Assembly (NCBI RefSeq): GCF_003226255.1
Contig: NZ_QJST01000011.1
Span: 1 to 64,000 of the forward strand
Direction: 5' to 3'
DNA length: 64,000 nucleotides
Origin: Idiomarina fontislapidosi
GTDB lineage: Bacteria; Pseudomonadota; Gammaproteobacteria; Enterobacterales; Alteromonadaceae
The notes under the pieces were generated by a model. That model was not told where the DNA came from. It did not search any database and was given only the letters and a program-made list of their open reading frames with translations. The position numbers were made by a program, and so were the translations under genes. Below are positions 1 through 64,000 of the stretch, in pieces (the stretch's first letter is position 1; every line of letters starts with the position of its first letter).

Positions 1-609
1 GGTGGTTTATTTACTCACCTTCGCCACCGGTTAAGACGCTATAGAAAACGCCTGCACAAGCAGCGTGGTCGCATTTTAGGCCGCCGCTCGATACACGATC
101 GGCCTGCAATTATTGATGACCGAGAACGCTACGGCGACTGGGAAATTGATACTGTTATCGGCAAGCGCGGAACCGGAGCTATCGTTACGCTTTTAGAGCG
201 TAAAAGCCGATTTTATCTCGTGAAAAAAGTCACAAGTAAACACGCTGATGCCGTTGCTGACGCGACTATAGAAATGCTGCAGCCCTTTAAAGCTCTGGTT
301 CACAGCATTACGGCCGACAACGGTTTAGAATTCGCGGGTCATGAACGAATTGCAAAAGAGCTCGAGACCGACGTTTATTTTGCTGACCCGTATGCTTCTT
401 ATCAGCGCGGCGCGAACGAAAATGCGAACGGCTTATTGCGTCAATACGTGCCAAAAGGTACTGATTTGAGCACTGTAACCAACGAGCTGATGGCTAAATA
501 CCAGCAGCGCTTGAATTTACGTCCCAGGAAAACACTGGGCTTTATTCAGCCAGACATAATTTTTAAAGAGCAATTGCAACACGCTAAGAGCGAGTGTTGC
601 AGTTATTAG
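1..609 (+). CDS. IS30-family transposase, 5' truncated by window edge
   Basis: The reading frame is open from base 1, so the gene starts outside the window; about 202 residues are visible. They cover the DDE integrase-like catalytic domain of IS30-type transposases: WEIDTVIG contains the first Asp, TADNGLEF the second, and RGANENANGLLRQYVPKG the catalytic Glu region. A first in-frame Met-like GTG occurs at 220, but it lies inside the domain and is not the start. The enzyme cuts and joins the ends of its own element. The N-terminal helix-turn-helix is missing only because the sequence begins here. Family assignment is firm; whether the element is intact cannot be judged. Confidence 0.92.
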   Translation, partial: GGLFTHLRHRLRRYRKRLHKQRGRILGRRSIHDRPAIIDDRERYGDWEIDTVIGKRGTGAIVTLLERKSRFYLVKKVTSKHADAVADATIEMLQPFKALVHSITADNGLEFAGHERIAKELETDVYFADPYASYQRGANENANGLLRQYVPKGTDLSTVTNELMAKYQQRLNLRPRKTLGFIQPDIIFKEQLQHAKSECCSY

Positions 610-619
610 TTGAATCTAG
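1..619 (+). mobile_element. Right part of an IS30-family insertion sequence
   Basis: The transposase stop codon (607-609) is followed at once by TTGAATCTAGG. The stretch from about 593 to 619 (GTGTTGCAGTTATTAG plus TTGAATCTAGG) looks like a typical IS30-family terminal inverted repeat, which usually overlaps or just follows the transposase end. The left end is outside the window, so the inverted repeat partner and target duplication cannot be checked. The right boundary is therefore approximate. Confidence 0.65.
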
Positions 620-888
620 GTCATATAAGTTACGATTTACGTAATAAAGAAAAAAACTACGAGAACTTGACCAAAGAGTTGACTTCTATTGGTGCAAATT
701 TACATATACTCGACTCAACTTGGCTCGTGGCTACTCCAAAGTCAGCCGCCGCAATTAAGAAGCAGTTATTACGGGTAATCGATCCAGACGATGGCCTAAT
801 TATTACATCGGCCTCGCGAGAGATTGAGCATCAAGCGCTTGATTACGATATCTCTTCTTGGGAGCATCAAATAAAATCTAAATATTAG
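610..888 (+). CDS. Stand-alone Cas2-like (SinR-type) protein, probably 5'-truncated by the IS
   Basis: A 92-residue protein from a TTG start. The pattern ISYDLRN...YENL near the N-terminus, LDSTWLV at about residues 35-41 and IDPDDGLII at about 57-65 matches the small ferredoxin-like Cas2/SinR family that also occurs outside CRISPR loci, often near restriction systems. The first codons (TTG AAT CTA GG) coincide with the presumed IS30 terminal repeat, so the original start has probably been replaced and the TTG supplied by the element. No CRISPR array or cas1 is visible. Function is unknown; the family fold is a ribonuclease/VapD-like one, but activity cannot be inferred. Confidence 0.6.
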   Translation: MNLGHISYDLRNKEKNYENLTKELTSIGANLHILDSTWLVATPKSAAAIKKQLLRVIDPDDGLIITSASREIEHQALDYDISSWEHQIKSKY

Positions 889-896
889 AACAGCAA

Positions 897-914
897 AGAG
901 CCAGGGACGGCTCT
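897..914 (+). other. Short hairpin between the Cas2-like gene and the R-M cluster
   Basis: A perfect 6-bp inverted repeat (AGAGCC / GGCTCT) with a 6-nt loop lies just after the Cas2-like stop codon. There is no good U-tract, so it is at best a weak terminator. It separates the Cas2-like gene from the downstream operon. Confidence 0.35.
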
Positions 915-937
915 CTTATCACGGACTTCAAAACTTT

Positions 938-1561
938 ATGACTCAAACGACACAAACAGCCCTAATTAGCAGCATTGCCGACGTACGAACTGGGTATACG
1001 TTTAGAGAACGCATAAGTGAGAACAAACACGGTAATGCTCATGTTCTGCAACTCAAAGATGCTAGGCAGATATGGGAACAAACAAACTCGGCTACGATTA
1101 ACGTCGACAAGCTACCCAGAATCTTTTGGGATGGAAAAAGTAAAGCGTTCGCCGAGCCTAACAGTATTTTGCTCCCATCTAAGGGGAGCTACTTGAGAGC
1201 ATCAAAGCTTGTATCAAATCAGGACAGTTTGCCTACTGTAGTTAGTGGGCAATTTCTGACATTGAAAGTTAAAGACAGCGCTAAGCAGCATATTCACTCT
1301 GACTATTTATGTTGGGTATTGAATCAGCCTGAAACCCAAAGGCTTCTCGCTGAATCTAGTCAAGGCACCAAGATTATGATGCTCAGTGCTAAAGCAGTGA
1401 AAGATGTAACGATTAAAATTCCATCGCTGGAAACCCAGACAAAAGTAATGCATCTTAACGAGATGTGGGAAAAGGAACAAAAGCTGATTAATGAACTCCT
1501 GATTAACCGCCAAAAAATGGTTCAAGGGACAGTTCAGCAGTTACTCAAGGAGACGAATTAA
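938..1561 (+). CDS. hsdS: Half-size Type I restriction specificity subunit (one TRD)
   Basis: A 207-residue protein with one target-recognition domain (about residues 8-170) followed by a coiled-coil-like conserved segment ending NRQKMVQGTVQQLLKE, the usual HsdS spacer helix. Typical HsdS proteins are about 400 residues with two such units, so this is a half-subunit that would have to dimerise to recognise a two-part, probably palindromic site. Its stop is one base from the hsdM start, so the two are translationally coupled. A second, full-length hsdS lies 2.5 kb downstream in the same cluster. It could alternatively be a truncated relic, but the frame is intact and the ends look natural. Confidence 0.75.
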   Translation: MTQTTQTALISSIADVRTGYTFRERISENKHGNAHVLQLKDARQIWEQTNSATINVDKLPRIFWDGKSKAFAEPNSILLPSKGSYLRASKLVSNQDSLPTVVSGQFLTLKVKDSAKQHIHSDYLCWVLNQPETQRLLAESSQGTKIMMLSAKAVKDVTIKIPSLETQTKVMHLNEMWEKEQKLINELLINRQKMVQGTVQQLLKETN

Positions 1562-1562
1562 A

Positions 1563-3110
1563 ATGACTCACGAAAAAGCAATTAGCCAGGACAGCATCAA
1601 TAAAGCACTCTGGAACGCTTGTGACACCTTTCGCGGTACAGTCAGTGCCGACACCTATAAAGACTTTATTCTGACCACCCTCTTCCTCAAATATATATCT
1701 GATGTATGGCAGGACCATTACGACCAATATGCAGAACAGTATGGTGATGAGCCTGAGCTCATCGAAGAAATGATGAAGAACGAGCGCTTTGTGTTGCCTC
1801 GCGACGCCAGCTTTTATGCGCTCTATGACCGTCGCTACGAGCCGGGTAATGGCGAACGTATTGACCAAGCATTGCATGCTATCGAGGAAGCCAACGGCAC
1901 CAAGCTTAAAGATGCCGGTAAAAGTGTGTTCCAGGACATCAGCTTTAACACCGATAAACTAGGCGAAGAAAAGCAGAAAAACGACATCCTTCGTCATCTT
2001 TTGGAAGACTTTGCCAAACCAGAGCTGAATTTAAAACCAAGCCGCGTTGGCTCGCTGGATGTTATCGGTAACGCCTACGAATATCTGATTAAACACTTTG
2101 CCGCTAGCGGTGGCCAAAAAGCCGGTGAGTTTTATACCCCACCCGAAATATCCGACTTAATTGCCGAGCTACTCGACCCGCAACCCGGAGACAGCATTTG
2201 TGACCCGGCCTGTGGCTCTGGCTCTTTATTGATGAAGTGCGGCCGTAAAGTTGTCTCAAATCACGACAGTAAAGAGTATGCCCTGTTCGGTCAGGAAGCT
2301 ATCGGCTCCACCTGGTCGTTAGCCAAAATGAACATGTTTCTGCATGGCGAGGACAACCACAAAATTGAATGGGGCGATACCATTCGCAATCCTAAGCTAT
2401 TGGATAAAAACGGCGACCTCATGCTGTTTGATATCGTGACCGCCAACCCACCCTTCAGCTTGGATAAATGGGGCCATGACGACGCGGAGAATGACAAATT
2501 CAGTCGCTTCCGTCGTGGCGTACCACCAAAAACCAAAGGCGACTACGCGTTTATCCTCCACATGATAGAAACGCTGAAGCCCGGCAGTGGGCGTATGGGT
2601 GTGGTGGTTCCACATGGCGTATTGTTCCGCGGCTCCAAAGAAGGCAAAATTCGTCAGCAACTGATTGATGAGAACCTGCTAGACGCCGTTATCGGTCTAC
2701 CGGAGAAGCTTTTCTACGGCACCGGCATCCCAGCCGCTATTTTGGTCTTTAAAAAATCCAAGTCGGACGAGAGTGTATTATTCATCGATGCCTCTCGTGA
2801 ATTTAAATCAGGTAAAAACCAAAACCAGCTAAACGACGACAACATTAAGAAAATCGTAGATACATACCGCAGCCGTGAAACCATCGACAAATACTCGTAC
2901 CTGGCAACACTCGAAGAAATTCAGGAAAACGACTACAACCTGAACATCCCCCGCTACGTCGATACTTTCGAAGAGGAAGAAGAAATCGATTTGATGGCAG
3001 TGCGAGCTGAACGCCAAAAGCTAAAAGCCGAACTAGATGAGCTCGAAAGCCAGATGGAGAAATATCTCGAAGAACTGGGATATCAAAGCACTTTAACCCA
3101 AGGACAGTAG
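1563..3110 (+). CDS. hsdM: Type I restriction-modification DNA methyltransferase subunit
   Basis: A 515-residue N6-adenine methyltransferase subunit. An N-terminal HsdM helical domain (about 1-150) is followed by the catalytic domain. GEFYTPPEI precedes AdoMet-binding motif I DPACGSGSLL (about 214-223), and catalytic motif IV NPPF sits at 296-299. A charged coiled-coil C-terminus (EEEEEIDLMAVRAERQKL) would contact HsdS. An AAGGAG ribosome site lies within the end of the half-size hsdS. HsdM binds AdoMet and methylates adenine on both strands at the site chosen by HsdS; with two HsdS proteins nearby it may serve two specificities. All key motifs are present, so the enzyme should be active. Confidence 0.96.
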   Translation: MTHEKAISQDSINKALWNACDTFRGTVSADTYKDFILTTLFLKYISDVWQDHYDQYAEQYGDEPELIEEMMKNERFVLPRDASFYALYDRRYEPGNGERIDQALHAIEEANGTKLKDAGKSVFQDISFNTDKLGEEKQKNDILRHLLEDFAKPELNLKPSRVGSLDVIGNAYEYLIKHFAASGGQKAGEFYTPPEISDLIAELLDPQPGDSICDPACGSGSLLMKCGRKVVSNHDSKEYALFGQEAIGSTWSLAKMNMFLHGEDNHKIEWGDTIRNPKLLDKNGDLMLFDIVTANPPFSLDKWGHDDAENDKFSRFRRGVPPKTKGDYAFILHMIETLKPGSGRMGVVVPHGVLFRGSKEGKIRQQLIDENLLDAVIGLPEKLFYGTGIPAAILVFKKSKSDESVLFIDASREFKSGKNQNQLNDDNIKKIVDTYRSRETIDKYSYLATLEEIQENDYNLNIPRYVDTFEEEEEIDLMAVRAERQKLKAELDELESQMEKYLEELGYQSTLTQGQ

Positions 3111-3112
3111 CT

Positions 3113-3973
3113 ATGGAACAGCAACAAGTACAATTACTGACAACCACATTTGAAGGTCACGCACAACAAACGGAAAATGGCGTCGAATATTGGCTAGCCA
3201 GGGATCTGCAACACCTGCTTGGCTATGGTAAATGGGATAATTTCCAAAGTGTTATTTCCAAGGCCAAAACTGCCTGTGAGGTGAGCGGTCACGGGATCTC
3301 TGATCATTTTGCCGACGTCGGGAAAATGATAGAGCTAGGTAAAGGTGGACAGCGCGAGATTGATGACGTGATGCTCACCCGCTACGCCTGTTACCTCATT
3401 GCCCAAAATGGTGACTCGAGAAAGCAAGAAATAGCCTTTGCACAGACATATTTTGCAATGCAAACTCGAAAAGCCGAACTCATTGAGCAACGCCTTTTAG
3501 AGGCGGAACGCGTGCAGGCACGACAAAAACTGTCAGCAACCGAAAAAGAGCTTTCAAACCTTATCTACGAACAAACTGGTGGGAACGAAAACTTTGCCTT
3601 AATTCGAAGTAAAGGCGATACCGCTTTATATGGGCGCAATACTAAATCGATGAAAGCGCAATGGCAGGTTCCAGATAGTCGCCCATTAGCCGATTTTGCA
3701 CCCACCATTATTCTTAAAGCGAAAGACTTTGCCACAGAAATAACCATCCACAACGCTCGCACTAAAAACATGCAGCGCGAAACTGAAATATCGAGTGAGC
3801 ATGTGACTAATAACTCAGCCGTACGTCAGACATTACTCGACCGAGGCATTCGGCCAGAACATCTGCCCGCCGCTGAAGATGTAAAGAAGGTAGAGCGCCG
3901 ACTTGCGTCAGCGGAGAAAAAGTCGCTAAAAAATCCGGATAGACTGGATATCGAGGAAAACGATGATGAGTAA
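3113..3973 (+). CDS. dinD: DinD-like DNA-damage-inducible protein
   Basis: A 286-residue protein starting two bases after hsdM. The N-terminal half carries a BRO/KilA-like pattern (EYWLARDLQHLLGYGKWDNF, and later LTRYACYLIAQNGDSRK), followed by AFAQTYFAMQTR and a helical charged C-terminus; this combination is characteristic of DinD. Escherichia coli DinD is SOS-induced and affects RecA filaments. Here it is embedded in an R-M operon with no promoter gap before it, so control by LexA at this position is unlikely; it would be co-expressed with hsdM. A role in limiting recombination or SOS responses at restricted DNA is only inference. Confidence 0.85.
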   Translation: MEQQQVQLLTTTFEGHAQQTENGVEYWLARDLQHLLGYGKWDNFQSVISKAKTACEVSGHGISDHFADVGKMIELGKGGQREIDDVMLTRYACYLIAQNGDSRKQEIAFAQTYFAMQTRKAELIEQRLLEAERVQARQKLSATEKELSNLIYEQTGGNENFALIRSKGDTALYGRNTKSMKAQWQVPDSRPLADFAPTIILKAKDFATEITIHNARTKNMQRETEISSEHVTNNSAVRQTLLDRGIRPEHLPAAEDVKKVERRLASAEKKSLKNPDRLDIEENDDE

Positions 3974-4050
3974 AGTCATTAAATTAGTGGTGTATTCTAC
4001 AAATTCTAAGCCGTACTGTTGTTCTCTGAATTGCTATGGAGATTGCTGTT

Positions 4051-5274
4051 ATGGTGCCTGAAGGGTGGAAAAAAGGTGTTGTCGAGGATATTGCCGAAGT
4101 AAGCTCTGGTGGCACGCCAAGCAGGAAAAATGACTCATATTGGCTTAATGGGCAAATTCCCTGGGTGACAACAGCTGAGGTCAAGTTTGGTGTTATTACC
4201 AGTACAGAACAAAAAATAACAGAAGACGGCCTTAAAAACTCATCAGCAAAGCTCTTCCCTAAAGATACCGTATTAATAGCTATGTATGGGCAAGGTAAAA
4301 CTCGTGGTCAAGTTGCGAAATTGGGCATTGAAGCTTCCACAAATCAAGCGTGCGCTGCTCTACAGGTAAATGATGGATTTGAAGTTGATTACTATTATCA
4401 ATATTTAGTTAGTCAATATGAAAATATAAGAGATTTAGCAAACAGTGGTGGGCAGCAGAACTTGAGCGCAGCGATTATTAAAGGCATTCATGTTCCTATT
4501 CCTCCACTAAAGGAACAAAAGAAAATAGCCCAAATCCTCTCAACTTGGGATAAGGCCATCACCACCACAGAGCAACTGCTCGCCAACAGCCAGCATCGGA
4601 AAAAAGCCCTCATGCAACAACTGCTCACCGGCAAAAAACGTCTGCTGGATGAAAATGGTGTGCGGTTTAGTGGGGAATGGAAGACTGCTCATTTAGGAGA
4701 TATATGCACCGTAAATCCCAAGAAAGCAACGGAACCTGAAGGTAGCCAAGTTTCCTTTGTCGGTATGGATAGCGTTTCTGAAGAAGCAAGACTCATATAT
4801 ACAACAACCAAACATTATAATGAGGTCTCCAAAGGCTTCACCTCGTTCAAGAACGGCGATGTTTTGGTAGCTAAAATCACTCCCTGCTTCGAAAATGGTA
4901 AAGGTGCTTACGTTTACGGCTTAGTCAATGGAATAGGGTTTGGGAGCACTGAATTTCATGTTTTACGTGCCACTGAAAGGTCAAACTCCAAGTATTTGTA
5001 CTATTTGACAAATACAGCAGAATTTCGCATCCGAGGAGAAGCTAATATGCAAGGTTCTGCAGGTCAAAAACGAGTTTCGACCGACTACCTGAAGACATTC
5101 AAAGTAAAAATCCCGCCCTCGGTGAAAGAGCAAGCTAAAGTGGCAGAGTTATTATGGCAAGTAGATAAAGAGCTTTCTATTTTGGAAATAAAACTAGAGA
5201 AACTGCAGCAAGAGAAAAAAGCACTCATGCAACAGCTTCTAACTGGAAAGCGTAGGGTCAAAATAGAGAGCTAG
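4051..5274 (+). CDS. hsdS: Type I restriction specificity subunit, two TRDs
   Basis: About 407 residues. Start at 4051 is chosen because GGAGA (4038-4042) lies 8 bases upstream; an in-frame ATG at 4036 has no ribosome site. Two target-recognition domains are each introduced by a W...G / V..GGTPSR or W...LGDIC pattern and separated by spacer helices. The segment KKALMQQLLTGK occurs twice, once at the central spacer and once at the C-terminus, the classic internal duplication that fixes the distance between half-sites. HsdS directs HsdM and HsdR to a bipartite sequence. It follows dinD after a 77-base gap and is more AT-rich to the eye than hsdM. Confidence 0.93.
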   Translation: MVPEGWKKGVVEDIAEVSSGGTPSRKNDSYWLNGQIPWVTTAEVKFGVITSTEQKITEDGLKNSSAKLFPKDTVLIAMYGQGKTRGQVAKLGIEASTNQACAALQVNDGFEVDYYYQYLVSQYENIRDLANSGGQQNLSAAIIKGIHVPIPPLKEQKKIAQILSTWDKAITTTEQLLANSQHRKKALMQQLLTGKKRLLDENGVRFSGEWKTAHLGDICTVNPKKATEPEGSQVSFVGMDSVSEEARLIYTTTKHYNEVSKGFTSFKNGDVLVAKITPCFENGKGAYVYGLVNGIGFGSTEFHVLRATERSNSKYLYYLTNTAEFRIRGEANMQGSAGQKRVSTDYLKTFKVKIPPSVKEQAKVAELLWQVDKELSILEIKLEKLQQEKKALMQQLLTGKRRVKIES

Positions 5275-5278
5275 GTAG

Positions 5279-6049
5279 TTGAAGGTAACTTTCGATTCAA
5301 ACGTTTGGGAAAACATAGTGACGGCAGATAAAGCCGATAAATCAGTCTATGCCAACCTTCTGAAAAAAATTACTGATGGTACAGTCGAGCCTTATATTTG
5401 CATGATTGCTCTAACACTAGAGACAGTTGGGAAAAAAGAGCGTCTAGAACATAGAGCAAACTATTCTCTCGATTTACAGTTTTCAGATATATCAACCAAT
5501 ACGTCAAAAGTTGAAATGAGAGTAGCTGTTGGTCCAGAAGAGTCATCTAGGCCAACCATGACAGAACCGTTATCCCGTAAATTTGAGCTAGCGTATAAAC
5601 TCGGATTCAAGGTCCTAGCTATGACAAACTTTGGTACTCCAAGGGTGAGGGACGTGCCCGAATCTGCCATAGTGATACCTGACGATTATTGGGAATACGC
5701 TGAGAGGCTTTCAGAATGCTCCGATTTCATCGAGTCACTGGAATGTGGACGCTATAACTATAATTTATTAGTCAAAAAACTAGGACTTAGAATCCCCGTG
5801 TTTAAGCTTGAGAAGTTTATAAGTACTAAAGATAAGAAAGCATTTTCAAATGCTGTTGCCGAATGGGCTGACGGAGATTCTCTTGCTGCACATTATGCTT
5901 ATAACAACGACTATTTTTGCACTAACGATCAGGGTAAGAGTGCTGGAACTAAATCTGTTTTTCACCGCGATAACATCGGGCTACTCTCAGATAAGTTTGC
6001 CATACGCGTTGTGACAGCTAATGAGCTGTCAAGTTTACTGGGTAACTAA
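5279..6049 (+). CDS. PIN-like nuclease domain protein in the R-M operon
   Basis: A 256-residue protein, TTG start 4 bases after hsdS with GAGAG about 8 bases upstream. The N-terminus VTFDSNVW gives the first PIN acidic residue (D6) with a conserved N8; E48 is a plausible second acidic residue, and GDSLAAHYAYNNDYFCTNDQG (split here over residues 199-219) gives D200 and D217, matching the D-x-x-x-A ... T-x-D pattern of PIN nucleases. PIN proteins are metal-dependent RNases, best known as VapC toxins. This one is about twice VapC length and lacks an adjacent antitoxin. Co-transcription with hsdS suggests a role tied to restriction, but no function is known to me. Confidence 0.65.
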   Translation: MKVTFDSNVWENIVTADKADKSVYANLLKKITDGTVEPYICMIALTLETVGKKERLEHRANYSLDLQFSDISTNTSKVEMRVAVGPEESSRPTMTEPLSRKFELAYKLGFKVLAMTNFGTPRVRDVPESAIVIPDDYWEYAERLSECSDFIESLECGRYNYNLLVKKLGLRIPVFKLEKFISTKDKKAFSNAVAEWADGDSLAAHYAYNNDYFCTNDQGKSAGTKSVFHRDNIGLLSDKFAIRVVTANELSSLLGN

Positions 6050-6091
6050 GGTCAGCTCGTGAATCTAGATAAGCAACCAAGGAGCGGTTTA

Positions 6092-7108
6092 ATGAGTGAA
6101 AACGATTTAATTCTGTATACCACTGAAGATGGAAAATCGCGTCTGATATTAAAAGAGATCGATGGTCAAGTGTGGCTCTCTCAGCTTGAAATGGCTGAGC
6201 TTTATCAAACGTCGAAGCAGAATATTAGTAAGCATATTAAAACCATATTGTCAGAAGGAGAGCTGGCTGAAGAGGCAGTTGTCAACTCTAAGTTGACAAC
6301 TGCCAGCGATGGCAAAGAGTACCTGACACAGCTATACTCGCTACCCATGATCATTGCAGTTGGCTACCGGGTAAGATCCACTCGCGGTACGCAATTTCGC
6401 CAATGGGCAACCCAAACCTTAACTGAATACCTTGCAAAAGGTTTCGCGATGGACGATGAGCGCCTCAAAGATCCCAAATGGGATTACTTTGATGAGCTGC
6501 TTGAACGTATTCGCGATATACGCTCATCTGAAAAACGTTTTTACCAGCAGGTTCGCGACTTATTTACATTGGCTGAAGATTACCAAGCCAATACCAAAGA
6601 CACCCAGTTATTATTCGCCGAGGTGCAGAATAAGCTGTTCTTCGCGGTAACCGGAAAAACGGCTGCAGAGCTTATCGTAGCAAGGGCTGACGCCAATCAA
6701 CCTAACATGAACCTAACAAGCTTTTCTGGCAGCCGTGTACGCAAGGCCGACGTAGTGATTGCCAAGAACTACCTACACCAAAACGAACTCGAACAGCTGA
6801 ATCGGTTAGTTACCATGTTTTTTGATTTTGCTGAATTCCGAGCCAAAAACAAAGAACACCTGCGATTGGATGACTGGCGAGCTTTCGTCAACAAGTTCTT
6901 AGACTTTAATGAACAACCGTTGTTAAGTGGTGCTGGCCAGCTCAGCCGAAGCGATATGGAGCGTATAGTCCACCAACGCTACGATGCGTTTGACAGCAGC
7001 CGTAAACAACAGGAAGCACTTGAAGCCGATCATCAAGAGATGGAAGAGTTGAAACAGCTTGAAGCTCGATTGAAAAAGCAGCACTCTGGTAGTGATAAGA
7101 AAAAATAA
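6092..7108 (+). CDS. RhuM-family protein
   Basis: About 338 residues. Start 6092 is chosen because AAGGAG (6079-6084) stands 7 bases upstream; a GTG at 6059 would add 11 residues without a good site. The protein shows the RhuM/Bro-like N-terminal pattern VWLSQLEMAELYQTSKQNIS (helix-turn-helix-like) and YSLPMIIAVGYRVRSTRGTQFRQWA, then a long helical region and a charged, Lys-rich tail. RhuM proteins recur in Type I R-M loci between hsdS and hsdR and in Salmonella pathogenicity island 3; their biochemical role is undefined. Likely DNA-associated. It lies 17 bases before hsdR. Confidence 0.85.
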   Translation: MSENDLILYTTEDGKSRLILKEIDGQVWLSQLEMAELYQTSKQNISKHIKTILSEGELAEEAVVNSKLTTASDGKEYLTQLYSLPMIIAVGYRVRSTRGTQFRQWATQTLTEYLAKGFAMDDERLKDPKWDYFDELLERIRDIRSSEKRFYQQVRDLFTLAEDYQANTKDTQLLFAEVQNKLFFAVTGKTAAELIVARADANQPNMNLTSFSGSRVRKADVVIAKNYLHQNELEQLNRLVTMFFDFAEFRAKNKEHLRLDDWRAFVNKFLDFNEQPLLSGAGQLSRSDMERIVHQRYDAFDSSRKQQEALEADHQEMEELKQLEARLKKQHSGSDKKK

Positions 7109-7125
7109 TAAAGGAACCGTGTTAA

Positions 7126-10100
7126 ATGGATGTACGCAGCGTCCCAAAATTTCAGGAAGAATACGCCGCTAAAATACCGGCCATGACGCTATTGGCCGGT
7201 TTGGGGTGGTCATTTTTGTCGCCACAGGAAGCGCTGGCGTTGCGTGGTGGTAAACAGGACCGTGTGGTGCTGCGAGAAGTCTTACGCGATGTACTGAGCA
7301 AGCGTACCTTTCATTATGCCGGTAAACGCTACCCGCTGTCCGAAAACTCCATTGATAACATCGTCTCACACCTTTGCAGCCCGGCCCTTAATGAAGGGCT
7401 ACGCCACGCCAACGAAGCCATTTATAACCATTTAATGTACGGCATTCCGGTGACAGAGTTTGTCGACGGAAAAAAGGTCACGCCGACGGTCTCCATCATC
7501 GACTGGCAGAATCCAGACAACAACCAATTCCATTTCACCGAAGAATACACAGTAGCGCGTGCCGGTGGCTTTGACAGCCGCCGACCGGATCTGGTTTGTT
7601 TTGTTAATGGTCTGCCGCTGGTGGTCATTGAAGCCAAACGCCCGGACGGTAACGCGCAAAAAGGCCCAACGATAAACGAAGGCATTTCACAGAGCCTGCG
7701 TAACCAGCGCCCTGACGAAGTCCCTCACCTGTTTGCGTATTCGCAACTGTTGTTGTCGGTTAATGGCATTGATGGGCGTTATGGCACCGTAGAGACACCG
7801 GAAAAGTTCTGGGCCGCCTGGAAAGAAGAGGACATCAGCGATACTCAAATGTTGGCGCTAAAGAATAAGCCGCTGGACGATGCCACCCTTCAACATCTAT
7901 TCGACCACCGTGATAAGCGCGACCTCAGTTGGTATCAAAACCTGATTGCCGGTGGTGAGCTCATGGTAACGGGCCAGGATAAACTGCTGATAAGCCTACT
8001 GTCGAAAGAGCGCCTGTTCGATATGGTGCGCTACTTCACTATTTTTGATAAAAAAATCGGCAAGATTGTAGGCCGCTACCAGCAAGTGTTTGGCATCAAA
8101 CGTTTGCTTGAGCGTATTCAAAAACGCAACAGTAAAGGTGGTCGAGAAGGCGGCGTTATTTGGCATACTACCGGCTCGGGCAAGTCCTTCACCATGGTGT
8201 TTTTATCCAAAGCGCTGATTCTGCACGACGAGCTAAAACAATGCCGGGTGATTGTTGTGACCGACCGTGTTGATTTAGAAAACCAGCTCTCGAAGACCTT
8301 TACTTCCGGTGGCGAGTTGTCGAGTAAAAAAGACAAAGAAGCGGCAATGGCTACTTCCGGTAAGCGCCTAGCTCAGCAGATTGGTAAAGGTAATGAGCGC
8401 ATTATCTTCACGCTCATTCAGAAGTTTAACTCCGCCACCAAACTGCCCGAGTGCCATAACGACAGCCCGAATATTATCGTGCTGATTGACGAAGGCCACC
8501 GCAGTCAGGGCGGCGAGAACAACATTCGCATGAACCAGGCACTGCCAAACGCCTCCTTTGTAGCCTTTACCGGTACACCGCTATTAAAGGACGATAAAAC
8601 CACGAATAAATTCGGACCTATTGTTCACGCCTACACCATGCAGCGTGCGGTCGAAGATAAAACCGTCACCCCTCTGCTCTACGAAGAGCGTATACCCGAC
8701 CTGGATGTGAACGAACGCGCTATCGACGCCTGGTTTGAGCGTATGACGGACGGCTTAAGTGACGAGCAAAAAGGTGATTTAAAGAAAAAGTTCAGCCGCC
8801 GGGGTCAGGTGTATGGCACCGACGAACGAATTAAGCTGATCGCGTACGATATTGCTCATCACTTTGACAAAAACATCGATGAAGGTTTAAAAGGCCAGCT
8901 TTGCTGCGATAGCAAAGCCTCGGCCATTAAGTACAAAAAATACCTGGATGAAGTCGGCCTGTTTGAATCAGCCGTAGTCATGAGTTCACCCGATACCCGT
9001 GAAGGCAATACCTCGGTTGACGAGAAAACCATGCCGGAAGTCACTAAGTGGTGGAAGGATCATGTCGGCTCATCAGATGAACAGAATTACACCAAAGAGC
9101 TGGTTGAGCGATTTGATAAAGATCCTAAGCTGAAGCTGTTGATTGTGGTTGATAAGCTCTTAACCGGCTTTGATGAGCCTAAAAACGCCGTACTCTATAT
9201 CGACAAGCCACTAAAGGGACACAACCTCATTCAGGCGATTGCTCGGGTTAACCGCCTGCACCCCGACAAGAAATTTGGTCTGCTGATTGATTATCGCGGC
9301 ATTCTGTCCGAACTGGATACCACCATAAAGGAATATCAGGATCTTGCTTCACGTACACAGGGCGGTTACGACATCGATGATATTGATGGCCTTTACCAGC
9401 AAATGAGTACCGAGTACAAACGCCTACCCCAGCTTTATAAAGAGCTCTGGGCGATATTTGACGGTGTTAAGAATAAATCAGACACCGAAGCGCTGCGTCA
9501 TGCCCTGTTACCGCGCATGGAAGAAATGAACGGCGAGATGGTCGATAGAAATCAGAAACGCCGCGAAGACTTTTACGAAGCACTCACAGCCTTTGCCACT
9601 TGCCTTAAAGTTGCACTGCAGTCGGCTACCTTCTTTGAAGATAAGAGCTTTACCGATAAAGACCGTCGACAATACAAAGAGACAGTGAAACAACTGTCCA
9701 GTCTTCGTCAAACCGTGCAACAGGATTCCGGCGAGCGTGTCAGTTACGACGAGTACGCTCACGAGGTGAAAAAATTGCTGAATAAACACGTCGTTGGTGT
9801 CGAAGTACGTGATTCTGAGGGCGTGTACGAAGTAGGTAAAATGGGCCAGAAACAAACACCAGAAAACTGGAGCGAAGATAAAACCCGTAACGAAACCGAT
9901 ATCATTAAAACCCGCGTCACTAAAATGATTGAACAAGAGCTCGGTGACGATCCTTACGCTCAGGAAGCCTTTTCTAAACTATTGCGTGAAGCCATCGAAG
10001 AAGCGGAAAAGCTGTTTGATCACCCGCTGAAACAATACATGTTGTTCCGCGAGTTTGAGGAGCAGGTTAATGAGCGCCGCCTCGACGGTATCCCAGAACG

Positions 10101-10410
10101 CTTAAACGGCAATCATCATGCACAGGCCTACTACGGTGTGTTCAAGAAACACCTGCCCGAGGCGTTTACGGTGATGGATGAGCAGGCGCAGGATAAGTGG
10201 GTAAAGATTGCGTTCGATGTCGATAATATCGTCAGTCAGTCTGTTGCGGAAAATTCGATTAACCCGAATAACATTGAAGCTGATATTCGTAAAAAACTAC
10301 TGCCGAAGATTTTCGCGGAATGCAAAGCCGTCGGCGGCGGTATCGAACAGGCGAAAAAGATTGTCGAAGCCATTGTACAGGTGGTTCGTGTTGGACAATT
10401 GGGCCATTAA
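7126..10410 (+). CDS. hsdR: Type I restriction endonuclease subunit
   Basis: 1094 residues, usual HsdR size. The N-terminal PD-(D/E)xK nuclease shows RRPDLVCF (D155) and VVIEAKRPD (E169, K171). Two RecA-like motor domains follow: Walker A TTGSGKS (348-354), DEGH box (455-458), motif III FTGTP (about 482-486), and a later LLTGFDEPK / QAIARVNRLH pair. The C-terminal helical region would dock on HsdM-HsdS. The enzyme translocates unmethylated DNA using ATP and cleaves at a distance. AAGGAA (7111-7116) is its ribosome site. Every catalytic residue I can check is present. Confidence 0.97.
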   Translation: MDVRSVPKFQEEYAAKIPAMTLLAGLGWSFLSPQEALALRGGKQDRVVLREVLRDVLSKRTFHYAGKRYPLSENSIDNIVSHLCSPALNEGLRHANEAIYNHLMYGIPVTEFVDGKKVTPTVSIIDWQNPDNNQFHFTEEYTVARAGGFDSRRPDLVCFVNGLPLVVIEAKRPDGNAQKGPTINEGISQSLRNQRPDEVPHLFAYSQLLLSVNGIDGRYGTVETPEKFWAAWKEEDISDTQMLALKNKPLDDATLQHLFDHRDKRDLSWYQNLIAGGELMVTGQDKLLISLLSKERLFDMVRYFTIFDKKIGKIVGRYQQVFGIKRLLERIQKRNSKGGREGGVIWHTTGSGKSFTMVFLSKALILHDELKQCRVIVVTDRVDLENQLSKTFTSGGELSSKKDKEAAMATSGKRLAQQIGKGNERIIFTLIQKFNSATKLPECHNDSPNIIVLIDEGHRSQGGENNIRMNQALPNASFVAFTGTPLLKDDKTTNKFGPIVHAYTMQRAVEDKTVTPLLYEERIPDLDVNERAIDAWFERMTDGLSDEQKGDLKKKFSRRGQVYGTDERIKLIAYDIAHHFDKNIDEGLKGQLCCDSKASAIKYKKYLDEVGLFESAVVMSSPDTREGNTSVDEKTMPEVTKWWKDHVGSSDEQNYTKELVERFDKDPKLKLLIVVDKLLTGFDEPKNAVLYIDKPLKGHNLIQAIARVNRLHPDKKFGLLIDYRGILSELDTTIKEYQDLASRTQGGYDIDDIDGLYQQMSTEYKRLPQLYKELWAIFDGVKNKSDTEALRHALLPRMEEMNGEMVDRNQKRREDFYEALTAFATCLKVALQSATFFEDKSFTDKDRRQYKETVKQLSSLRQTVQQDSGERVSYDEYAHEVKKLLNKHVVGVEVRDSEGVYEVGKMGQKQTPENWSEDKTRNETDIIKTRVTKMIEQELGDDPYAQEAFSKLLREAIEEAEKLFDHPLKQYMLFREFEEQVNERRLDGIPERLNGNHHAQAYYGVFKKHLPEAFTVMDEQAQDKWVKIAFDVDNIVSQSVAENSINPNNIEADIRKKLLPKIFAECKAVGGGIEQAKKIVEAIVQVVRVGQLGH

Positions 10411-10413
10411 GCC

Positions 10414-11196
10414 ATGAGCGTTGCGATACGTTTTGCTGGGCAGGTTAGCGAAGAGCACAAACGGTATAGTAATAAGCTTGGCTTTTATTACTCTGACGAG
10501 TTGATTGAGTTTGAGCGCATTGCCGCCAACAGCCCTGACCGTAAAATCAAAATCAAAGTGTTGCCGGATTGTTCGGTGAAAGTCGCCGCACCGGTTGATA
10601 GCTCTGATGACGACGTATTGCGTGCGGCCAAAAAACGTGCGCGCTGGATTTACCAGCAACTGAGAGAGTTTCGTAAACAACTCACGCATATTACCCCACG
10701 CCGTTATGTCAGCGGTGAAAGCCATTACTACCTGGGCAAGCAATACGTACTCAAAGTGCTGATAAAACCCGACCAAGCAGCCGGTGTTAAGCTGTTGCGA
10801 GGCCAGCTTGAAGTCAACGTGCGTGAGTATACAACTGAGCGTGTAAAGGTAGCATTAGAAAGCTGGTATAAGGTGAAAGCCAAAGACGTCTTCCACAAGC
10901 GTTTAGACGCCGTTTTAGAGCAAGCACTGTGGGTTGATAAGCGCCCTCCTCTGCGAATACTCACCATGCAAACCCAATGGGGCAGCTGCTCACCGAACGG
11001 GCGAATCACCTTAAACCCTCTGCTGGTTAAAGCACCCCGCGAATGCATTGACTACGTCATACTGCACGAGCTTTGCCATATCGCTGAACACAACCACAGC
11101 GAACGGTTTTATCGGCTAATGGGACAGGTTATGCCGAATTGGGAGCGTGTTAAGGCTCGGCTGGACCAGATGGCTGGGCGGATTTTTAATGGGTAG
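10414..11196 (+). CDS. YgjP-type zinc metallopeptidase (DUF45/M48-like)
   Basis: 260 residues starting 3 bases after hsdR. The C-terminal half has TQWGSCSPNGRITLNP followed by zinc motif HELCHIAEHNHSERFY; this W-G-S-C / HExxH-x-x-x-x-H arrangement defines the YgjP/DUF45 family. Family members are common immediately downstream of hsdR, but substrates are not established. Because HsdR in some systems is controlled by proteolysis (ClpXP in E. coli restriction alleviation), a local protease regulating HsdR or the neighbouring PIN proteins is an attractive but unproven idea. Confidence 0.88.
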   Translation: MSVAIRFAGQVSEEHKRYSNKLGFYYSDELIEFERIAANSPDRKIKIKVLPDCSVKVAAPVDSSDDDVLRAAKKRARWIYQQLREFRKQLTHITPRRYVSGESHYYLGKQYVLKVLIKPDQAAGVKLLRGQLEVNVREYTTERVKVALESWYKVKAKDVFHKRLDAVLEQALWVDKRPPLRILTMQTQWGSCSPNGRITLNPLLVKAPRECIDYVILHELCHIAEHNHSERFYRLMGQVMPNWERVKARLDQMAGRIFNG

Positions 11197-11211
11197 GCTA
11201 AAGGTCAATTT

Positions 11212-12075
11212 ATGATACGGGTGCTCGTCGATAATGCCGTTTGGGACTGGGCGAACATACTTGATCCCGTGACTATATCAGTTAGCTCTGAGTTAAAAGA
11301 CCAACCCACGGAGACAATGTCAGGATACATGAGGAAGCAGCCACTGCTCGGTTCTGAAAAGTGGAAACAAGAAGAAATAGATTGGCTTCCAACGCTAGCA
11401 AAACTAAGTCAATCTGATGAAATCGCTTTATATACTTACAAGGAACTTCAATACGAAAGCTTGTTTAGGGGTGGTAGGCCCCGCGTTGGCAATATTTTTT
11501 CAGGTTGTTCTGTTTCATTTGTTGAACCAGCGATTGAAAGATCATGTTTTGTTGCCCAAGACTTATTGAAGCATGCTAAAGCAGAAGAAAAAATGAGTTT
11601 TTGTCAGAAATTGCTCGATTGGGCAGATACCCGACAAACTATCTTCGAGCAGTCGCGACACACATTTCCCATCCTCACCCAGCAATCCCTAAATGACTTA
11701 AAGAGGTTTAAAGAGATATGTGCGGGTCTCTCGCATGAACAGAGGCAAGACGCTTTTCATCTATGGACTGCGGAGGTAAACGGGATGCATTACTTTTTAA
11801 CAGTCGATAAAAAATTCATGAATGCAATGACGAAATCCAAGCCTAAGCGATTTCAATTAAAATCCCAACCAGTCTTGCCTAGTGGGTTGGTTAGTGCGCT
11901 CGGAATAACTGAGCAAAACCCCTATCGATATTTGAGTAATGACTTTATAAGTTACGATGGTAAAGCTATTAGGGTTAGAGACATAAAAACTCCGAAACGA
12001 ACGCATGCACTATTTAATCTGAGACACAACTTAATGCTTTGGTTAAAAGCTAAACTTACCTCAAATAAGAAGTAG
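11212..12075 (+). CDS. Second PIN-like protein of the R-M operon
   Basis: 287 residues, starting 15 bases after the protease gene. N-terminal VLVDNAVWDW (D7) resembles the PIN opening strand; E78 or E82 in KELQYESLFRGG could be the second acidic site; QDAFHLWTAEVNGMHYFLTV-D-K (D180, D199) resembles the helix-strand-T-x-D end of PIN domains. A region of about 80 residues separates these motifs from the first half, and a basic tail of roughly 80 residues (TPKRTHALFNLRHNL) follows. It shares little sequence with the PIN-like protein at 5279-6049, so it is not a recent duplicate. Assignment is by motif pattern only. Confidence 0.55.
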   Translation: MIRVLVDNAVWDWANILDPVTISVSSELKDQPTETMSGYMRKQPLLGSEKWKQEEIDWLPTLAKLSQSDEIALYTYKELQYESLFRGGRPRVGNIFSGCSVSFVEPAIERSCFVAQDLLKHAKAEEKMSFCQKLLDWADTRQTIFEQSRHTFPILTQQSLNDLKRFKEICAGLSHEQRQDAFHLWTAEVNGMHYFLTVDKKFMNAMTKSKPKRFQLKSQPVLPSGLVSALGITEQNPYRYLSNDFISYDGKAIRVRDIKTPKRTHALFNLRHNLMLWLKAKLTSNKK

Positions 12076-12081
12076 CTCTAT

Positions 12082-13083
12082 ATGAAAATCGGTCGCAATG
12101 AGCCCTGCCCCTGCGGCAGCGGTAAAAAATATAAGCGTTGTTGCATGAGTGCTGTTGGTAAGCAGCATGCTGACTTTGTTGATAGCATCGAGCAGATGTT
12201 AGCAATGAATCCTGATCTTTCAATGGACGAGCTGAATGTTATCGCCGAGCACCAATCCAATAAAATTAATAACACGCCTCACAAAGACTTCTGTGGCCTG
12301 ACGCCTGGGCAAATCAATAATTGGCTCTATGCGCCTTTTTCCGAGTTAGACGGCGTTAGGGTAAATACGCCCCCTGATTTAAGCACCAGTCCGTTCATGC
12401 GTTATTTAGAACTGATGTTGGAGACCGCATTAGCTAACGGTGGGCAGATTAAGGCGACCGCCAAAGGGAACCTCCCGGCGGCGCTAGTGAAAGAAGCCAG
12501 CGCATTTTTACCCGAGTTTGCTGTTGCTCCATTCGAGCGGGCCATCAGCATTAGTGAATTCGCAGGTGCCAATGAAGACAAGTTTAACGCACTGCATTAC
12601 TGCCGTGTTCTTGCAGAAATAGCAGGTATTTTTAAGCTAAAAAGCAATAAATTTCACGTCTCAGCCTGGGCTAAACGGCAATACCAGCAAGCTGGCCTGG
12701 AATCGTTTTTCCCCATCATGCTAGAAACAGCCATTTACAAATACAATTGGGGTTATTTTGACCTTTGGGAAGACGAAATTCCGCTACAGCAATTTTGGCT
12801 ATTCATGGTTTGGCGACTTCAGCATCATGAGTCTCACGAACGGTTGGTGGATGAGATGATTCAGGCATTCCCTGATTTGCTCAATGAACTCAACGAGGAA
12901 GAGTACATGTCGGATGGAGACAAGTTCGCAGTTTTGATTGAGTCACGCTTTATTCATCGCTTTCTGCAATTCTTTGGATTTGTCATGGTTGACCCTAGGC
13001 GGTTCCTTGATGGTAAAAGGGTCGCTCCCCAAGTCACCTGCCTGCGTTTATTTCATGAAACGTTTGAGTTTGCAGTTAGTTAA
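12082..13083 (+). CDS. SEC-C zinc-motif protein of unknown function
   Basis: 333 residues. The N-terminus GRNEPCPCGSGKKYKRCC is the SEC-C zinc-binding motif first known from the SecA C-terminus, where it binds SecB or ribosomes. The rest is a mostly helical, acidic protein with a recurrent pattern GLTPGQINNWLYAPF and KATAKGNLPAALV that I recall from other uncharacterised SEC-C proteins. It is the last gene of the R-M cluster (6 bases after the second PIN-like gene), before a hairpin at 13097-13128. Function is not known. Confidence 0.7.
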   Translation: MKIGRNEPCPCGSGKKYKRCCMSAVGKQHADFVDSIEQMLAMNPDLSMDELNVIAEHQSNKINNTPHKDFCGLTPGQINNWLYAPFSELDGVRVNTPPDLSTSPFMRYLELMLETALANGGQIKATAKGNLPAALVKEASAFLPEFAVAPFERAISISEFAGANEDKFNALHYCRVLAEIAGIFKLKSNKFHVSAWAKRQYQQAGLESFFPIMLETAIYKYNWGYFDLWEDEIPLQQFWLFMVWRLQHHESHERLVDEMIQAFPDLLNELNEEEYMSDGDKFAVLIESRFIHRFLQFFGFVMVDPRRFLDGKRVAPQVTCLRLFHETFEFAVS

Positions 13084-13096
13084 ATTAAAGAAACCT

Positions 13097-13128
13097 AACA
13101 GGCGAGAATTACCCTTTCCTCGCCTGTT
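13097..13128 (+). terminator. Hairpin closing the R-M operon
   Basis: A perfect 10-bp inverted repeat (AACAGGCGAG / CTCGCCTGTT) with a 12-nt loop lies 14 bases after the SEC-C gene and just before the convergent lipoprotein gene. The U-tract is weak on both strands, so termination efficiency is uncertain. Confidence 0.55.
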
Positions 13129-13139
13129 GCCTCTTAAAC

Positions 13140-13508
13140 CTAATTTGAACTGAACCCGTTGCTCACATCTTGCGTGGTCTCGTTGAACTGATAATTCTTA
13201 AGAACGCCATCCTCAGTAAACCACATTTGCAGAGTTTGAATATCAGAAGTAGCGCCGCCAACAAAAGCTCCTACAATCGGGATGAAAGACTCGCCTTTCA
13301 CCTGAGTTCTGCTGAAAACGTACATGAAATACGACTCACCTTCAGATGTTATTCCCGCCGATGTCGGCGAGCCTAATTCACTTCTGACCTGGTTCTTGGT
13401 CGTTATTCCTTTCTGCATTTGCTCAACCGCACTCAAATCTATGGGTGTTCCTGACGACGCACAACCACTAATCAGCAAAGCCATAAAAGCCCAAACTAAC
13501 CATCTCAT
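13140..13508 (-). CDS. BamE/SmpA-like lipoprotein
   Basis: 122 residues. Start at 13508 is chosen because AAGGAG lies 6 bases upstream on the minus strand and a lipoprotein signal follows directly (MRWLVWAFMALLISGC, lipobox ISGC); longer in-frame starts would bury the signal. The mature part contains the SmpA/OmlA-like segment MQKGITTKNQVRSELGSPTS, a fold used by outer-membrane BamE and related small lipoproteins. A central Gly-rich stretch (PIVGAFVGGATSD) is typical of a subgroup found on plasmids and islands. Outer-membrane anchoring is likely; a specific function is unknown. Confidence 0.75.
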   Translation of the reverse strand: MRWLVWAFMALLISGCASSGTPIDLSAVEQMQKGITTKNQVRSELGSPTSAGITSEGESYFMYVFSRTQVKGESFIPIVGAFVGGATSDIQTLQMWFTEDGVLKNYQFNETTQDVSNGFSSN

Positions 13509-13669
13509 ATTACTCTCCTTGTCATTAGATCCTGAAGGGTTCGAAATCGAGCTTGAATGAATAATGCATAAAAGTCTAGTAAGCAGCAAAGGCTTCAATG
13601 AACATTTGTTATTTATTAGCTTCCCCGATAATCTAATCACAAAACTGACATTCGAAACGGTATCTCAAT

Positions 13670-14098
13670 ATGACGCAGCTATCGCCATGCACCTTAGCGT
13701 TTCTTGAAAGTATTAGACGCTACGAGATTATGGGGCATGAATGCAGCATAGCTGAAGTTACTCGGTTAGCTTGGCTGTTTAATAAACAGCTGCTTCAAGC
13801 TGGAATGCAGCGCCCGTTTACAACCTTATTCAGCAACGACCAGAATGATGGGGCGTCTCCTGGTATCCGTTTATTTCTGGAGTCAGTGCTGGGTACTTAC
13901 CTATCCGAAGTGCGGGCGATTTCTGGCGACCCAGAGCCAAGAGTATTCGGTATTAGCCAGAGACAAGGTGAACTCATAAATTGTCACTTCGAAACAATCA
14001 GCCCAGACCTCAAGACAGCTGTATATGACCTAAGCCGAGTTATTGATGGTTATGAGTCACCATATGGCCTAGCCGTCTTAACCGAAACAAAAAATTAA
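13670..14098 (+). CDS. Small protein resembling the DarG C-terminal domain
   Basis: 142 residues, no signal or membrane segment. Two spots recall the C-terminal domain of DarG-type macrodomain antitoxins from memory: EVTRLAWLFNKQLLQAG (compare E-I-Q-K-L-A-Y-F-L-Q-x-A-G) and the end VIDGYESPYGLAVL (compare LIEGFETPYGLELL). No macrodomain or DarT toxin is present beside it. It could be a detached regulatory domain, a relic of a longer gene, or an unrelated protein. The downstream neighbour is an integrase pseudogene on the opposite strand. Confidence 0.4.
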   Translation: MTQLSPCTLAFLESIRRYEIMGHECSIAEVTRLAWLFNKQLLQAGMQRPFTTLFSNDQNDGASPGIRLFLESVLGTYLSEVRAISGDPEPRVFGISQRQGELINCHFETISPDLKTAVYDLSRVIDGYESPYGLAVLTETKN

Positions 14099-14135
14099 TG
14101 AAATGGCACAGAGATTCTGCGCCACCCCTATTAAC

Positions 14136-14522
14136 TTACAACTCTAACTCGACAAAGTCGCGATCAACATCTTCTTGGGTTATTCCTATGTAACGCAACG
14201 TCACAGCTTCCGAGCTATGACGCAGCATCTTCATTACCCTGGCAATGTCGTTGGTGTTCTTATAAAGGTGATAACCTCGGGTCTTTCGCATTGAATGAGT
14301 TCCCAGTTTAATGGTTGCGTGTTTCGACGTCTTCCCTTCAATCAGAGTCAGACGCTCGTCGTGTATGTTTTCAAACTTGATAGATAGTAAATCTGAGATC
14401 CTTAACGTTAGGTTCAAGCCGACATCCCAAACGTCGGCGATTTGCTGACCGTATGTTCGTTTGAGAAGGTAGCTAATCAGCCTTACGGTATCCAGATCTT
14501 TAACCGCTTGTACCTAGGCCAT
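14136..14522 (-). pseudogene. Tyrosine recombinase (integrase) with internal deletion and early stop
   Basis: The ATG at 14522 is followed by GCC TAG, then VQAVKDLDTVRLISYLLKR, and continues in frame to the stop at 14136. The N-terminal part (GLNLTLRISDLLSIKF) and the end (LGTHSMRKTRGYHLY, MLRHSSEAVTLRYIG) are those of a widespread gammaproteobacterial integrase of about 180 residues that normally begins MAKVQAVKD. Two lesions show: codon 3 is TAG where Lys (AAG) is expected, and roughly 55 residues are missing between ATIK and LGTHSMRK. The catalytic HxxR and Tyr remain. A shortened protein could start at 14417, but it would lack part of the catalytic core. Confidence 0.8.
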
Positions 14523-14883
14523 GATCAATTTCCTTTTTTGTTGTAAAACGTGATTTTGAGTACTTAAGAAGGTATAAAAGGGGAAAATAGCCCGTTTTTA
14601 GTAGGGTCGCTTGTTCCCGTTATTATATTTTGGGAACAAGCCTGCACAAATCGCCACCCCTTGCATCAATATTTCATCAGAACTATTTCAGCCAGATGAT
14701 ATATGTCTCAAAAGCCAAACCGACAGTAATGCATTACCAAGCGACAGCAATTGATGGCCCGAGCCTTCTATCAACTGAAATGTTTCCATCACTGCTACTC
14801 TAATGATACGATTGTCATATTAAATCGTTATTATTTTCGTAGCAATGGATTCGCAATTTGTTTAACTTTAAAAGGACTTTGTA
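14523..14883. other. Intergenic region upstream of the Ig-like lipoprotein
   Basis: About 360 AT-rich bases without a convincing gene. It contains a perfect 10-bp inverted repeat (GCTTGTTCCC at 14609-14618, GGGAACAAGC at 14632-14641, 13-nt AT-rich spacer). The 3' end has a clear ribosome site (AAAGGA, about 14871-14876) for the gene at 14884. No RNA gene recognised. Confidence 0.5.
14609..14641. repeat. Perfect 10-bp inverted repeat
   Basis: GCTTGTTCCC and GGGAACAAGC flank 13 bases, GTTATTATATTTT. It lies just upstream of the integrase pseudogene. It could be an operator for the integrase, a recombination core, or a cryptic element end; the long AT spacer makes a terminator unlikely. Confidence 0.5.
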
Positions 14884-17475
14884 ATGTACAGACTAATATT
14901 TGCGGCCTTTACGGCTCTCTTTCTTTATGGGTGTGGCGGGTCGGATGACGGCCCCGACATCGACTCTATTCAACTAGACGTCAGTGAAACTTCAATAGCC
15001 GTTGGAGACACTGCCGAAATTCAGACCTCACTTTTATATACTGACAACTCAGGTGAAGTTTTACCGTCGGCTGATATAACTTGGTCTGCTTCCCCTGAAG
15101 GGTTAGTAGAAATAAACTCTTCGTCTGGAACATCAGTAAACGCCATCGCTTCCGGCTCAGTGTCAATAACTGCAACTTACGAAAATTATAGCGAGAGCGT
15201 AGATCTAGATATAAGACCAGCTGAACCACGAGAAGTCGTTCTTTCTGATAATTCTATTGAACTATCAAACGGTCGCGAATATCAAATTGAAACATCAATT
15301 TTGTACAGTGACGGTTCGACGACTTCCCCGGACAATATTTCTTACTCTTCCGCAAATGAATCGGTCGCAAGCGTCTCTGAAAGTGGAGTAGTTATTGCTG
15401 AAGCTGAGGGCGAAACCGATATTGAAGTCACGGCCAATTCACTAACTGCCATGTTAAGTATCACAGTGAACGCCGCTGAATTAGATAGCATTGTGTTAGC
15501 GGTTGAAGATAGCTCCATCGCTGAAGGTCAACAAACAGAAGTAACTGTCAGTGGCATTTACAGTGACGAGACAACTTCAGACTTGACAAGCCAAGCTGAA
15601 TTATCGTCGGGTAACGAATCCGTCTTAGCTGTGACAGGTAATTCCGTTCAAGGTATTTCGACCGGTACAGCATCAGTAACTGGAGCTGTTAACGGTCTTG
15701 AAGATACTAAAGAAGTTGAAGTGACTCCTGCTGTAGTTACGTCCTTGGAAGTAACAAATGGTGACGTCGACATCCCGCTTGGGTTAACCGAAACATTAAA
15801 TGTAGAAGCTTATTATTCTGATGGTTCAGTATCAGATGTTACTACACAAGCATCTTATATGATCGTAGATTCAGCCATAGCTACAGTGGATGAATCTGGT
15901 GTAATTGAGTCATTAACTCAAGGCTCCACAACAGTTGATGTTAGCTATAACGGTTTTTCAAACTCTGTCACCGTGGTCGTTTCTGATGCGATTTTGGAGT
16001 CCATCAGCACTTCTCCATCGGACAGTATTGAAGTTTATAAAGAAGCCCAAACGACAGCAACCGCAACGGGTCATTTCTCAGATGGTTCAACTTCGGACAT
16101 CTCATCTAGCGTTACTTGGAGCTCAAACGACGAAACTGTATTATCTGTTAGCAATCACTCCTCGTCCCCTGGTCTTATAACAGCGTTGGAGCCTGGTACA
16201 GCAACTGTTACAGCAGCTCAAAACGGTCAGGAGAGTAGCTTTTCTGTCACGGTAAATGACGTTGTGTTGACAGATATCAGTATCACAACAACTCAGCCAT
16301 CAGCCATGTCGTTACAACCAGGGGTTCTATCCAATAACATTGAACCCACAGCTGTTGATCCAACTGTAGATAATTTACCAGCTGGTTATGACTTGCAGCT
16401 CTTCGCATTAGGTACATTTGATAACGGTGACACTTCGGATATAACATCCGACGTTAACTGGCAAAGCACTGACTCCTCAGTAGTAGAGTTTAGTAATCCT
16501 ACCAGTAGTCCTGGAGTTATGTCCGGTATTGCTCCCGGAGCAGCAGATATAAGCGCAACTTTATCTGGTGTAACAGCTTCTCAATCAATAACTGTTACGG
16601 ATGCTATTTTACAATCTCTTAACATAAGTTTCAGCTCATCTGATTTCTTCGAAGAAGATATGCGGCAAGCAACTGTTAACGGAAGCTATTCCGACGGTTC
16701 CGAACAAGATTTGACTAGCCAGGTTAGCTGGCAAATAGCGGACAGTTCTGTTGCAACCGTCAGCAACTCGAATAGCGGCTTAGTAACTGCTGTCAATGCT
16801 GGGACAACCACGTTAACCGCATCATTTGATGGAGTGCAGGCTACCGCAAACATTACAGTTACTGCGAACGTCATTGAAGCCATTGATATAGAGGCGTCCG
16901 TTAGCTCTGTATACGTAGGTAGAAGCATTCAGTATGCAGCAACAGCGACTATGAGTAATGGCGATACAAGCGATATCACCAACGATGGTAATTGGGCAAT
17001 TAAATCCGCAAATGTAGGTTCGATTACAAACTCTGGTTTATTTTCTGCGAACAACAGCGGCAACACTCAAGTAACTTTTGATGCATCAACGCTGGGCTTC
17101 TCTTCGGTAATTGAAAAGGATGTCGAAGTTAAGTCAATTCAGAGCATGGCGTCTTCAATCAGTAAGAGCATCAGTGCAGCTGTATCAATAATTAACGGTG
17201 TTATTCAACCAGGCTCTCAATTCAGTTATTCTGTAACTAACGGGACCGGGGTTAATTTAAATCTTGTCGAGTTTATAGTACAAGACCCTGACTCTACGGT
17301 TGAACAAACATCTGACTCTAGTAACTTAAACGGAGGCACACTGGCTAACGGTGAGTCTCACGGGCTCACTGTTACAATACAGAGCTCGGGGGTTACCACC
17401 CCATTGGATTTCCGATTTGTCTTTGAAGACCCCGTGACTGGAATTCAATTTAATGCGGACTACACCTACAAATAA
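14884..17475 (+). CDS. BIG2 (bacterial Ig-like) repeat lipoprotein
   Basis: 863 residues. The lipoprotein signal MYRLIFAAFTALFLYGC has lipobox LYGC, predicting lipidation at Cys17. The mature protein consists of about eight Ig-like BIG2 units of 85-100 residues, each with a strand pattern such as YSDGSTSDISS-V-WSS-D-VATVS-G-VTA-G-ATVTA, and a shorter C-terminal domain (about 755-863). It is Ser/Thr/Asp-rich, acidic and free of Cys after the signal, as expected for a surface adhesin or scaffold. It is translated from its own ribosome site and followed by a strong terminator. It sits between two integrase remnants, so it was probably acquired with the island. Ligand unknown. Confidence 0.85.
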   Translation: MYRLIFAAFTALFLYGCGGSDDGPDIDSIQLDVSETSIAVGDTAEIQTSLLYTDNSGEVLPSADITWSASPEGLVEINSSSGTSVNAIASGSVSITATYENYSESVDLDIRPAEPREVVLSDNSIELSNGREYQIETSILYSDGSTTSPDNISYSSANESVASVSESGVVIAEAEGETDIEVTANSLTAMLSITVNAAELDSIVLAVEDSSIAEGQQTEVTVSGIYSDETTSDLTSQAELSSGNESVLAVTGNSVQGISTGTASVTGAVNGLEDTKEVEVTPAVVTSLEVTNGDVDIPLGLTETLNVEAYYSDGSVSDVTTQASYMIVDSAIATVDESGVIESLTQGSTTVDVSYNGFSNSVTVVVSDAILESISTSPSDSIEVYKEAQTTATATGHFSDGSTSDISSSVTWSSNDETVLSVSNHSSSPGLITALEPGTATVTAAQNGQESSFSVTVNDVVLTDISITTTQPSAMSLQPGVLSNNIEPTAVDPTVDNLPAGYDLQLFALGTFDNGDTSDITSDVNWQSTDSSVVEFSNPTSSPGVMSGIAPGAADISATLSGVTASQSITVTDAILQSLNISFSSSDFFEEDMRQATVNGSYSDGSEQDLTSQVSWQIADSSVATVSNSNSGLVTAVNAGTTTLTASFDGVQATANITVTANVIEAIDIEASVSSVYVGRSIQYAATATMSNGDTSDITNDGNWAIKSANVGSITNSGLFSANNSGNTQVTFDASTLGFSSVIEKDVEVKSIQSMASSISKSISAAVSIINGVIQPGSQFSYSVTNGTGVNLNLVEFIVQDPDSTVEQTSDSSNLNGGTLANGESHGLTVTIQSSGVTTPLDFRFVFEDPVTGIQFNADYTYK

Positions 17476-17501
17476 ACATAAACAAAGCTAGAGATAAGCT
17501 G

Positions 17502-17534
17502 AAATGAGCCCGCTCTTTTTAAGCGGGCTCATTT
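17502..17534 (+). terminator. Rho-independent terminator of the BIG2 gene
   Basis: A perfect 13-bp stem (AAATGAGCCCGCT / AGCGGGCTCATTT) with a 7-nt loop, 26 bases after the BIG2 stop codon. A-rich and T-rich flanks would let it act in both directions. Confidence 0.85.
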
Positions 17535-17585
17535 ATTTGAGCAATCTAGCGATCCACATTAAAGTTTCTTACTCAATTTAAATTG

Positions 17586-18053
17586 TTACCAATTGGAGAA
17601 TACTCTCTTGTAAGCCTCTTCCAAATCCCCCCACCACTGCATCAACTCACGACGACGTTCTAAATAATCCGCACGGTTATAAGCACTACGTACCTGGTTA
17701 GGGTCGCCACACGCCAGCGCTGACTCGATAAGATCGGGGTCTTTGCCCTCTTCATTCATAATGATGCTGGCTAAAGCCCGTAAACCATCGCTAACGAGTT
17801 TATCCTGGTAACCCATGCGGTTTTTAACGCCATATTCGCAGTTTGGCTGTTAATGGCGTTTGAGGCTTCCGCAGTGAGATAAATATGTGCTCATACTGCT
17901 CGCTGCTCTTCATGTCCTCCAGTACCTTCAATGCCTGTTCACACAGGGGGACGGTATGCTGGCGACGCTTTTTCATCCGTTCATCCGGAATCAGCCAATT
18001 AGCTTGGCCGTCATCAAGCCATTGTGCGTAACATTTAGCCCCTTCCTCGCGCC
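17586..18053 (-). pseudogene. P4-type phage integrase remnant next to ssrA
   Basis: Two minus-strand fragments in different frames match consecutive parts of a P4-family tyrosine integrase. The upstream piece (to about 17824) has NWLIPDERMKKRRQHTVPL and ALKVLEDM; the downstream piece (17586-17816) has DGLRALASIIMNEEG, ESALACGD, VRSAYNRADYLERRRELMQWW, the usual C-terminus containing the catalytic Tyr. At least one frameshift near 17810-17850 separates them, and everything N-terminal is gone or degraded into a repeat block. Lying just downstream of the tmRNA 3' end, it marks an old island integration at ssrA. Confidence 0.85.
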
Positions 18054-18155
18054 AAAGGCGCGAGCTACCCAAAGGCTCGAGAATCCAAAAACGCGGGAGG
18101 CCCAAAGGCGGGAGATTCCGAAAAGCCGGGAGATACCCGAAATCAGAATATGCCC
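18054..18155. repeat. Degenerate tandem repeats of about 17 bp
   Basis: Six consecutive units of 16-19 bases begin with AAA and read roughly AAAGGCGGGAGATTCCC: 18054-18070, 18071-18086, 18087-18103, 18104-18120, 18121-18139 and 18140-18155, the last weakly conserved. They lie inside the decayed integrase, 64 bases from the tmRNA 3' end. Origin unknown. Confidence 0.6.
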
Positions 18156-18181
18156 AAAGCACAATTCCAACGAACGGGCAT

Positions 18182-18212
18182 AAAAAAAGCCGCTCAAATG
18201 AGCGGCTTTTTA
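18182..18212 (-). terminator. Terminator of ssrA
   Basis: A perfect 13-bp stem (AAAAAGCCGCTCA / TGAGCGGCTTTTT) with a 2-nt loop starts 7 bases beyond the tmRNA CCA end on the minus strand. The T-run on the minus strand fits an intrinsic terminator for ssrA. Confidence 0.88.
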
Positions 18213-18218
18213 TGGAAT

Positions 18219-18578
18219 TGGTGGAGCTGGCGGGAGTTGAACCCGCGTCCGCAATACCTACATCCTCGGTCCTACATGCTTATTCAGTCTTTTTATTAAC
18301 CAGCATGACGCCGACTGACAGGCTTCAACTACTGGCGAGTCCGATTAAGTTTAACGCTTCAGCTCCGGACAAAGCATCCACGCGAGTCTACCTTAGGTCG
18401 AGCCATCCTGATCCAGTCTCGTAGACAAAGCGCTGGGGGACGGGCTTAGCGGGTTATTAAGCCGCTAGAGCGTAGTTGTCGTCGTTTGCAACTATAACGT
18501 TGAGGCTTTTTACGAGGCCAGCCTCACCTCGGCATGCACCTTGGGTTTCGTGTATCCCGTCGAATCCAAATCAGCCCC
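18219..18578 (-). ncRNA. ssrA: Transfer-messenger RNA (tmRNA)
   Basis: Minus-strand RNA of 360 nt. The 5' end GGGGCTGATTTGGATTCGAC and the 3' end with T-arm, acceptor CAGCTCCA and encoded CCA (18219-18221) are canonical for one-piece tmRNA. The tag reading frame (18489 down to 18457) encodes ANDDNYALAA followed by two stop codons TAA TAA. tmRNA with SmpB rescues stalled ribosomes and marks the peptide for proteolysis. A strong terminator follows. The 3' end is also the likely attachment site of the adjacent island, which has kept the gene intact. Confidence 0.97.
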
Positions 18579-18590
18579 AAAGCAAAGTAC

Positions 18591-18596
18591 ATTGTA
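18591..18596 (-). promoter_or_regulatory. Candidate -10 box of ssrA
   Basis: TACAAT on the minus strand, 12 bases before the mature tmRNA 5' end; this fits a promoter if the precursor carries a short leader removed by RNase P. No clear -35 box is seen at the right distance. A 7-bp hairpin (TTGCGCT/AGCGCAA, 18612-18636) lies just upstream, after elbB. Confidence 0.4.
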
Positions 18597-18682
18597 ACTG
18601 ATTCGCGCGTATTGCGCTATCTCTTAGACAGCGCAAACGCCGAAATATTAAGCACTTAACAAATTTATTTTACAGTGCCGCG

Positions 18683-19336
18683 TTATGCGGCCATAAACAA
18701 CACTTTTTCAACCAGCTTTTTGATGCCTTCATCGGCATCGAGCAGGCATTCTGCCAGCATGTAAGCTGGTGTTGTAACCACTCGGTGTGCATCGTCCACT
18801 ACGATATCACGCACCTGACAGTCAACATGTTCGCCGCCCATCTGGTTGTATGCGTTGGCGGTATCGGCATCAGTGCCGATGGTGCCTTTCACGCCTTTAC
18901 CGTAAACGTGCGGCAGCAATACCGGTGCAATGCACATGTAGCCTGCGGGTTTCTTAGCGTCTTTAAAGGCTTTACCCACCGCAAGTACTTCGGCGTTAAC
19001 GGTTGAGTCGGCGCCTTTCTCGGCAAAGTTACATAGGTTCTTCGCAACGCCAAACCCACCTGGCAGAATCAATGCGTCAAAGTTCGCCGCGTCTAGCTCT
19101 GAAAGTGGCTTAATGTCACCGCGCGCAATGCGAGCCGACTCGGTCAATACGTTGCGTTGCTCGCCACTGGCTTCGCCTTTTAGGTGGTCGACAACATGCA
19201 TTTGTTGCACATCGGGTGCGAATATTGAATATTTAGCGCCCTGCTTCTCTAAGTGCAACAATGTCAGTACGGCTTCGTTGACTTCGGCGCCATCAAAGAC
19301 ACCACAACCTGATAAGATAACCGCTACGTGTTTCAT
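18683..19336 (-). CDS. elbB: Isoprenoid biosynthesis glyoxalase ElbB (DJ-1/PfpI family)
   Basis: 217 residues from the second of two adjacent ATG codons (19336), which gives better spacing (5 bases) to AAGGAGA. ElbB is an amidotransferase-like DJ-1/PfpI protein with weak glyoxalase activity. Family marks are SGCGVFDGAEVNE at the N-terminus, ILPGGFGVAKNL and the nucleophile-elbow Cys in GYMCIAPVLLP, then TPAYMLAE. Length equals E. coli ElbB. It lies 6 bases downstream of the flavin oxidoreductase gene, so the two form an operon. Confidence 0.93.
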   Translation of the reverse strand: MKHVAVILSGCGVFDGAEVNEAVLTLLHLEKQGAKYSIFAPDVQQMHVVDHLKGEASGEQRNVLTESARIARGDIKPLSELDAANFDALILPGGFGVAKNLCNFAEKGADSTVNAEVLAVGKAFKDAKKPAGYMCIAPVLLPHVYGKGVKGTIGTDADTANAYNQMGGEHVDCQVRDIVVDDAHRVVTTPAYMLAECLLDADEGIKKLVEKVLFMAA

Positions 19337-19345
19337 CATTTCTCC

Positions 19346-20458
19346 TTACTTGACGTGCTTATCGTGCTCGTCGCGCCATTTCCATTCGTTTTCGAGTGTT
19401 GCAATGGGTTGCAACATGGCAAAGTCGAGATCCTCAATGGTTTCCCCTTTCTTTAACCGATGCGGTAAGTCGGGGTTCGCCAGCGCCTTTTTACCAATAG
19501 CGAGCAAACCGTTTTCGTAATGCGCTGCAATATGTTCGTAATTGCTCTCATCAATACCACCATTGACGATAACCGGAATGTCGCTAAAGTCTTGCACCAC
19601 TTCTGCAAGCGTACTGTTACTGCCGTCTTTGAACGGTTTACGGTCAACGCTGGTATCTGTGGTATGTATATAGTCGACACCGGCTTCTTTCAAGCCCTTC
19701 ACGATACGGATCATACCGTCTTCGCCCTCTGGCCACTGGTAGTCGGGATCGGTCACAGTAATTTGACCCACACGAATGCCCACGATGAAGTCGTCATCGA
19801 CGGCTGATTTTGCGGCTTTGACGACCATTTCGACAAACTTCAGCCGTTTTGCCATGCCACCGCCCCACTGATCTTCGCGCTGGTTAAAGTGGTCGCTTAA
19901 AAATTCGTTGAGTAGGTAGCCATTAGCCGCATGCAACTCGATACCGTCGAAACCGGCTTCTTTAGCACGGTTAACGGCGCCGATGATACCTTGCATAGCA
20001 GCATCAAATTCGGTTTCACCCATCGCTTTTGGCTCTTTCCAACCATCGCTCTCGCCATACAGATCGAGCGGTTCGCCTTTCGGCTTCACTGCGCTCGGTG
20101 CGATAGGTTCGTCAGTAAATTCGTTGTGCTGCATTTGTGCACCCGCGTGCATCAATTGAGCAATAAACACGCAGTCGTGTTTATGAACACGTTCGACAAT
20201 CTCTTTCCATGCATCGGTTTGAGGTGCATCGGTCAGCCCGGGTTGGTTTTCGTAGCCCTGACTCGCTTGCTGGTCGGTGTAGATACCTTCGGTGATGACC
20301 ACGCCCCAGCCGCCTTTGGCAAAGCGCTCATAATAATCACCCATCAGCTCGGTGGGCTTACCTTTTTTATCCGCACTGGTGCGGGTCATAGGTGCGACAA
20401 CAAAACGATTTTCGAGTTTGTGTCCTTTCAGTTCAAAATCATCAAATGCAGAGCTCAT
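19346..20458 (-). CDS. Old Yellow Enzyme family NADH:flavin oxidoreductase
   Basis: 370 residues forming an FMN-binding TIM barrel. Visible marks are the opening HKLENRFVVAPMTRTSADKKG split by the family pattern N-R-x-V-x-A-P-M-T-R, the substrate-binding segment GFDGIELHAANGYLLNEFL (H and N pair), DQWGG, and the FMN phosphate loop IVNGGI...AIGKKALANPDLP. Such enzymes reduce activated C=C bonds using NAD(P)H. A good ribosome site AAGGAAGG precedes the start. Transcribed with elbB, suggesting shared handling of reactive carbonyls, which is inference. Confidence 0.9.
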   Translation of the reverse strand: MSSAFDDFELKGHKLENRFVVAPMTRTSADKKGKPTELMGDYYERFAKGGWGVVITEGIYTDQQASQGYENQPGLTDAPQTDAWKEIVERVHKHDCVFIAQLMHAGAQMQHNEFTDEPIAPSAVKPKGEPLDLYGESDGWKEPKAMGETEFDAAMQGIIGAVNRAKEAGFDGIELHAANGYLLNEFLSDHFNQREDQWGGGMAKRLKFVEMVVKAAKSAVDDDFIVGIRVGQITVTDPDYQWPEGEDGMIRIVKGLKEAGVDYIHTTDTSVDRKPFKDGSNSTLAEVVQDFSDIPVIVNGGIDESNYEHIAAHYENGLLAIGKKALANPDLPHRLKKGETIEDLDFAMLQPIATLENEWKWRDEHDKHVK

Positions 20459-20661
20459 TAGACCTTCCTTTTCCCAGTGTTTGTTTCTTATATAGTAAAG
20501 GGCTACGCATCTATAAAGTAAAACCGATCAGTTTGACCTTCAATTTAACCTTGTCTTAACTGTTCGCTGAACTGTCACCAAAGCGTCGCACAACTGACGT
20601 TAACGGGTCACACAACATGCCTAGCGTAAGGGTGCTTTTTAACCCTTGCTAGGAACATCGT

Positions 20662-22482
20662 ATGAAGACAATTAAAACAAAATATACATTACTTGCCAGC
20701 TGTTTAATCATTGCGCTTTCAGGCTGCGCGCTTGAGGGTGACGACGGCGACGCCGGTGCGACGGGCGCTCAAGGTCCACAAGGTCCCGCAGGTGAGGATG
20801 GTCAAAACGCGGCTAACGGCATTTCACTGAGCTTAGTTGCGCGTACGGTCTTAAATCCAGAGGATCCTGAAGGTGCGGCTGAGATCGTGCAGTACGATAC
20901 AGCGCGCCAGCAGTTTCTTGCGATTAACAGTGCCGCCGCTACGCCGACGGTTGAAATCATTGATGCCGCAGAGCTTCCGGCGACAGCGAGCGACACCCCA
21001 CTTACGCTCGATAATCTCACCAGTACAGCATTAACGCTAGAAACCGACGTTAATGGTAAAACGTTACAAGGTGCCAACAGTATTGCGATTCATGGCGATT
21101 GGTTAGCCGTCGCGATGGAGGCGGATCATGGCGTGCGTGGCGAAATCTTGTTTTATGAGTTAGCGCAAGGTACGGCAACGTACAGCGGTTCGATCGAGGC
21201 GGGCTTTTTACCCGACATGGTCACCTTTACCCCAGATGGCACCCGCGTTCTCGTTGCTAATGAAGGTGAGCCTAATGGCGACTACTCAGTCGACCCGGAG
21301 GGTTCTATTACGGTCATTACACTTGCAGACTCAGGGCTCGAGGATGCCACTGTGGCGCAGTTAGATTTTCAGGCTTTTAATGGTCAACAGGCGGATCTAG
21401 CAGCGCTGGGTATGCACTTTCCTAACCCGTCGGGTCGCACCATTAATGGCAACCTTATCGAAACCACGGTCGCGCAAGATTTAGAGCCTGAATACATCAC
21501 TGCGACTAACGACCGCGCCTATGTCACGTTACAAGAAAACAACGGCCTTGCGGTGGTTGATTTATCCGATAATTCAATTGAGATTGTCGGCTTGGGCTTT
21601 AAGGATTGGGGCTCGTACCAGATTGACACCATGGAAGATGGTACCGTGAGTTTTGGCCAATATGACAACCTAAAAGGTGTCTATATGCCTGATTCGATCG
21701 CTCATTATCAATGGAACAATGCTACGTTCCTGGTCACCGCTAACGAGGGTGATGCGCGTGAGTATTTCTTTGATGTGGCGGACGAAGCAGCCTGTACTGC
21801 AGCAGGTGGCGAGGACTATGACAGTGACGATGGCTGTTTAGCCTACACTGATGAAGCGCAGGCGCGTGATTTAGATTACGCAGCCGGCAGCGAGCTCGAA
21901 ACCCTAGCCGGTGATGATCCTGAAGACGTTAACTTCACGGCTTTCCCTTTAGGTCGTCTTACCGTCACTAAAGCACTTGGCGATACCGATAATAACGGTG
22001 AATATGAAACCCTATATGCCTATGGTTCACGCTCATTCACCATTTGGGACCAGAATGGTTTACCGGTCTTTGACAGCGGTGACGATTTTGAACGGATCAC
22101 GGCTTCAGTGCATGGCGATGCGTTTAACAATAACGACGACGAGAACGAAGGCGACTCGCGCTCTTCAAATAAAGGTCCCGAGCCAGAAGCGTTGACCGTG
22201 GGTCAAATTGGTTCTCGTACCTATGCGTTTATTGGCTTGGAGCGTATGGGCGGCATCATGGTTTATGATGTGACCAACCCGTACAACGCCCAGTTCGTTG
22301 ATTATGTGATCAACCGTGACTTAACGGATGGCTTATCAGTGGATGACGGTATCGGTGATCTCGCGCCTGAAGGTATGGTGTTTGTGCCTGCCGCCGACAG
22401 CGCGACAGGCAAACCGCTGTTGGTGGTCGGTAACGAAGTCAGTGGCAGTGTGTCGATTTGGCAAATTAGTAGCGTCGACTAA
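20662..22482 (+). CDS. Choice-of-anchor I family lipoprotein with collagen-like segment
   Basis: 606 residues. The signal TLLASCLIIALSGC has lipobox LSGC. Immediately after it comes a short collagen-like Gly-X-Y run (about 26-50: GDDGDAGATGAQGPQGPAG), then a beta-propeller-like domain with LQGANSIAIHGDWLAVA, FTPDGTRVLVANEGEPN, VTANEGDAREYF and PEALTVGQIGSRTYAFIGLERMGGI split across the domain. This is the choice-of-anchor I / alkaline phosphatase-associated family seen in marine bacteria, often large secreted or anchored proteins. Acidic and Asp-rich, probably calcium-binding. It is monocistronic; its stop overlaps the convergent gene's stop inside a hairpin. Confidence 0.8.
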   Translation: MKTIKTKYTLLASCLIIALSGCALEGDDGDAGATGAQGPQGPAGEDGQNAANGISLSLVARTVLNPEDPEGAAEIVQYDTARQQFLAINSAAATPTVEIIDAAELPATASDTPLTLDNLTSTALTLETDVNGKTLQGANSIAIHGDWLAVAMEADHGVRGEILFYELAQGTATYSGSIEAGFLPDMVTFTPDGTRVLVANEGEPNGDYSVDPEGSITVITLADSGLEDATVAQLDFQAFNGQQADLAALGMHFPNPSGRTINGNLIETTVAQDLEPEYITATNDRAYVTLQENNGLAVVDLSDNSIEIVGLGFKDWGSYQIDTMEDGTVSFGQYDNLKGVYMPDSIAHYQWNNATFLVTANEGDAREYFFDVADEAACTAAGGEDYDSDDGCLAYTDEAQARDLDYAAGSELETLAGDDPEDVNFTAFPLGRLTVTKALGDTDNNGEYETLYAYGSRSFTIWDQNGLPVFDSGDDFERITASVHGDAFNNNDDENEGDSRSSNKGPEPEALTVGQIGSRTYAFIGLERMGGIMVYDVTNPYNAQFVDYVINRDLTDGLSVDDGIGDLAPEGMVFVPAADSATGKPLLVVGNEVSGSVSIWQISSVD

Positions 22483-22489
22483 TCGACGC
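22472..22489. terminator. Hairpin enclosing two overlapping stop codons
   Basis: A perfect 7-bp stem (GCGTCGA / TCGACGC) has the loop CTAA (22479-22482), which carries the TAA of the plus-strand gene and the TAG of the minus-strand gene. It may be a compact bidirectional terminator or attenuator, although no T-run follows. Confidence 0.4.
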
Positions 22490-23612
22490 GTCCCACAATC
22501 ACGGCGGCCTTTTGTTTACGGCCGCCGAATCCAAACGCCTTGTTAAAGGTCGCTATTGGAATCGGCAAATACTGACGTTCAGTCGGTGACTCCCAGGGTA
22601 AGGTGTCATAGTCCGGATCATTGATGTAGATAAAGTCATCGTCTGCGGCACAGATCAACACCCAATGCGGGGCTCGCACCCCATCAAAGTGGTAGGTTGA
22701 GATAAGCGCCAATATTAACTTACCTGCGCCCAAATCGGCTTTGAGCTCGGCTACACCATAGTCGCACACATCTATGGTGACTCCGTGGCGGTGCAAATAA
22801 TCAATATCGGCTTGTTGTATCCGCTGCATCACCTCTTTCTTCTGCTCTTGCCGCACCGAATCAATAAACAGTGCATCATCGGTATTCACCGCAACGCGTA
22901 CTGACAACCCGCGCTTAAATGCCGCTCGCGCAAGTCCGTGCGGTCCGCAGCCACCATGACCCGATGTCATATAAATAGTTGTCGCCTCGCGCCAAATTTC
23001 GAGCTCTTCTTGTGAGGCATCCGCAGTCGGACGTCCAAAGTAATCCAGCGCCATCAGTAAGCTTGCTGGTCCACAGGTGAACTCGGTCGACTGTGTCATC
23101 ATGGGGACGTAACGCTCGGTTGCGCCGACGCTATTGTCCTCACCCAGCTCATAGCGCGGTAATAGTTTTTGCAGTATTAGCGCATCCTGCGATTGACTGG
23201 TACTGGGTGGAAAGTACGCTTCGCGTAATTCGACGGCACGAAAACCTGCATTAATAAACAGCTGTTGCGCAATTTGGTTTGACGTTGCAACTTCGGTACG
23301 CAAGAACAAACTGTGCCTTAAATCAGCTCTATCTTCGGCGTGCTGCAGTAATTGCTTACCCAAACCCTTGCCACGAAACTGTGGACTGAGCACTAAGGCA
23401 TACAGCCGCGCCAGATTGGTGTTGTTACGGAACAACACCACGTAATAGCCCACCACGCGTTTATCGTTGAGCATGACAAAAAAGTCCGCCGTGTTCGACT
23501 CGATAAACCGGCGAAAACTACGCTTGCTGATGGCATCGTCTGGAAAAGTTGCCTTTTCTAATTGCACAACACTATCAAGATGGGTGACATTTGCAGGGAC
23601 AAGGTTCATCAT
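22479..23612 (-). CDS. GNAT acetyltransferase / C39 peptidase fusion
   Basis: 377 residues in two parts. Residues 1-150 are a GNAT domain with acetyl-CoA loop RGKGLGKQLL (80-89) and a C-terminal NAGF. Residues about 165-377 are a C39-like papain-fold peptidase: TEFTCGPASLLMAL puts the nucleophile at C180, APHWVLIC carries the His, and YINDPD the Asp. The fused family is widespread in marine Gammaproteobacteria, often near RimK-type ATP-grasp genes, although none is adjacent here. It probably modifies or trims peptides in the cytoplasm; no substrate is known. No signal peptide. Confidence 0.88.
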   Translation of the reverse strand: MMNLVPANVTHLDSVVQLEKATFPDDAISKRSFRRFIESNTADFFVMLNDKRVVGYYVVLFRNNTNLARLYALVLSPQFRGKGLGKQLLQHAEDRADLRHSLFLRTEVATSNQIAQQLFINAGFRAVELREAYFPPSTSQSQDALILQKLLPRYELGEDNSVGATERYVPMMTQSTEFTCGPASLLMALDYFGRPTADASQEELEIWREATTIYMTSGHGGCGPHGLARAAFKRGLSVRVAVNTDDALFIDSVRQEQKKEVMQRIQQADIDYLHRHGVTIDVCDYGVAELKADLGAGKLILALISTYHFDGVRAPHWVLICAADDDFIYINDPDYDTLPWESPTERQYLPIPIATFNKAFGFGGRKQKAAVIVGRVD

Positions 23613-23758
23613 ACTTGTCTATGGGTATCCTTAACCGGTGTGGGCATCAGCCCAAAAGAATGCAACAGCGCATCGGCTCTTGACTATTATCGTACGATCT
23701 TTGCCCGTTTGAAATGATTATTTATGTATTTTTTTGTGTTTCTACAAAGGGTTAACCA

Positions 23759-25210
23759 TTGAATATACATGCAACCTTGCGGCTGTTGGCGTGGCCATTT
23801 CTGTGGATAGGCACTATTCAGCTCGTTTTTGCAGTGCTATCGATGCTGGTGTTTAGGGATAAGACCTTTACTCAGTTTTTAGATGGCTCACTTATTTGCT
23901 TTTCCCTTTCGTTGTTGGTGTATTTGCGTTATCGCAAGGTCAGTATGGCGCGTTTGTACTACCGCGAAGCGCTCGCCTTTGCCACCATGACATGGTTTTT
24001 TATGGGCGTGCTCGGTGCCCTACCTATCATGTTCATCACAGGTGTCAGTTTCACCGATTCAGTGTTTGAATCAGTCAGCGCGATGACCACCACAGGTGCC
24101 ACGATCTTGACCGGGCTCGATCATATGCCCAAAAGCTTCCTACTGTATCGACAGTTTCTGCAATGGATGGGGGGCTTGGGTATCGTTATTTTCGTGGTCG
24201 CTATTTTGCCCATGCTCAACGTCGGTGGTATGCGCTTGCTTAAGGCGGAAACCCCCGGCCCCATTAAAGACGATAAGATTGCTCCTCGTGTCGCCAAAAC
24301 CAGTCGCTATTTATGGCTGGTTTATTTGTGTTTAACCCTCGCCTGTGCCTTGAGCTATTGGCTTGCCGGTATGAGTGCGTTTGATGCCATTGCTCATTCG
24401 TTTTCTACTGTATCTACGGGTGGCTTCTCGCCCTATGACGCCAGTATGGGTCATTTCAATAGTCATACGATTTTGGGCGTTGCCGATGTATTCATGGCGC
24501 TCGGTGCCATCAGTTTTGCGTTGCACCACAAAAACTTTACCGTACGCTCACTTAAAGGGTACTGGCAGGACGAGGAAACACGCTACTTTATCTTAGCGAT
24601 CCTCACAATTTCTGCCATTTTAACGGCGATGGCGGTGGTCAATCATACCCATCCTTCATTCTGGGTGTCGGTCTCGCAGGCGGTGTTTCACGTCATTTCG
24701 TTTATGACCAGTACCGGCTTTGGCGCCGATGATCTATCCGCGTGGCCTGCCGCTACCGCGGGCTTTTTGATTATTGCGAGTTATCTCGGTGGCTGTGCCG
24801 GCTCAACGGCAGGCGGTAATAAGTTTATCCGCAACATTATTACTTTCCGTGCGATAAAGCATCATATGTTGCAAGCAATCCACCCCAGTGCGGTCATTCA
24901 TGTTCGTTACCAACATAAGGTGGTGCGCACGCCTGTGCTCGCGGCGGTCACCAGCTTTATACTGCTGGTGGGTATTTGCAGTATGATGCTTACGGTTTTA
25001 CTGATGATGACGGGGTTAGACTTTTTCAGTGCGTTTAGCGCGGTATCGGCGTGTATTAACGTATTAGGTCCTGGGTTTGGCGAAGTATCGAGTAATTTTA
25101 TTCCTGTCACCGATAGCGGCACTTGGTTGCTGACCTTTGCCATGATCTTAGGTCGCCTAGAGTACTTTACCGTACTGACCTTATTGTTGCCCAAGTTCTG
25201 GCGCGATTAG
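23759..25210 (+). CDS. trkH: Trk-type potassium transporter membrane subunit
   Basis: 483 residues from a TTG start, with AAAGGG about 7 bases upstream. TrkH forms the K+ pathway from four membrane-pore-membrane repeats; the pore-loop glycines are visible in SAMTTTGATIL, STVSTGGFSPY, SFMTSTGFGADD and VLGPGFGEV. A conserved GGCAGSTAGGNKFIR loop precedes repeat four. It works with a TrkA regulatory subunit, which is not in this window. It is a single transcription unit ended by a strong terminator. Confidence 0.95.
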   Translation: MNIHATLRLLAWPFLWIGTIQLVFAVLSMLVFRDKTFTQFLDGSLICFSLSLLVYLRYRKVSMARLYYREALAFATMTWFFMGVLGALPIMFITGVSFTDSVFESVSAMTTTGATILTGLDHMPKSFLLYRQFLQWMGGLGIVIFVVAILPMLNVGGMRLLKAETPGPIKDDKIAPRVAKTSRYLWLVYLCLTLACALSYWLAGMSAFDAIAHSFSTVSTGGFSPYDASMGHFNSHTILGVADVFMALGAISFALHHKNFTVRSLKGYWQDEETRYFILAILTISAILTAMAVVNHTHPSFWVSVSQAVFHVISFMTSTGFGADDLSAWPAATAGFLIIASYLGGCAGSTAGGNKFIRNIITFRAIKHHMLQAIHPSAVIHVRYQHKVVRTPVLAAVTSFILLVGICSMMLTVLLMMTGLDFFSAFSAVSACINVLGPGFGEVSSNFIPVTDSGTWLLTFAMILGRLEYFTVLTLLLPKFWRD

Positions 25211-25220
25211 TTTTCCGCGT

Positions 25221-25258
25221 AAAACCACCGAATGGGAGTACCTATTCGGTGGTTTTTC
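25221..25258 (+). terminator. Terminator after trkH
   Basis: A perfect 13-bp stem (AAAACCACCGAAT / ATTCGGTGGTTTT) with a 10-nt loop and a following T, starting 11 bases after the trkH stop. Confidence 0.9.
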
Positions 25259-25271
25259 ATGCTAAACTTGC

Positions 25272-25287
25272 GCGCAAATTTTTTGCC
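25272..25287. promoter_or_regulatory. Weak PurR-like site before purM
   Basis: GCGCAAATTTTTTGCC resembles the PurR operator ACGCAAACGTTTGCGT in the left arm (CGCAAA), but its palindrome has an extra central base. It is 15 bases before the purM start, where a purine operator would be expected. Confidence 0.25.
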
Positions 25288-25302
25288 GCTTAGGAACTGC
25301 TC

Positions 25303-26358
25303 GTGAGTAACAATAAACCCTCGTTAAGCTACAAAGACGCAGGCGTTGATATCGACGCTGGCAACGCGCTTGTTGATCGTATTAAAGGTGTCACCAAACG
25401 GACCAGTCGCCCCGAAGTCATGGGCAATATCGGTGGTTTTGGTGCATTATGCGAGATTCCTGAAGGCTACAAAAAGCCGGTGCTGGTCTCGGGCACCGAT
25501 GGCGTAGGCACTAAGCTGCGTCTGGCGATTGATTTAAAACAACACCGTGGCGTGGGGATTGACCTGGTCGCGATGTGTGTCAACGACCTCATTGTACAGG
25601 GTGCTGAGCCGCTGTTCTTCCTCGACTATTATGCAACTGGCAAACTCGACGTTGATGTGGCTGCGGATGTGGTGACCGGTATTGGCGATGGCTGCGAGCA
25701 GTCAGGTTGTGCATTGATTGGCGGCGAAACGGCAGAAATGCCTGGCATGTATGAGCACGGTGATTTTGATTTAGCGGGTTTCTGTGTTGGTGTTGTCGAA
25801 AAGGATGACATCATCGATGGCACTAAAGTTGCCGAAGGTGACGCGCTGATTGCTCTGGCTTCAAGCGGCCCTCACTCCAATGGCTATTCGTTAATCCGCA
25901 AGATTATTGAAGTCAGCGAAGCGGATTTGGAGTCACACCTCGAGAATCGTACGCTCGCTGAACACTTACTTGAGCCGACACGCATTTACGTGAAGTCAGT
26001 GTTAGAACTGATTAAGCAAGTGCCTGTACACGCGTTGTCGCATATCACCGGGGGTGGTTTCTGGGAAAACATTCCACGCGTACTGCCAAAAGGCGCTAAA
26101 GCCGTTATCGACGGTAATAGCTGGGAATGGCCGGTGATCTTTGACTGGTTAAAAGAAAACGGCAATGTCAGCATGCGCGAAATGTACCGCACCTTTAACT
26201 GTGGTGTGGGCATGGTCATCGCAGTACCAAACGCTGAAGCAGAGCGAGCCGTTGAACTACTTAACCAGCAAGGCGAAGACGCTTGGGTCATTGGTCGTAT
26301 CGCTGACGCGGCTGAAAACGACGAGCAAGTTGAGATTTTAGCTGACGAAACCCGCTAG
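25303..26358 (+). CDS. purM: Phosphoribosylformylglycinamidine cyclo-ligase
   Basis: 351 residues from a GTG start with AGGAA upstream. PurM (AIR synthetase) closes the imidazole ring of purines using ATP. Recognisable are the N-terminal [13 protein letters not shown], the ATP-binding [34 protein letters not shown] split in two conserved blocks, [12 protein letters not shown], and [12 protein letters not shown]. Length and motifs are standard. purN follows 10 bases later, the normal purMN operon. Confidence 0.98.
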
Positions 26359-26368
26359 TGGACGGCTC

Positions 26369-27010
26369 ATGAAACGTATTGTAGTGCTGATTTCGGGCAC
26401 CGGCTCGAACATGCAAGCGATTGTTGATGCTTGCGAAAAACAACAGATTAACGGCGAAGTTGTCGCCGTTATTGCTAACAAAGAGACCGCCAAAGGGCTT
26501 GGCAAAGCAGCGGATCGCGGCATTGCTACGCATGCTTTGTCGCACAAAGCGTTTGATAGCCGAGAAGCGTACGATGCTGAATTACAAGCACTGATTGATA
26601 CCTATCAGCCTGACTTAGTGATCTTAGCTGGCTTTATGCGCATTCTCACGGCTGACTTTACGCGCCACTTTGCCGGTCGCATGTTAAATATCCACCCGTC
26701 GTTATTACCTAAATATAAGGGTGTTAACACGCATCAACGTGCATTAGATGCAGGCGATAAAGAACACGGTGTTAGTGTTCACTTCGTGACCGAAGAGCTT
26801 GATGGCGGCCCTGTGGTGTTACAGGCGAAAGTCCCAGTATTTGAGGGTGACACGGGCGATGACTTGCAGGCGCGCGTGCACGAGCAGGAGCATCGTATTT
26901 ACCCGTTAGTGGTTAAATGGTTTTGTGATGACCGCCTTGCACTCGGTGCACAAGGCGTTGAGCTTGATAACCAGCCGCTCGGGCCGCAAGGCTACGCCAG
27001 CGAGGATTAA
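26369..27010 (+). CDS. purN: Phosphoribosylglycinamide formyltransferase
   Basis: 213 residues. PurN transfers a formyl group from 10-formyl-THF to GAR. The phosphate-binding SGTGSNMQAI near the N-terminus, the folate-site region LAGFMRIL, catalytic Asn/His in NIHPSLLPKYKG, and GVSVHFVTEELDGGPV are all present. It is the second gene of the purMN operon, and its stop overlaps by 4 bases that of the convergent DUF3108 gene. Confidence 0.97.
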   Translation: MKRIVVLISGTGSNMQAIVDACEKQQINGEVVAVIANKETAKGLGKAADRGIATHALSHKAFDSREAYDAELQALIDTYQPDLVILAGFMRILTADFTRHFAGRMLNIHPSLLPKYKGVNTHQRALDAGDKEHGVSVHFVTEELDGGPVVLQAKVPVFEGDTGDDLQARVHEQEHRIYPLVVKWFCDDRLALGAQGVELDNQPLGPQGYASED

Positions 27011-27741
27011 TCCTCGCTTGGCTTGGGGTAGGTCACCTCGGTCAATGACATAGTGGCTTGCTCGTCGCCCTCTTTAAACTGTTGTAGTTGCACCAGCAAG
27101 TAATCCATTTCGGGCGCGAACCAATAATAGGTTTCGCGCTTTTTATTATCCCGCACGCGTTCTACTTTAATCGTATCCAGTTTTCCATACGGCGTATTGA
27201 TACGTTCCTCGCCCAGTCGTTGAAAGCGGTATGTTTTGCTATTGCCCTCTTCATCCATCACCGCGTAGTTTAACGGGTCACGCTCAGCAGCCACATCGAG
27301 ACGTAACTTTTCGGCAACCGAACCTTCATCATATAACGCGCCCTGCCAAGCGATATCGATAGCCTCGCCAGATGCGACATTGACGGCTTGATGTGTATCG
27401 GCATCAAAGCGGGCATGAAACGCACGGTCTGATCCTGTGCCCTCGCGCTTATATTGGAAGTCGACTGGAATAAAACCTTGTTCATCACTCACCCAAAACA
27501 CCGATTCGGTGGTTCGCTCATCGGATAAAATGAACCAAGAAATATCCGTGTGGCCGTATAACTGCCATGCGCCCGCATCGGTTTGGCTCAGATAACGCTG
27601 CCCTGTTCCATAATCACTGCCGCCGCGGGTGATACTGTACTCTGCTTTATAAGGCACCAGCTCAACAGGCTCTGCCGAGACTGCCACACTGGTCAGCGCG
27701 GCCGCCGCCCATACCATTGAGGTGATTAAATTTTTCGCCAT
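27007..27741 (-). CDS. DUF3108 periplasmic protein
   Basis: 244 residues with a cleavable signal peptide (MAKNLITSMVWAAAALTSVAVSA). The mature part has the DUF3108 features: an early YKAEYSITRGG strand, WFILSDERTTESVFW, and near the end KVERVRDNKKRETYYWFAPEMDYLLVQLQQ in two conserved pieces. The family is frequently encoded beside purMN in Alteromonadales. A lipid- or envelope-related role has been guessed because of its beta-rich fold; no function is established. Confidence 0.85.
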   Translation of the reverse strand: MAKNLITSMVWAAAALTSVAVSAEPVELVPYKAEYSITRGGSDYGTGQRYLSQTDAGAWQLYGHTDISWFILSDERTTESVFWVSDEQGFIPVDFQYKREGTGSDRAFHARFDADTHQAVNVASGEAIDIAWQGALYDEGSVAEKLRLDVAAERDPLNYAVMDEEGNSKTYRFQRLGEERINTPYGKLDTIKVERVRDNKKRETYYWFAPEMDYLLVQLQQFKEGDEQATMSLTEVTYPKPSED

Positions 27742-27821
27742 CGGAGACTCCTTTTTGCGTTAACTCCGTATCTATATAACCGCCCTACTGGCAGCTTGCC
27801 TGTACACTCTATGACAAAAGA

Positions 27822-27839
27822 TTCAAACAGGTGTTCAAA
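27822..27839. promoter_or_regulatory. PsrA-like operator upstream of fadE
   Basis: TTCAAACAGGTGTTCAAA is a near-palindrome of the TTCAAACA/TGTTTGAA type bound by PsrA, the TetR-family fatty-acid regulator of many non-enteric Gammaproteobacteria. It ends 6 bases upstream of a candidate -35 box. Confidence 0.5.
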
Positions 27840-27845
27840 TTTTTC

Positions 27846-27874
27846 TTGAAAAACACAGCCGTCTGATCTAATTT
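27846..27874 (+). promoter_or_regulatory. Candidate fadE promoter
   Basis: TTGAAA (27846-27851) and TAATTT (27869-27874) are separated by 17 bases, placing a start site near 27881. The PsrA-like site lies just upstream and the FadR-like site overlaps the predicted start region. Confidence 0.5.
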
Positions 27875-27881
27875 GCACATA

Positions 27882-27900
27882 TTACTGGTCAGACCTCTAA
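27882..27900. promoter_or_regulatory. FadR-like operator downstream of the fadE promoter
   Basis: TTACTGGTCAGACCTCTAA has the perfect core GGTC-A-GACC and matches most of the FadR consensus (AACTGGTCnGACCwGTT). Its position around the predicted transcription start would suit repression relieved by acyl-CoA. Confidence 0.5.
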
Positions 27901-27915
27901 CTTGGAGTGATTTAT

Positions 27916-30378
27916 ATGAGTGTCGCACTTTGGATCATCGCAACCCTTCTGGTTGCCGGTGTATTAACTTACAAACGCGCCAGCCTGGTTGCTTTTAGCG
28001 CCGGCCTCGTCGCGATGTTTGCCGTTGGCAGCTTAGCTGGCATCGTTGGCCCTGTTCTATGGGTCATTCTTGCCGTTATTTTGGTGCCATTGAACATTAC
28101 TTCAATCCGCCAAAGCTTACTCACTAAGCCTATTCTAACGGCATTCCGCAAAGTAATGCCAGAAATGTCAGACACTGAGCGTGACGCGTTAGAAGCGGGT
28201 ACCGTTTGGTGGGAAGGCGAAGTCTTTGGTGGTGACCCAGACTGGAGTAAATTGCACAACATTCCTAAGTCTGAGCTGACTGCTGAAGAAAAAGCGTTCT
28301 TAGAAGGTCCTTGTGAAGAAGTTTGCAAGATGCTTGATGACTGGCAGGTCACGCATGAGCTGACTGACATGCCTGAGCATGTATGGCAATACCTCAAAGA
28401 CAACAAGTTCTTCGCGATGATCATCAAGAAGGAGTATGGCGGTCTTGAGTTTTCTGCGTATGCGCAGTCACGCGTTTTGCAGAAGCTTGCGGGTGTCAGT
28501 ACGGTATTGGCATCCACCGTAGGTGTACCTAACTCATTAGGTCCGGGCGAGTTGCTGCAGCACTATGGTACTAAAGAGCAACACGATCATTACTTGCCAC
28601 GCCTTGCAAAAGGTGACGAGATCCCATGCTTTGGCTTGACCAGTCCAGAGGCGGGTTCTGATGCTGGCGCGATTCCTGATTCGGGTGTGATTTGTAAAGG
28701 TGAGTGGAACGGCGAGGAGATCGTCGGTATCAAGCTTAACTTCAACAAACGCTACATCACCCTTGCCCCTGTTGCGACGGTCATTGGTCTTGCATTTAAA
28801 ATGTACGATCCAGACGGTTTACTGGGCGACAAGAAAGAACTAGGTATTACCTGTGCGTTGATTCCTCGTGATACCGACGGTGTTGAAATCGGTCGTCGTC
28901 ACTTCCCGCTTAACGTACCGTTCCAAAACGGTCCGATTCGCGGTAAAGATGTGTTCGTACCGCTTGATTACATCATCGGTGGCGCGAAAAACGCAGGTAA
29001 AGGCTGGCGTATGCTGGTTGAGTGTTTGTCCGTGGGACGTTGTATTACCCTACCTTCAAACAGTGCCGGTGGTATCAAACAAATGGCATTGGCAACCGGT
29101 GCATACTCTCGCATCCGTCGTCAGTTCAAATTACCTATCGGTAAAATGGAAGGTGTTGAAGAGCCGATGGCTCGTATTGGTGGTAACGCCTACTTAATGG
29201 ATTCGGTAACAACCTTAGCGACTGCGGGTATCGATTTAGGTGAGAAACCATCGGTTATCTCGGCTATCGCTAAATACCACATGACCGAGAAGTTGCGTGC
29301 CTGCATGGATGACGCGATGGATATCCACGGTGGTAAAGGTATCTGCTTAGGTCCAAACAACTATTTGGGTCGTGGTTACCAAGGCGTACCGGTGGCGATT
29401 ACCGTTGAGGGTGCAAACATTCTGACTCGTAGCATGATGATTTACGGTCAGGGCGCTATCCGTTGCCATCCTTATGTACTTGAGGAAATGAACGCTTCTG
29501 CTGAAAGCGGTCCAGATGCTTTGAACAAATTCGATAAAGCCTTGTTTGGCCATATCGGCTTTGCCGCCAGCAACTTTGTCCGTTCTTTCTTCTATGGCTT
29601 TGGCGGTCACCGTTTAAGTTCTGTACCGGCAACCGACTCGACCAAGCAGTACTACCAGCAAATGAACCGTTTCAGTGCTAACTTAGCCTTGTTATCGGAC
29701 GTTGCGATGGGTATGTACGGCGGTAACCTAAAACGTAAAGAGCGTATCTCTGCTCGTTTAGGTGACATGCTGAGCTACTTGTTCATTGGTTCGGCGGTAC
29801 TGAAGCGCTTCCATGATCAAGGTCGCTTAAAAGACGATTTACCGCTCATGCATTGGGCAATGCAAGATACCTTGTACAAGCTACAAGAAGCGCAAATCGA
29901 GTTGTTGCGTAACATGGGTGGCGTCGGTACAGCGATGCGTGTGGTAATGTTCCCATTCGGTCGCATTGCACACCGTCCAAGCGATAAGGCGGACCACAAA
30001 GTGGCGCGTATTTTGATGGAGCCGAACGAAGCACGCTCACGTTTAGGCGAAGGTCAGTTCTTGAGTGCCGAAGGTCACTTTGGCTTCTTAGAAGAAACCT
30101 TGGTCAACATGATTAAGTGTGAGCCGCTGCATGCGAAGATCTGTAAAGCCGCTGGCGAACGCTTCAGCTTTACTCAGCTCGACGCGTTGGCAGAGCGCGG
30201 TCTTGAACTGGGCGTTATCAACGAGGAAGAAGCGGAGTTGATGAAACGCACTGAAGAAGGTCGTTTACGCACCATCAACGTTGATGACTTCGACCCAGCC
30301 GATTTACTTGCAGGTCAGGCAGCGTTTGATTACGCGCTGAACAACCTGGCTGGTAAGAAGCAAGGTGAAGCCGCTTAA
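27916..30378 (+). CDS. fadE: Acyl-CoA dehydrogenase FadE
   Basis: About 820 residues; start 27916 is chosen because GGAG (27904-27907) is 8 bases upstream, and the GTG at 27907 overlaps that site. FadE catalyses the first step of fatty-acid beta-oxidation using FAD. Two N-terminal hydrophobic segments (about 1-60) anchor it at the membrane, as in E. coli FadE (814 residues). The dehydrogenase core has [13 protein letters not shown], the substrate loop [17 protein letters not shown] in two blocks, [17 protein letters not shown] and the C-terminal FadE-specific domain. Monocistronic with a strong terminator and fatty-acid-type operators upstream. Confidence 0.96.
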
Positions 30379-30399
30379 TTCAGCCGCTTCGCTCTACAC

Positions 30400-30429
30400 A
30401 AAAAAGGCGCTCCTATGAGCGCCTTTTTT
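30400..30429. terminator. Bidirectional terminator between fadE and the Bcr-type exporter
   Basis: Stem AAAAAAGGCGCTC / GAGCGCCTTTTTT with a 4-nt loop; A- and T-runs on both sides serve both converging genes. Confidence 0.92.
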
Positions 30430-30451
30430 ATTGCCTGAATGTGCCAATACC

Positions 30452-31672
30452 TTACACCTCTGACTCGGGCTCTTCATAGCGCATGAGCCGGTATGTGATA
30501 ACCGCAATAATACCCGTCGTTCCAATTACCCATGCCATTGCATAATCGGTTAAGCCGCTGACAGAGTTAACGCCCATAGAAACTAAGCCAGCAATTAAAA
30601 ACTGTAAACTTCCAGTCACTGCCGAGGCGGACCCTGCGCGCTCTTGTTGGTTAGCCAGTGCACCTGCCATGGCATTCGGGAACACTAAGCCCAGCGTTGA
30701 TATGTAGGCGAATAATGGCACTAGAATGCCCCACACCGGCGCTTTTACATATGCGGCGACCGCCATGCCCGCAGAGACCACTGCAAGAATCGGTAACGAA
30801 ACATTGAGGATTTTTCGCGCTGAGTAGTATTTTAATAGCCAACCATTCAGTTGAGAAAAGCCGATAATTCCGATCGCATTCGCACCAAACAGCCAACTGT
30901 AAGCCGATGGCGTGAAGTCAAAGAGCTCGATAAACATCAACGGTGAACCTGTGATGTAAGCAAATAACCCTGCTTGCGCAATACCCCCCGTCAGTGAATA
31001 GCGCAGAAAGCTACGATCTTTCAGTACATCCCAATAAGTGCGTCCGCTATTGCGCATCCGCACATCGTAGCGACGCCCACGGGTTTCGGGCAACACCAAG
31101 TGAATCACAAAGGCACAGGCGACTCCGAGCACGCTCACAATCCAGAAAATCGCCCGCCAGCCAAACCACTCGGTTACGTAGTTACCAAATAAGGGTGCCA
31201 GGATAGGCGCTACACCCATCACTAAAATTAAAAATGAGAACACTCGCGCTGAAGCCTGAGGGGTGTAGAGGTCGCGCACCACCGCACGGGCAATCACAAT
31301 ACCGGCACAAGCGCCAATCGCTTGAAAGAAACGTAGCACGATTAACCATTCGATATCCGGAGCCCACGCACAGGCAATAGAGGTCACAACGTAGATGGCA
31401 AGCCCCACATACAGCGGCTTTTTGCGGCCGAATTTATCGGTCGCGGTACCGTATAAGAGTTGCCCTATGAATAATCCAAAAAAGAACGCGCTGAGCGAGA
31501 GCTCAACGCGATGGGTGTCGGTTTGGTAATCTGCCGCAATTGCCGTAAATGCTGGCAAATACATGTCGATGGAAAGCGGCGCGAAGGCTGTCAGCAACGC
31601 AAGAATAATAACAACGAAATCAAATCGTGCTGAATCAGATACGGTAAAGGAATCGCGCTGCGTTCCACTCAT
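30452..31672 (-). CDS. Bcr/CflA-family drug resistance transporter (MFS)
   Basis: 406 residues with about 12 hydrophobic segments. The N-terminal block LSIDMYLPAFTAIAADY and motif A GTATDKFGRKKPLYVGL between helices 2 and 3 are typical of the Bcr/CflA group of proton-driven exporters (bicyclomycin, chloramphenicol, sulfathiazole). A further RAVVRDLY loop in helix 4 region is conserved. The substrate cannot be told from sequence. The gene lies 10 bases downstream of the 5'-nucleotidase gene and is probably co-transcribed with it. Confidence 0.92.
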   Translation of the reverse strand: MSGTQRDSFTVSDSARFDFVVIILALLTAFAPLSIDMYLPAFTAIAADYQTDTHRVELSLSAFFFGLFIGQLLYGTATDKFGRKKPLYVGLAIYVVTSIACAWAPDIEWLIVLRFFQAIGACAGIVIARAVVRDLYTPQASARVFSFLILVMGVAPILAPLFGNYVTEWFGWRAIFWIVSVLGVACAFVIHLVLPETRGRRYDVRMRNSGRTYWDVLKDRSFLRYSLTGGIAQAGLFAYITGSPLMFIELFDFTPSAYSWLFGANAIGIIGFSQLNGWLLKYYSARKILNVSLPILAVVSAGMAVAAYVKAPVWGILVPLFAYISTLGLVFPNAMAGALANQQERAGSASAVTGSLQFLIAGLVSMGVNSVSGLTDYAMAWVIGTTGIIAVITYRLMRYEEPESEV

Positions 31673-31682
31673 GTGTTAACTC

Positions 31683-33458
31683 CTATTCTTTTGCGGGTAC
31701 AAACTCCTGCGTAGCAAACTGTGTTGGACGCTTGAGTTGATTAAATTGACGCACATAGTCTGCAAAGGCTTGTGCGTAGTCGATACCGGTATTATGGGCG
31801 CGACCACGGTCTGACAAAGTGAGGAAAGTTTTGTAACCACTTTGCCCGCCAGCAATGTAACTATTGGTCACCACGCGATAGGTATCCCGTGGTCGTACTG
31901 CTTTCCAGGTCTGCTGCTCGTCATCCCACACTTTGATATCCGAGATGCGATCACCAAATCCTTGCTGTAAATTAATTGAATACTGAATGTGTGCACCATA
32001 CGGATAGGCACCCATACTACCGGCATCCGCGACGGCGAAATTCAGTGCTTCTTCTAATACTTGCTTGAGCTCTGAGCCGCTGATCTCAATGCTCATGAGC
32101 GTGTTTCCGTACGGCAACAACTTGTATGCATCGCCCACAGTAAACGCGCCAGGCTCGATATCGCCTCGTGAACCGTCGCCATTTTGAATCGCAAAATCAG
32201 CTTCCGGCACCGCGGCTAGAAAGGATTCAGCGATTAAGCGCTGTAAACTTGAACTTTGCTGCTGTCCGCACTCGGCTCGACGAGGCGTGCCGATAGGCTG
32301 CGTACAAATGCGTTGCGGCACCTTTGCTAAGACTTCATTAGCAAACGCATCAATCTGCTGTTGATAGATATCTAACCACGCCTGTTGCTGTGTATCGGGC
32401 GCTATTCGTGTAAACACACCTGACTGGTCCAGTGCATCTAACACCGGCTGTACAGTTGTCACTGCGCCCGCTTTCGGCTGCACATCGGAGCCGATAAGGT
32501 AATGCGGACGTCCGCCGCAATCAGCGATACGGTCACCATCAAAGGTAACTTGCAACTCGCCGACCACTTGGCTGTATTTGTACGCATGCGCAATACACAC
32601 CGGATCGCCCTCTGCGTTTGTCACTTGCGTGGGATAAGCACCGGCCGCGTCGAGACCAAACTCGCTGAAATCCCCGAGTAAGGTGTGCGAGTCACCTCCA
32701 ATAATAACATCGACGCCCGGCAGTTTTGCCGCAAAGTCGATATCATTTTGGTATTGCACATGCGTTAATAGAATAATCTTCTCGATGCCCTGCGTCTGTA
32801 ATTCGGCCACCGCTTGCTTCGCCGCTTCTAATTCATCGGTCAAACGCGTGGTCTTATCCGGATTTGAAGTTTGCATCGTGCGCTTTGCAATCGTTAAGCC
32901 AACGATTCCTAGCTGTTCACCACCGCGTTGCACAACAGTGTACGGCTGAAACGAGTCCGTTTGAGTTTGTGGTGTTAACGGTGATACTCCCACCTCTGGC
33001 GCGATATTGGCAGATAATTTCGCGGTATCACAGCTCGCGGTGCCAAGTTGATCAAGGAAGGTATCTAATCCTGCATCGCCGGTGTCGAACTCATGGTTAC
33101 CAATGGTAAAGGCATCAAAGCAGGTATCGTTCATAAAACGCGCATCGGCGGCACTTCCCAAGCGTTTAAAGAACACGCTACCGGTCATCGCATCACCTGC
33201 ATGAAGCGTCAACACGTTATCGTTATTGACTCGGATCTGATCGATCATCGCCGTCATACGAGGAAAGCCACCGGCTTCAACTTGCCATGCTTGCCCTGCC
33301 CAATCAAAGCTCAACTCACTCGGCGCGAGATGCGAATGGTGGTCATTGATATGAGCAATGGTCAATTCAAAAGGTTGTGGCGCCGCGGGCTGCGGCGGCG
33401 TCGAAGCGCAGGCACTTAGCAATGCCAGTGCCAGCGACGAAATAACGACCTGTTTCAT
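31683..33458 (-). CDS. Periplasmic/outer-membrane 5'-nucleotidase lipoprotein (UshA/NadN family)
   Basis: 591 residues; signal MKQVVISSLALALLSAC with lipobox LSAC. The N-terminal metallophosphatase domain has TIAHINDHHSHL, GNHEFDTG and GGDSHTLLG for the two-metal centre; the C-terminal nucleotidase domain (from about 350) has QNGDGSRGDIEPGAFTV and LLPYGNTL for base binding. The sequence IAHINDHHSHL is closest in feel to NadN-type NAD nucleotidases. It would hydrolyse extracellular nucleotides or NAD for salvage. It overlaps the 3' end of the oxygenase gene by 4 bases, so the three minus-strand genes form one operon. Confidence 0.9.
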   Translation of the reverse strand: MKQVVISSLALALLSACASTPPQPAAPQPFELTIAHINDHHSHLAPSELSFDWAGQAWQVEAGGFPRMTAMIDQIRVNNDNVLTLHAGDAMTGSVFFKRLGSAADARFMNDTCFDAFTIGNHEFDTGDAGLDTFLDQLGTASCDTAKLSANIAPEVGVSPLTPQTQTDSFQPYTVVQRGGEQLGIVGLTIAKRTMQTSNPDKTTRLTDELEAAKQAVAELQTQGIEKIILLTHVQYQNDIDFAAKLPGVDVIIGGDSHTLLGDFSEFGLDAAGAYPTQVTNAEGDPVCIAHAYKYSQVVGELQVTFDGDRIADCGGRPHYLIGSDVQPKAGAVTTVQPVLDALDQSGVFTRIAPDTQQQAWLDIYQQQIDAFANEVLAKVPQRICTQPIGTPRRAECGQQQSSSLQRLIAESFLAAVPEADFAIQNGDGSRGDIEPGAFTVGDAYKLLPYGNTLMSIEISGSELKQVLEEALNFAVADAGSMGAYPYGAHIQYSINLQQGFGDRISDIKVWDDEQQTWKAVRPRDTYRVVTNSYIAGGQSGYKTFLTLSDRGRAHNTGIDYAQAFADYVRQFNQLKRPTQFATQEFVPAKE

Positions 33459-34399
33459 TTTACTAAACCTATTTCGCGTAACCGTTCCATCAGATAGTCA
33501 TCAGCGGTAATAGGTTCATCTTTTTGTGGATTTTCTTCAGAAATGCACGATGACAACGGTGTGATCAACACATCGGGATTAAAGTGCAGGAAGAATGGGA
33601 TCGAGTAACGCGACTTAGCACTGTAAGGCATCGGTGGATTCACCACGCGATGGGTCGTTGATGGCAACTTGTGGTTCGTCAAACGTTGCAACATATCCCC
33701 TACGTTACAAATAATTGCACCTTCGATAATGGTCACCGGTACCCAGGTACCGTCTTTTGCAAGCACTTCGAGACCAGGCTCACGTGAACCCACTAATAAG
33801 GTTAATACGTTAATATCTTCGTGCGCCCCAGCGCGCACCGATGGTGTACCCTCATCGATGATCGGCGGATAATGCAGCGGACGTAAGATTGAGTTACCCA
33901 AGTTCACTTTGTCGCGGAAGAAATCGCGCGGTTGCTCTAAAAACACCGCTAACGCGTCTAATACTTTGTTACCCAGTTTATCGAGTTCTTGGTAGACCAA
34001 GGTCATATCGCGTTTAAACTCTGGCAGTTCCTCGGGCCACACGTTAGGTAACAACTGTGGATATGGCGGCTCGCCTTCCAGCTCACGCCCCACGTGCCAG
34101 AACTCTTTTAAATCGACGTGTTTTGCATCTTTTGCAATCTCGGTACCAAACGGCGTATAGCCACGCGCGCCCCCTTGGCCCGGGCGGTGATATTTCATCT
34201 TCACATCTTCTGGAAGCGCAAATAGATCGCGACAAGTATCTAATGCTCGTTCAATCAACTGTGTATCAACACCATGATTTGTCAGCGCTATAAATCCATA
34301 TTCTTCGTAGCCGTTACCGACATCCTTGGTAAATGCTTGAAAATCTTCGTCGTAACGACGCATATCCACGTGGGGAATCGAGTGATTGGTTGATTGCAT
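33455..34399 (-). CDS. 2-oxoglutarate/Fe(II)-dependent oxygenase, isopenicillin N synthase-like
   Basis: 314 residues. N-terminal DIOX_N region includes YGFIALTNHGVD; the jelly-roll core has HED (in AGAHEDINVLTLL) and the distal THRV as the 2-His-1-Asp iron site, and RYSIPFF (R-x-S) for the 2-oxoglutarate carboxylate. Presence of R-x-S and of 2OG-type spacing indicates an oxygenase rather than a penicillin synthase. The substrate is unknown; family members act on small molecules such as amino acids or plant hormones. First gene of an operon with the nucleotidase and the exporter. Confidence 0.9.
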   Translation of the reverse strand: MQSTNHSIPHVDMRRYDEDFQAFTKDVGNGYEEYGFIALTNHGVDTQLIERALDTCRDLFALPEDVKMKYHRPGQGGARGYTPFGTEIAKDAKHVDLKEFWHVGRELEGEPPYPQLLPNVWPEELPEFKRDMTLVYQELDKLGNKVLDALAVFLEQPRDFFRDKVNLGNSILRPLHYPPIIDEGTPSVRAGAHEDINVLTLLVGSREPGLEVLAKDGTWVPVTIIEGAIICNVGDMLQRLTNHKLPSTTHRVVNPPMPYSAKSRYSIPFFLHFNPDVLITPLSSCISEENPQKDEPITADDYLMERLREIGLVK

Positions 34400-34465
34400 G
34401 GGTACATCCGTAAATTGTCGAAAAACAGCAAAACAAAAGGCCGTATAGTTTAAAAAGAAACCGCT

Positions 34466-35032
34466 TTAATCACAAGCGTTGAGGGCTTCGCGTACCGGCC
34501 TAAAACTGCGTCGATGAATAACGCTAGGACCGTGTAGTTTCAGGAGTTCAAGGTGACGCGCGGTGCCATAGGCTTTGTGGCGATCAAATTCATACTGTGG
34601 ATAGGTTTGGTGCCACTCAAGCATTTGCCTATCACGCTCCACTTTGGCGAGAATCGATGCCGCAGCAATGCTTGGCTCACTCGCATCGCCACCCACCACA
34701 GCCCGCGCGGGGACCGCAAGATCAGGCACACGGTTGCCATCGACAAGCACTTCGCTCGGTGCTTCAGGCAGCGCTTCAACGGCGCGTTTCATTGCCAGCA
34801 TCGATGCCCACAAGATATTCAGTTGGTCAATTTCATCCACATCGCTTTGCGCAATACTCCAGTACAGTGCCTTCTCTTTAATTTCAGCACTGAGCCTTTC
34901 GCGTTTTTTTGCACTTAATTTCTTAGAATCATTCAGGCCTTCGATAGGCTGATTCGGATCCAAAATTACCGCGGCGGCAACAACAGGGCCTGCAATGGGA
35001 CCACGGCCCGCTTCATCTACTCCACAAATCAT
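34466..35032 (-). CDS. rnhB: Ribonuclease HII
   Basis: 188 residues. RNase HII nicks 5' of ribonucleotides in DNA to start their repair. The family opening [19 protein letters not shown] contains the acidic pair D6-E7; [20 protein letters not shown] and the [13 protein letters not shown] block follow. Normal length. In most Gammaproteobacteria rnhB sits between lpxB and dnaE, but here it stands alone 20 kb from dnaE. Confidence 0.97.
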
Positions 35033-35130
35033 CGGTTAAAGTCTCTACCTTTATCGAATAACACTGTGATAACATTTTGGACAGTGTTTTTAATTTAATT
35101 TCACCATTATAACGTTATTAAGAGGATATC

Positions 35131-36702
35131 ATGAGCGATTCTGAAACGCCTACGCCAACGGCAAAACAGTCGCCGAATACATTGCTGAACAGGTTCCTAG
35201 ATGGCATCGAAAAAGTCGGTAATAAGCTACCGGACCCGGCAGTGATGTTCTTTGGCTTACTGATTATTGTCGCCTTTGTTTCGTGGGGACTTTCGTATGT
35301 CGACTTTGCCGAACGCCACCCCGTCACCGGTGATGCCATCTCTATCACCAATTTATTAGCGAGCGATCAACTGACCTCGTTCCTCACGGGTATGGTCAAT
35401 ACCTTTATGACCTTCGCACCACTCGGTGTGGTATTGGTTGCAATGCTGGGTGTCGGCGTAGCAGAACGTTCGGGCTTTATTAACGTGGGTATCAAATTGA
35501 TGCTGCGTGTTACGCCCAAAATGCTATTAACCCCCATGCTTATTTTGGTCGCCATTGTCAGTCATACTGCGGTAGACGCAGGCTATGTTTTGGTTATCCC
35601 GTTAGGCGGCGTTATCTTTTACGCAGCAGGACGTCATCCGCTCGCGGGTATCGCTGCAGCATTTGCCGGCGTCTCGGGCGGCTTTAGTGCGAACTTTGTA
35701 CCCTCGGCGATTGACCCTTTACTACAAGGCTTTACCGAGAGCGCCGCACATATTATCGATCCTTCAGTACAGCTGAACCCGCTTAACAACTACGCATTCA
35801 CAGCCGCCTCTTCATTAGTTGTGGTTGCGATTGGTTGGTTTTTAACCGACAAAGTCATTGAGCCACGTCTCAAGAATGTGCCCATTGATGGCGATCAAGA
35901 AGATATGCCGCAACTCGATGATGTCACGCCGCAAGATAAAAAAGCGTTTAAGACCGCGGTGATGACCATGGTCGCGGGTGCCGCCCTGCTGACCTATCTT
36001 GCAGTCATAGACCAATCACCACTCGCCGACAGCGAAGGCAATCTTGCCAGTGTGACGGCGCCGATATTTGGCATGATTGTGCCGCTGATTTTCCTGTTTT
36101 TTGTTATACCTGGCATTGTGCATGGCTTTGTCGCCAAGACCTTTACTAACTCACAGGATGTTATCAAGGCGATGTCGACCGCGATGGAAGGTATGGCGTA
36201 CTACATTGTCATGGCATTCTTCTGCGCGCTGTTTATTAAAGCATTCGGCGATTCACAGCTAGGTACGTTGCTGTCCGTCAAAGGTGCCACCTTCCTCGCT
36301 TCATTGGAGTTGTCTGGTGGGGTGACCATGGTGGGTATTGTTTTTCTAGTGGCGTTTATCAACCTGTTTGTTGGCTCATCATCCGCTAAATGGGCGCTGA
36401 TTTCGCCGATTTTAGTACCGATGTTGATGCAACTCGGTTACTCGCCTGATTTGACGCAGGCCGCCTATCGAGTCGGGGATTCAAGCAGTAACATTATTAC
36501 GCCGTTATTGCCCTACTTCCCACTGATCGTGTTGTACTGTCAGCGCTATGTTAAGAGTACGGGCATTGGTACCTTAGTATCCATGATGCTACCGTACTCG
36601 ATTGCGTTACTGGTTATTTGGTCTATTTTCTTGGTCCTTTACTGGACACTTGGCATTCCGCTGGGCTTTGGCTCAAGCTACGCTTACCCAGCAGCCGGCT
36701 AA
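35131..36702 (+). CDS. AbgT-family transporter
   Basis: 523 residues with about 11-13 membrane spans. Family marks: N-terminal [23 protein letters not shown], the hairpin region [20 protein letters not shown], and near the end [18 protein letters not shown] and [17 protein letters not shown]. AbgT proteins take up p-aminobenzoyl-glutamate or, in the MtrF/YdaH studies, export sulfonamides. AGAGGA precedes the ATG. Single gene, its end overlapping the convergent chemoreceptor gene by 4 bases. Confidence 0.93.
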
Positions 36703-38003
36703 TGACCCACGTTCAAGCGGGCGACAGCGTTCACTACGTTGTTCGCCCCTTGATCAATTTCCTCCATAATGGCACGAATCTCCTGCATCTGTTCTTCGCC
36801 GGTTTGCGCGACCTGCTGGATCGCCGCCATATTTTCAGAAATTCGGGCAGAAACGCCCTCACTCATGGTCATCACTTGACTGATCTCAGCGGTTGCCTGC
36901 GTTGTCCGGTTTGCCAACTGCCGTACTTCGTCCGCCACCACAGCAAAGCCCCGTCCATGTTCACCCGCCCGTGCCGCTTCGATCGCTGCATTCAGAGCTA
37001 ACAGGTTGGTCTGATCCGCCAATGCGTTAATGGTTTTGACCGTGTCGCTAATTTTCACCGATTGTGATTTAAGTTCCATTACGACCGAATCCGCTTGTTC
37101 GCTGCGTTTTACAATGTCCGATGCGGTCGAAGTATTGCGCTCGATACCGTGCATGGCATCTTTCACAATATGTGCCGTTTGTAATGAGGTACTTTGTGCA
37201 ATCTCGGCGGCCTCAGCCGCTTGTTGCGAAGCAATCATGCGCTCAGTAATGTCGGTGGCAAACTTAATTATCGAGGTCACCTCGCCATCGTTATCCTTGA
37301 TGGGGTTATAGGTGGCTTCTAAATAAATCGTCTCACCGTTTTTGCGATGACGCTTAAACTGCCCGGCTTCAATCTGTCCACGACTTAAAGTTTGCCAAAA
37401 GTTCGGGTGCTTCTGATAAAAGCTATCATCACAGAATATACGATGATGTTGACCCTTTAGCTCCTTAAGTTGATACCCCATAGCTCGGCAGAAGTTGTCA
37501 TTAGCCCACAGTACGTAGCCGTTTGTATCAAACTCAATAGCAGCCATTGAGCGGCTAATCGCTTCGGTTATCGAGCGCTGACGGTTCAACTGTTCAACTT
37601 CCGCGGTCACGTCCGAAGCAATTTTAATAATCCGCGATACCTTACCTTTTGAATCACGAACAGGAAAAAAAGTGGCCTCTAACCAAATAATCTCACCCGA
37701 GGGACGCACACGCTTAAACCGACCTTTTTTCGCCACTCCCTTTGCTAGATCATGCCAAAACGTCTTATATTCATTTGAAGACGCATGCGCATGACTGCAA
37801 AATTGGCGATGATGTTTGTCTTTTATCGCCTGTAATTGACACCCCATGGCTTTTTCAAAAACCGTATTGGCAGCCAACACGATGCCATCAGGAGTAAAAT
37901 CGATACGCGCGACATGACTATCTATCGCATCAAATGTTGCTTGCAACTGCGCAGCGGACTGTTGCGCTTCTACTAACTGTTGTTTCAATTGCCGATTAAA
38001 CAT
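36699..38003 (-). CDS. Soluble PAS-PAS methyl-accepting chemoreceptor (BdlA-like)
   Basis: 434 residues; start 38003 is chosen because GGGAGGAAAG directly precedes it. No membrane span. Two PAS domains with PAC motifs (about 20-135 and 140-255) end in near-parallel sequences, KIASDVT and KFATDIT, with conserved FCSHAH / FCDDSF and [11 protein letters not shown] / [11 protein letters not shown]. The MCP signalling tip [20 protein letters not shown] is complete. The layout and size match BdlA of Pseudomonas aeruginosa (biofilm dispersion) and Aer-like receptors, implying sensing of redox or an internal ligand. No HAMP domain. Confidence 0.92.
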
Positions 38004-38082
38004 CTTTCCTCCCGGCGTTTTAGAGCGCATGCTCTAAAAATAACGTACTTTTATCCTCGCAACTCAATGACGCGTTTATCGC

Positions 38083-38499
38083 TTAGGCTTTGGAAGGATT
38101 AAAGGTGATTTCCCATAAATGACCGTCAGGGTCTTTGAAATAAGCACCGTAACAATGCCATGGTTGCCAATGGGGGGGCTTGATGGACTCAGCAAAAGCG
38201 TGCATTGCTCGGTCAAACAAGGCTTCTACGGCTGCTTCAGACTCGACATTGAGGCTTTGCATCGTTGTGCCCATACACGGTGAATGCACACTGTTTGTTT
38301 CTAACTGACGATTAAAGCTCTCACGCGGCCACAAAGCGATTTTAACGCCACCTAACGGTGAAAAGAATGCAACCTGTGTATCGTCTTCGCGATGCCCTTG
38401 TAACCCCTTATTAGGCCAATTAAACACCTGATTGTAAAATTCAAAACTTCGATTGAGGTCATCGACCACTAGCGTTATGACGCTCAAATATCCACTCAT
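38083..38499 (-). CDS. VOC (glyoxalase/dioxygenase-fold) protein
   Basis: 138 residues in two beta-alpha-beta-beta-beta modules. The first begins LSVITLVVDDLNRSFEFYNQVFNWP in the usual VOC pattern, the second ends YFKDPDGHLWEITFNP with the metal-site Glu. Members include glyoxalase I, dioxygenases and antibiotic-binding proteins; metal residues here are incomplete in module one, so a catalytic function is uncertain. Not in an evident operon. Confidence 0.85.
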   Translation of the reverse strand: MSGYLSVITLVVDDLNRSFEFYNQVFNWPNKGLQGHREDDTQVAFFSPLGGVKIALWPRESFNRQLETNSVHSPCMGTTMQSLNVESEAAVEALFDRAMHAFAESIKPPHWQPWHCYGAYFKDPDGHLWEITFNPSKA

Positions 38500-38593
38500 A
38501 CGACCTTTAAAACTCCGCTTAAACTAAACTAGGCACTTATCTCAAAGTGCGCTATTCTCCGCGCCAATTATTTGATTTGCGGTGAGGGGGATC

Positions 38594-39487
38594 ATGGACA
38601 ACGATAAAAAAGCATTTCTTTTTGCGCTTTCCGCTGTGCTGTTATGGTCTACGGTTGCGACAGCGTTCAAGATCACGCTTAACTACCTATCCCCCTTGCA
38701 AATGGTGACCGCTGCAAGTGCCGTTTCGTGTTTAGTTTTAACCCTAGTTGCCTTTATTCAGGGCAAACAAGCGCAACTACTACTTGAGCTTCGGCGGATG
38801 CCGCTGTACTACCTACTGATTGGCGTGCTCAACCCCACAGTGTATTACTTGGTGTTGTTCGAAGCCTACTCGTTACTCCCCGCTTCAGAGGCTCAACCGC
38901 TTAACTATACGTGGGCGATTGCGCTGACATTTATGGCCGCCGTGCTACTCAAACAAAAAATCCGCAAACGCGATTGGTTTGCCAGCGCTTTGGGTTACTT
39001 AGGTGTGCTCGTAATTGCAACGCGAGGAGATATTATAGGACTTTCATTCAGTAATCTAGAGGGTGTTTTATGGGCGTTATTGTCCACCTTCCTTTGGGCG
39101 TTATACTGGATTATTAATACGAAGCGTAATGCCGATTCTGTTGTGCAATTGGTGTTGGCGTTCGGCTTATCACTGCCATTTTTATGGCTAGCATCGGTTT
39201 GGTATGACGACTGGAGTGGCATTCCTTGGCAGGGGTGGCTCGCTGTCAGCTATGTTGGCTTATTCGAAATGGGGATTACCTTTTTGTTGTGGATGAGCGC
39301 TATGAAAACCGCAACCAATACATCACTTATTAGTAATTTGATATTTTTATCGCCGTTTATTTCGCTGATTTTACTCAACCAGATCATTGGCGAAACCATA
39401 CACATGAGCACGATTGCTGGCTTAGTGCTGATTATCACCGGGTTAGTCTTTCAGCGCATTCGCATTAAAAAGAAACCTCTTGGTTAA
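38594..39487 (+). CDS. EamA/DMT-family permease
   Basis: 297 residues with ten hydrophobic segments and two EamA repeats. The start is placed at 38594, 6 bases after GAGGGGG; a GTG at 38582 overlaps that site. Repeat 1 ends near ATRGD, repeat 2 begins with LEGVLWALLSTFLWALYW. The family exports amino acids, metabolites or drugs; substrate not predictable. The gene is followed by a strong terminator. Confidence 0.88.
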   Translation: MDNDKKAFLFALSAVLLWSTVATAFKITLNYLSPLQMVTAASAVSCLVLTLVAFIQGKQAQLLLELRRMPLYYLLIGVLNPTVYYLVLFEAYSLLPASEAQPLNYTWAIALTFMAAVLLKQKIRKRDWFASALGYLGVLVIATRGDIIGLSFSNLEGVLWALLSTFLWALYWIINTKRNADSVVQLVLAFGLSLPFLWLASVWYDDWSGIPWQGWLAVSYVGLFEMGITFLLWMSAMKTATNTSLISNLIFLSPFISLILLNQIIGETIHMSTIAGLVLIITGLVFQRIRIKKKPLG

Positions 39488-39494
39488 TGACCAT

Positions 39495-39523
39495 TAAAAA
39501 AGGCGCTCTGTGGAGCGCCTTTT
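39495..39523. terminator. Bidirectional terminator between EamA and bkdB
   Basis: Stem AAAAAAGGCGCTC / GAGCGCCTTTTT with a 4-nt loop, serving the convergent EamA gene and the bkd operon. Nearly the same hairpin closes fadE (30400-30429). Confidence 0.92.
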
Positions 39524-39538
39524 TGCTGTCTAGCCTTA

Positions 39539-41089
39539 TTAGACCATATTCACCAGCATGCTGGTCGGATCCTCAAGGAATTCCTGCCAGCGCTTGTTAA
39601 AGCGCGCAATCGTGCCACCATCGATAATACGGTGGTCGCCTGACCAGCTCACCGTCATCATCTTACGTGCAACGACTTGACCATTCTCATCAAAACGTGG
39701 CAACTCTTGTACTTTACCTAACGCGACAATAGCCGCCTCCGGCTTATTGATAATCGGTGTTGCCACCGTGCCACCAATAACGCCAATATTTGAAATGCTG
39801 ATGGTTCCGCCTTTCATATCGGCTTGTGGTACTTTGCCCTCGCGCGCCGCTTGGGTCAGACGTGTCACTTCATTTGCCACATCGATAATACTCTTGTTTT
39901 GTACCTGTTTTACATTAGGTACCAACAAGCCGATTTTGGTATCGACTGCCATGCCAATGTTGTGATCATCAAAATAGGTGACTTCCGTGCAATCATCGTT
40001 CACTTGCGCATTCATAATCGGGAATTCTTTCAACGCCAACGAAAGCGCTTTAATAAAGAATGGCATGACGGTGAGACGCACACCTTTTTCTTTATATTGC
40101 TCTTTGAGCTTCTCACGCAATGCGATCAAGTTCGTCAGATCGAATTCATCCGAGTACGTAAAGTGCGGAATCGTGCTGACAGAGTTCATCATCTGCTTCG
40201 CCATCGCGGCTTTCACGCCACGAATCGCTTCGGTACGCGTACCACCACTCTGTTGCGCAGGAGCCGCCGTGGTCTGTGTCTGTGAGCTTGATGCCGACGA
40301 TGGCTTATCGCCTGCAACAAAGTCTTTAATATCTTGTTTTAACACTCGACCTTTTTTACCCGAACCTGGCACGTCCGCGATGTTAATGCTATTTTCACGC
40401 GCTAAACGACGCACCGCAGGACTCGCAACGGCCTTACCTTGACGCGCTGGTTGCGCAGGTTCTGCCCCGCCATCAGCCGACTGACTTGGCGTGTTCTTCT
40501 GCTGCGCTTGTGCTGAATCTTTTGCCTGCTGGCTTGGCTCAACGCCACCGGCGGGTTGCAGTGCGAATAACGGTTTGTGCACCTCGGCAATATCACCCTT
40601 CTTGTGATAAAGCTTAACCACTTTGCCGTCTTCTTTAGCAGGGATTTCAACCGTCGCTTTGTCAGTCATGACTTCGACAACGGGCTGGTCTTCTTTGACC
40701 TCATCACCCTCGCTGACAAGCCACTCAACAATCTCGCACTCAACGATACCCTCGCCGATATCCGGCAGAATGAAGTCAGTGGTTTCAGCAGCATCCGAAG
40801 AAGCAGGTGCAGCATCGTCAGATGCCGGTGCAGCATCATCAGAAGCATCACCTTCGGCGTTGATGCGGAATAACGGCTCGTGAACTTTTGCGATATCACC
40901 TTTCTGGTAATACAGCTTCTCAACAACGCCATCATCCTTCGCAGGAATTTCAACCATCGCCTTGTCGGTCATTACTTCAACAACCGGCTGGTCTTCTTTT
41001 ACGGTATCGCCTTCGGCTACAAGCCATTCAACAATTTCACACTCGACGATGCCTTCACCAATATCCGGCAGAATAAAATCTTTACTCAT
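39539..41089 (-). CDS. bkdB: Branched-chain 2-oxoacid dehydrogenase E2 (dihydrolipoamide acyltransferase)
   Basis: 516 residues. Two almost identical lipoyl domains (about 3-76 and 105-178) carry the lipoylated lysines K43 and K144 in VMTDKA. An acidic Ala-Asp linker separates them; a Gln/Ala/Ser-rich linker leads to the E1/E3-binding domain (ASPAVRRLARENSI, about 227-262). The catalytic domain ends with DHRIIDGG (H486, D490). E2 passes branched acyl groups to CoA in valine, leucine and isoleucine breakdown. Two lipoyl domains rather than the usual one is uncommon for Bkd E2. Last gene of the bkd operon; E3 (lpd) is elsewhere. Confidence 0.92.
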   Translation of the reverse strand: MSKDFILPDIGEGIVECEIVEWLVAEGDTVKEDQPVVEVMTDKAMVEIPAKDDGVVEKLYYQKGDIAKVHEPLFRINAEGDASDDAAPASDDAAPASSDAAETTDFILPDIGEGIVECEIVEWLVSEGDEVKEDQPVVEVMTDKATVEIPAKEDGKVVKLYHKKGDIAEVHKPLFALQPAGGVEPSQQAKDSAQAQQKNTPSQSADGGAEPAQPARQGKAVASPAVRRLARENSINIADVPGSGKKGRVLKQDIKDFVAGDKPSSASSSQTQTTAAPAQQSGGTRTEAIRGVKAAMAKQMMNSVSTIPHFTYSDEFDLTNLIALREKLKEQYKEKGVRLTVMPFFIKALSLALKEFPIMNAQVNDDCTEVTYFDDHNIGMAVDTKIGLLVPNVKQVQNKSIIDVANEVTRLTQAAREGKVPQADMKGGTISISNIGVIGGTVATPIINKPEAAIVALGKVQELPRFDENGQVVARKMMTVSWSGDHRIIDGGTIARFNKRWQEFLEDPTSMLVNMV

Positions 41090-41100
41090 GACATTGACCC

Positions 41101-42078
41101 TTAGTAATTCATCGTGCGTTTAATGGCTTCGTAGATCTTCAGATGATCGGCCATATATTCTTTCTCATGGCACAATGGATAAGGAACATCCAAACCACAT
41201 ACACGCGCAATTGGCGATTCAAGGTACAAGAAGCATTTATCTTGCACTGTCGCTGCGATTTCACTCGCAAAGCCGCTGGTTATCGGCGCTTCTTGGCTGA
41301 TAACTAAACGTCCCGTTTTCAACACCGACTCAGTGACGGTTTTTACGTCCCACGGCAAAATCGTGCGCAGATCGATTATTTCACATGAAACACCGTCTTT
41401 TTCTGCCAACTCTGCAGCTTTCTCGGTCAGTTCCATTTGTGCGCCCCACGCCAATAACGTGATATCAGCGCCTTCTTTAACCACTTCCGCTTGTCCTAAC
41501 GGAATCGTGTACTCTTCTTCAGGTACCTCACCTGTCGAAGCACGATACAAACGCTTAGGCTCCATAAACAGAACCGGGTTTGGATCAAAAATACTGCTCA
41601 GCAATAACCCTTTTGCTTCGTATGGGTTACGTGGCATGACGATTTTTAGGCCCGGCGTATGTGCAAAGTAGGCTTCCGGAGATTGCGAGTGATAGTGACC
41701 CCCTGCAATACCACCGCCATACGGCGTGCGAATCGTTAAACCACCGACGTTAAACTCGTTACCTGAGCGATAGCGGAATTTAGCTGATTCGTTAACGATT
41801 TGGTCAAACGCTGGGAAGATATAATCGCCGAACTGTATTTCTGCGACGGCGTAGCTGCCTTGTGATGCCAAGCCATTCGCGAAACCAATAATACCCTGCT
41901 CAACGAGCGGCGTATTAAAGTTACGGTGTTTACCATATTTCTCGGTTAAGCCTGAGGTCGCGCGGAATACACCACCGAAACCGCCAGTATCTTCGCCGAA
42001 GCTGTATACGTTGTCGTGCTTAGCCATCGCCAGGTCTAAGGCGCTGTTGATGGCTTGTAGTAAATTCATTTTAGCCAT
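41101..42078 (-). CDS. bkdA2: Branched-chain 2-oxoacid dehydrogenase E1 beta subunit
   Basis: 325 residues, transketolase-pyrimidine fold. Marks: [54 protein letters not shown] (K+/TPP region) and the C-terminal VTGLD-type segment [13 protein letters not shown]. It pairs with E1 alpha to decarboxylate branched 2-oxoacids on thiamine diphosphate. Its start ATG lies against the E1 alpha stop (one-base overlap at 42078), showing translational coupling. Confidence 0.95.
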
Positions 42079-43265
42079 TAGTCCAGTCTCCCCGACGTTT
42101 TCGGATAGGCATCCGGATATTTGCGAATGTGTTCTTTGAGCTCTTCAAGCTGCTCTTTCAACAAGCCATTTGGCGTGTCGTAAACGTCGTTGATCAGTTC
42201 ATCAATGTGCGGTGCGGGCACTTTCTCGGCTTCTTTAAGCGCGGCAAGTACGCTGGCTTTGACTTTTTCGTGCTGGCTGGTGATGTGTTCTTCGGTCAGC
42301 CAACCCTCACTGAGCATCCATTTTTGCAGACGCTCGAGCGGATCTTTCACTTTCCATTCGTTTTCTTCATCACGAGTACGGTAACCTGTTGGGTCATCCG
42401 AGGTCGAGTGACCCGACATACGATAGGACATGGCTTCGATAAGCACCGGCTCATTTTCTTCAACAGCCAAGCGACGCGCTTCTTGTGTCGCTTTTAAGAC
42501 AGCAAACACATCGTTGCCATCAACGCGTATTGTTTTAATGCCGTAACCAATACCACGAGGTGCGATACCATCGCCGCCGTATTGTTCGCCTTGTGAAGGT
42601 GTAGAGATCGCATAACCGTTATTACGGCAGAAGAAGATAACTGGCACTTTATAGACCGACGCCATATTCAATGCAGCGTGGAAGTCACCTTCAGATGCAG
42701 CACCTTCGCCGAAGTAACAAATGGTGCACTTACCGGTTTTATCCATCTTTTGACCAAACGCGTAGCCCGTTGCTTGAGGGATTTGCGTGCCCAAAGGTGA
42801 GCTGATGGTCATAAAGTTGAGTTCACGACAACCGTAGTGAACCGGCATTTGACGCCCTTTACCCAAATCTTGCTCGTTCGAGAACAATTGATTCATGAAC
42901 TGCTCAACGGTAAAGCCACGGTATGCCAATGCGCCTTGTTCACGGTATTGCCCCATGATCATGTCGCCCTGGTCAAGCGCCGCTGCTGAAGCAACGCTCT
43001 CGGCCTCTTCGCCACGCGAAGCAAGGTAGAAGCTAATACGACCTTGGCGTTGTGCGGCAATCATGCGCTCATCCAACGTGCGGATAAACAGCATGGTATC
43101 ATGAATTTTAACGATGAGATCCTTGTCGTACTCTGGCATCTCAACGCCTTTGTGTAAGCTGCCGTCTTCTTTTAGAAGCTGCAACATGGGAATAGTTACT
43201 GAGTCACCGTCAAACCACTGTGACTGTGTCACTATTTCTGTATTGTGTTTTTTATCCTTGGCCAT
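42078..43265 (-). CDS. bkdA1: Branched-chain 2-oxoacid dehydrogenase E1 alpha subunit
   Basis: 395 residues. The TPP/Mg2+ motif reads [18 protein letters not shown] with later [27 protein letters not shown] is the conserved loop near the active-site phosphorylation region of E1 alpha. An N-terminal [14 protein letters not shown] segment is typical of the BCKDH rather than the pyruvate enzyme. First gene of the bkdA1-bkdA2-bkdB operon; a palindromic LiuR-like site lies about 50 bases upstream. Confidence 0.95.
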
Positions 43266-43309
43266 AACCTTCTCTTTCGGTTGTAAGCAGGGTGTAAAGT
43301 TGCCGCTAC

Positions 43310-43326
43310 TTTACCTTTACGTAAAG
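43310..43326. promoter_or_regulatory. LiuR-like palindromic site upstream of the bkd operon
   Basis: TTTACCTTTACGTAAA (43310-43325) resembles the LiuR (MerR-family) operator TTTACGTnnACGTAAA of leucine/isovalerate regulons, and CTTTACGTAAAG (43315-43326) is itself a perfect palindrome. A further half-site GTAAAG stands at about 43294-43299. It is 45-60 bases before bkdA1. Confidence 0.5.
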
Positions 43327-43410
43327 TGTCATGCAAACAGCCCACGGGAGAATATCCAGTGGGCTAAGTGTAAATGGAAACGAACAGTTTTAACAAATAT
43401 TATGCGGAGA

Positions 43411-44445
43411 TTAGACCAGATCGAGTGAGTTTGTTGGTACTCGGATAACGGTCAACAAAGCGCGCTGCCCTAATGCCACCTGCGCATTAGGGAAAATAAT
43501 ATGTTCGCCATCGTGCTGTGCGTAGCGGTGTTCACCACCGTCAATTGCCAGTAAGTCACCTTTATCGAACGCAGTAAAGTTAGCTACGTCATCGGCGAAA
43601 TTAAGTTCAAAATCTTCATGTTGACGATTGATCGTTTGTGCTTCGGCAAACATGAAGTGCTGCTCAGGGTCGAACGGTGGAAAGCTCAGTTCAGACTCTC
43701 CGACCAAACGACGCAAGGTATCTTCTGCGGCTTGAAAATCTGCACGATTGTTCTCGCCAAACTTTTTCACTTTACCCAACTCAACGGTAAATGCTTGAGC
43801 GCCAAAGGTATTGTAGGAAAAGTAAGAGAACGTTGTCGTCGATTGCTGGTTCAATAAAATTGTATCCACACCGCAGGCAAGCAGGAATTGCAGCTGCTCG
43901 CGATGGTACGGCTTGCCATCCGTAAACGGGTGGACCGCAAATTTTTCGCGCTGTGAATCACGAATCGCCGTGTGCAAATCATAGTGATAACGGCGACGCT
44001 CCCCCTTTGGAGCCGACTCATAAAAACGCTCGCAATAGCCTTCAATTTCTTTCGCACGCTCGCGTTCTTTGTTTTGTTTATCGCCTTGGCTATGCGCGCC
44101 GCTAAACAAACGGTTCATATTTTCTTCGACAAATCGCTGTTCAATATTAATTGAAGCTGGATTAGCAATTAAAAAAAGAACACGGTGAGCCACTGTCTGC
44201 TCACCCGAAATAATGTCTTGAATGATATCACTGCAAATCTCAATCGGCGCGGTTTCGTTACCGTGCACGGCACATGAAATAATAATATCTTTGTCGCCGG
44301 GTTGTTCCGGCTCGACTACCAGCACACCACTGTCCCAAACCGTCAAGCGCGTGCCGTTGTCTAATGTCTTATTAAATTGCTCGGGGTAGCCCCATTCATG
44401 TTCTCGAGTCCAGTTAAGAAAATTGCTAAACACTTGGTCCACCAT
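43411..44445 (-). CDS. astE: Succinylglutamate desuccinylase
   Basis: 344 residues, M14-like zinc aminoacylase fold. Zinc motif CAVHGNETAPIEIC (H and E), later RYHYDLHTAIRDS with the third His, and FTVELGK with the catalytic Glu. AstE frees glutamate from N-succinylglutamate in the last step of the AST arginine pathway. The other ast genes are not nearby. It starts one base after the DUF599 gene ends, so the two are in one operon. Confidence 0.92.
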   Translation of the reverse strand: MVDQVFSNFLNWTREHEWGYPEQFNKTLDNGTRLTVWDSGVLVVEPEQPGDKDIIISCAVHGNETAPIEICSDIIQDIISGEQTVAHRVLFLIANPASINIEQRFVEENMNRLFSGAHSQGDKQNKERERAKEIEGYCERFYESAPKGERRRYHYDLHTAIRDSQREKFAVHPFTDGKPYHREQLQFLLACGVDTILLNQQSTTTFSYFSYNTFGAQAFTVELGKVKKFGENNRADFQAAEDTLRRLVGESELSFPPFDPEQHFMFAEAQTINRQHEDFELNFADDVANFTAFDKGDLLAIDGGEHRYAQHDGEHIIFPNAQVALGQRALLTVIRVPTNSLDLV

Positions 44446-44446
44446 C

Positions 44447-45166
44447 TTACTCCTTCACTTTTTTCCCGGGGACAAACCCTTTTGTTGCTAGCAAATCACG
44501 TAACACCCGTGATTTATATTCGCGGCGGTACAACACCCATACGACGATCGCGCTCGATAACACCAGCATGATGGGATGTAAAAACCACGACATATAAGCA
44601 AGCGCGAAATAATAGGTTCTGAGGCCTTTGTTGTATTCATGGCCCGATTGGTCGAGTACCTTCGCCGCATGACGAGCAAACTCTTCGCGCTCTTCTTCCG
44701 GGCGTTGATTTTGTTGGTAATTTACGCTTACACCCAGCAACACTGACACAAAGCCAAACTGCCGTATTGACCAGGTAAACTTAAAAAAGGCATAGATAAA
44801 AATAAGTGCTAATACCGCCAGTTTAAATTGCACCATATTGACGTGGGTAGCGGGCGTCAAAGGCAATTCGTTCAGCACGTTCACGACCTGATCAGCGTGC
44901 GCCAGCACGGTGATCACACCGGCTAAAACTAAAATGGTTGAGGAAGCAAAAAAGGTGACAGTGCGTTCGACATTACCAATCAATGACGCATCGGCAATTT
45001 GGTTATCCTTGTGCATCACGTTGCGCATCCAATCGATACGTAGCTCACACAAAATACTCGATAAGCAATGGGTGGTTCGTGCGCGTTTGCGTGCAAATAG
45101 AGAGTAGCCGACCCAGCAAGTAAAAAAGAACAGCAAAACAATGATGTCGATCACTGATAACAGCAT
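44447..45166 (-). CDS. DUF599 membrane protein
   Basis: 239 residues with about four membrane spans (near 4-20, 72-95, 110-130, 188-208). Family signals are TCWVGYSLFARKRA near the N-terminus, WMRNVMHKDNQIADASLIGNVERTVTFFASSTIL in two blocks, and a YYFALAYMSWFLHP helix. DUF599 proteins are uncharacterised. The link with astE is positional only. Confidence 0.85.
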   Translation of the reverse strand: MLLSVIDIIVLLFFFTCWVGYSLFARKRARTTHCLSSILCELRIDWMRNVMHKDNQIADASLIGNVERTVTFFASSTILVLAGVITVLAHADQVVNVLNELPLTPATHVNMVQFKLAVLALIFIYAFFKFTWSIRQFGFVSVLLGVSVNYQQNQRPEEEREEFARHAAKVLDQSGHEYNKGLRTYYFALAYMSWFLHPIMLVLSSAIVVWVLYRREYKSRVLRDLLATKGFVPGKKVKE

Positions 45167-45282
45167 AGCATCCCCACGCCCGTTGATTGTGCCTACCTTA
45201 ATGACCTTATGTTAACAGTTTATGACAATATTTATGAGCGCAATTTAAATTTACTCACGTTGATTGGAGTGACTGACATAAA

Positions 45283-45308
45283 AAAGCCGAGCGCTGAGGC
45301 TCGGCTTT
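45283..45308 (-). terminator. Terminator of the RND efflux operon
   Basis: Perfect stem AAAGCCGAGC / GCTCGGCTTT with a 6-nt loop and a T-run on the minus strand, 15 bases after the RND pump stop. Confidence 0.88.
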
Positions 45309-45323
45309 CTAACAGGCACTGAT

Positions 45324-48300
45324 TTAGTAATCTTTCAGTGCTTCTTCGGTTGTTTCTTGTTTAGGCTCTGGCGGCTTTGCCAGCCCATACCAAGACAGCA
45401 TGGTTTGCGTATTACGTTTTGCATCATCCAAGATGAGATACAGACATGGAATCAGCAACAGTGTAATAATCGTTGCGAAAATAATACCGAACGCCAAAGA
45501 GATAGCCATTGGGATCACGATCTTCGCCTGCAGTGACTTCTCTAACACGATTGGTAACAAGCCAAAGAACGTGGTGAGTGAAGTCAGTGTAATGGCTCGG
45601 AAACGACGACAGCCAGCGTCTAGCACCGCATGACGGAGCTGAGTACCCGCTTCTCGCGCACGGTTTACGTAATCCACCATAACGAGGGAGTCGTTCACCA
45701 CAACACCCGCTAAGGCGATAATACCGAACAAACTCAAGATACTCACTGGCATACCAAGAATCCAGTGACCCAGTACGGCACCAATCACACCAAATGGAAT
45801 CACTGACATAATGATCAATGGCTGGCTGTATGACCGCAATGGAACTGCCATCAGAGCATACACGGCGAACATCGCTACAACACCGCCGACCGCCAGTGAA
45901 CTGGTTGCTTCAGCTTCATCTTGCGTTGCACCTTGCAGGCCAAAGCCAACACTCGGGTGACGCTCTAAGATTTCCGGTAACTTCACATCGCGGATTTCTT
46001 GTACGACGCTCGAGGGTTCTACTTCATCTTTGTTAACCCGCGCTCTGACGTTAACTGAACGCTGACGATCGATACGTGTAATGGTGTCATAGCCTTTCGA
46101 GTACTCGATTTCGGCAAGTTCGGTAAAGGGTATCTCGCCGCCATCCGCTGTGCGTAACTTCATGTCCTGCAAGTTACCCACCGACTGACGTTGCGATTCC
46201 GGATACCGCACCATGACTTTTATTTCTTCGTCACCGCGCTGGATACGCTGCGCTTCGGCGCCATAGAACGCATAACGTACTTGCGTCGCTAGCTCGCCTA
46301 AGTCAATACCCATCGCCTCTGCAAGCGGCTTGGTTTTTAGCAAGATCTCGTCTTTGCCATCACCAAAAGTGTCTTCGATATCAAACACACCATCGTAGGT
46401 CGACATGACTTGCTTGAGCTCATCTGCTGCAGATTTCAGCTGGTCAAGATTCTGACCTGTTAGCTGAAACTCAATGTCGAAGCCGCTGCCACCACCGATA
46501 CCACCTTGGAAGTTAACGGTACGAACCCCCGCCAACTCTGGCACGTTCTCGCGCCATTTATTGACAATCGCATAGCCGTCGATTTCACGCTCTTCACCTT
46601 TCTTGAGCTCTGCGAAGATAGTACCGCCCGTGTTGCCGTTCATCCAGATATTGGTATGACGAACAACCCCTGAACCTTCTTCATTAGCAATACTTTCATC
46701 GACGGTGTTGAGACCGTTCTCGACTGCTTTTAATACTTCAATGGTGCGTTCTTCCGAGGTGCCCGGCTGCATTTCAATATTTGCCTGGATAAAGTCACTC
46801 GGAATGTCCGGGAAGAATACCCAACGCACGATACCGCCGTTAATCAGACCAATCATCAAAATCAACATACCGAAAAAGGTCGCTAATGTCGTGTAACGAT
46901 AGTGCAAGCACTTTTTCAGGAACGGACGGTAATACCCTTGCACAAACCGTTGGATAGACGATGCAAAACGATTACGGAAACGTTGGAATGCATTCGGCTT
47001 CTCGGTGCCATCTTTTGAGTACTTCATATTGGCGATGTGCGCAGGCAATATCAGCTTAGACTCAATTAATGAGAACATAAGACACAGAATGACAACCCAG
47101 GCAATGGACTCCCAAATAGCGCCCATACCGCCATCAACCATCAGCATCGGTACAAAGGCAACCATGGTGGTCAGTACACCAAAGGTCGCTGGCATCGCAA
47201 CGCGCTTCGCGCCACGCACGACATTGTCTATCGATTTACCTTTTTCCTCGATCTCGGTATAGGCGCTCTCGCCTATTACGATGGCGTCATCCACGACTAT
47301 ACCGAGCACTAATATGAAGCCGAATAACGAAATCATGTTAATCGATACATCGAACATCGGTAACGGCATCAGCGCGATCGTGCCAAGGAAACACACGGGA
47401 ATACCGATCATCACCCAAAAGGCTAAGCGCAATTGTAAGAACAGCGATAGCATCAGGAACACCAACAAACCACCCATCCACATGTTATTTAACATGAGGT
47501 CAAGACGGCCTTGCAGGTAATATGATGAATCACCCCAATAGGCAACGTTCACTTCATCAGGCAGCGAGGCGTTTTTGCGATCCGCATAGTTTTTTACCAC
47601 CTCAGCGATTTTAAGGTCGTTCTGATCGCCAACGGAGTTAACACGCACAAAGGTCGCTGGCTTGCCATCAAAACGCGTAAACGCTTCGGTCTCGACAAAA
47701 CCATCGCTGACCTGAGCAATGTCGCCCAACGTCAATCGAGTGCCATCAGGACGGCTAATCAACACGATTTTTTCGAATTCATCGCCTACGTAGGCTTGGT
47801 TATTTGCACGTAGCAAGATATCGCCGTTAGGGGTTTTAATTGAGCCACCCGCCACATCGAGTGAGGTACCACGTACTGCATTAACAATTTGTTGAAAGCT
47901 TAAGCCGTAGCGCTCAAGGTCTTCTTGCGATATCTCTACCGCGATTTCATAGCCGCGTGCACCAACCACTTCAACTTTAGTAATACCACCAATTTGCTTG
48001 AGGTCGTCACGCACTTCTTTCGCGAGTTCTTTACGCTGACGCTCGGTGACATCACCGTAAACCGTCATCCAAATTACGTCACGATTGGGGCGAACACGAT
48101 AGATATTCGGCTTTTCAATTTGCTGTGGGAAGTTAGGGATGGCATCAACCAGCATTTTAACTTCATCCATCACGACCTGAACATCGTAATCGGGCTCCAC
48201 TTCAATCGTTACCGAGCCTAACCCCTCTTGCGAGCGTGATGTCATCTCTTCAACGCCATCGACATCTTCAAGCGCATCTTCGATGAGCATGATAACGCCC

Positions 48301-48503
48301 TGCTCGACTTCCTGCGGCGCCGCGCCAGGGAAAGGTACCTGAATGCTAATCACATTGAGGGTAATTTCTGGGAACATTTGCTTGCGAACGCTAAATATCG
48401 ACATTACGCCCGCAACAACAATCAGGAATAACAGCAGGTTAGCGGCAACCGAGTTGCGCGCGAACCATGCGATAATACCTTTATTAGTATCTTCAGTACT
48501 CAT
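45324..48503 (-). CDS. RND-family efflux permease (AcrB-like)
   Basis: About 1059 residues; the second ATG (48503) has better spacing (8 bases) to AGAGG than the ATG at 48509. Two halves of six membrane helices and large periplasmic loops. Helix 1 begins NSVAANLLLFLIVVAGVMS; the proton relay Asp pair is in GIVVDDAIVIGESAYTEIE (helix 4 region, about residue 400); the second half has VVNDSLVMVDYVN. The motif set is HAE1-like but of the subgroup paired with adaptor only. It should export drugs or lipids across the periplasm with an outer-membrane TolC channel elsewhere. Confidence 0.95.
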   Translation of the reverse strand: MSTEDTNKGIIAWFARNSVAANLLLFLIVVAGVMSIFSVRKQMFPEITLNVISIQVPFPGAAPQEVEQGVIMLIEDALEDVDGVEEMTSRSQEGLGSVTIEVEPDYDVQVVMDEVKMLVDAIPNFPQQIEKPNIYRVRPNRDVIWMTVYGDVTERQRKELAKEVRDDLKQIGGITKVEVVGARGYEIAVEISQEDLERYGLSFQQIVNAVRGTSLDVAGGSIKTPNGDILLRANNQAYVGDEFEKIVLISRPDGTRLTLGDIAQVSDGFVETEAFTRFDGKPATFVRVNSVGDQNDLKIAEVVKNYADRKNASLPDEVNVAYWGDSSYYLQGRLDLMLNNMWMGGLLVFLMLSLFLQLRLAFWVMIGIPVCFLGTIALMPLPMFDVSINMISLFGFILVLGIVVDDAIVIGESAYTEIEEKGKSIDNVVRGAKRVAMPATFGVLTTMVAFVPMLMVDGGMGAIWESIAWVVILCLMFSLIESKLILPAHIANMKYSKDGTEKPNAFQRFRNRFASSIQRFVQGYYRPFLKKCLHYRYTTLATFFGMLILMIGLINGGIVRWVFFPDIPSDFIQANIEMQPGTSEERTIEVLKAVENGLNTVDESIANEEGSGVVRHTNIWMNGNTGGTIFAELKKGEEREIDGYAIVNKWRENVPELAGVRTVNFQGGIGGGSGFDIEFQLTGQNLDQLKSAADELKQVMSTYDGVFDIEDTFGDGKDEILLKTKPLAEAMGIDLGELATQVRYAFYGAEAQRIQRGDEEIKVMVRYPESQRQSVGNLQDMKLRTADGGEIPFTELAEIEYSKGYDTITRIDRQRSVNVRARVNKDEVEPSSVVQEIRDVKLPEILERHPSVGFGLQGATQDEAEATSSLAVGGVVAMFAVYALMAVPLRSYSQPLIIMSVIPFGVIGAVLGHWILGMPVSILSLFGIIALAGVVVNDSLVMVDYVNRAREAGTQLRHAVLDAGCRRFRAITLTSLTTFFGLLPIVLEKSLQAKIVIPMAISLAFGIIFATIITLLLIPCLYLILDDAKRNTQTMLSWYGLAKPPEPKQETTEEALKDY

Positions 48504-48515
48504 TGTCATGACCTC

Positions 48516-49781
48516 TTAGCGGTTCGCATTGCTCGCAGTTTGCTCATCACCAGCTTCGCTGCTTTCTGATTCAGCAGACTGCTTGCTTTCGCCATTTTCT
48601 TGTTGTTTTTGTGCGGTCGATTCCATTTGCGACGGCAATGGGTCACCTTCAAGACGCACAGGCGTACCCGGAAGCGGATTGGCTAGCTGCGTCAACACCA
48701 CTTTGTCGCCTCGCTCGAGACCCGAGCTAATAATGGAATCATTGCTCTGCGTGCGAATCACTTGCACTTTGCGTTGTTTGAGGACACGTTCGTCATCTAC
48801 AACCCATACCGAGCTATTTTGGTTGATCGCGTAGGTGGGTACGCTCATGACATTCGAGACTGACTGACCTTCAATTTTGGCATCGACAAAGCGACCAAAA
48901 CGCAACGGCGCGTTGTGGGTGTTGCCTTGAAGGTTATACGGATCGTTAATTTCGACAACGCCATACACTACACGACTGTTCTCATCCAATACGCCTTCGG
49001 TGCGAACCAAACGCCCTTGCCAGTCGGTACTGATACCGTTGACCATAGATTGCAAGTAAACCTTTGGCTGCTTGCCTTCACTCGGCATTTCAAGATAGGT
49101 GGTATCTAAGTCACTCAACGGCAAACGAACTTCAGCCGTGCCGGTGCTGAACAACATCGCAATTTGGCTACCCGAGCCAACAAACTGACCCAAATCCGCT
49201 TGCTTAGAACGTAGGATAGCGTCGAACGGTGCACGGATAGTGGTGCGCTCTAAGTTGCGTTCTGCCATGGCTAAATTCGCTTCTGCAGATTCAACCGCTG
49301 ATAAGGCGCTGGCTAATTGTGGCTTACGCAAACCTAACGCAGGCGCATCGCCATCTTTAAACATCGCCCATTCTTCTTCGGCGACTCGTGCGCGTGCTTT
49401 TTCTTCCTCAAGTGCAGCCTGCGCTTGCAACAGCTGTGCTTGTGCTTGCTGCACCGCGACTTTGTAATCACTCGGGTCGATTTGTAACAACATGTCGCCC
49501 TTACTGAAAAAGCCACCCGCATTAAAGTTATCGGCAACTTCAATAATTTGACCATTAACCTCTGACAACAGCTGGGTACTGTGCTTTGGTCGCACGGTGC
49601 CCTGCGAGTCGACAATAAACGTCATGTTCTCGGGTTGGACTTGCTTCACCTCCACCATCGGTGCAGGTTTCATATTTTGCTTCTTCTCTGGGGGTTTACC
49701 TGACATCCCTGCTAGCACGGCCAGCGCGATAAACACAACGATAATCATCGGTGGGACAAGGGCTCTTTTCTTAATCTTCAT
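48516..49781 (-). CDS. RND efflux periplasmic adaptor (membrane fusion protein)
   Basis: 421 residues. One N-terminal membrane helix (about 8-27) anchors it; then a biotinyl-lipoyl half motif (GQIIEVADNFNAGGFFSKGD), a coiled-coil hairpin (YKVAVQQAQAQLLQAQAALEEEKARARVAEEEW region), the second lipoyl half (TTIRAPFDAILRSKQADLGQFV) and a beta-barrel domain. The C-terminal tail is Gln/Ser/Glu-rich and disordered. It links the RND pump, encoded 6-12 bases downstream, to an outer-membrane channel. Confidence 0.94.
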   Translation of the reverse strand: MKIKKRALVPPMIIVVFIALAVLAGMSGKPPEKKQNMKPAPMVEVKQVQPENMTFIVDSQGTVRPKHSTQLLSEVNGQIIEVADNFNAGGFFSKGDMLLQIDPSDYKVAVQQAQAQLLQAQAALEEEKARARVAEEEWAMFKDGDAPALGLRKPQLASALSAVESAEANLAMAERNLERTTIRAPFDAILRSKQADLGQFVGSGSQIAMLFSTGTAEVRLPLSDLDTTYLEMPSEGKQPKVYLQSMVNGISTDWQGRLVRTEGVLDENSRVVYGVVEINDPYNLQGNTHNAPLRFGRFVDAKIEGQSVSNVMSVPTYAINQNSSVWVVDDERVLKQRKVQVIRTQSNDSIISSGLERGDKVVLTQLANPLPGTPVRLEGDPLPSQMESTAQKQQENGESKQSAESESSEAGDEQTASNANR

Positions 49782-49931
49782 AATTGTCGCTCAGTCAATT
49801 GGTTAAGAATATTTTGTTATAGCCTTATTATCGCCGTAATAAATGTAAATTGTTAGCACAGATGTGTTGCTATTTATGAGTTTCGGCCCCTAAGTTGTAA
49901 CGGACTATTACAAACATCGGGGCAGCCCTTG

Positions 49932-51896
49932 TTACCCCTCGAGTAACCAACGTTCCGCCGCCTCAACGGCAGCCGGTTTCCCACTCAGTAACACCACGTC
50001 ATCAACAGCCAATTCAATTTGATCGGTTAAATCAGTCACTTCGACATCATCGCGGCGTATTGCCTTAAGCTCGACATTGCGTTGGCTCCAGTCCAAGTCT
50101 TCGACCGATTTACCCACTGCCCACGCATGCTGTGGCAGCGGTACTGCATGTAAGAACTGGAGTTTCTCAAGTCGCTCGGGGTCCATATCGGTATGCGAGC
50201 CGGGAAAGAAACCGTGCATGTCACCATAATGGTTGCGACGTTCTTGCTCTAAACGAGTCAGAATACGACGGATTGGCACACCTGAGCGATTCAATACATG
50301 TGAAATCAACATCAAACTCGCCTCAAGGGTGTCGGGTACGACCTGCGAGGCTCCCGCATCTTGTAATGCGGTTAAGCGACTATCATCGCGACTCCGAACC
50401 AAGATAAAGGCATCTTCGTTCATTGCTCGAATTTCTTTTAGAGTTTTTATCGCGTAATTATCATCGGCGTAACTAATAATGATCAGCGGTGCGTGTTGCG
50501 CACCCACGGCGCGCAAAATATCGCGTTTCGCACTGTCACCAAAGTACACTTTAGCGCCCCCGGCCACAGCTTCTTGCACGCGCATCGGGTCATTATCGAT
50601 AGCCACGTGTTTAATACCCTCAGCCTCTAAGAAGCGTGATACGGTTTGACCGACACGCCCGAAGCCACAAATCAGTGCTGGAGGGGCTTGTGGCTCATCC
50701 GAGGGATCCGTATGGATTCCCGAAGAGTCAGCCTCATCATGTGCGAGGAAAGCGACTAATGGCTGTAACTTCTGAATCACTAACGGGGTCATCGCCATAC
50801 TCAACACACCGACACCGATCAAGATCGAGCTAATTCTGGGCTCTAATAGGCCGTATGATGCCGCCAATGACACCAATACAAAGCCAAACTCCCCCATCTG
50901 GAAAAGTGATACCGCACTCGCCCAGGCATCGCGGCGATGCTCACCCATTGCACGCGCGACCGCTTGAATTAAGGTGATTTTAACCAGTGCCATGACCACC
51001 AAGGTGGCGACTATCCAGTGAAACTCAAACACCACCGCATGCAGTGATAGTTGCATGCCAACAGTTGTAAAGAATAAGCCCATCAGGATGTCACGAAACG
51101 GGCGAATATCCGCCTCGAGCTGGTGTTTATATTTACTCTCACCCAGCATCATGCCAGCGAGAAACGCGCCAAGCGCCATTGATAAACCAAACAAATGGGT
51201 CAAACCGCCCGCCACGAGCGCAACTAATAAGGTTGCTAAGACAAACAGCTCATCGGTGCGTTGGCGCGCAATTTCGCGGAACAGAAAAGGAAGCACCCAC
51301 TTGCCTATCAGCATCAACACGGTGATGACCGCGGCGCCTTTGAGAAGCGCAAACAGTAAGCTATACACAATGTTCTCACTGCCTTGACCTGCCAGCAACG
51401 GGATCGCAATCAGCAATGGCACCACGGCGATATCTTGAAACAGCAACACCGCCACTGTCATTTGACCGCGTCGGGTTGCTGTTTGTGAACTCTCGCTTAA
51501 TTGCTTAATCACCACGGCCGTTGACGACAGCGCCAACGCTCCTGCGACCGCAAGCGCCGCTGTTGAGCTGTCCAACAACCAGAGTCCAAGCCCCATGAAG
51601 AGTGCAAGTGACACCAACACCTGAGCGGAGCCTAAACCAAATACCCAGCGCCGCATGGCTAACATTTTGGGTAAGGAGAACTCTAACCCCAAAGAGAAGA
51701 GCAACAACACAATGCCAAGTTCTGCGATCAGATGATACTCGTTCGGATCAGCGATCCACCCCATCACATCGGGTCCAGCAATCACACCAGCGGTTAAATA
51801 CGCTAAAATTGCAGGTAATTTGATACGGCGAAACGCCCATACCAAGACAACGGCCACTGCGAGTAACATCAGTAGACTGGCAAAAGTGCCGTACAT
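49932..51896 (-). CDS. Kef-type K+/H+ antiporter with RCK (TrkA-N) domain
   Basis: 654 residues. The first about 385 residues form a CPA2 membrane domain of some 12 helices with GLEFSLPKMLAMRRWVFGLG and SSTAVVIKQLSES near the exchange site. A TrkA-N domain follows with nucleotide loop CGFGRVGQTVSRFLEAEG and VAIDNDP...VYFGDSAKRDIL; a TrkA-C-like tail ends the protein. KefB/KefC proteins are glutathione-gated. Features of the gating loop are not clear enough to call it KefB or KefC. No ancillary KefF/KefG gene is adjacent. Confidence 0.92.
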   Translation of the reverse strand: MYGTFASLLMLLAVAVVLVWAFRRIKLPAILAYLTAGVIAGPDVMGWIADPNEYHLIAELGIVLLLFSLGLEFSLPKMLAMRRWVFGLGSAQVLVSLALFMGLGLWLLDSSTAALAVAGALALSSTAVVIKQLSESSQTATRRGQMTVAVLLFQDIAVVPLLIAIPLLAGQGSENIVYSLLFALLKGAAVITVLMLIGKWVLPFLFREIARQRTDELFVLATLLVALVAGGLTHLFGLSMALGAFLAGMMLGESKYKHQLEADIRPFRDILMGLFFTTVGMQLSLHAVVFEFHWIVATLVVMALVKITLIQAVARAMGEHRRDAWASAVSLFQMGEFGFVLVSLAASYGLLEPRISSILIGVGVLSMAMTPLVIQKLQPLVAFLAHDEADSSGIHTDPSDEPQAPPALICGFGRVGQTVSRFLEAEGIKHVAIDNDPMRVQEAVAGGAKVYFGDSAKRDILRAVGAQHAPLIIISYADDNYAIKTLKEIRAMNEDAFILVRSRDDSRLTALQDAGASQVVPDTLEASLMLISHVLNRSGVPIRRILTRLEQERRNHYGDMHGFFPGSHTDMDPERLEKLQFLHAVPLPQHAWAVGKSVEDLDWSQRNVELKAIRRDDVEVTDLTDQIELAVDDVVLLSGKPAAVEAAERWLLEG

Positions 51897-52050
51897 AGAT
51901 ATCTCCTTATTTGTGTGCGGATCCTGTCAAAATAATAACACTGTTTAGATGACAATCAGTTTACTGATTTAAGTTCTTGTTATCCGTTGATTTTTTATTT
52001 TTTGGCACAAGTCTTGCTTAATAAAACATTATTAAAAATAAAGTGTCGAC

Positions 52051-52983
52051 ATGTTAAGTAAAACGAATTTCAAAAGCAGTGTTAAATGTAGCATGCCACA
52101 AAAGCTATCGAGTCACTTGTCCCGTCGTGAAGACTGGCAAAGATCGCGTTCACTCGCTGAACGTCTACAAACCACATTGGATGTAGGCGAGTTTTTTGCG
52201 TTGTACGCCTCACACTTAAATACACGCATACCCATCAAGCAAATTCACTTTGAGAGTGAGTCATTAAACCACCGTGTACTCATCCAAGACGGGCCGACCG
52301 CCACTGAACATGCCGTGTTGGTTTATGCGGATGAGCAACTGCTTGGCCAAGTTACCTACACATTTTTACAGCCGTTATCGTTTCTACAAAAACTGCGACT
52401 TAAAAAAGTGCACGCGCATCTGGTTTTTCCGTTGCGTAACTTGTTGGCATTTCAACATATGAGCCAACTCGCATCGCGCGATCCACTGACACAGCTATAT
52501 AACCGAACCATTATAGAACCACGACTGACTAAGCTAATTAAATCGGCACATCAACAGCAGCATACAGTGATGATGGTTGATTTAGACAACTTTAAACACG
52601 TCAACGACCGCGAAGGACACGAAGTGGGTGATGAAATTTTACAGGAAATCGCATCGCTTATAAGCGAAGAAGTTGATCCGGATCATTTCGTAATACGGTT
52701 TGGCGGCGACGAGTTTTTGCTCATTATGCCGCACACCGAGCTGCGCCTTACGCATGATATTTTTAAGCGCATGCAACAACGCCTCTGTAATCACTCATTG
52801 ATAAGTAAGTACGGTATTACACTCAGTGCGGGGTCGGTGCGTTTGCAACCTTACTTGAGTGTTGAGCAGGTATTAAATCAGGTCGATGACAATATGTACA
52901 TTGCCAAACACGCTGGCGGCGCTCGACATATTTTTGACAGTCTAGACGCTCAGGTCAATCTACCTAATGATCAACGGTTATAG
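52051..52983 (+). CDS. Diguanylate cyclase with divergent N-terminal domain
   Basis: 310 residues. The C-terminal GGDEF domain (about 145-300) has DPLTQLYNRTIIE, VDLDNFKHVND and intact active site FGGDEFLLI, so it should make cyclic-di-GMP from GTP. The RxxD inhibitory site expected just upstream is absent (the region reads VDPDHFVIR). The N-terminal 140 residues match no domain I can name and have no membrane span. The 3' end overlaps the convergent tilS by 20 bases. Confidence 0.9.
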   Translation: MLSKTNFKSSVKCSMPQKLSSHLSRREDWQRSRSLAERLQTTLDVGEFFALYASHLNTRIPIKQIHFESESLNHRVLIQDGPTATEHAVLVYADEQLLGQVTYTFLQPLSFLQKLRLKKVHAHLVFPLRNLLAFQHMSQLASRDPLTQLYNRTIIEPRLTKLIKSAHQQQHTVMMVDLDNFKHVNDREGHEVGDEILQEIASLISEEVDPDHFVIRFGGDEFLLIMPHTELRLTHDIFKRMQQRLCNHSLISKYGITLSAGSVRLQPYLSVEQVLNQVDDNMYIAKHAGGARHIFDSLDAQVNLPNDQRL

Positions 52984-54298
52984 TGAGCGGCGGGTTGTCT
53001 TTGGTTGCTGAATCCGTTAACCAACCACACATGGGTAGCCAAAGCCACTCGGCACAGATAAGCACGGGAAGCGTATCGCGCAACCACCAAGGCACTCGCG
53101 ATTGCTTGAGCCAGGCGCGTAACGGTTTTCCACCCTGCCTTTTTGGCTGGTAGAGTTTTGTTGACTTAAGTGAGGTCAGTAATTGGGCAACATCCGTCAA
53201 TTCAATCGGCTTATCGATTTTGCCATTCTCTCGCGTTTGCCATCTTACACAGCCCCAGGGTTCAGCAAGCGAAGCACCACTGGCTGATAGCACGGAGGCT
53301 TGGGCGCTATGCTGAAACCACCATAATGCGTTGTCAAAGGTGTACACACTCGCAGAACCCAAGCATACCTCCACGTTAGCATCGATTGCTGCATAAAGCG
53401 CTTGCTGTCGAATCTCTTTGAGTTGAGCCTGCGTGGGCATCCGTGAGCATTCAGTATAGTAACTAAGCCAATACCGTATGGCAGCACGCTGCAACGGCTC
53501 CGAACAACCACTCAATTCGGTCAAATCGAGCCCGGTGCCCAACCATGCGTGCCTAACCCAAGCCTGTTTGAGTCGCCCCGCTAACAGCTCATCGAGCAGA
53601 GCATCTTGCTCGGCACACAGTGATGCTGAGCGTAAAACGCTATGACCAAATTGTGGCCAACGTTGCTCGAGTTGAGGCACCACCTCGTGACGTAAATAAT
53701 TGCGCTCAATCTGGGTATCATAATTAGTATCGTCTTCGATCCAAATCAGCTGATTCGCATGAGCATATGCGAGGATCTCATTCTTGCTAACCTCGAGTAG
53801 TGGTCGCACTAACTTGCGTTGGCCAACGAAGGGTTGCACTTCTGCCATTGAGGCAAGCCCACGCGGACCACTGCCACGTTTGAGTTGCAGTAGAAACGTT
53901 TCGATCTGATCGTTGCGATGCTGGCCCAACAAAATCACCGCATTGTCGTCGGTCAGTTCGGCTAAACGTTGATAGCGGCGTTCACGCCCCATCGCCTCTT
54001 TAGATACACGGCTTTGCGGCGCAAAGGTCAGATCTTCAAAGTGCCCAGCAATGCCATAGGCTTCGACACTCTGTTTAATGGTCTTTGCCCACGCCGGTGA
54101 ATCAGGATGGAAATGGTGATCAAGATGGATCGCAAAGTAGCGGTATTGGGGATTGTTTTGCCGAAAGCGGTTCAAACAATCGAGTACCGTTTGAGAGTCG
54201 GCACCGCCGCCCAAGGCAACAACCAGTTGCTGCCCAGGCGTTAGATTAAGTCGCTGTATACTGCGCTGAAATTTAGAATACAGCGTTTCGGTGATCAT
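52964..54298 (-). CDS. tilS: tRNA(Ile)-lysidine synthase
   Basis: 444 residues. TilS converts the wobble C of the tRNA-Ile CAU anticodon to lysidine with ATP and lysine. The PP-loop reads LGGGADSQTVLD (residues 29-40), a variant of the usual SGGxDS with Gly at the first Ser position; HLDHHFHPDSPAW and QHRNDQIETFLLQLKRGSG follow and are conserved. The central TilS domain and a C-terminal TilS_C region (KQSRVPWWLRDTLPVL) are present. It lies 9 bases downstream of accA, the conserved dnaE-accA-tilS order. Confidence 0.94.
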   Translation of the reverse strand: MITETLYSKFQRSIQRLNLTPGQQLVVALGGGADSQTVLDCLNRFRQNNPQYRYFAIHLDHHFHPDSPAWAKTIKQSVEAYGIAGHFEDLTFAPQSRVSKEAMGRERRYQRLAELTDDNAVILLGQHRNDQIETFLLQLKRGSGPRGLASMAEVQPFVGQRKLVRPLLEVSKNEILAYAHANQLIWIEDDTNYDTQIERNYLRHEVVPQLEQRWPQFGHSVLRSASLCAEQDALLDELLAGRLKQAWVRHAWLGTGLDLTELSGCSEPLQRAAIRYWLSYYTECSRMPTQAQLKEIRQQALYAAIDANVEVCLGSASVYTFDNALWWFQHSAQASVLSASGASLAEPWGCVRWQTRENGKIDKPIELTDVAQLLTSLKSTKLYQPKRQGGKPLRAWLKQSRVPWWLRDTLPVLICAEWLWLPMCGWLTDSATKDNPPLTITVDH

Positions 54299-54307
54299 AG
54301 TCAGCGA

Positions 54308-55264
54308 TTAGCAATAACCAAATGACATAAGCTTCTGATAGCGTTGGTCGAGCAGTTGTTCTTTGTTAAGACCGATCAGATCGCTTAAGTCCGAGTTTAA
54401 TTGCGCTTTTAAGCGCGCAGCCATTTCATCCATATTGCGATGCGCGCCGCCTAACGGCTCTGGAATGATGGTGTCGATCAAACCTAATGCTTTACTCTTA
54501 TCTGCGGTCACGCCCATCGCCTCTGCAGCCAATGGTGCTTTCGAAGCACTCTTCCACAAAATCGAGGCACAGCCCTCTGGCGAGATTACTGAATAGGTAC
54601 TGTACTGCAACATGTTTACCCGATCGCCCACGCCAATTGCGAGTGCACCGCCGGAACCGCCCTCACCAATTACCGTACAGACGATAGGTACGCTCAATCG
54701 CGCCATCACTTTAAGGTTACGTGCAATCGCTTCACTCTGACCGCGTTCCTCTGCACCGATACCTGGATAAGCCCCGGGTGTATCGATGAAGGTAATAATG
54801 GGCATATTAAAACGTTCTGCCGTTTCCATTAAGCGCAAGGCTTTACGGTACCCTTCTGGCTTTGGCATACCAAAGTTGCGGCGGATTTTATCTTTAGTCT
54901 CGCGCCCCTTTTGCTGACCAATGACCATCACGGGCTTGCCATCAAGACGCGCGACACCACCAATAATAGCTTCGTCGTTAGCGTAAGCACGATCGCCCGC
55001 CATTTCATCGAACTCAGTAAAAATGCGTTTGATGTAATCCAAGGTATAAGGACGCAGCGGATGACGCGCTAATTGCGCGACTTGCCAAGCGCCAAGCTCC
55101 GAAAATATCTTTTCGGTCAGCTCTTTGCTTTTCTGCTTAAGCCTTTTGAGCTCTTCTTCGATATTTATATCGAGCTCACCACGTTCGCCAACATTTTTTA
55201 GTTCTTCAATTTGGGCTTCGAGTTCGGCTATCGGTTGTTCAAAATCCAAAAAGTTTAGGCTCAT
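54308..55264 (-). CDS. accA: Acetyl-CoA carboxylase carboxyltransferase alpha subunit
   Basis: 318 residues, standard length. N-terminal [19 protein letters not shown] and coiled coil; carboxyltransferase core with [52 protein letters not shown] in the active-site entrance, and [15 protein letters not shown] oxyanion-hole region. With AccD it transfers CO2 from carboxybiotin to acetyl-CoA, the first committed step of fatty-acid synthesis. Between dnaE and tilS, as usual. Confidence 0.98.
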
Positions 55265-55279
55265 TATTTAATGTTTCCT

Positions 55280-58200
55280 CTAAAACTCGAGCGTGACCCA
55301 CTGTTCACCCAGTAGATCCTGTAAATGATGTATCAGTTCATCGGTTGGCTCAACATACCATTGAGCCCCAACGTTCATCGATGCGAACGCATGTTCACCT
55401 CGGTAATGAATTTTTACTGGGCAAGTGCCTTGTGCAGAGGGACGCATCACTTCGCTGAGACGCTTGATCATTCCCTTTTCAATCTGCTCACCGGTCACGG
55501 TGATCGCCAGATATTTTACGAAACTGGCACGTGCCTGCTCAATTGTCATTACTTCTCTAGCGACCATTCTATTACTGCCAGAGAAGTTATCAAATCGTAC
55601 CTCACCTTTTGCCCACAAAATTCTGTCTTTTTCGAGCAAATGTTGATGACTTTCGTATTCGTTACTATACAGCATCACGTCCATACGTGCGCTTTTATCG
55701 TCTAAGGTAACAATCGCAAACCGCTGACCACGCTTATTAGTGATCACACGCACATCGATCACCAACCCAGCGACCCCCACGTATTCATTCTTGCGGGTTT
55801 CATTAACGTTTGCCAGCGTTCCCACCACATAATGCTGCAACTCTTTTCTAAAACGATTAATTGGGTGACCGGTCAGGTATAATCCCAACGTCTCACGTTC
55901 ACCTTCTAACCACACGGCTTCTGGCCATGGTCGAACTCTCTCAAATTCGTGTTCAACCGCATCAGGTTCAGTGGTTAACACACCGAACATATCAGCTTGT
56001 CCGATACTCTCGGCTTGACGGTGCTGAACCGCTTGACGCATCGCTTTGTCGAGCGATGCCATTAAACTCGCACGGTGCGGACCTAAATTATCGAGTGCGC
56101 CAGCACGAATTAAACGTTCAAGCACGCGTTTATTAAGCTTCTTTAAATCGACACGGCAGCAGAAATCAAACAGGTCGGTAAATGGCCCACCTTCGTTACG
56201 CGCTTCTAGAATGGCTTCAATTGGCGCCTCACCGACCCCTTTAATGGCACCAATACCATAGACTACGCGCTGCTCATCATCGACTGTAAACTTGTACACC
56301 CCTTTATTCACGTCCGGCGGCAGTAACACTAAGCCCATGCGTTCACATTCATCGGCTAAGGTAACAATTTTGTCCGTGTTATCCATATCCGCCGACATCA
56401 CGGCAGCCATAAACTCGGCAGGATAGTGCGTTTTCATCCACAACGTTTGGTATGACACCAAAGCGTATGCGGCTGAATGCGATTTGTTAAAACCGTACCC
56501 CGCAAACTTCTCTACCAAGTCGAAGATCTTCATCGCCAACTCGGGATCAATATTGTTCTTGTGCGCGCCCTCACGGAACACTTCACGCTGCTTCGCCATT
56601 TCTTCTGGCTTCTTCTTACCCATGGCACGGCGTAACAAGTCGGCGCCACCTAATGAGTAGCCAGCCATCACCTGTGCCACCTGCATTACCTGCTCTTGGT
56701 AGAGGATGACACCATAAGTCGGTTCAAGAATAGGCTCAAGACACTCGTGTTGGTACGTTGCATCGGGATAGGATACTTCTTCGCGTCCGTGCTTACGGTC
56801 GATAAAGTTATCAACCATGCCCGATTCAAGTGGACCGGGACGGAACAAAGCAACCAAAGCGATAATATCTTCGAAGCTATCCGGTAACAGCCGCAAAATC
56901 AGCTTTTTCATACCTGCCGATTCAAGCTGGAAAACCGCCGTTGTCTCGGCGCGTTTCAGCACATCAAAACATTTTTTGTCGGTCAGACTGATCGCATTAA
57001 TATCGATTAGCGGCTCACCGGCCTCTTTTTTGCGAGCGTTGACCATATCCAGTGCCCACTGAATAATGGTCAAGGTGCGCAAACCGAGGAAGTCGAACTT
57101 TACTAGACCGGCCGACTCGACGTCGTTTTTATCAAACTGGGTAACCGGGTTTTTACCCTCATCATCACAGTACAATGCGGCAAAATCAGTGATGGTGGTT
57201 GGCGAAATCACTACGCCGCCGGCGTGTTTACCTGCGTTACGTGTCACGCCCTCGAGAATACGGGCGAAATCGATTAATTCTTTGACTTCTTCATCGGCAT
57301 CATAACGTTCGCCGAGTTCAGGCACCTGTTCAAAGGCTTTTGCCAAGGTCATACCTGGATCGCCAGGCACCAACTTCGAGATCCCATCAACAAACCCATA
57401 AGGATGACCCAGCACACGACCAACATCTCGAATCGATGCTTTAGCCGCCATAGTACCAAAGGTAATAATCTGTGATACCGCATCGCGACCATAGAGTTCG
57501 GCAACGTGATCAATCACCTCGTCTCGACGATCCATACAAAAGTCGACATCAAAGTCGGGCATGGATACCCGCTCAGGGTTCAAGAAACGTTCAAAGAGTA
57601 AGTCGAATTCGAGTGGGTCCAGATCGGTGATTTTGAGTGCGTAAGCAACCAGTGAGCCGGCACCCGAACCTCGTCCCGGACCTACTGGAATGTTGTTATC
57701 CTTACTCCATTGAATAAATTCCATGACGATAAGAAAGTAGCCAGGGAATCCCATTTGATTGATAACATCGAGCTCGGTTTGTAGACGTTCATCATAGGGT
57801 GGGCGTTTTGCTTGGCGCTCTGCTTCGTCTGGAAATAAAAACTCAAGCCGTTCTTCTAAGCCTTCACGGGAAACCTTAACGAGGTAGTCTCCCTCGGTTA
57901 AGTCACCGGTTGGAAACTCGGGCAGGAAATATTCGCCCAAGCGAATAGTCACGTTACAGCGCTTAGCAATTTCAACAGTATTTTCTAGCGCCTCGGGTAA
58001 GTCGGCAAACAGCTCGTGCATTTCTTCGGCGCTGCGCAAGTACTGCTGCGGCGAATACTTTTTCGGACGTCGTTTGTCACCCAGCTGATAACCATCATGA
58101 ATTGCAACGCGGATTTCATGGGCTTCGAAATTTTCTTCTTCTAGAAATACGACTTCGTTAGTCGCTACTACCGGTAACTCATGCTCGGCAGCCAACACCA

Positions 58201-58759
58201 CGGCACTGTGAAGGTAGGCTTCCTCTTCGGCTCGTCCAGTGCGAATCAACTCGAGGTAAAAACGATCGGGAAAATACCGCTTATAAAACGCGAGGCTTTC
58301 TTCTAAAGGCCCTTGATGCCCTTTTAATAAAGCGCGACCAATATCGCCCTCGCGCGCGCCAGAAAGCAGAATAATGCCTTCGTTATGTTCTGCTAACCAG
58401 GCTTTATCAATGACGGGTTTGCCCTGTACATGACCCCGTAAGTAAGCTTTCGAGATCAATTGAATGATCTGCTGATAACCCTCATTATTCATTGCGAGCG
58501 CGGTCAGGCGAAAGATTTCACCCTCGGGATACTCACCCCACACCCACAAGTCCGCGCCAATCAGCGGTTTCAGTCCTTGGCTATGAGCGGCTCCGTAATA
58601 TTGTACCAACCCACAAAAGTTCATTTGGTCGGTGAGCGCCATCGCGGGCATATTCATATCAGCCACACGCTGACAAATGGGCTTCACTTTAGTAAGCCCA
58701 TCCACCATCGAGAAATCACTGTGAATTCTTAAATGAACAAAAGGGGTATCTGCTGCCAT
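55280..58759 (-). CDS. dnaE: DNA polymerase III alpha subunit
   Basis: 1159 residues, the size of E. coli DnaE. N-terminal PHP domain opens [16 protein letters not shown]; the polymerase palm has [14 protein letters not shown] (about 360-373) and catalytic aspartates D404 and D406 in [26 protein letters not shown] lies in the fingers; a tandem HhH, an OB-fold ([16 protein letters not shown]) and the tau-binding C-terminus complete it. It is the replicative polymerase catalytic subunit. The upstream neighbour is an NDH-2 gene, not rnhB. Confidence 0.98.
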
Positions 58760-58834
58760 TAAACGCCTAATTGATAAACTGCATGCTAAACATTAAGCCA
58801 ATATTCTGCCTTATCGTGCTAGCCAAGTACATGC

Positions 58835-60127
58835 TTAGTGCAGTTTTAAACGCGGTTTCACTGCATGATTCAGCTTATCTACCGCGATAATCAACAGCAT
58901 CTTCCACCAACCGTGTAAAGCGCGCTGATGCATGCGATATAAACTTGCGTAAGCATAGCGCGCTAGGGTTCCCTCAATTGACATCGATAAGCTCTTACTT
59001 TGCATTAAGTTACCTACTGCCGAGAAGCGACTTAATGACACCAGCGAGCCTCGATCTTTATACTTGAAAGGCTTAGGGGCTTTGCCTTTTTGCATTCGGC
59101 GAATGTTCGTATTTAAGCATTCTGCCATTTGGTGTGCAGACTGCGCACGCGGCGGTACAAAACGCTCGTCATCCAACGCACAGGCGGCACAATCACCAAT
59201 CGCGTAGATTGAGTCTGCACCTTTTGCTTGTAGGAATTTATCGACTTCGACCTGATTATTCTTGCGCGTTGGTAGCCCGAGTTTCGATAAAAAGTCCGGT
59301 GCACGAACCCCCGCAGCCCAAACCATCAAATCGCCTTTAATCGTTTCGCCATCATTAAGGAGCAGTTGCCCTTTCTGCGCCTCTTTTGCAGGATTACCCA
59401 ATACGACCTTAATCCCGAGCTTGTTCAGTTTCTTATGTACCGACTGCGATAAACGCTCCGGTAACGCCGGCAACAACCGCTTGCCTGCTTCGACTAAGGT
59501 AATATTAAGCCGTTCACGGGTTAAGTGCCCTAACCCATAAATGGATAGCAGTGAGACTGAGTGCACAAGTTCCGCTGCGAGCTCGACACCCGTGGCTCCG
59601 CCGCCGACAATAGCGACATCAAGCGTAACGTCATGGCCGTCTTCAAGCGCTTGGTTCACGCGTAAGAATTCATTGAGTAGGTGATGATGGAAGGCATCGG
59701 CTTGCGCCGTTGAATCAAGGAAATAACAATGTTCGGACACACCCGGCGTGCCGAAATCAGCGGTGACACTACCGACCGATAAAATGAGTTTGTCGTATTT
59801 TAAGGTGCGCGGGGCAAGTACTTCTTCGCCCTCTTCTTCTATCGCGGCGAGCGTGATGGTTTTGCTCTCTTTATCCACCGACGCTATGGTTCCGACGATA
59901 AAACGAAAACCTGAGCGCGCGCCTTGTCCGCGGTAATCCAATTCTGCTAACCGAGAATCCAGTGCGCCCGAAGCCACTTCGTGTAACAACGGCTTCCATA
60001 CATGAGTGCTGTTCCTATCGACCAGCAAAACTTCTGCCTTTCCCGAGCGCCCCAACTGCTTGCCTAATTGGGTTGCCAACTCTAAACCACCTGCACCGCC
60101 TCCGACTACGACAATTTTCTCTGCCAT
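58835..60127 (-). CDS. ndh: Type II NADH dehydrogenase (NDH-2)
   Basis: 430 residues from ATG 60127 with AAGGA 10 bases upstream; a TTG at 60148 would overlap that region. FAD-binding KIVVVGGGAGGLELAT at the start and NADH-binding VAIVGGGATGVELAAEL near residue 170 give the two Rossmann folds. A VYAIGDCA-type block (SIYAIGDCAACALDDERFVPPR, shown in parts) and a C-terminal amphipathic helix region follow. The enzyme oxidises NADH to reduce quinone without pumping protons, peripheral to the membrane. Confidence 0.93.
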   Translation of the reverse strand: MAEKIVVVGGGAGGLELATQLGKQLGRSGKAEVLLVDRNSTHVWKPLLHEVASGALDSRLAELDYRGQGARSGFRFIVGTIASVDKESKTITLAAIEEEGEEVLAPRTLKYDKLILSVGSVTADFGTPGVSEHCYFLDSTAQADAFHHHLLNEFLRVNQALEDGHDVTLDVAIVGGGATGVELAAELVHSVSLLSIYGLGHLTRERLNITLVEAGKRLLPALPERLSQSVHKKLNKLGIKVVLGNPAKEAQKGQLLLNDGETIKGDLMVWAAGVRAPDFLSKLGLPTRKNNQVEVDKFLQAKGADSIYAIGDCAACALDDERFVPPRAQSAHQMAECLNTNIRRMQKGKAPKPFKYKDRGSLVSLSRFSAVGNLMQSKSLSMSIEGTLARYAYASLYRMHQRALHGWWKMLLIIAVDKLNHAVKPRLKLH

Positions 60128-60153
60128 CGCGTGTAATGTCCTTGCCAATAAAT

Positions 60154-60192
60154 GAAAAAGCCACCAGCGATGATAACGCTAGTGGCTTTTAT
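60154..60192 (-). terminator. Terminator of the M3 peptidase gene
   Basis: Stem AAAAGCCAC-CAGCG / CGCT-AGTGGCTTTT (one mismatch, 7-nt loop) with a T-run on the minus strand, 35 bases after the peptidase stop and before ndh. Confidence 0.85.
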
Positions 60193-60226
60193 TTACAGCA
60201 ATCGATTAAAGATTTACTAAATGTTT

Positions 60227-62416
60227 TTAGTCAACTTTTGGTTCCGTCAAACCACGACGCTCAAGCAATGCTTCAACGGTTGGTTTTTGACCGCGCCAAT
60301 CGATGTACTGCTGCATCGGATCTTTGCTGCTACCTTGTGACAAAATCTCACGACGGAAGGCTTGACCATTTTCGAGTGACAAACCGCCGTTGTCATTCAT
60401 GTATTTGAATGCATCAGCCGCCAACACTTCACTCCACATGTACGCGTAGTAACCCGCAGAGTAGCCGCCTGCAAAAACGTGCGCGAAATAGGTTGAACGG
60501 TAACGTGGTGGCACCGCTTCAACTGCAACACCGTTTTCTTCCAACGCAGTTTGCTCAAACTCAACGACATCACCAATATCATCACCTGCTGATACCGTGT
60601 GGTACTCAAGGTCAAGCAACGCAGCCGCGACGTATTCTAACGTATCAAAACCTTGGTTGAAGTTACGTGCTGCCAATACTTTGTCGAGCAGTTCCTGAGG
60701 GATTTGCTCACCCGTCTCGTAGTGTTTTGCGTAGTTAGCAATCACTTTCGGGTTCAATGTCCAGTCTTCTTGGAACGTTGATGGGAACTCAACATAATCG
60801 CGTGGCACACTGGTACCAGCTTGTGATGGGTATTTCACATCAGAGAACATGCCGTGCAGCGCGTGACCCATTTCGTGGAACATGGTCGAAACTTCATCAA
60901 AGCTCAATAAGGTCGGTTCACCTTCAGGTGCCTTGGTGATGTTCATGTTGTTCAAAATAACAGGCTTTTGATTAAGCAACTCAGATTGGCTACGGAACGA
61001 GCTCATCCAAGCACCGCCACGTTTGCTGTCACGTGCATAGTAATCAGCGTAGAACAAGCCAATGCTTGAACCATCAACGTCGAACACTTCATAAACTTCA
61101 ACGTCTGGGTGATATACAGGGATATCATTACGCTCTTCGAATGAGATGCCGAACAATTGATTCATTGCATAGAACACACCGTCTTTTAATACACGGTTGA
61201 ACTCGAAGTATTGTTTTACTTCGTCGCCATCAATTGCGTATTTTGCTTCACGTACTTTCTCAGCGTAGTAGAACCAATCCCACGGCTTCAATTCAAAGTC
61301 TTTGCCATCGGCATCAATCGCTGCTTGTATTTCTTCAGCTTCACGTTCAACGTTAGACACAACCGCTGGCACTAGGTCGCGTAGCATGTCTTGTGCAGCT
61401 TCAGGGTTACCTGCCATGTTTGTTTCTAAGGTGTAGTCACCCCAGCTGTCATAACCCAGTAAATCGGCTTTTTGCGCGCGTAAGTCAACAAGCTTTTTAA
61501 CCAGTGGACGTTGGTCCGTCTCAGTGTTGCCGGTACCACGGTTTGCTGACGCTTCCCAAACACGCTGACGTAACTCGCGATTCTCTAACTCGGCAAGGAT
61601 CGACTGGCGAGTCGTATTGGTTAATACGATAGCGTATTCACCTTTATGGTCACGGCTCTCAGCAGCGTTTGCCAGTGAACGAATGCGACTGTCGCTCAGA
61701 CCCGCTAATTCGGCTTCGTCTTGAACGTAAATCACGTTCTCTTGCGTTAAGTTCATCAAGTTATTACGGAACTCAGTGGTCAAGCTCGATAACTGTTCGT
61801 TGATGTCACGGATTTTCTGTTTGTCCGCATCACTTAACTGCGCACCAGAACGTACGAAGCTTTTATATGTGTCTTCTAATAGGCGCAAAGAAGCGGTATC
61901 TAAATCAAGTGAGTCGCGCTTGTCATAAAGCGTCTTGATGCGAGCGAACAAATCAGCGTTTAATGAAATGTTGTCGCTATGCGCTGACATTTTCGGCGCA
62001 AGCTCTACTTGCAGATCACGGATTTGATCGTCGCTGTTCGATGATGACAAGTTGAAGAACACCGCGCTCACGCGATTAAGGATAGCGCCCGACTTCTCCA
62101 TCGCTACGATCGTGTTTTCAAACGTCGGCTCTTCGCTGTTAGAAGCAATCGCTTGGATTTCTTCCATGTGCTCTTTCATGCCACGCTCAAACGCAGGCTC
62201 GAAATGTTCGAACTTAATTGCGTCAAAGTCAGGTGCTTGATATTGCAGCGGGCTTGCCTCAAAAAATGGGTTTTGTTGGCTGACATCTTTACCCGCTTGT
62301 TCCGCTTGTGCGGTTTCGGCTTGTTGAGTGTTTTGCTGATTCTGTTGTTCAGCATCGCTGCATGCAGCAAGCGATAGCGCTGTACCGATAGCAACGGCTA
62401 CGAGCGTTTTACGCAT
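60227..62416 (-). CDS. M3-family zinc oligopeptidase lipoprotein (Dcp-like)
   Basis: 729 residues. Signal MRKTLVAVAIGTALSLAAC (lipobox LAAC) followed by a Gln/Glu-rich linker. The M3 catalytic site HEMGHALHG (HEMGH at 514-518) and third zinc ligand E543 in VEFPSTFQEDW are present, as is the SAGYYAYMWSEVLAADAF helix block near the C-terminus. Dcp and OpdA relatives cleave short peptides; a lipid anchor would place this one in the periplasm or outer membrane, fitting a peptide-feeding marine lifestyle. Monocistronic, own terminator. Confidence 0.95.
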   Translation of the reverse strand: MRKTLVAVAIGTALSLAACSDAEQQNQQNTQQAETAQAEQAGKDVSQQNPFFEASPLQYQAPDFDAIKFEHFEPAFERGMKEHMEEIQAIASNSEEPTFENTIVAMEKSGAILNRVSAVFFNLSSSNSDDQIRDLQVELAPKMSAHSDNISLNADLFARIKTLYDKRDSLDLDTASLRLLEDTYKSFVRSGAQLSDADKQKIRDINEQLSSLTTEFRNNLMNLTQENVIYVQDEAELAGLSDSRIRSLANAAESRDHKGEYAIVLTNTTRQSILAELENRELRQRVWEASANRGTGNTETDQRPLVKKLVDLRAQKADLLGYDSWGDYTLETNMAGNPEAAQDMLRDLVPAVVSNVEREAEEIQAAIDADGKDFELKPWDWFYYAEKVREAKYAIDGDEVKQYFEFNRVLKDGVFYAMNQLFGISFEERNDIPVYHPDVEVYEVFDVDGSSIGLFYADYYARDSKRGGAWMSSFRSQSELLNQKPVILNNMNITKAPEGEPTLLSFDEVSTMFHEMGHALHGMFSDVKYPSQAGTSVPRDYVEFPSTFQEDWTLNPKVIANYAKHYETGEQIPQELLDKVLAARNFNQGFDTLEYVAAALLDLEYHTVSAGDDIGDVVEFEQTALEENGVAVEAVPPRYRSTYFAHVFAGGYSAGYYAYMWSEVLAADAFKYMNDNGGLSLENGQAFRREILSQGSSKDPMQQYIDWRGQKPTVEALLERRGLTEPKVD

Positions 62417-62546
62417 AGTTATCTCCTAACTTGTTATTGTGTCGTCTTATTGCGTTTACTTTATGGTTATATTGTAACAGGAGCAAGTATCTAACGCTCA
62501 AAAGGCGTTTTTTTTCGATTAGCGCAGGGGAAGGCAAATTTTAGGC

Positions 62547-62572
62547 AAAAAAAAAGCCCCTGATGGGACTTT
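62547..62572 (-). terminator. Terminator after the tRNA-Asp pair
   Basis: Stem AAAGCCCC / GGGACTTT (one G-U) with a 4-nt loop and an A-run that reads as a T-run on the minus strand, 14 bases beyond the second-transcribed tRNA. Confidence 0.7.
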
Positions 62573-62585
62573 AATTTTTGAGAAG

Positions 62586-62662
62586 TGGCGGAGCGGACGG
62601 GACTCGAACCCGCGACCTCCGGCGTGACAGGCCGGCATTCTAACCAACTGAACTACCGCTCC
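62586..62662 (-). tRNA. tRNA-Asp (GUC)
   Basis: 77 nt on the minus strand with encoded CCA. The anticodon loop reads CCTGTCAC (GUC); acceptor GGAGCGG pairs with CCGCTCC, the D-arm is AGTTCAGTTGGTTAGA and the T-arm GTTCGAGTC. Identical to the copy 26 bases upstream. Confidence 0.98.
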
Positions 62663-62688
62663 ACATTCTCAGAGTGTGCGTGACTTAA

Positions 62689-62765
62689 TGGCGGAGCGGA
62701 CGGGACTCGAACCCGCGACCTCCGGCGTGACAGGCCGGCATTCTAACCAACTGAACTACCGCTCC
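62689..62765 (-). tRNA. tRNA-Asp (GUC), second copy
   Basis: Same 77 nt sequence as the copy at 62586-62662, with anticodon GUC and encoded CCA. The two are transcribed together toward the shared terminator at 62547-62572. Confidence 0.98.
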
Positions 62766-62904
62766 ACTAAGTCACTGTGTTGGGGGCTGCCCCCTCAACG
62801 CGGCGTGAATATTACGAGTGACCACCGATTCAGTCAACCCTTTTTTTAAAGATTTTTGTATTTTTCCGTTCGTTTGACTGTTAAATGTTCAAATCAGACG
62901 CTTT

Positions 62905-64000
62905 TTAATCATTTTTGCCTTTGCTTGGGGTCTTTGGAACCCGTGAACGCTTTCTGAGGTACCAAATAATCCCCACCCCAAATATCACTAAAACAAGGTT
63001 TATCGACACGATCGCGATAATATTGGCTATGAGCTGTGAGTCTTGTTCATCACGCTGACGTTGTTTCTCAAGTCGCTCTTGCTCAAGTGCTGATCTTTTC
63101 GCGGCTAACTGTTCAGCTTGCGAGAGCGGTTGAGGTGATGGTCGGTTGGCAATGAAACTGTAATCGTCTATCACCAATTCAAATTCGCGACCCTGCTGGT
63201 TAGTCGCAAAGACAGACATGTCGATTAAGTGCTTGCCGTAATCTAAGTTTGCTATCGGCACACTGACTTTACTCTTGTTCACCTCCGATAACGAAAATGT
63301 TCTCTCTTCGCCGTTGGGGAAGTCGACCTTACCATTTAGAGCGAAGCTTTTAAGTGCGACTCGCTGATCATCGATGTCGATGATTAACTTATGATCTTGC
63401 TCGGCTTGCTTGGCCAGCTTCATTTCGAATTTAACCGGACTTGCCTCTATGACGACAGGTTCAGTTTCATAAGAGCGGTCATAGAGCGGCGTCGTGAGCT
63501 CATATGTCGGCAGGTACTCACCTGGTGTGATATTTAGCTTAAAGCGACTGGTGAAAGTACCATCCCCTGAATACTCATCATAGCCTCGGCCATTGTCAGA
63601 GAACTCACCAATCCGCTTTGGATCAACACCGAAGTTATCAAAATCTGCATTATTCGTGCTTATAAATAAGACTTCGAGAATAACAGTCTCATGAAACCGC
63701 GCTGTCTTTACAGGAGAGTCACCATTATAAAGCGTGCCCTCGACCTTAATATGTTCGTTTTCATATAGTGGAGACGGCAATGGTTCAGCTTTAAATTTAA
63801 CATCCGACACAATAACCGCATCATTTTCTTCATCTACTCGTCCAGCGACCTGCCAAGGACCTGGCATCGGTTCTTTGATGCGAATCATGTCGAAGTTTTC
63901 ATTGGTGTACCAGGTCACTTGTTCGATTGGATGACGTGCCTCGTACCATTTACTGCCATCAGGTTTTATTAGGATGAGAGGAGAACTGCCGCGCTCGCGA
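62905..64000 (-). CDS. TIGR03503-type envelope protein, N-terminus beyond the window
   Basis: The frame is open to the window edge (codon beginning at 63999), so about 365 C-terminal residues are visible. PLILIKPDGSKWYEARHP and MPGPWQVAGRV are typical of the TIGR03503 family of Alteromonadales; the rest is beta-sandwich-like, then a charged segment SALEQERLEKQRQRDEQDSQ and a single membrane helix (NIIAIVSINLVLVIFGVGIIWYL, given here in part) near the C-terminus followed by a basic tail. It is probably a membrane-anchored protein with its bulk outside the cytoplasm. Function unknown. Confidence 0.75.
   Translation of the reverse strand, partial: RERGSSPLILIKPDGSKWYEARHPIEQVTWYTNENFDMIRIKEPMPGPWQVAGRVDEENDAVIVSDVKFKAEPLPSPLYENEHIKVEGTLYNGDSPVKTARFHETVILEVLFISTNNADFDNFGVDPKRIGEFSDNGRGYDEYSGDGTFTSRFKLNITPGEYLPTYELTTPLYDRSYETEPVVIEASPVKFEMKLAKQAEQDHKLIIDIDDQRVALKSFALNGKVDFPNGEERTFSLSEVNKSKVSVPIANLDYGKHLIDMSVFATNQQGREFELVIDDYSFIANRPSPQPLSQAEQLAAKRSALEQERLEKQRQRDEQDSQLIANIIAIVSINLVLVIFGVGIIWYLRKRSRVPKTPSKGKND

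Follow-up and report, generated by a model that had tools for sequence, protein, structure and literature searches.

The ten genes at positions 938-13083 of contig NZ_QJST01000011.1 of Idiomarina fontislapidosi very probably form a Type I restriction-modification (R-M) core operon into which five accessory genes, unrelated to one another, have been inserted at three places (Table 1; the window, here and below, is the whole 64,000-nucleotide stretch of DNA that was analysed). The constant core would comprise HsdM, HsdS, HsdR, and a YgjP peptidase, often with a half-HsdS in front, and the insertion points would be the hsdM-hsdS gap, taken by dinD, the hsdS-hsdR gap, taken by PIN1 and rhuM, and the position behind the peptidase, taken by PIN2 and the SEC-C gene. 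PIN1 and PIN2 are most likely independent accessory nucleases, and the accessory genes as a group, probably anti-phage in role, would constitute a second line of defence, sharing the expression of the operon while acting on their own.

All ten open reading frames (ORFs) lie on the + strand with their frames intact, and the successive intergenic gaps measure 1, 2, 62, 4, 9, 17, 3, 15, and 6 bases, eight of the nine being 17 bases or shorter, in agreement with a preliminary description of this DNA that had reported ten co-directional genes with gaps mostly below 20 bases. The identities it had given to half-HsdS, HsdM, DinD, HsdS, RhuM, HsdR, YgjP, and the SEC-C motif protein were confirmed by Pfam, PADLOC, and NCBIfam, and the single locus holds what defines a Type I R-M system, namely hsdM, a two-stretch hsdS, and an hsdR with HSDR_N and motor domains. 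It is from gene spacing that we infer co-transcription of all ten genes, since a promoter scan gave 15 promoter-like sites against a shuffle mean of 20.7, that is, no excess, and the hairpin behind the last gene is terminator-like for the - strand only. GC3 in the window is 0.55 in hsdM, hsdR, and the peptidase gene, compared with 0.36 in PIN1, 0.40 in PIN2, 0.44 in dinD, 0.47 in rhuM, and 0.49 in SEC-C. These differences are modest, and hsdS (0.39) and half-HsdS (0.44) are as deviant as the accessory genes, so that the cargo is not marked by composition alone.

Table 1. Genes of the operon and the hairpin behind it, in window positions.
Feature	Position	Strand	Description	Placement
half-HsdS	938..1561	+	207 aa; single Methylase_S stretch = one target-recognition domain	
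hsdM	1563..3110	+	515 aa; N6-adenine methyltransferase	core
dinD-like	3113..3973	+	286 aa; Bro-N, PRK11525, PADLOC PDC-S13	accessory, hsdM-hsdS gap
hsdS	4036..5274	+	412 aa; two Methylase_S stretches	core
PIN1	5279..6049	+	256 aa, TTG start; predicted PIN-like metal-dependent nuclease	accessory, hsdS-hsdR gap
rhuM-like	6059..7108	+	349 aa, GTG start; PADLOC PDC-S05	accessory, hsdS-hsdR gap
hsdR	7126..10410	+	1094 aa	core
YgjP-like / M48 (SprT-like) metallopeptidase	10414..11196	+	260 aa	core
PIN2	11212..12075	+	287 aa; candidate PIN-like nuclease by motif only	accessory, 3' of peptidase
SEC-C motif protein	12082..13083	+	333 aa	accessory, 3' of PIN2
Hairpin 3' of the last gene (SEC-C)	13097-13128		terminator-like in the scan only for the - strand	

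Core and cargo were told apart in a survey of 32 loci with close relatives of the window's HsdR, which took in 11 of the 12 best HsdR places of the class sample (at least 627 bits, the window's own excluded; G254 was omitted, its contig being 6.9 kb), all nine HsdR places of the order sample, and 12 loci from plasmids and E. coli, chosen by hand among 591 and 846 matching records so as to be diverse. Of the class sample the survey thereby covers the strong HsdR places and not the weaker ones of other subtypes, and two of its loci (L013 and L081) are near-duplicates. Five loci (L054, L061, L072, L075, and L082) are incomplete, and slot counts therefore use the 27 with hsdM, hsdS, and hsdR in view, among which hsdS is fragmented in L056 and L079. 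A YgjP/M48 peptidase gene directly follows hsdR in all 32 loci, as in the window, with a gap of -11 to +33 bases; hence, of the six passenger genes proposed earlier, five stand as accessory genes and YgjP belongs to the core. A half-HsdS gene directly precedes hsdM in 18 of the 27 complete loci, and the 19 half-HsdS proteins, including that of the window, are mutually alignable (170 alignments for 171 pairs, median identity 30%), which rules out mere debris. Their profile still matches all 27 HsdS proteins; homology to the HsdS halves thus persists, and a separate function is not established. As constant parts, the peptidase behind hsdR and the frequent half-HsdS before hsdM are the better targets for understanding the control of these enzymes. 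When the whole operon was compared with plasmids by megablast, the best 10 of 15 matches covered hsdM or hsdR only.

What lies between these core genes varies. The gap between hsdS and hsdR serves as a cargo slot: 22 of the 27 complete loci have an ORF of 120 residues or more there, and five have none. The survey thus shows a conserved core beside slots that differ between loci and can be empty. The cargo belongs to unrelated families (CBASS cyclase, AAA/OLD-like ATPases, KAP ATPases, RhuM, Abi, YhcG, and a deaminase, in a scan of the loci other than L059 and L071), that of L065 having no Pfam match, and unrelated genes also lie 3' of the peptidase gene in some loci. Several of these slot genes are known or candidate defence genes. 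A dinD-like gene occurs in one of the 32 loci (L060), likewise between hsdM and hsdS, and a RhuM homologue lies inside the operon in five. GC3 is below that of the respective core in 31 of 37 slot ORFs, which were called mechanically and include a piece of hsdS (L079), a Tn3-type transposase (L081), and, in L062, two ORFs that lie opposite a larger one.

In having unrelated hsdS-hsdR cargo that varies among relatives, and an M48/YgjP peptidase directly after hsdR, the operon resembles the RRDM island of EPEC, described as RptR, Type I R-M, DarTG2, and M48, in which DarTG2 lies between hsdS and hsdR and the gene of the M48-family peptidase lies downstream of hsdR (PMC12255303). The site between hsdS and hsdR is regarded by the authors of that study as a potential hotspot of recombination (PMC12255303). 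The cargo there is DarTG2 and the first gene encodes the 79-residue repressor RptR (PMC12255303), whereas the window's operon carries dinD, PIN1, rhuM, PIN2, and SEC-C and begins with a 207-residue half-HsdS, before which a 92-residue ORF at 610-888 has no Pfam match. Similarly, the TgvAB genes of Vibrio cholerae VPI-2 are independent defence genes that sit within a Type I operon and also occur outside it; they form, however, a Type IV, GmrSD-like system and not a PIN nuclease (PMC11411939).

Neither PIN gene forms part of this conserved core. Among the 1887 ORFs of the 32 survey loci, the PIN1 and PIN2 profiles had no match at E 0.001, the best sub-threshold one (E 0.0043) covering 38 columns of a 75-residue ORF of L079 that lies outside the operon and lacks the expected acids, and the best match of the other profile (E 0.066) being an ORF labelled HsdS. 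A conserved ten-gene system is thus rejected, and the earlier proposal that the PIN genes and hsd make up one system is not supported; conserved co-occurrence of PIN and hsd genes, whose absence had been set beforehand as refuting that proposal, was found for neither gene in the genomes searched. The further suggestion that the order of the genes gives each R-M subunit its own partner nuclease is not supported either. Since the hsdS-hsdR position and, in some loci, the post-peptidase position hold unrelated genes elsewhere, gene order by itself says nothing on pairing. The whole operon may still be selected as a set in the I. fontislapidosi lineage, and its gaps, only a few bases long, leave room for translational coupling.

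PIN1 has no match to any PIN model and nothing else above the curated cut-offs of Pfam, PADLOC, and NCBIfam, and a sequence search of solved structures returned no match. Its TTG start is supported by residue 1 aligning with M1 of its relatives. Four acids, D6, E48, D198, and D217, are invariant in the 16 rows of an alignment that omits five of the 20 loci with relatives (L097, L098, L100, L101, and L102, which are split, partial, or short; the match in L102 spans 34 residues and has no ORF hit). In a confident AlphaFold model (pLDDT 89.6), D6 follows strand 2-5, E48 sits in helix 42-50 behind strand 37-41, D198 in helix 183-207, and D217 after strand 212-214, a placement that we take to be the PIN layout. 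The top viral fold match bears the name 'PIN like domain', with a probability of 0.98, but an E of 6.4e-3 and a TM-score of 0.39; against the PDB, Foldseek gave nothing at E 0.001, with non-PIN proteins among the top matches. With the four acids and this topology in the model, PIN1 is likely a PIN-like nuclease. Of the two PIN-like nucleases announced in the preliminary description, it is the one supported by acids, model, and viral fold match together, while PIN2 is a candidate by motif only.

PIN2 likewise has no PIN-model match and nothing above the curated cut-offs of the same three libraries, its structure model is unconfident (pLDDT 34.6), and its one match in the sequence search of solved structures has an E of 0.13. 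The motif acids D7, E78, D180, and D199 are retained in two of the three relatives in the alignment; the remaining one covers mainly the C-terminal part and has E in place of D199. PIN2 is PIN-like only by this motif. The two proteins show no profile similarity (hhalign probability 0.2%) and are rejected as mutual relatives, and phage and viral searches led nowhere for either.

The relatives of PIN1 are dispersed. They occur at 20 genome loci in several phyla, are mostly 22-31% identical, and never lie inside an hsd operon, although nine of the 20 contigs show less than 3 kb on at least one side, and a closer, hsd-linked PIN1 subfamily could exist outside the searched genomes. Type I genes flank one of them at about 4.3 kb, with an HsdM only 26% identical. 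Eleven plasmid records also hold relatives, and among the six opened, one from A. pomorum (L006) carries an operon of the same R-M core and, about 2.4 kb behind it, the PIN1 relative, and in another (L004) the relative has a DNA methyltransferase gene nearby; PIN1 relatives thus do at times keep loose company with restriction genes. PIN2 relatives are distant and found in four of 348 other genomes, none with hsd or SEC-C genes nearby.

For PIN genes that would work with the hsd genes, EcoprrI-PrrC is a precedent. PrrC is an NTPase-fused anticodon nuclease, not a PIN protein, and is sequestered by the R-M complex. Its gene is embedded in the prrABD operon (PMC3874165), so that both cases have an RNase gene in a Type I operon, known there and predicted here. 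By analogy, PIN1 and/or PIN2 would be latent RNases that the R-M complex keeps inactive until phage inhibition of restriction releases them, for which the small gaps to the hsd genes, the nuclease acids of PIN1, and the A. pomorum plasmid can be adduced. We consider this quite improbable, because PIN1 and PIN2 were not found in any of the 32 relatives of the same core, many unrelated genes occupy the same slot, and PIN1 relatives lie apart from Type I genes in five of the six opened plasmids and 19 of the 20 genome loci, within the flank at hand, and so do not need that complex. The conserved RNase-hsd linkage expected of a PrrC-type guard was thus not found, apart from one loose plasmid co-location, and sequestration by the complex has no shown counterpart here. 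Equally doubtful is a two-stage device for restriction and then suicide, in which PIN1 or PIN2, as a latent RNase, would sense failure of the Type I enzyme: HsdS, or else HsdR with the peptidase, would restrain the nuclease until a phage, by blocking or destroying the complex, sets it free. In a weaker form, the switch may be the YgjP peptidase, which keeps its place behind hsdR in every relative examined. If true, such an operon would use a PIN effector in place of PrrC.

Toxin-antitoxin pairs kept as addiction modules, such as PIN1 with RhuM or PIN2 with SEC-C, are a further reading that we hold to be very unlikely. In its favour, PIN domains are known best from VapC toxins (PMC13092281), the next gene begins at most nine bases behind each PIN gene, and in the only one of nine Acinetobacter plasmids that was opened, a HipA gene is immediately followed by a SEC-C relative. 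Yet no RhuM or peptidase match lies near any of the 20 PIN1 relatives within the flank at hand, and among 321 ORFs of at least 60 residues within 2 kb of them, several of the contigs being short, only one cross-locus pair was alike at E 1e-4; without a recurrent neighbour, the conserved antitoxin gene of a VapBC-type pair does not appear beside PIN1, which counts against this explanation. SEC-C is absent near all four PIN2 relatives, its own relatives have varied neighbours, and a PIN2-SEC-C link is at best putative. It is also improbable that the accessory genes are short-lived and largely functionless passengers of mobile elements with no selected role, to which the likely IS30-type transposase gene inside which the contig begins, the integrase remnant at 14136-14417, and the transposase genes beside two of the three PIN2 relatives with long flanks would point. 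Against it, all ten frames are intact, PIN1 retains all predicted catalytic acids, and the slots of relatives carry several known or candidate defence genes. The 3' end of the tmRNA gene was found only once in the window and genome, with no second copy to mark an island boundary there.

We therefore return to independent accessory nucleases. Like DS-3, a one-gene PIN defence without an antitoxin for which such a mechanism is proposed (PMC13092281), PIN1 would most likely be a one-gene, auto-inhibited RNase that responds to a phage cue by cutting RNA and so stops the infected cell, and PIN2 would probably work similarly. Compared by description only, DS-3 and PIN1 have in common a single protein, a PIN active site split between the N- and C-terminus, and no antitoxin, whereas PIN1 lies in a Type I operon and the passages on DS-3 make no mention of such a location (PMC13092281). 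A literature search on PIN proteins and Type I operons, which covered titles and the beginnings of abstracts, with subscription papers and bioRxiv mostly outside, found no such gene set, though absence is not thereby proven. That Type I operons can carry embedded cargo is already published (PMC12255303, PMC11411939), and the present operon is another instance of their serving as docking sites for unrelated defence genes. It adds two candidates that Pfam, PADLOC, and NCBIfam do not recognise: one belongs to a split PIN-like family whose 20 relatives span several phyla, the other to a PIN-like family that is rarer.

Ten intact ORFs run along the + strand of the window in the order half-HsdS, HsdM, DinD, HsdS, PIN1 (256 residues), RhuM, HsdR, YgjP peptidase, PIN2 (287 residues) and SEC-C protein, named by family scans that assigned no family to PIN1 or PIN2. 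The intergenic gaps are 1-17 bases, with the sole exception of 62 bases preceding hsdS, and the preliminary description of this run was borne out in its ORF coordinates, families and gaps. The ten genes likely form one transcript, as judged solely from their spacing, since promoter-like sites were not in excess in the scan and the hairpin 3′ of the last gene scanned as terminator-like on the - strand only. PADLOC lists the RhuM family as PDC-S05 and the DinD family as PDC-S13, PDC presumably standing for phage defence candidate.

Among the interpretations weighed, the most favoured is a modular operon, in which restriction by the Type I enzyme would act first, backed by a second line of accessory defence genes that share the operon's expression. 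The window's gene set is a combination of parts and no single system. Defence genes embedded in Type I operons are already published, namely DarTG2 in an operon with an M48 gene (PMC12255303), TgvAB (PMC11411939) and PrrC (PMC3874165); this particular gene combination was not found in the literature searched.

HsdR was searched in 274 class genomes, 148 order genomes, and plasmid and E. coli collections, and 32 relative loci were opened (20 from genomes and 12 hand-picked records), their ORFs being labelled by blastp against the window's proteins; 27 are complete, with hsdM, hsdS and hsdR all in view. A YgjP/M48 peptidase gene lies directly 3′ of hsdR in all 32, as in the window, even where the slot between hsdS and hsdR is empty (L076, L078, L080), and one idea is that it exerts local proteolytic control of HsdR. 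In 18 of the 27 complete relatives hsdM is immediately preceded by a half-HsdS gene, which overlaps it or ends no more than 62 bases before it; together with that of the window, these proteins form an alignable set of 19. Half-HsdS could provide a second, symmetric specificity, as is known from engineered half subunits, or act as a regulator.

In 22/27 complete loci the slot contains an ORF 120 residues or longer; the five others have none, and in three of them (L076, L078, L080) hsdS and hsdR are 20-30 bases apart. Cargo was named from blastp labels, family scans and record annotations of the opened loci, and the YecA-type cargo matches the window's SEC-C protein only in a 19-residue motif. 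The hsdM-hsdS gap holds RhuM in L059, L060 and L062, with DinD also in L060. By a mechanical rule, a co-directional ORF stands at most 80 bases behind the peptidase in 6/32 loci (L061, L062, L063, L066, L074, L075), of which that in L061 is apparently spurious because a longer ORF lies on the opposite strand.

Coordinates of features in the window and in relative loci, with the contents of the hsdS-hsdR slot
Feature	Locus	Coordinates	Strand
Contig start with apparent transposase	window	1-609	
92-residue ORF	window	610-888	
Ten-gene operon	window	938-13083	+
Half-HsdS	window	938-1561	+
PIN1	window	5279-6049	+
YgjP peptidase	window	10414-11196	+
PIN2	window	11212-12075	+
Tyrosine-recombinase fragment	window	14136-14417	
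tmRNA gene	window	18219-18578	
SEC-C relative with 417-residue follower	L123	7923-9047	
SEC-C relative with 417-residue follower	L126	2965-3990	
SEC-C relative with 417-residue follower	L127	1416-2438	
Half-HsdS (190-213 residues)	L012, L053, L055-L060, L062, L065-L068, L071, L073, L076, L077, L079		
Slot: CBASS-type cyclase + 2TM effector	L073		
Slot: CBASS-type cyclase + 194-residue ORF	L070		
Slot: OLD-like and other AAA ATPases	L060, L062, L068, L077		
Slot: KAP ATPase	L055, L066		
Slot: Abi_2 + NucS/YhcG-like nuclease	L012		
Slot: Abi_2 + DUF4917	L053		
Slot: YhcG	L069		
Slot: deaminase, matches PADLOC dCTPase	L064		
Slot: DUF6933	L067		
Slot: DUF6161	L079		
Slot: RhuM	L057, L068		
Slot: YecA-type protein	L013, L063, L074, L081		
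Slot: ORFs without family name	L059, L065, L071		
Ahead of hsdR (incomplete locus): AAA ATPase + PtuB-like protein	L054		

GC3 in the window is 0.55 for hsdM, hsdR and the peptidase versus 0.36-0.49 for the five accessory genes. Among relatives, 31/37 slot ORFs fall below their own core (mean difference -0.085) and the peptidase does so in 19/27 (mean -0.030), the two sets differing with a Mann-Whitney p of 0.01 over loci that are not independent. This fits separate origins, the effect being modest and hsdS (0.39) and half-HsdS (0.44) as deviant as the accessory genes.

An unlikely reading makes PIN1 a nuclease held by the restriction-modification complex, as a guard of the PrrC type, the RNase of the EcoprrI operon; gene linkage gives no support to such a guard. 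Tblastn found PIN1 relatives at 22-28% identity in 11 plasmid records, and the six opened all have it outside any hsd operon, its surroundings being genes for conjugation, insertion sequences, arsenic, methyltransferases or toxin-antitoxin pairs. On one of the six, an A. pomorum plasmid (L006), an operon of the same core ends ~2.4 kb upstream, separated from the PIN1 relative by mazEF and an HNH gene. Scanning 84,980 species genomes located 20 loci with PIN1 relatives, spread over several phyla; Type I genes lie in the available flank of one (L100; HsdM 26% identical, ~4.3 kb away), and 11 of the 20 have 3 kb or more of flank to either side. In the class sample a partial match occurred in 1/273 other genomes, and in 1/247 by profile search. 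No recurrent neighbour emerged: the 321 ORFs lying within 2 kb included a single similar pair.

D6, E48, D198 and D217 of PIN1 are invariant in an alignment of 16 rows, and in its confident structure model their positions are, as we take it, those of the PIN nuclease layout. A viral "PIN like domain" protein ranks first in the fold search (probability 0.98, E 6.4e-3, TM 0.39). The PDB search returned no match at E 0.001 or better, its ranks being glycerate kinase (1st), cyclodipeptide synthase (2nd), archaeal proteinaceous RNase P (3rd) and a mycobacterial TA complex (10th). The nearest published behaviour for PIN1 would be that of DS-3, described as a one-protein PIN system without antitoxin, its domain split between both ends and its defence abolished by active-site mutation (PMC13092281). 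The likeness is one of layout: both are split, with D6 and E48 of PIN1 at one end and D198 and D217 at the other.

PIN2 is by its motifs a candidate PIN-like nuclease of putative fold, its single-sequence structure model having failed. No relatives appeared in plasmids, phages, viral contigs, the class sample or the genome scan, whose patterns come from one sequence and whose reach is limited to close relatives. The phylum sample gave relatives in 4/348 other genomes, none with an hsd or SEC-C gene nearby (one contig being just 3.3 kb); where the flanks are long, as in three of them, a transposase gene adjoins two. Two relatives retain the PIN-like motifs, and a third has them in part.

Because the contig starts within an apparent transposase, which we take to be of the IS30 type, the region is bounded on its left by an assembly break; Pfam gave no match for this 129-residue piece. 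The 92-residue ORF immediately before the operon, also without a Pfam match, may resemble small proteins of the Cas2-like or SinR type. Between the operon and the tmRNA gene is a fragment from the C terminus of a tyrosine recombinase. The tmRNA 3′ end is present once in the whole genome, so it yielded no attachment-site repeat.

The SEC-C protein gene is another travelling gene. Ten plasmid records carry full-length relatives at 56-58%, and in the two opened the gene lies behind HipA (Acinetobacter) or alone (Pseudoalteromonas). With a query lacking the SEC-C motif, distant relatives were found in 8/273 other genomes, and none of the stretches examined around them, three of which are under 5 kb, bears an hsd label. 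In three distant relatives a 417-residue gene starts 6 bases after each, that of L123 having a weak TPR match, and the two genes are possibly a conserved pair.
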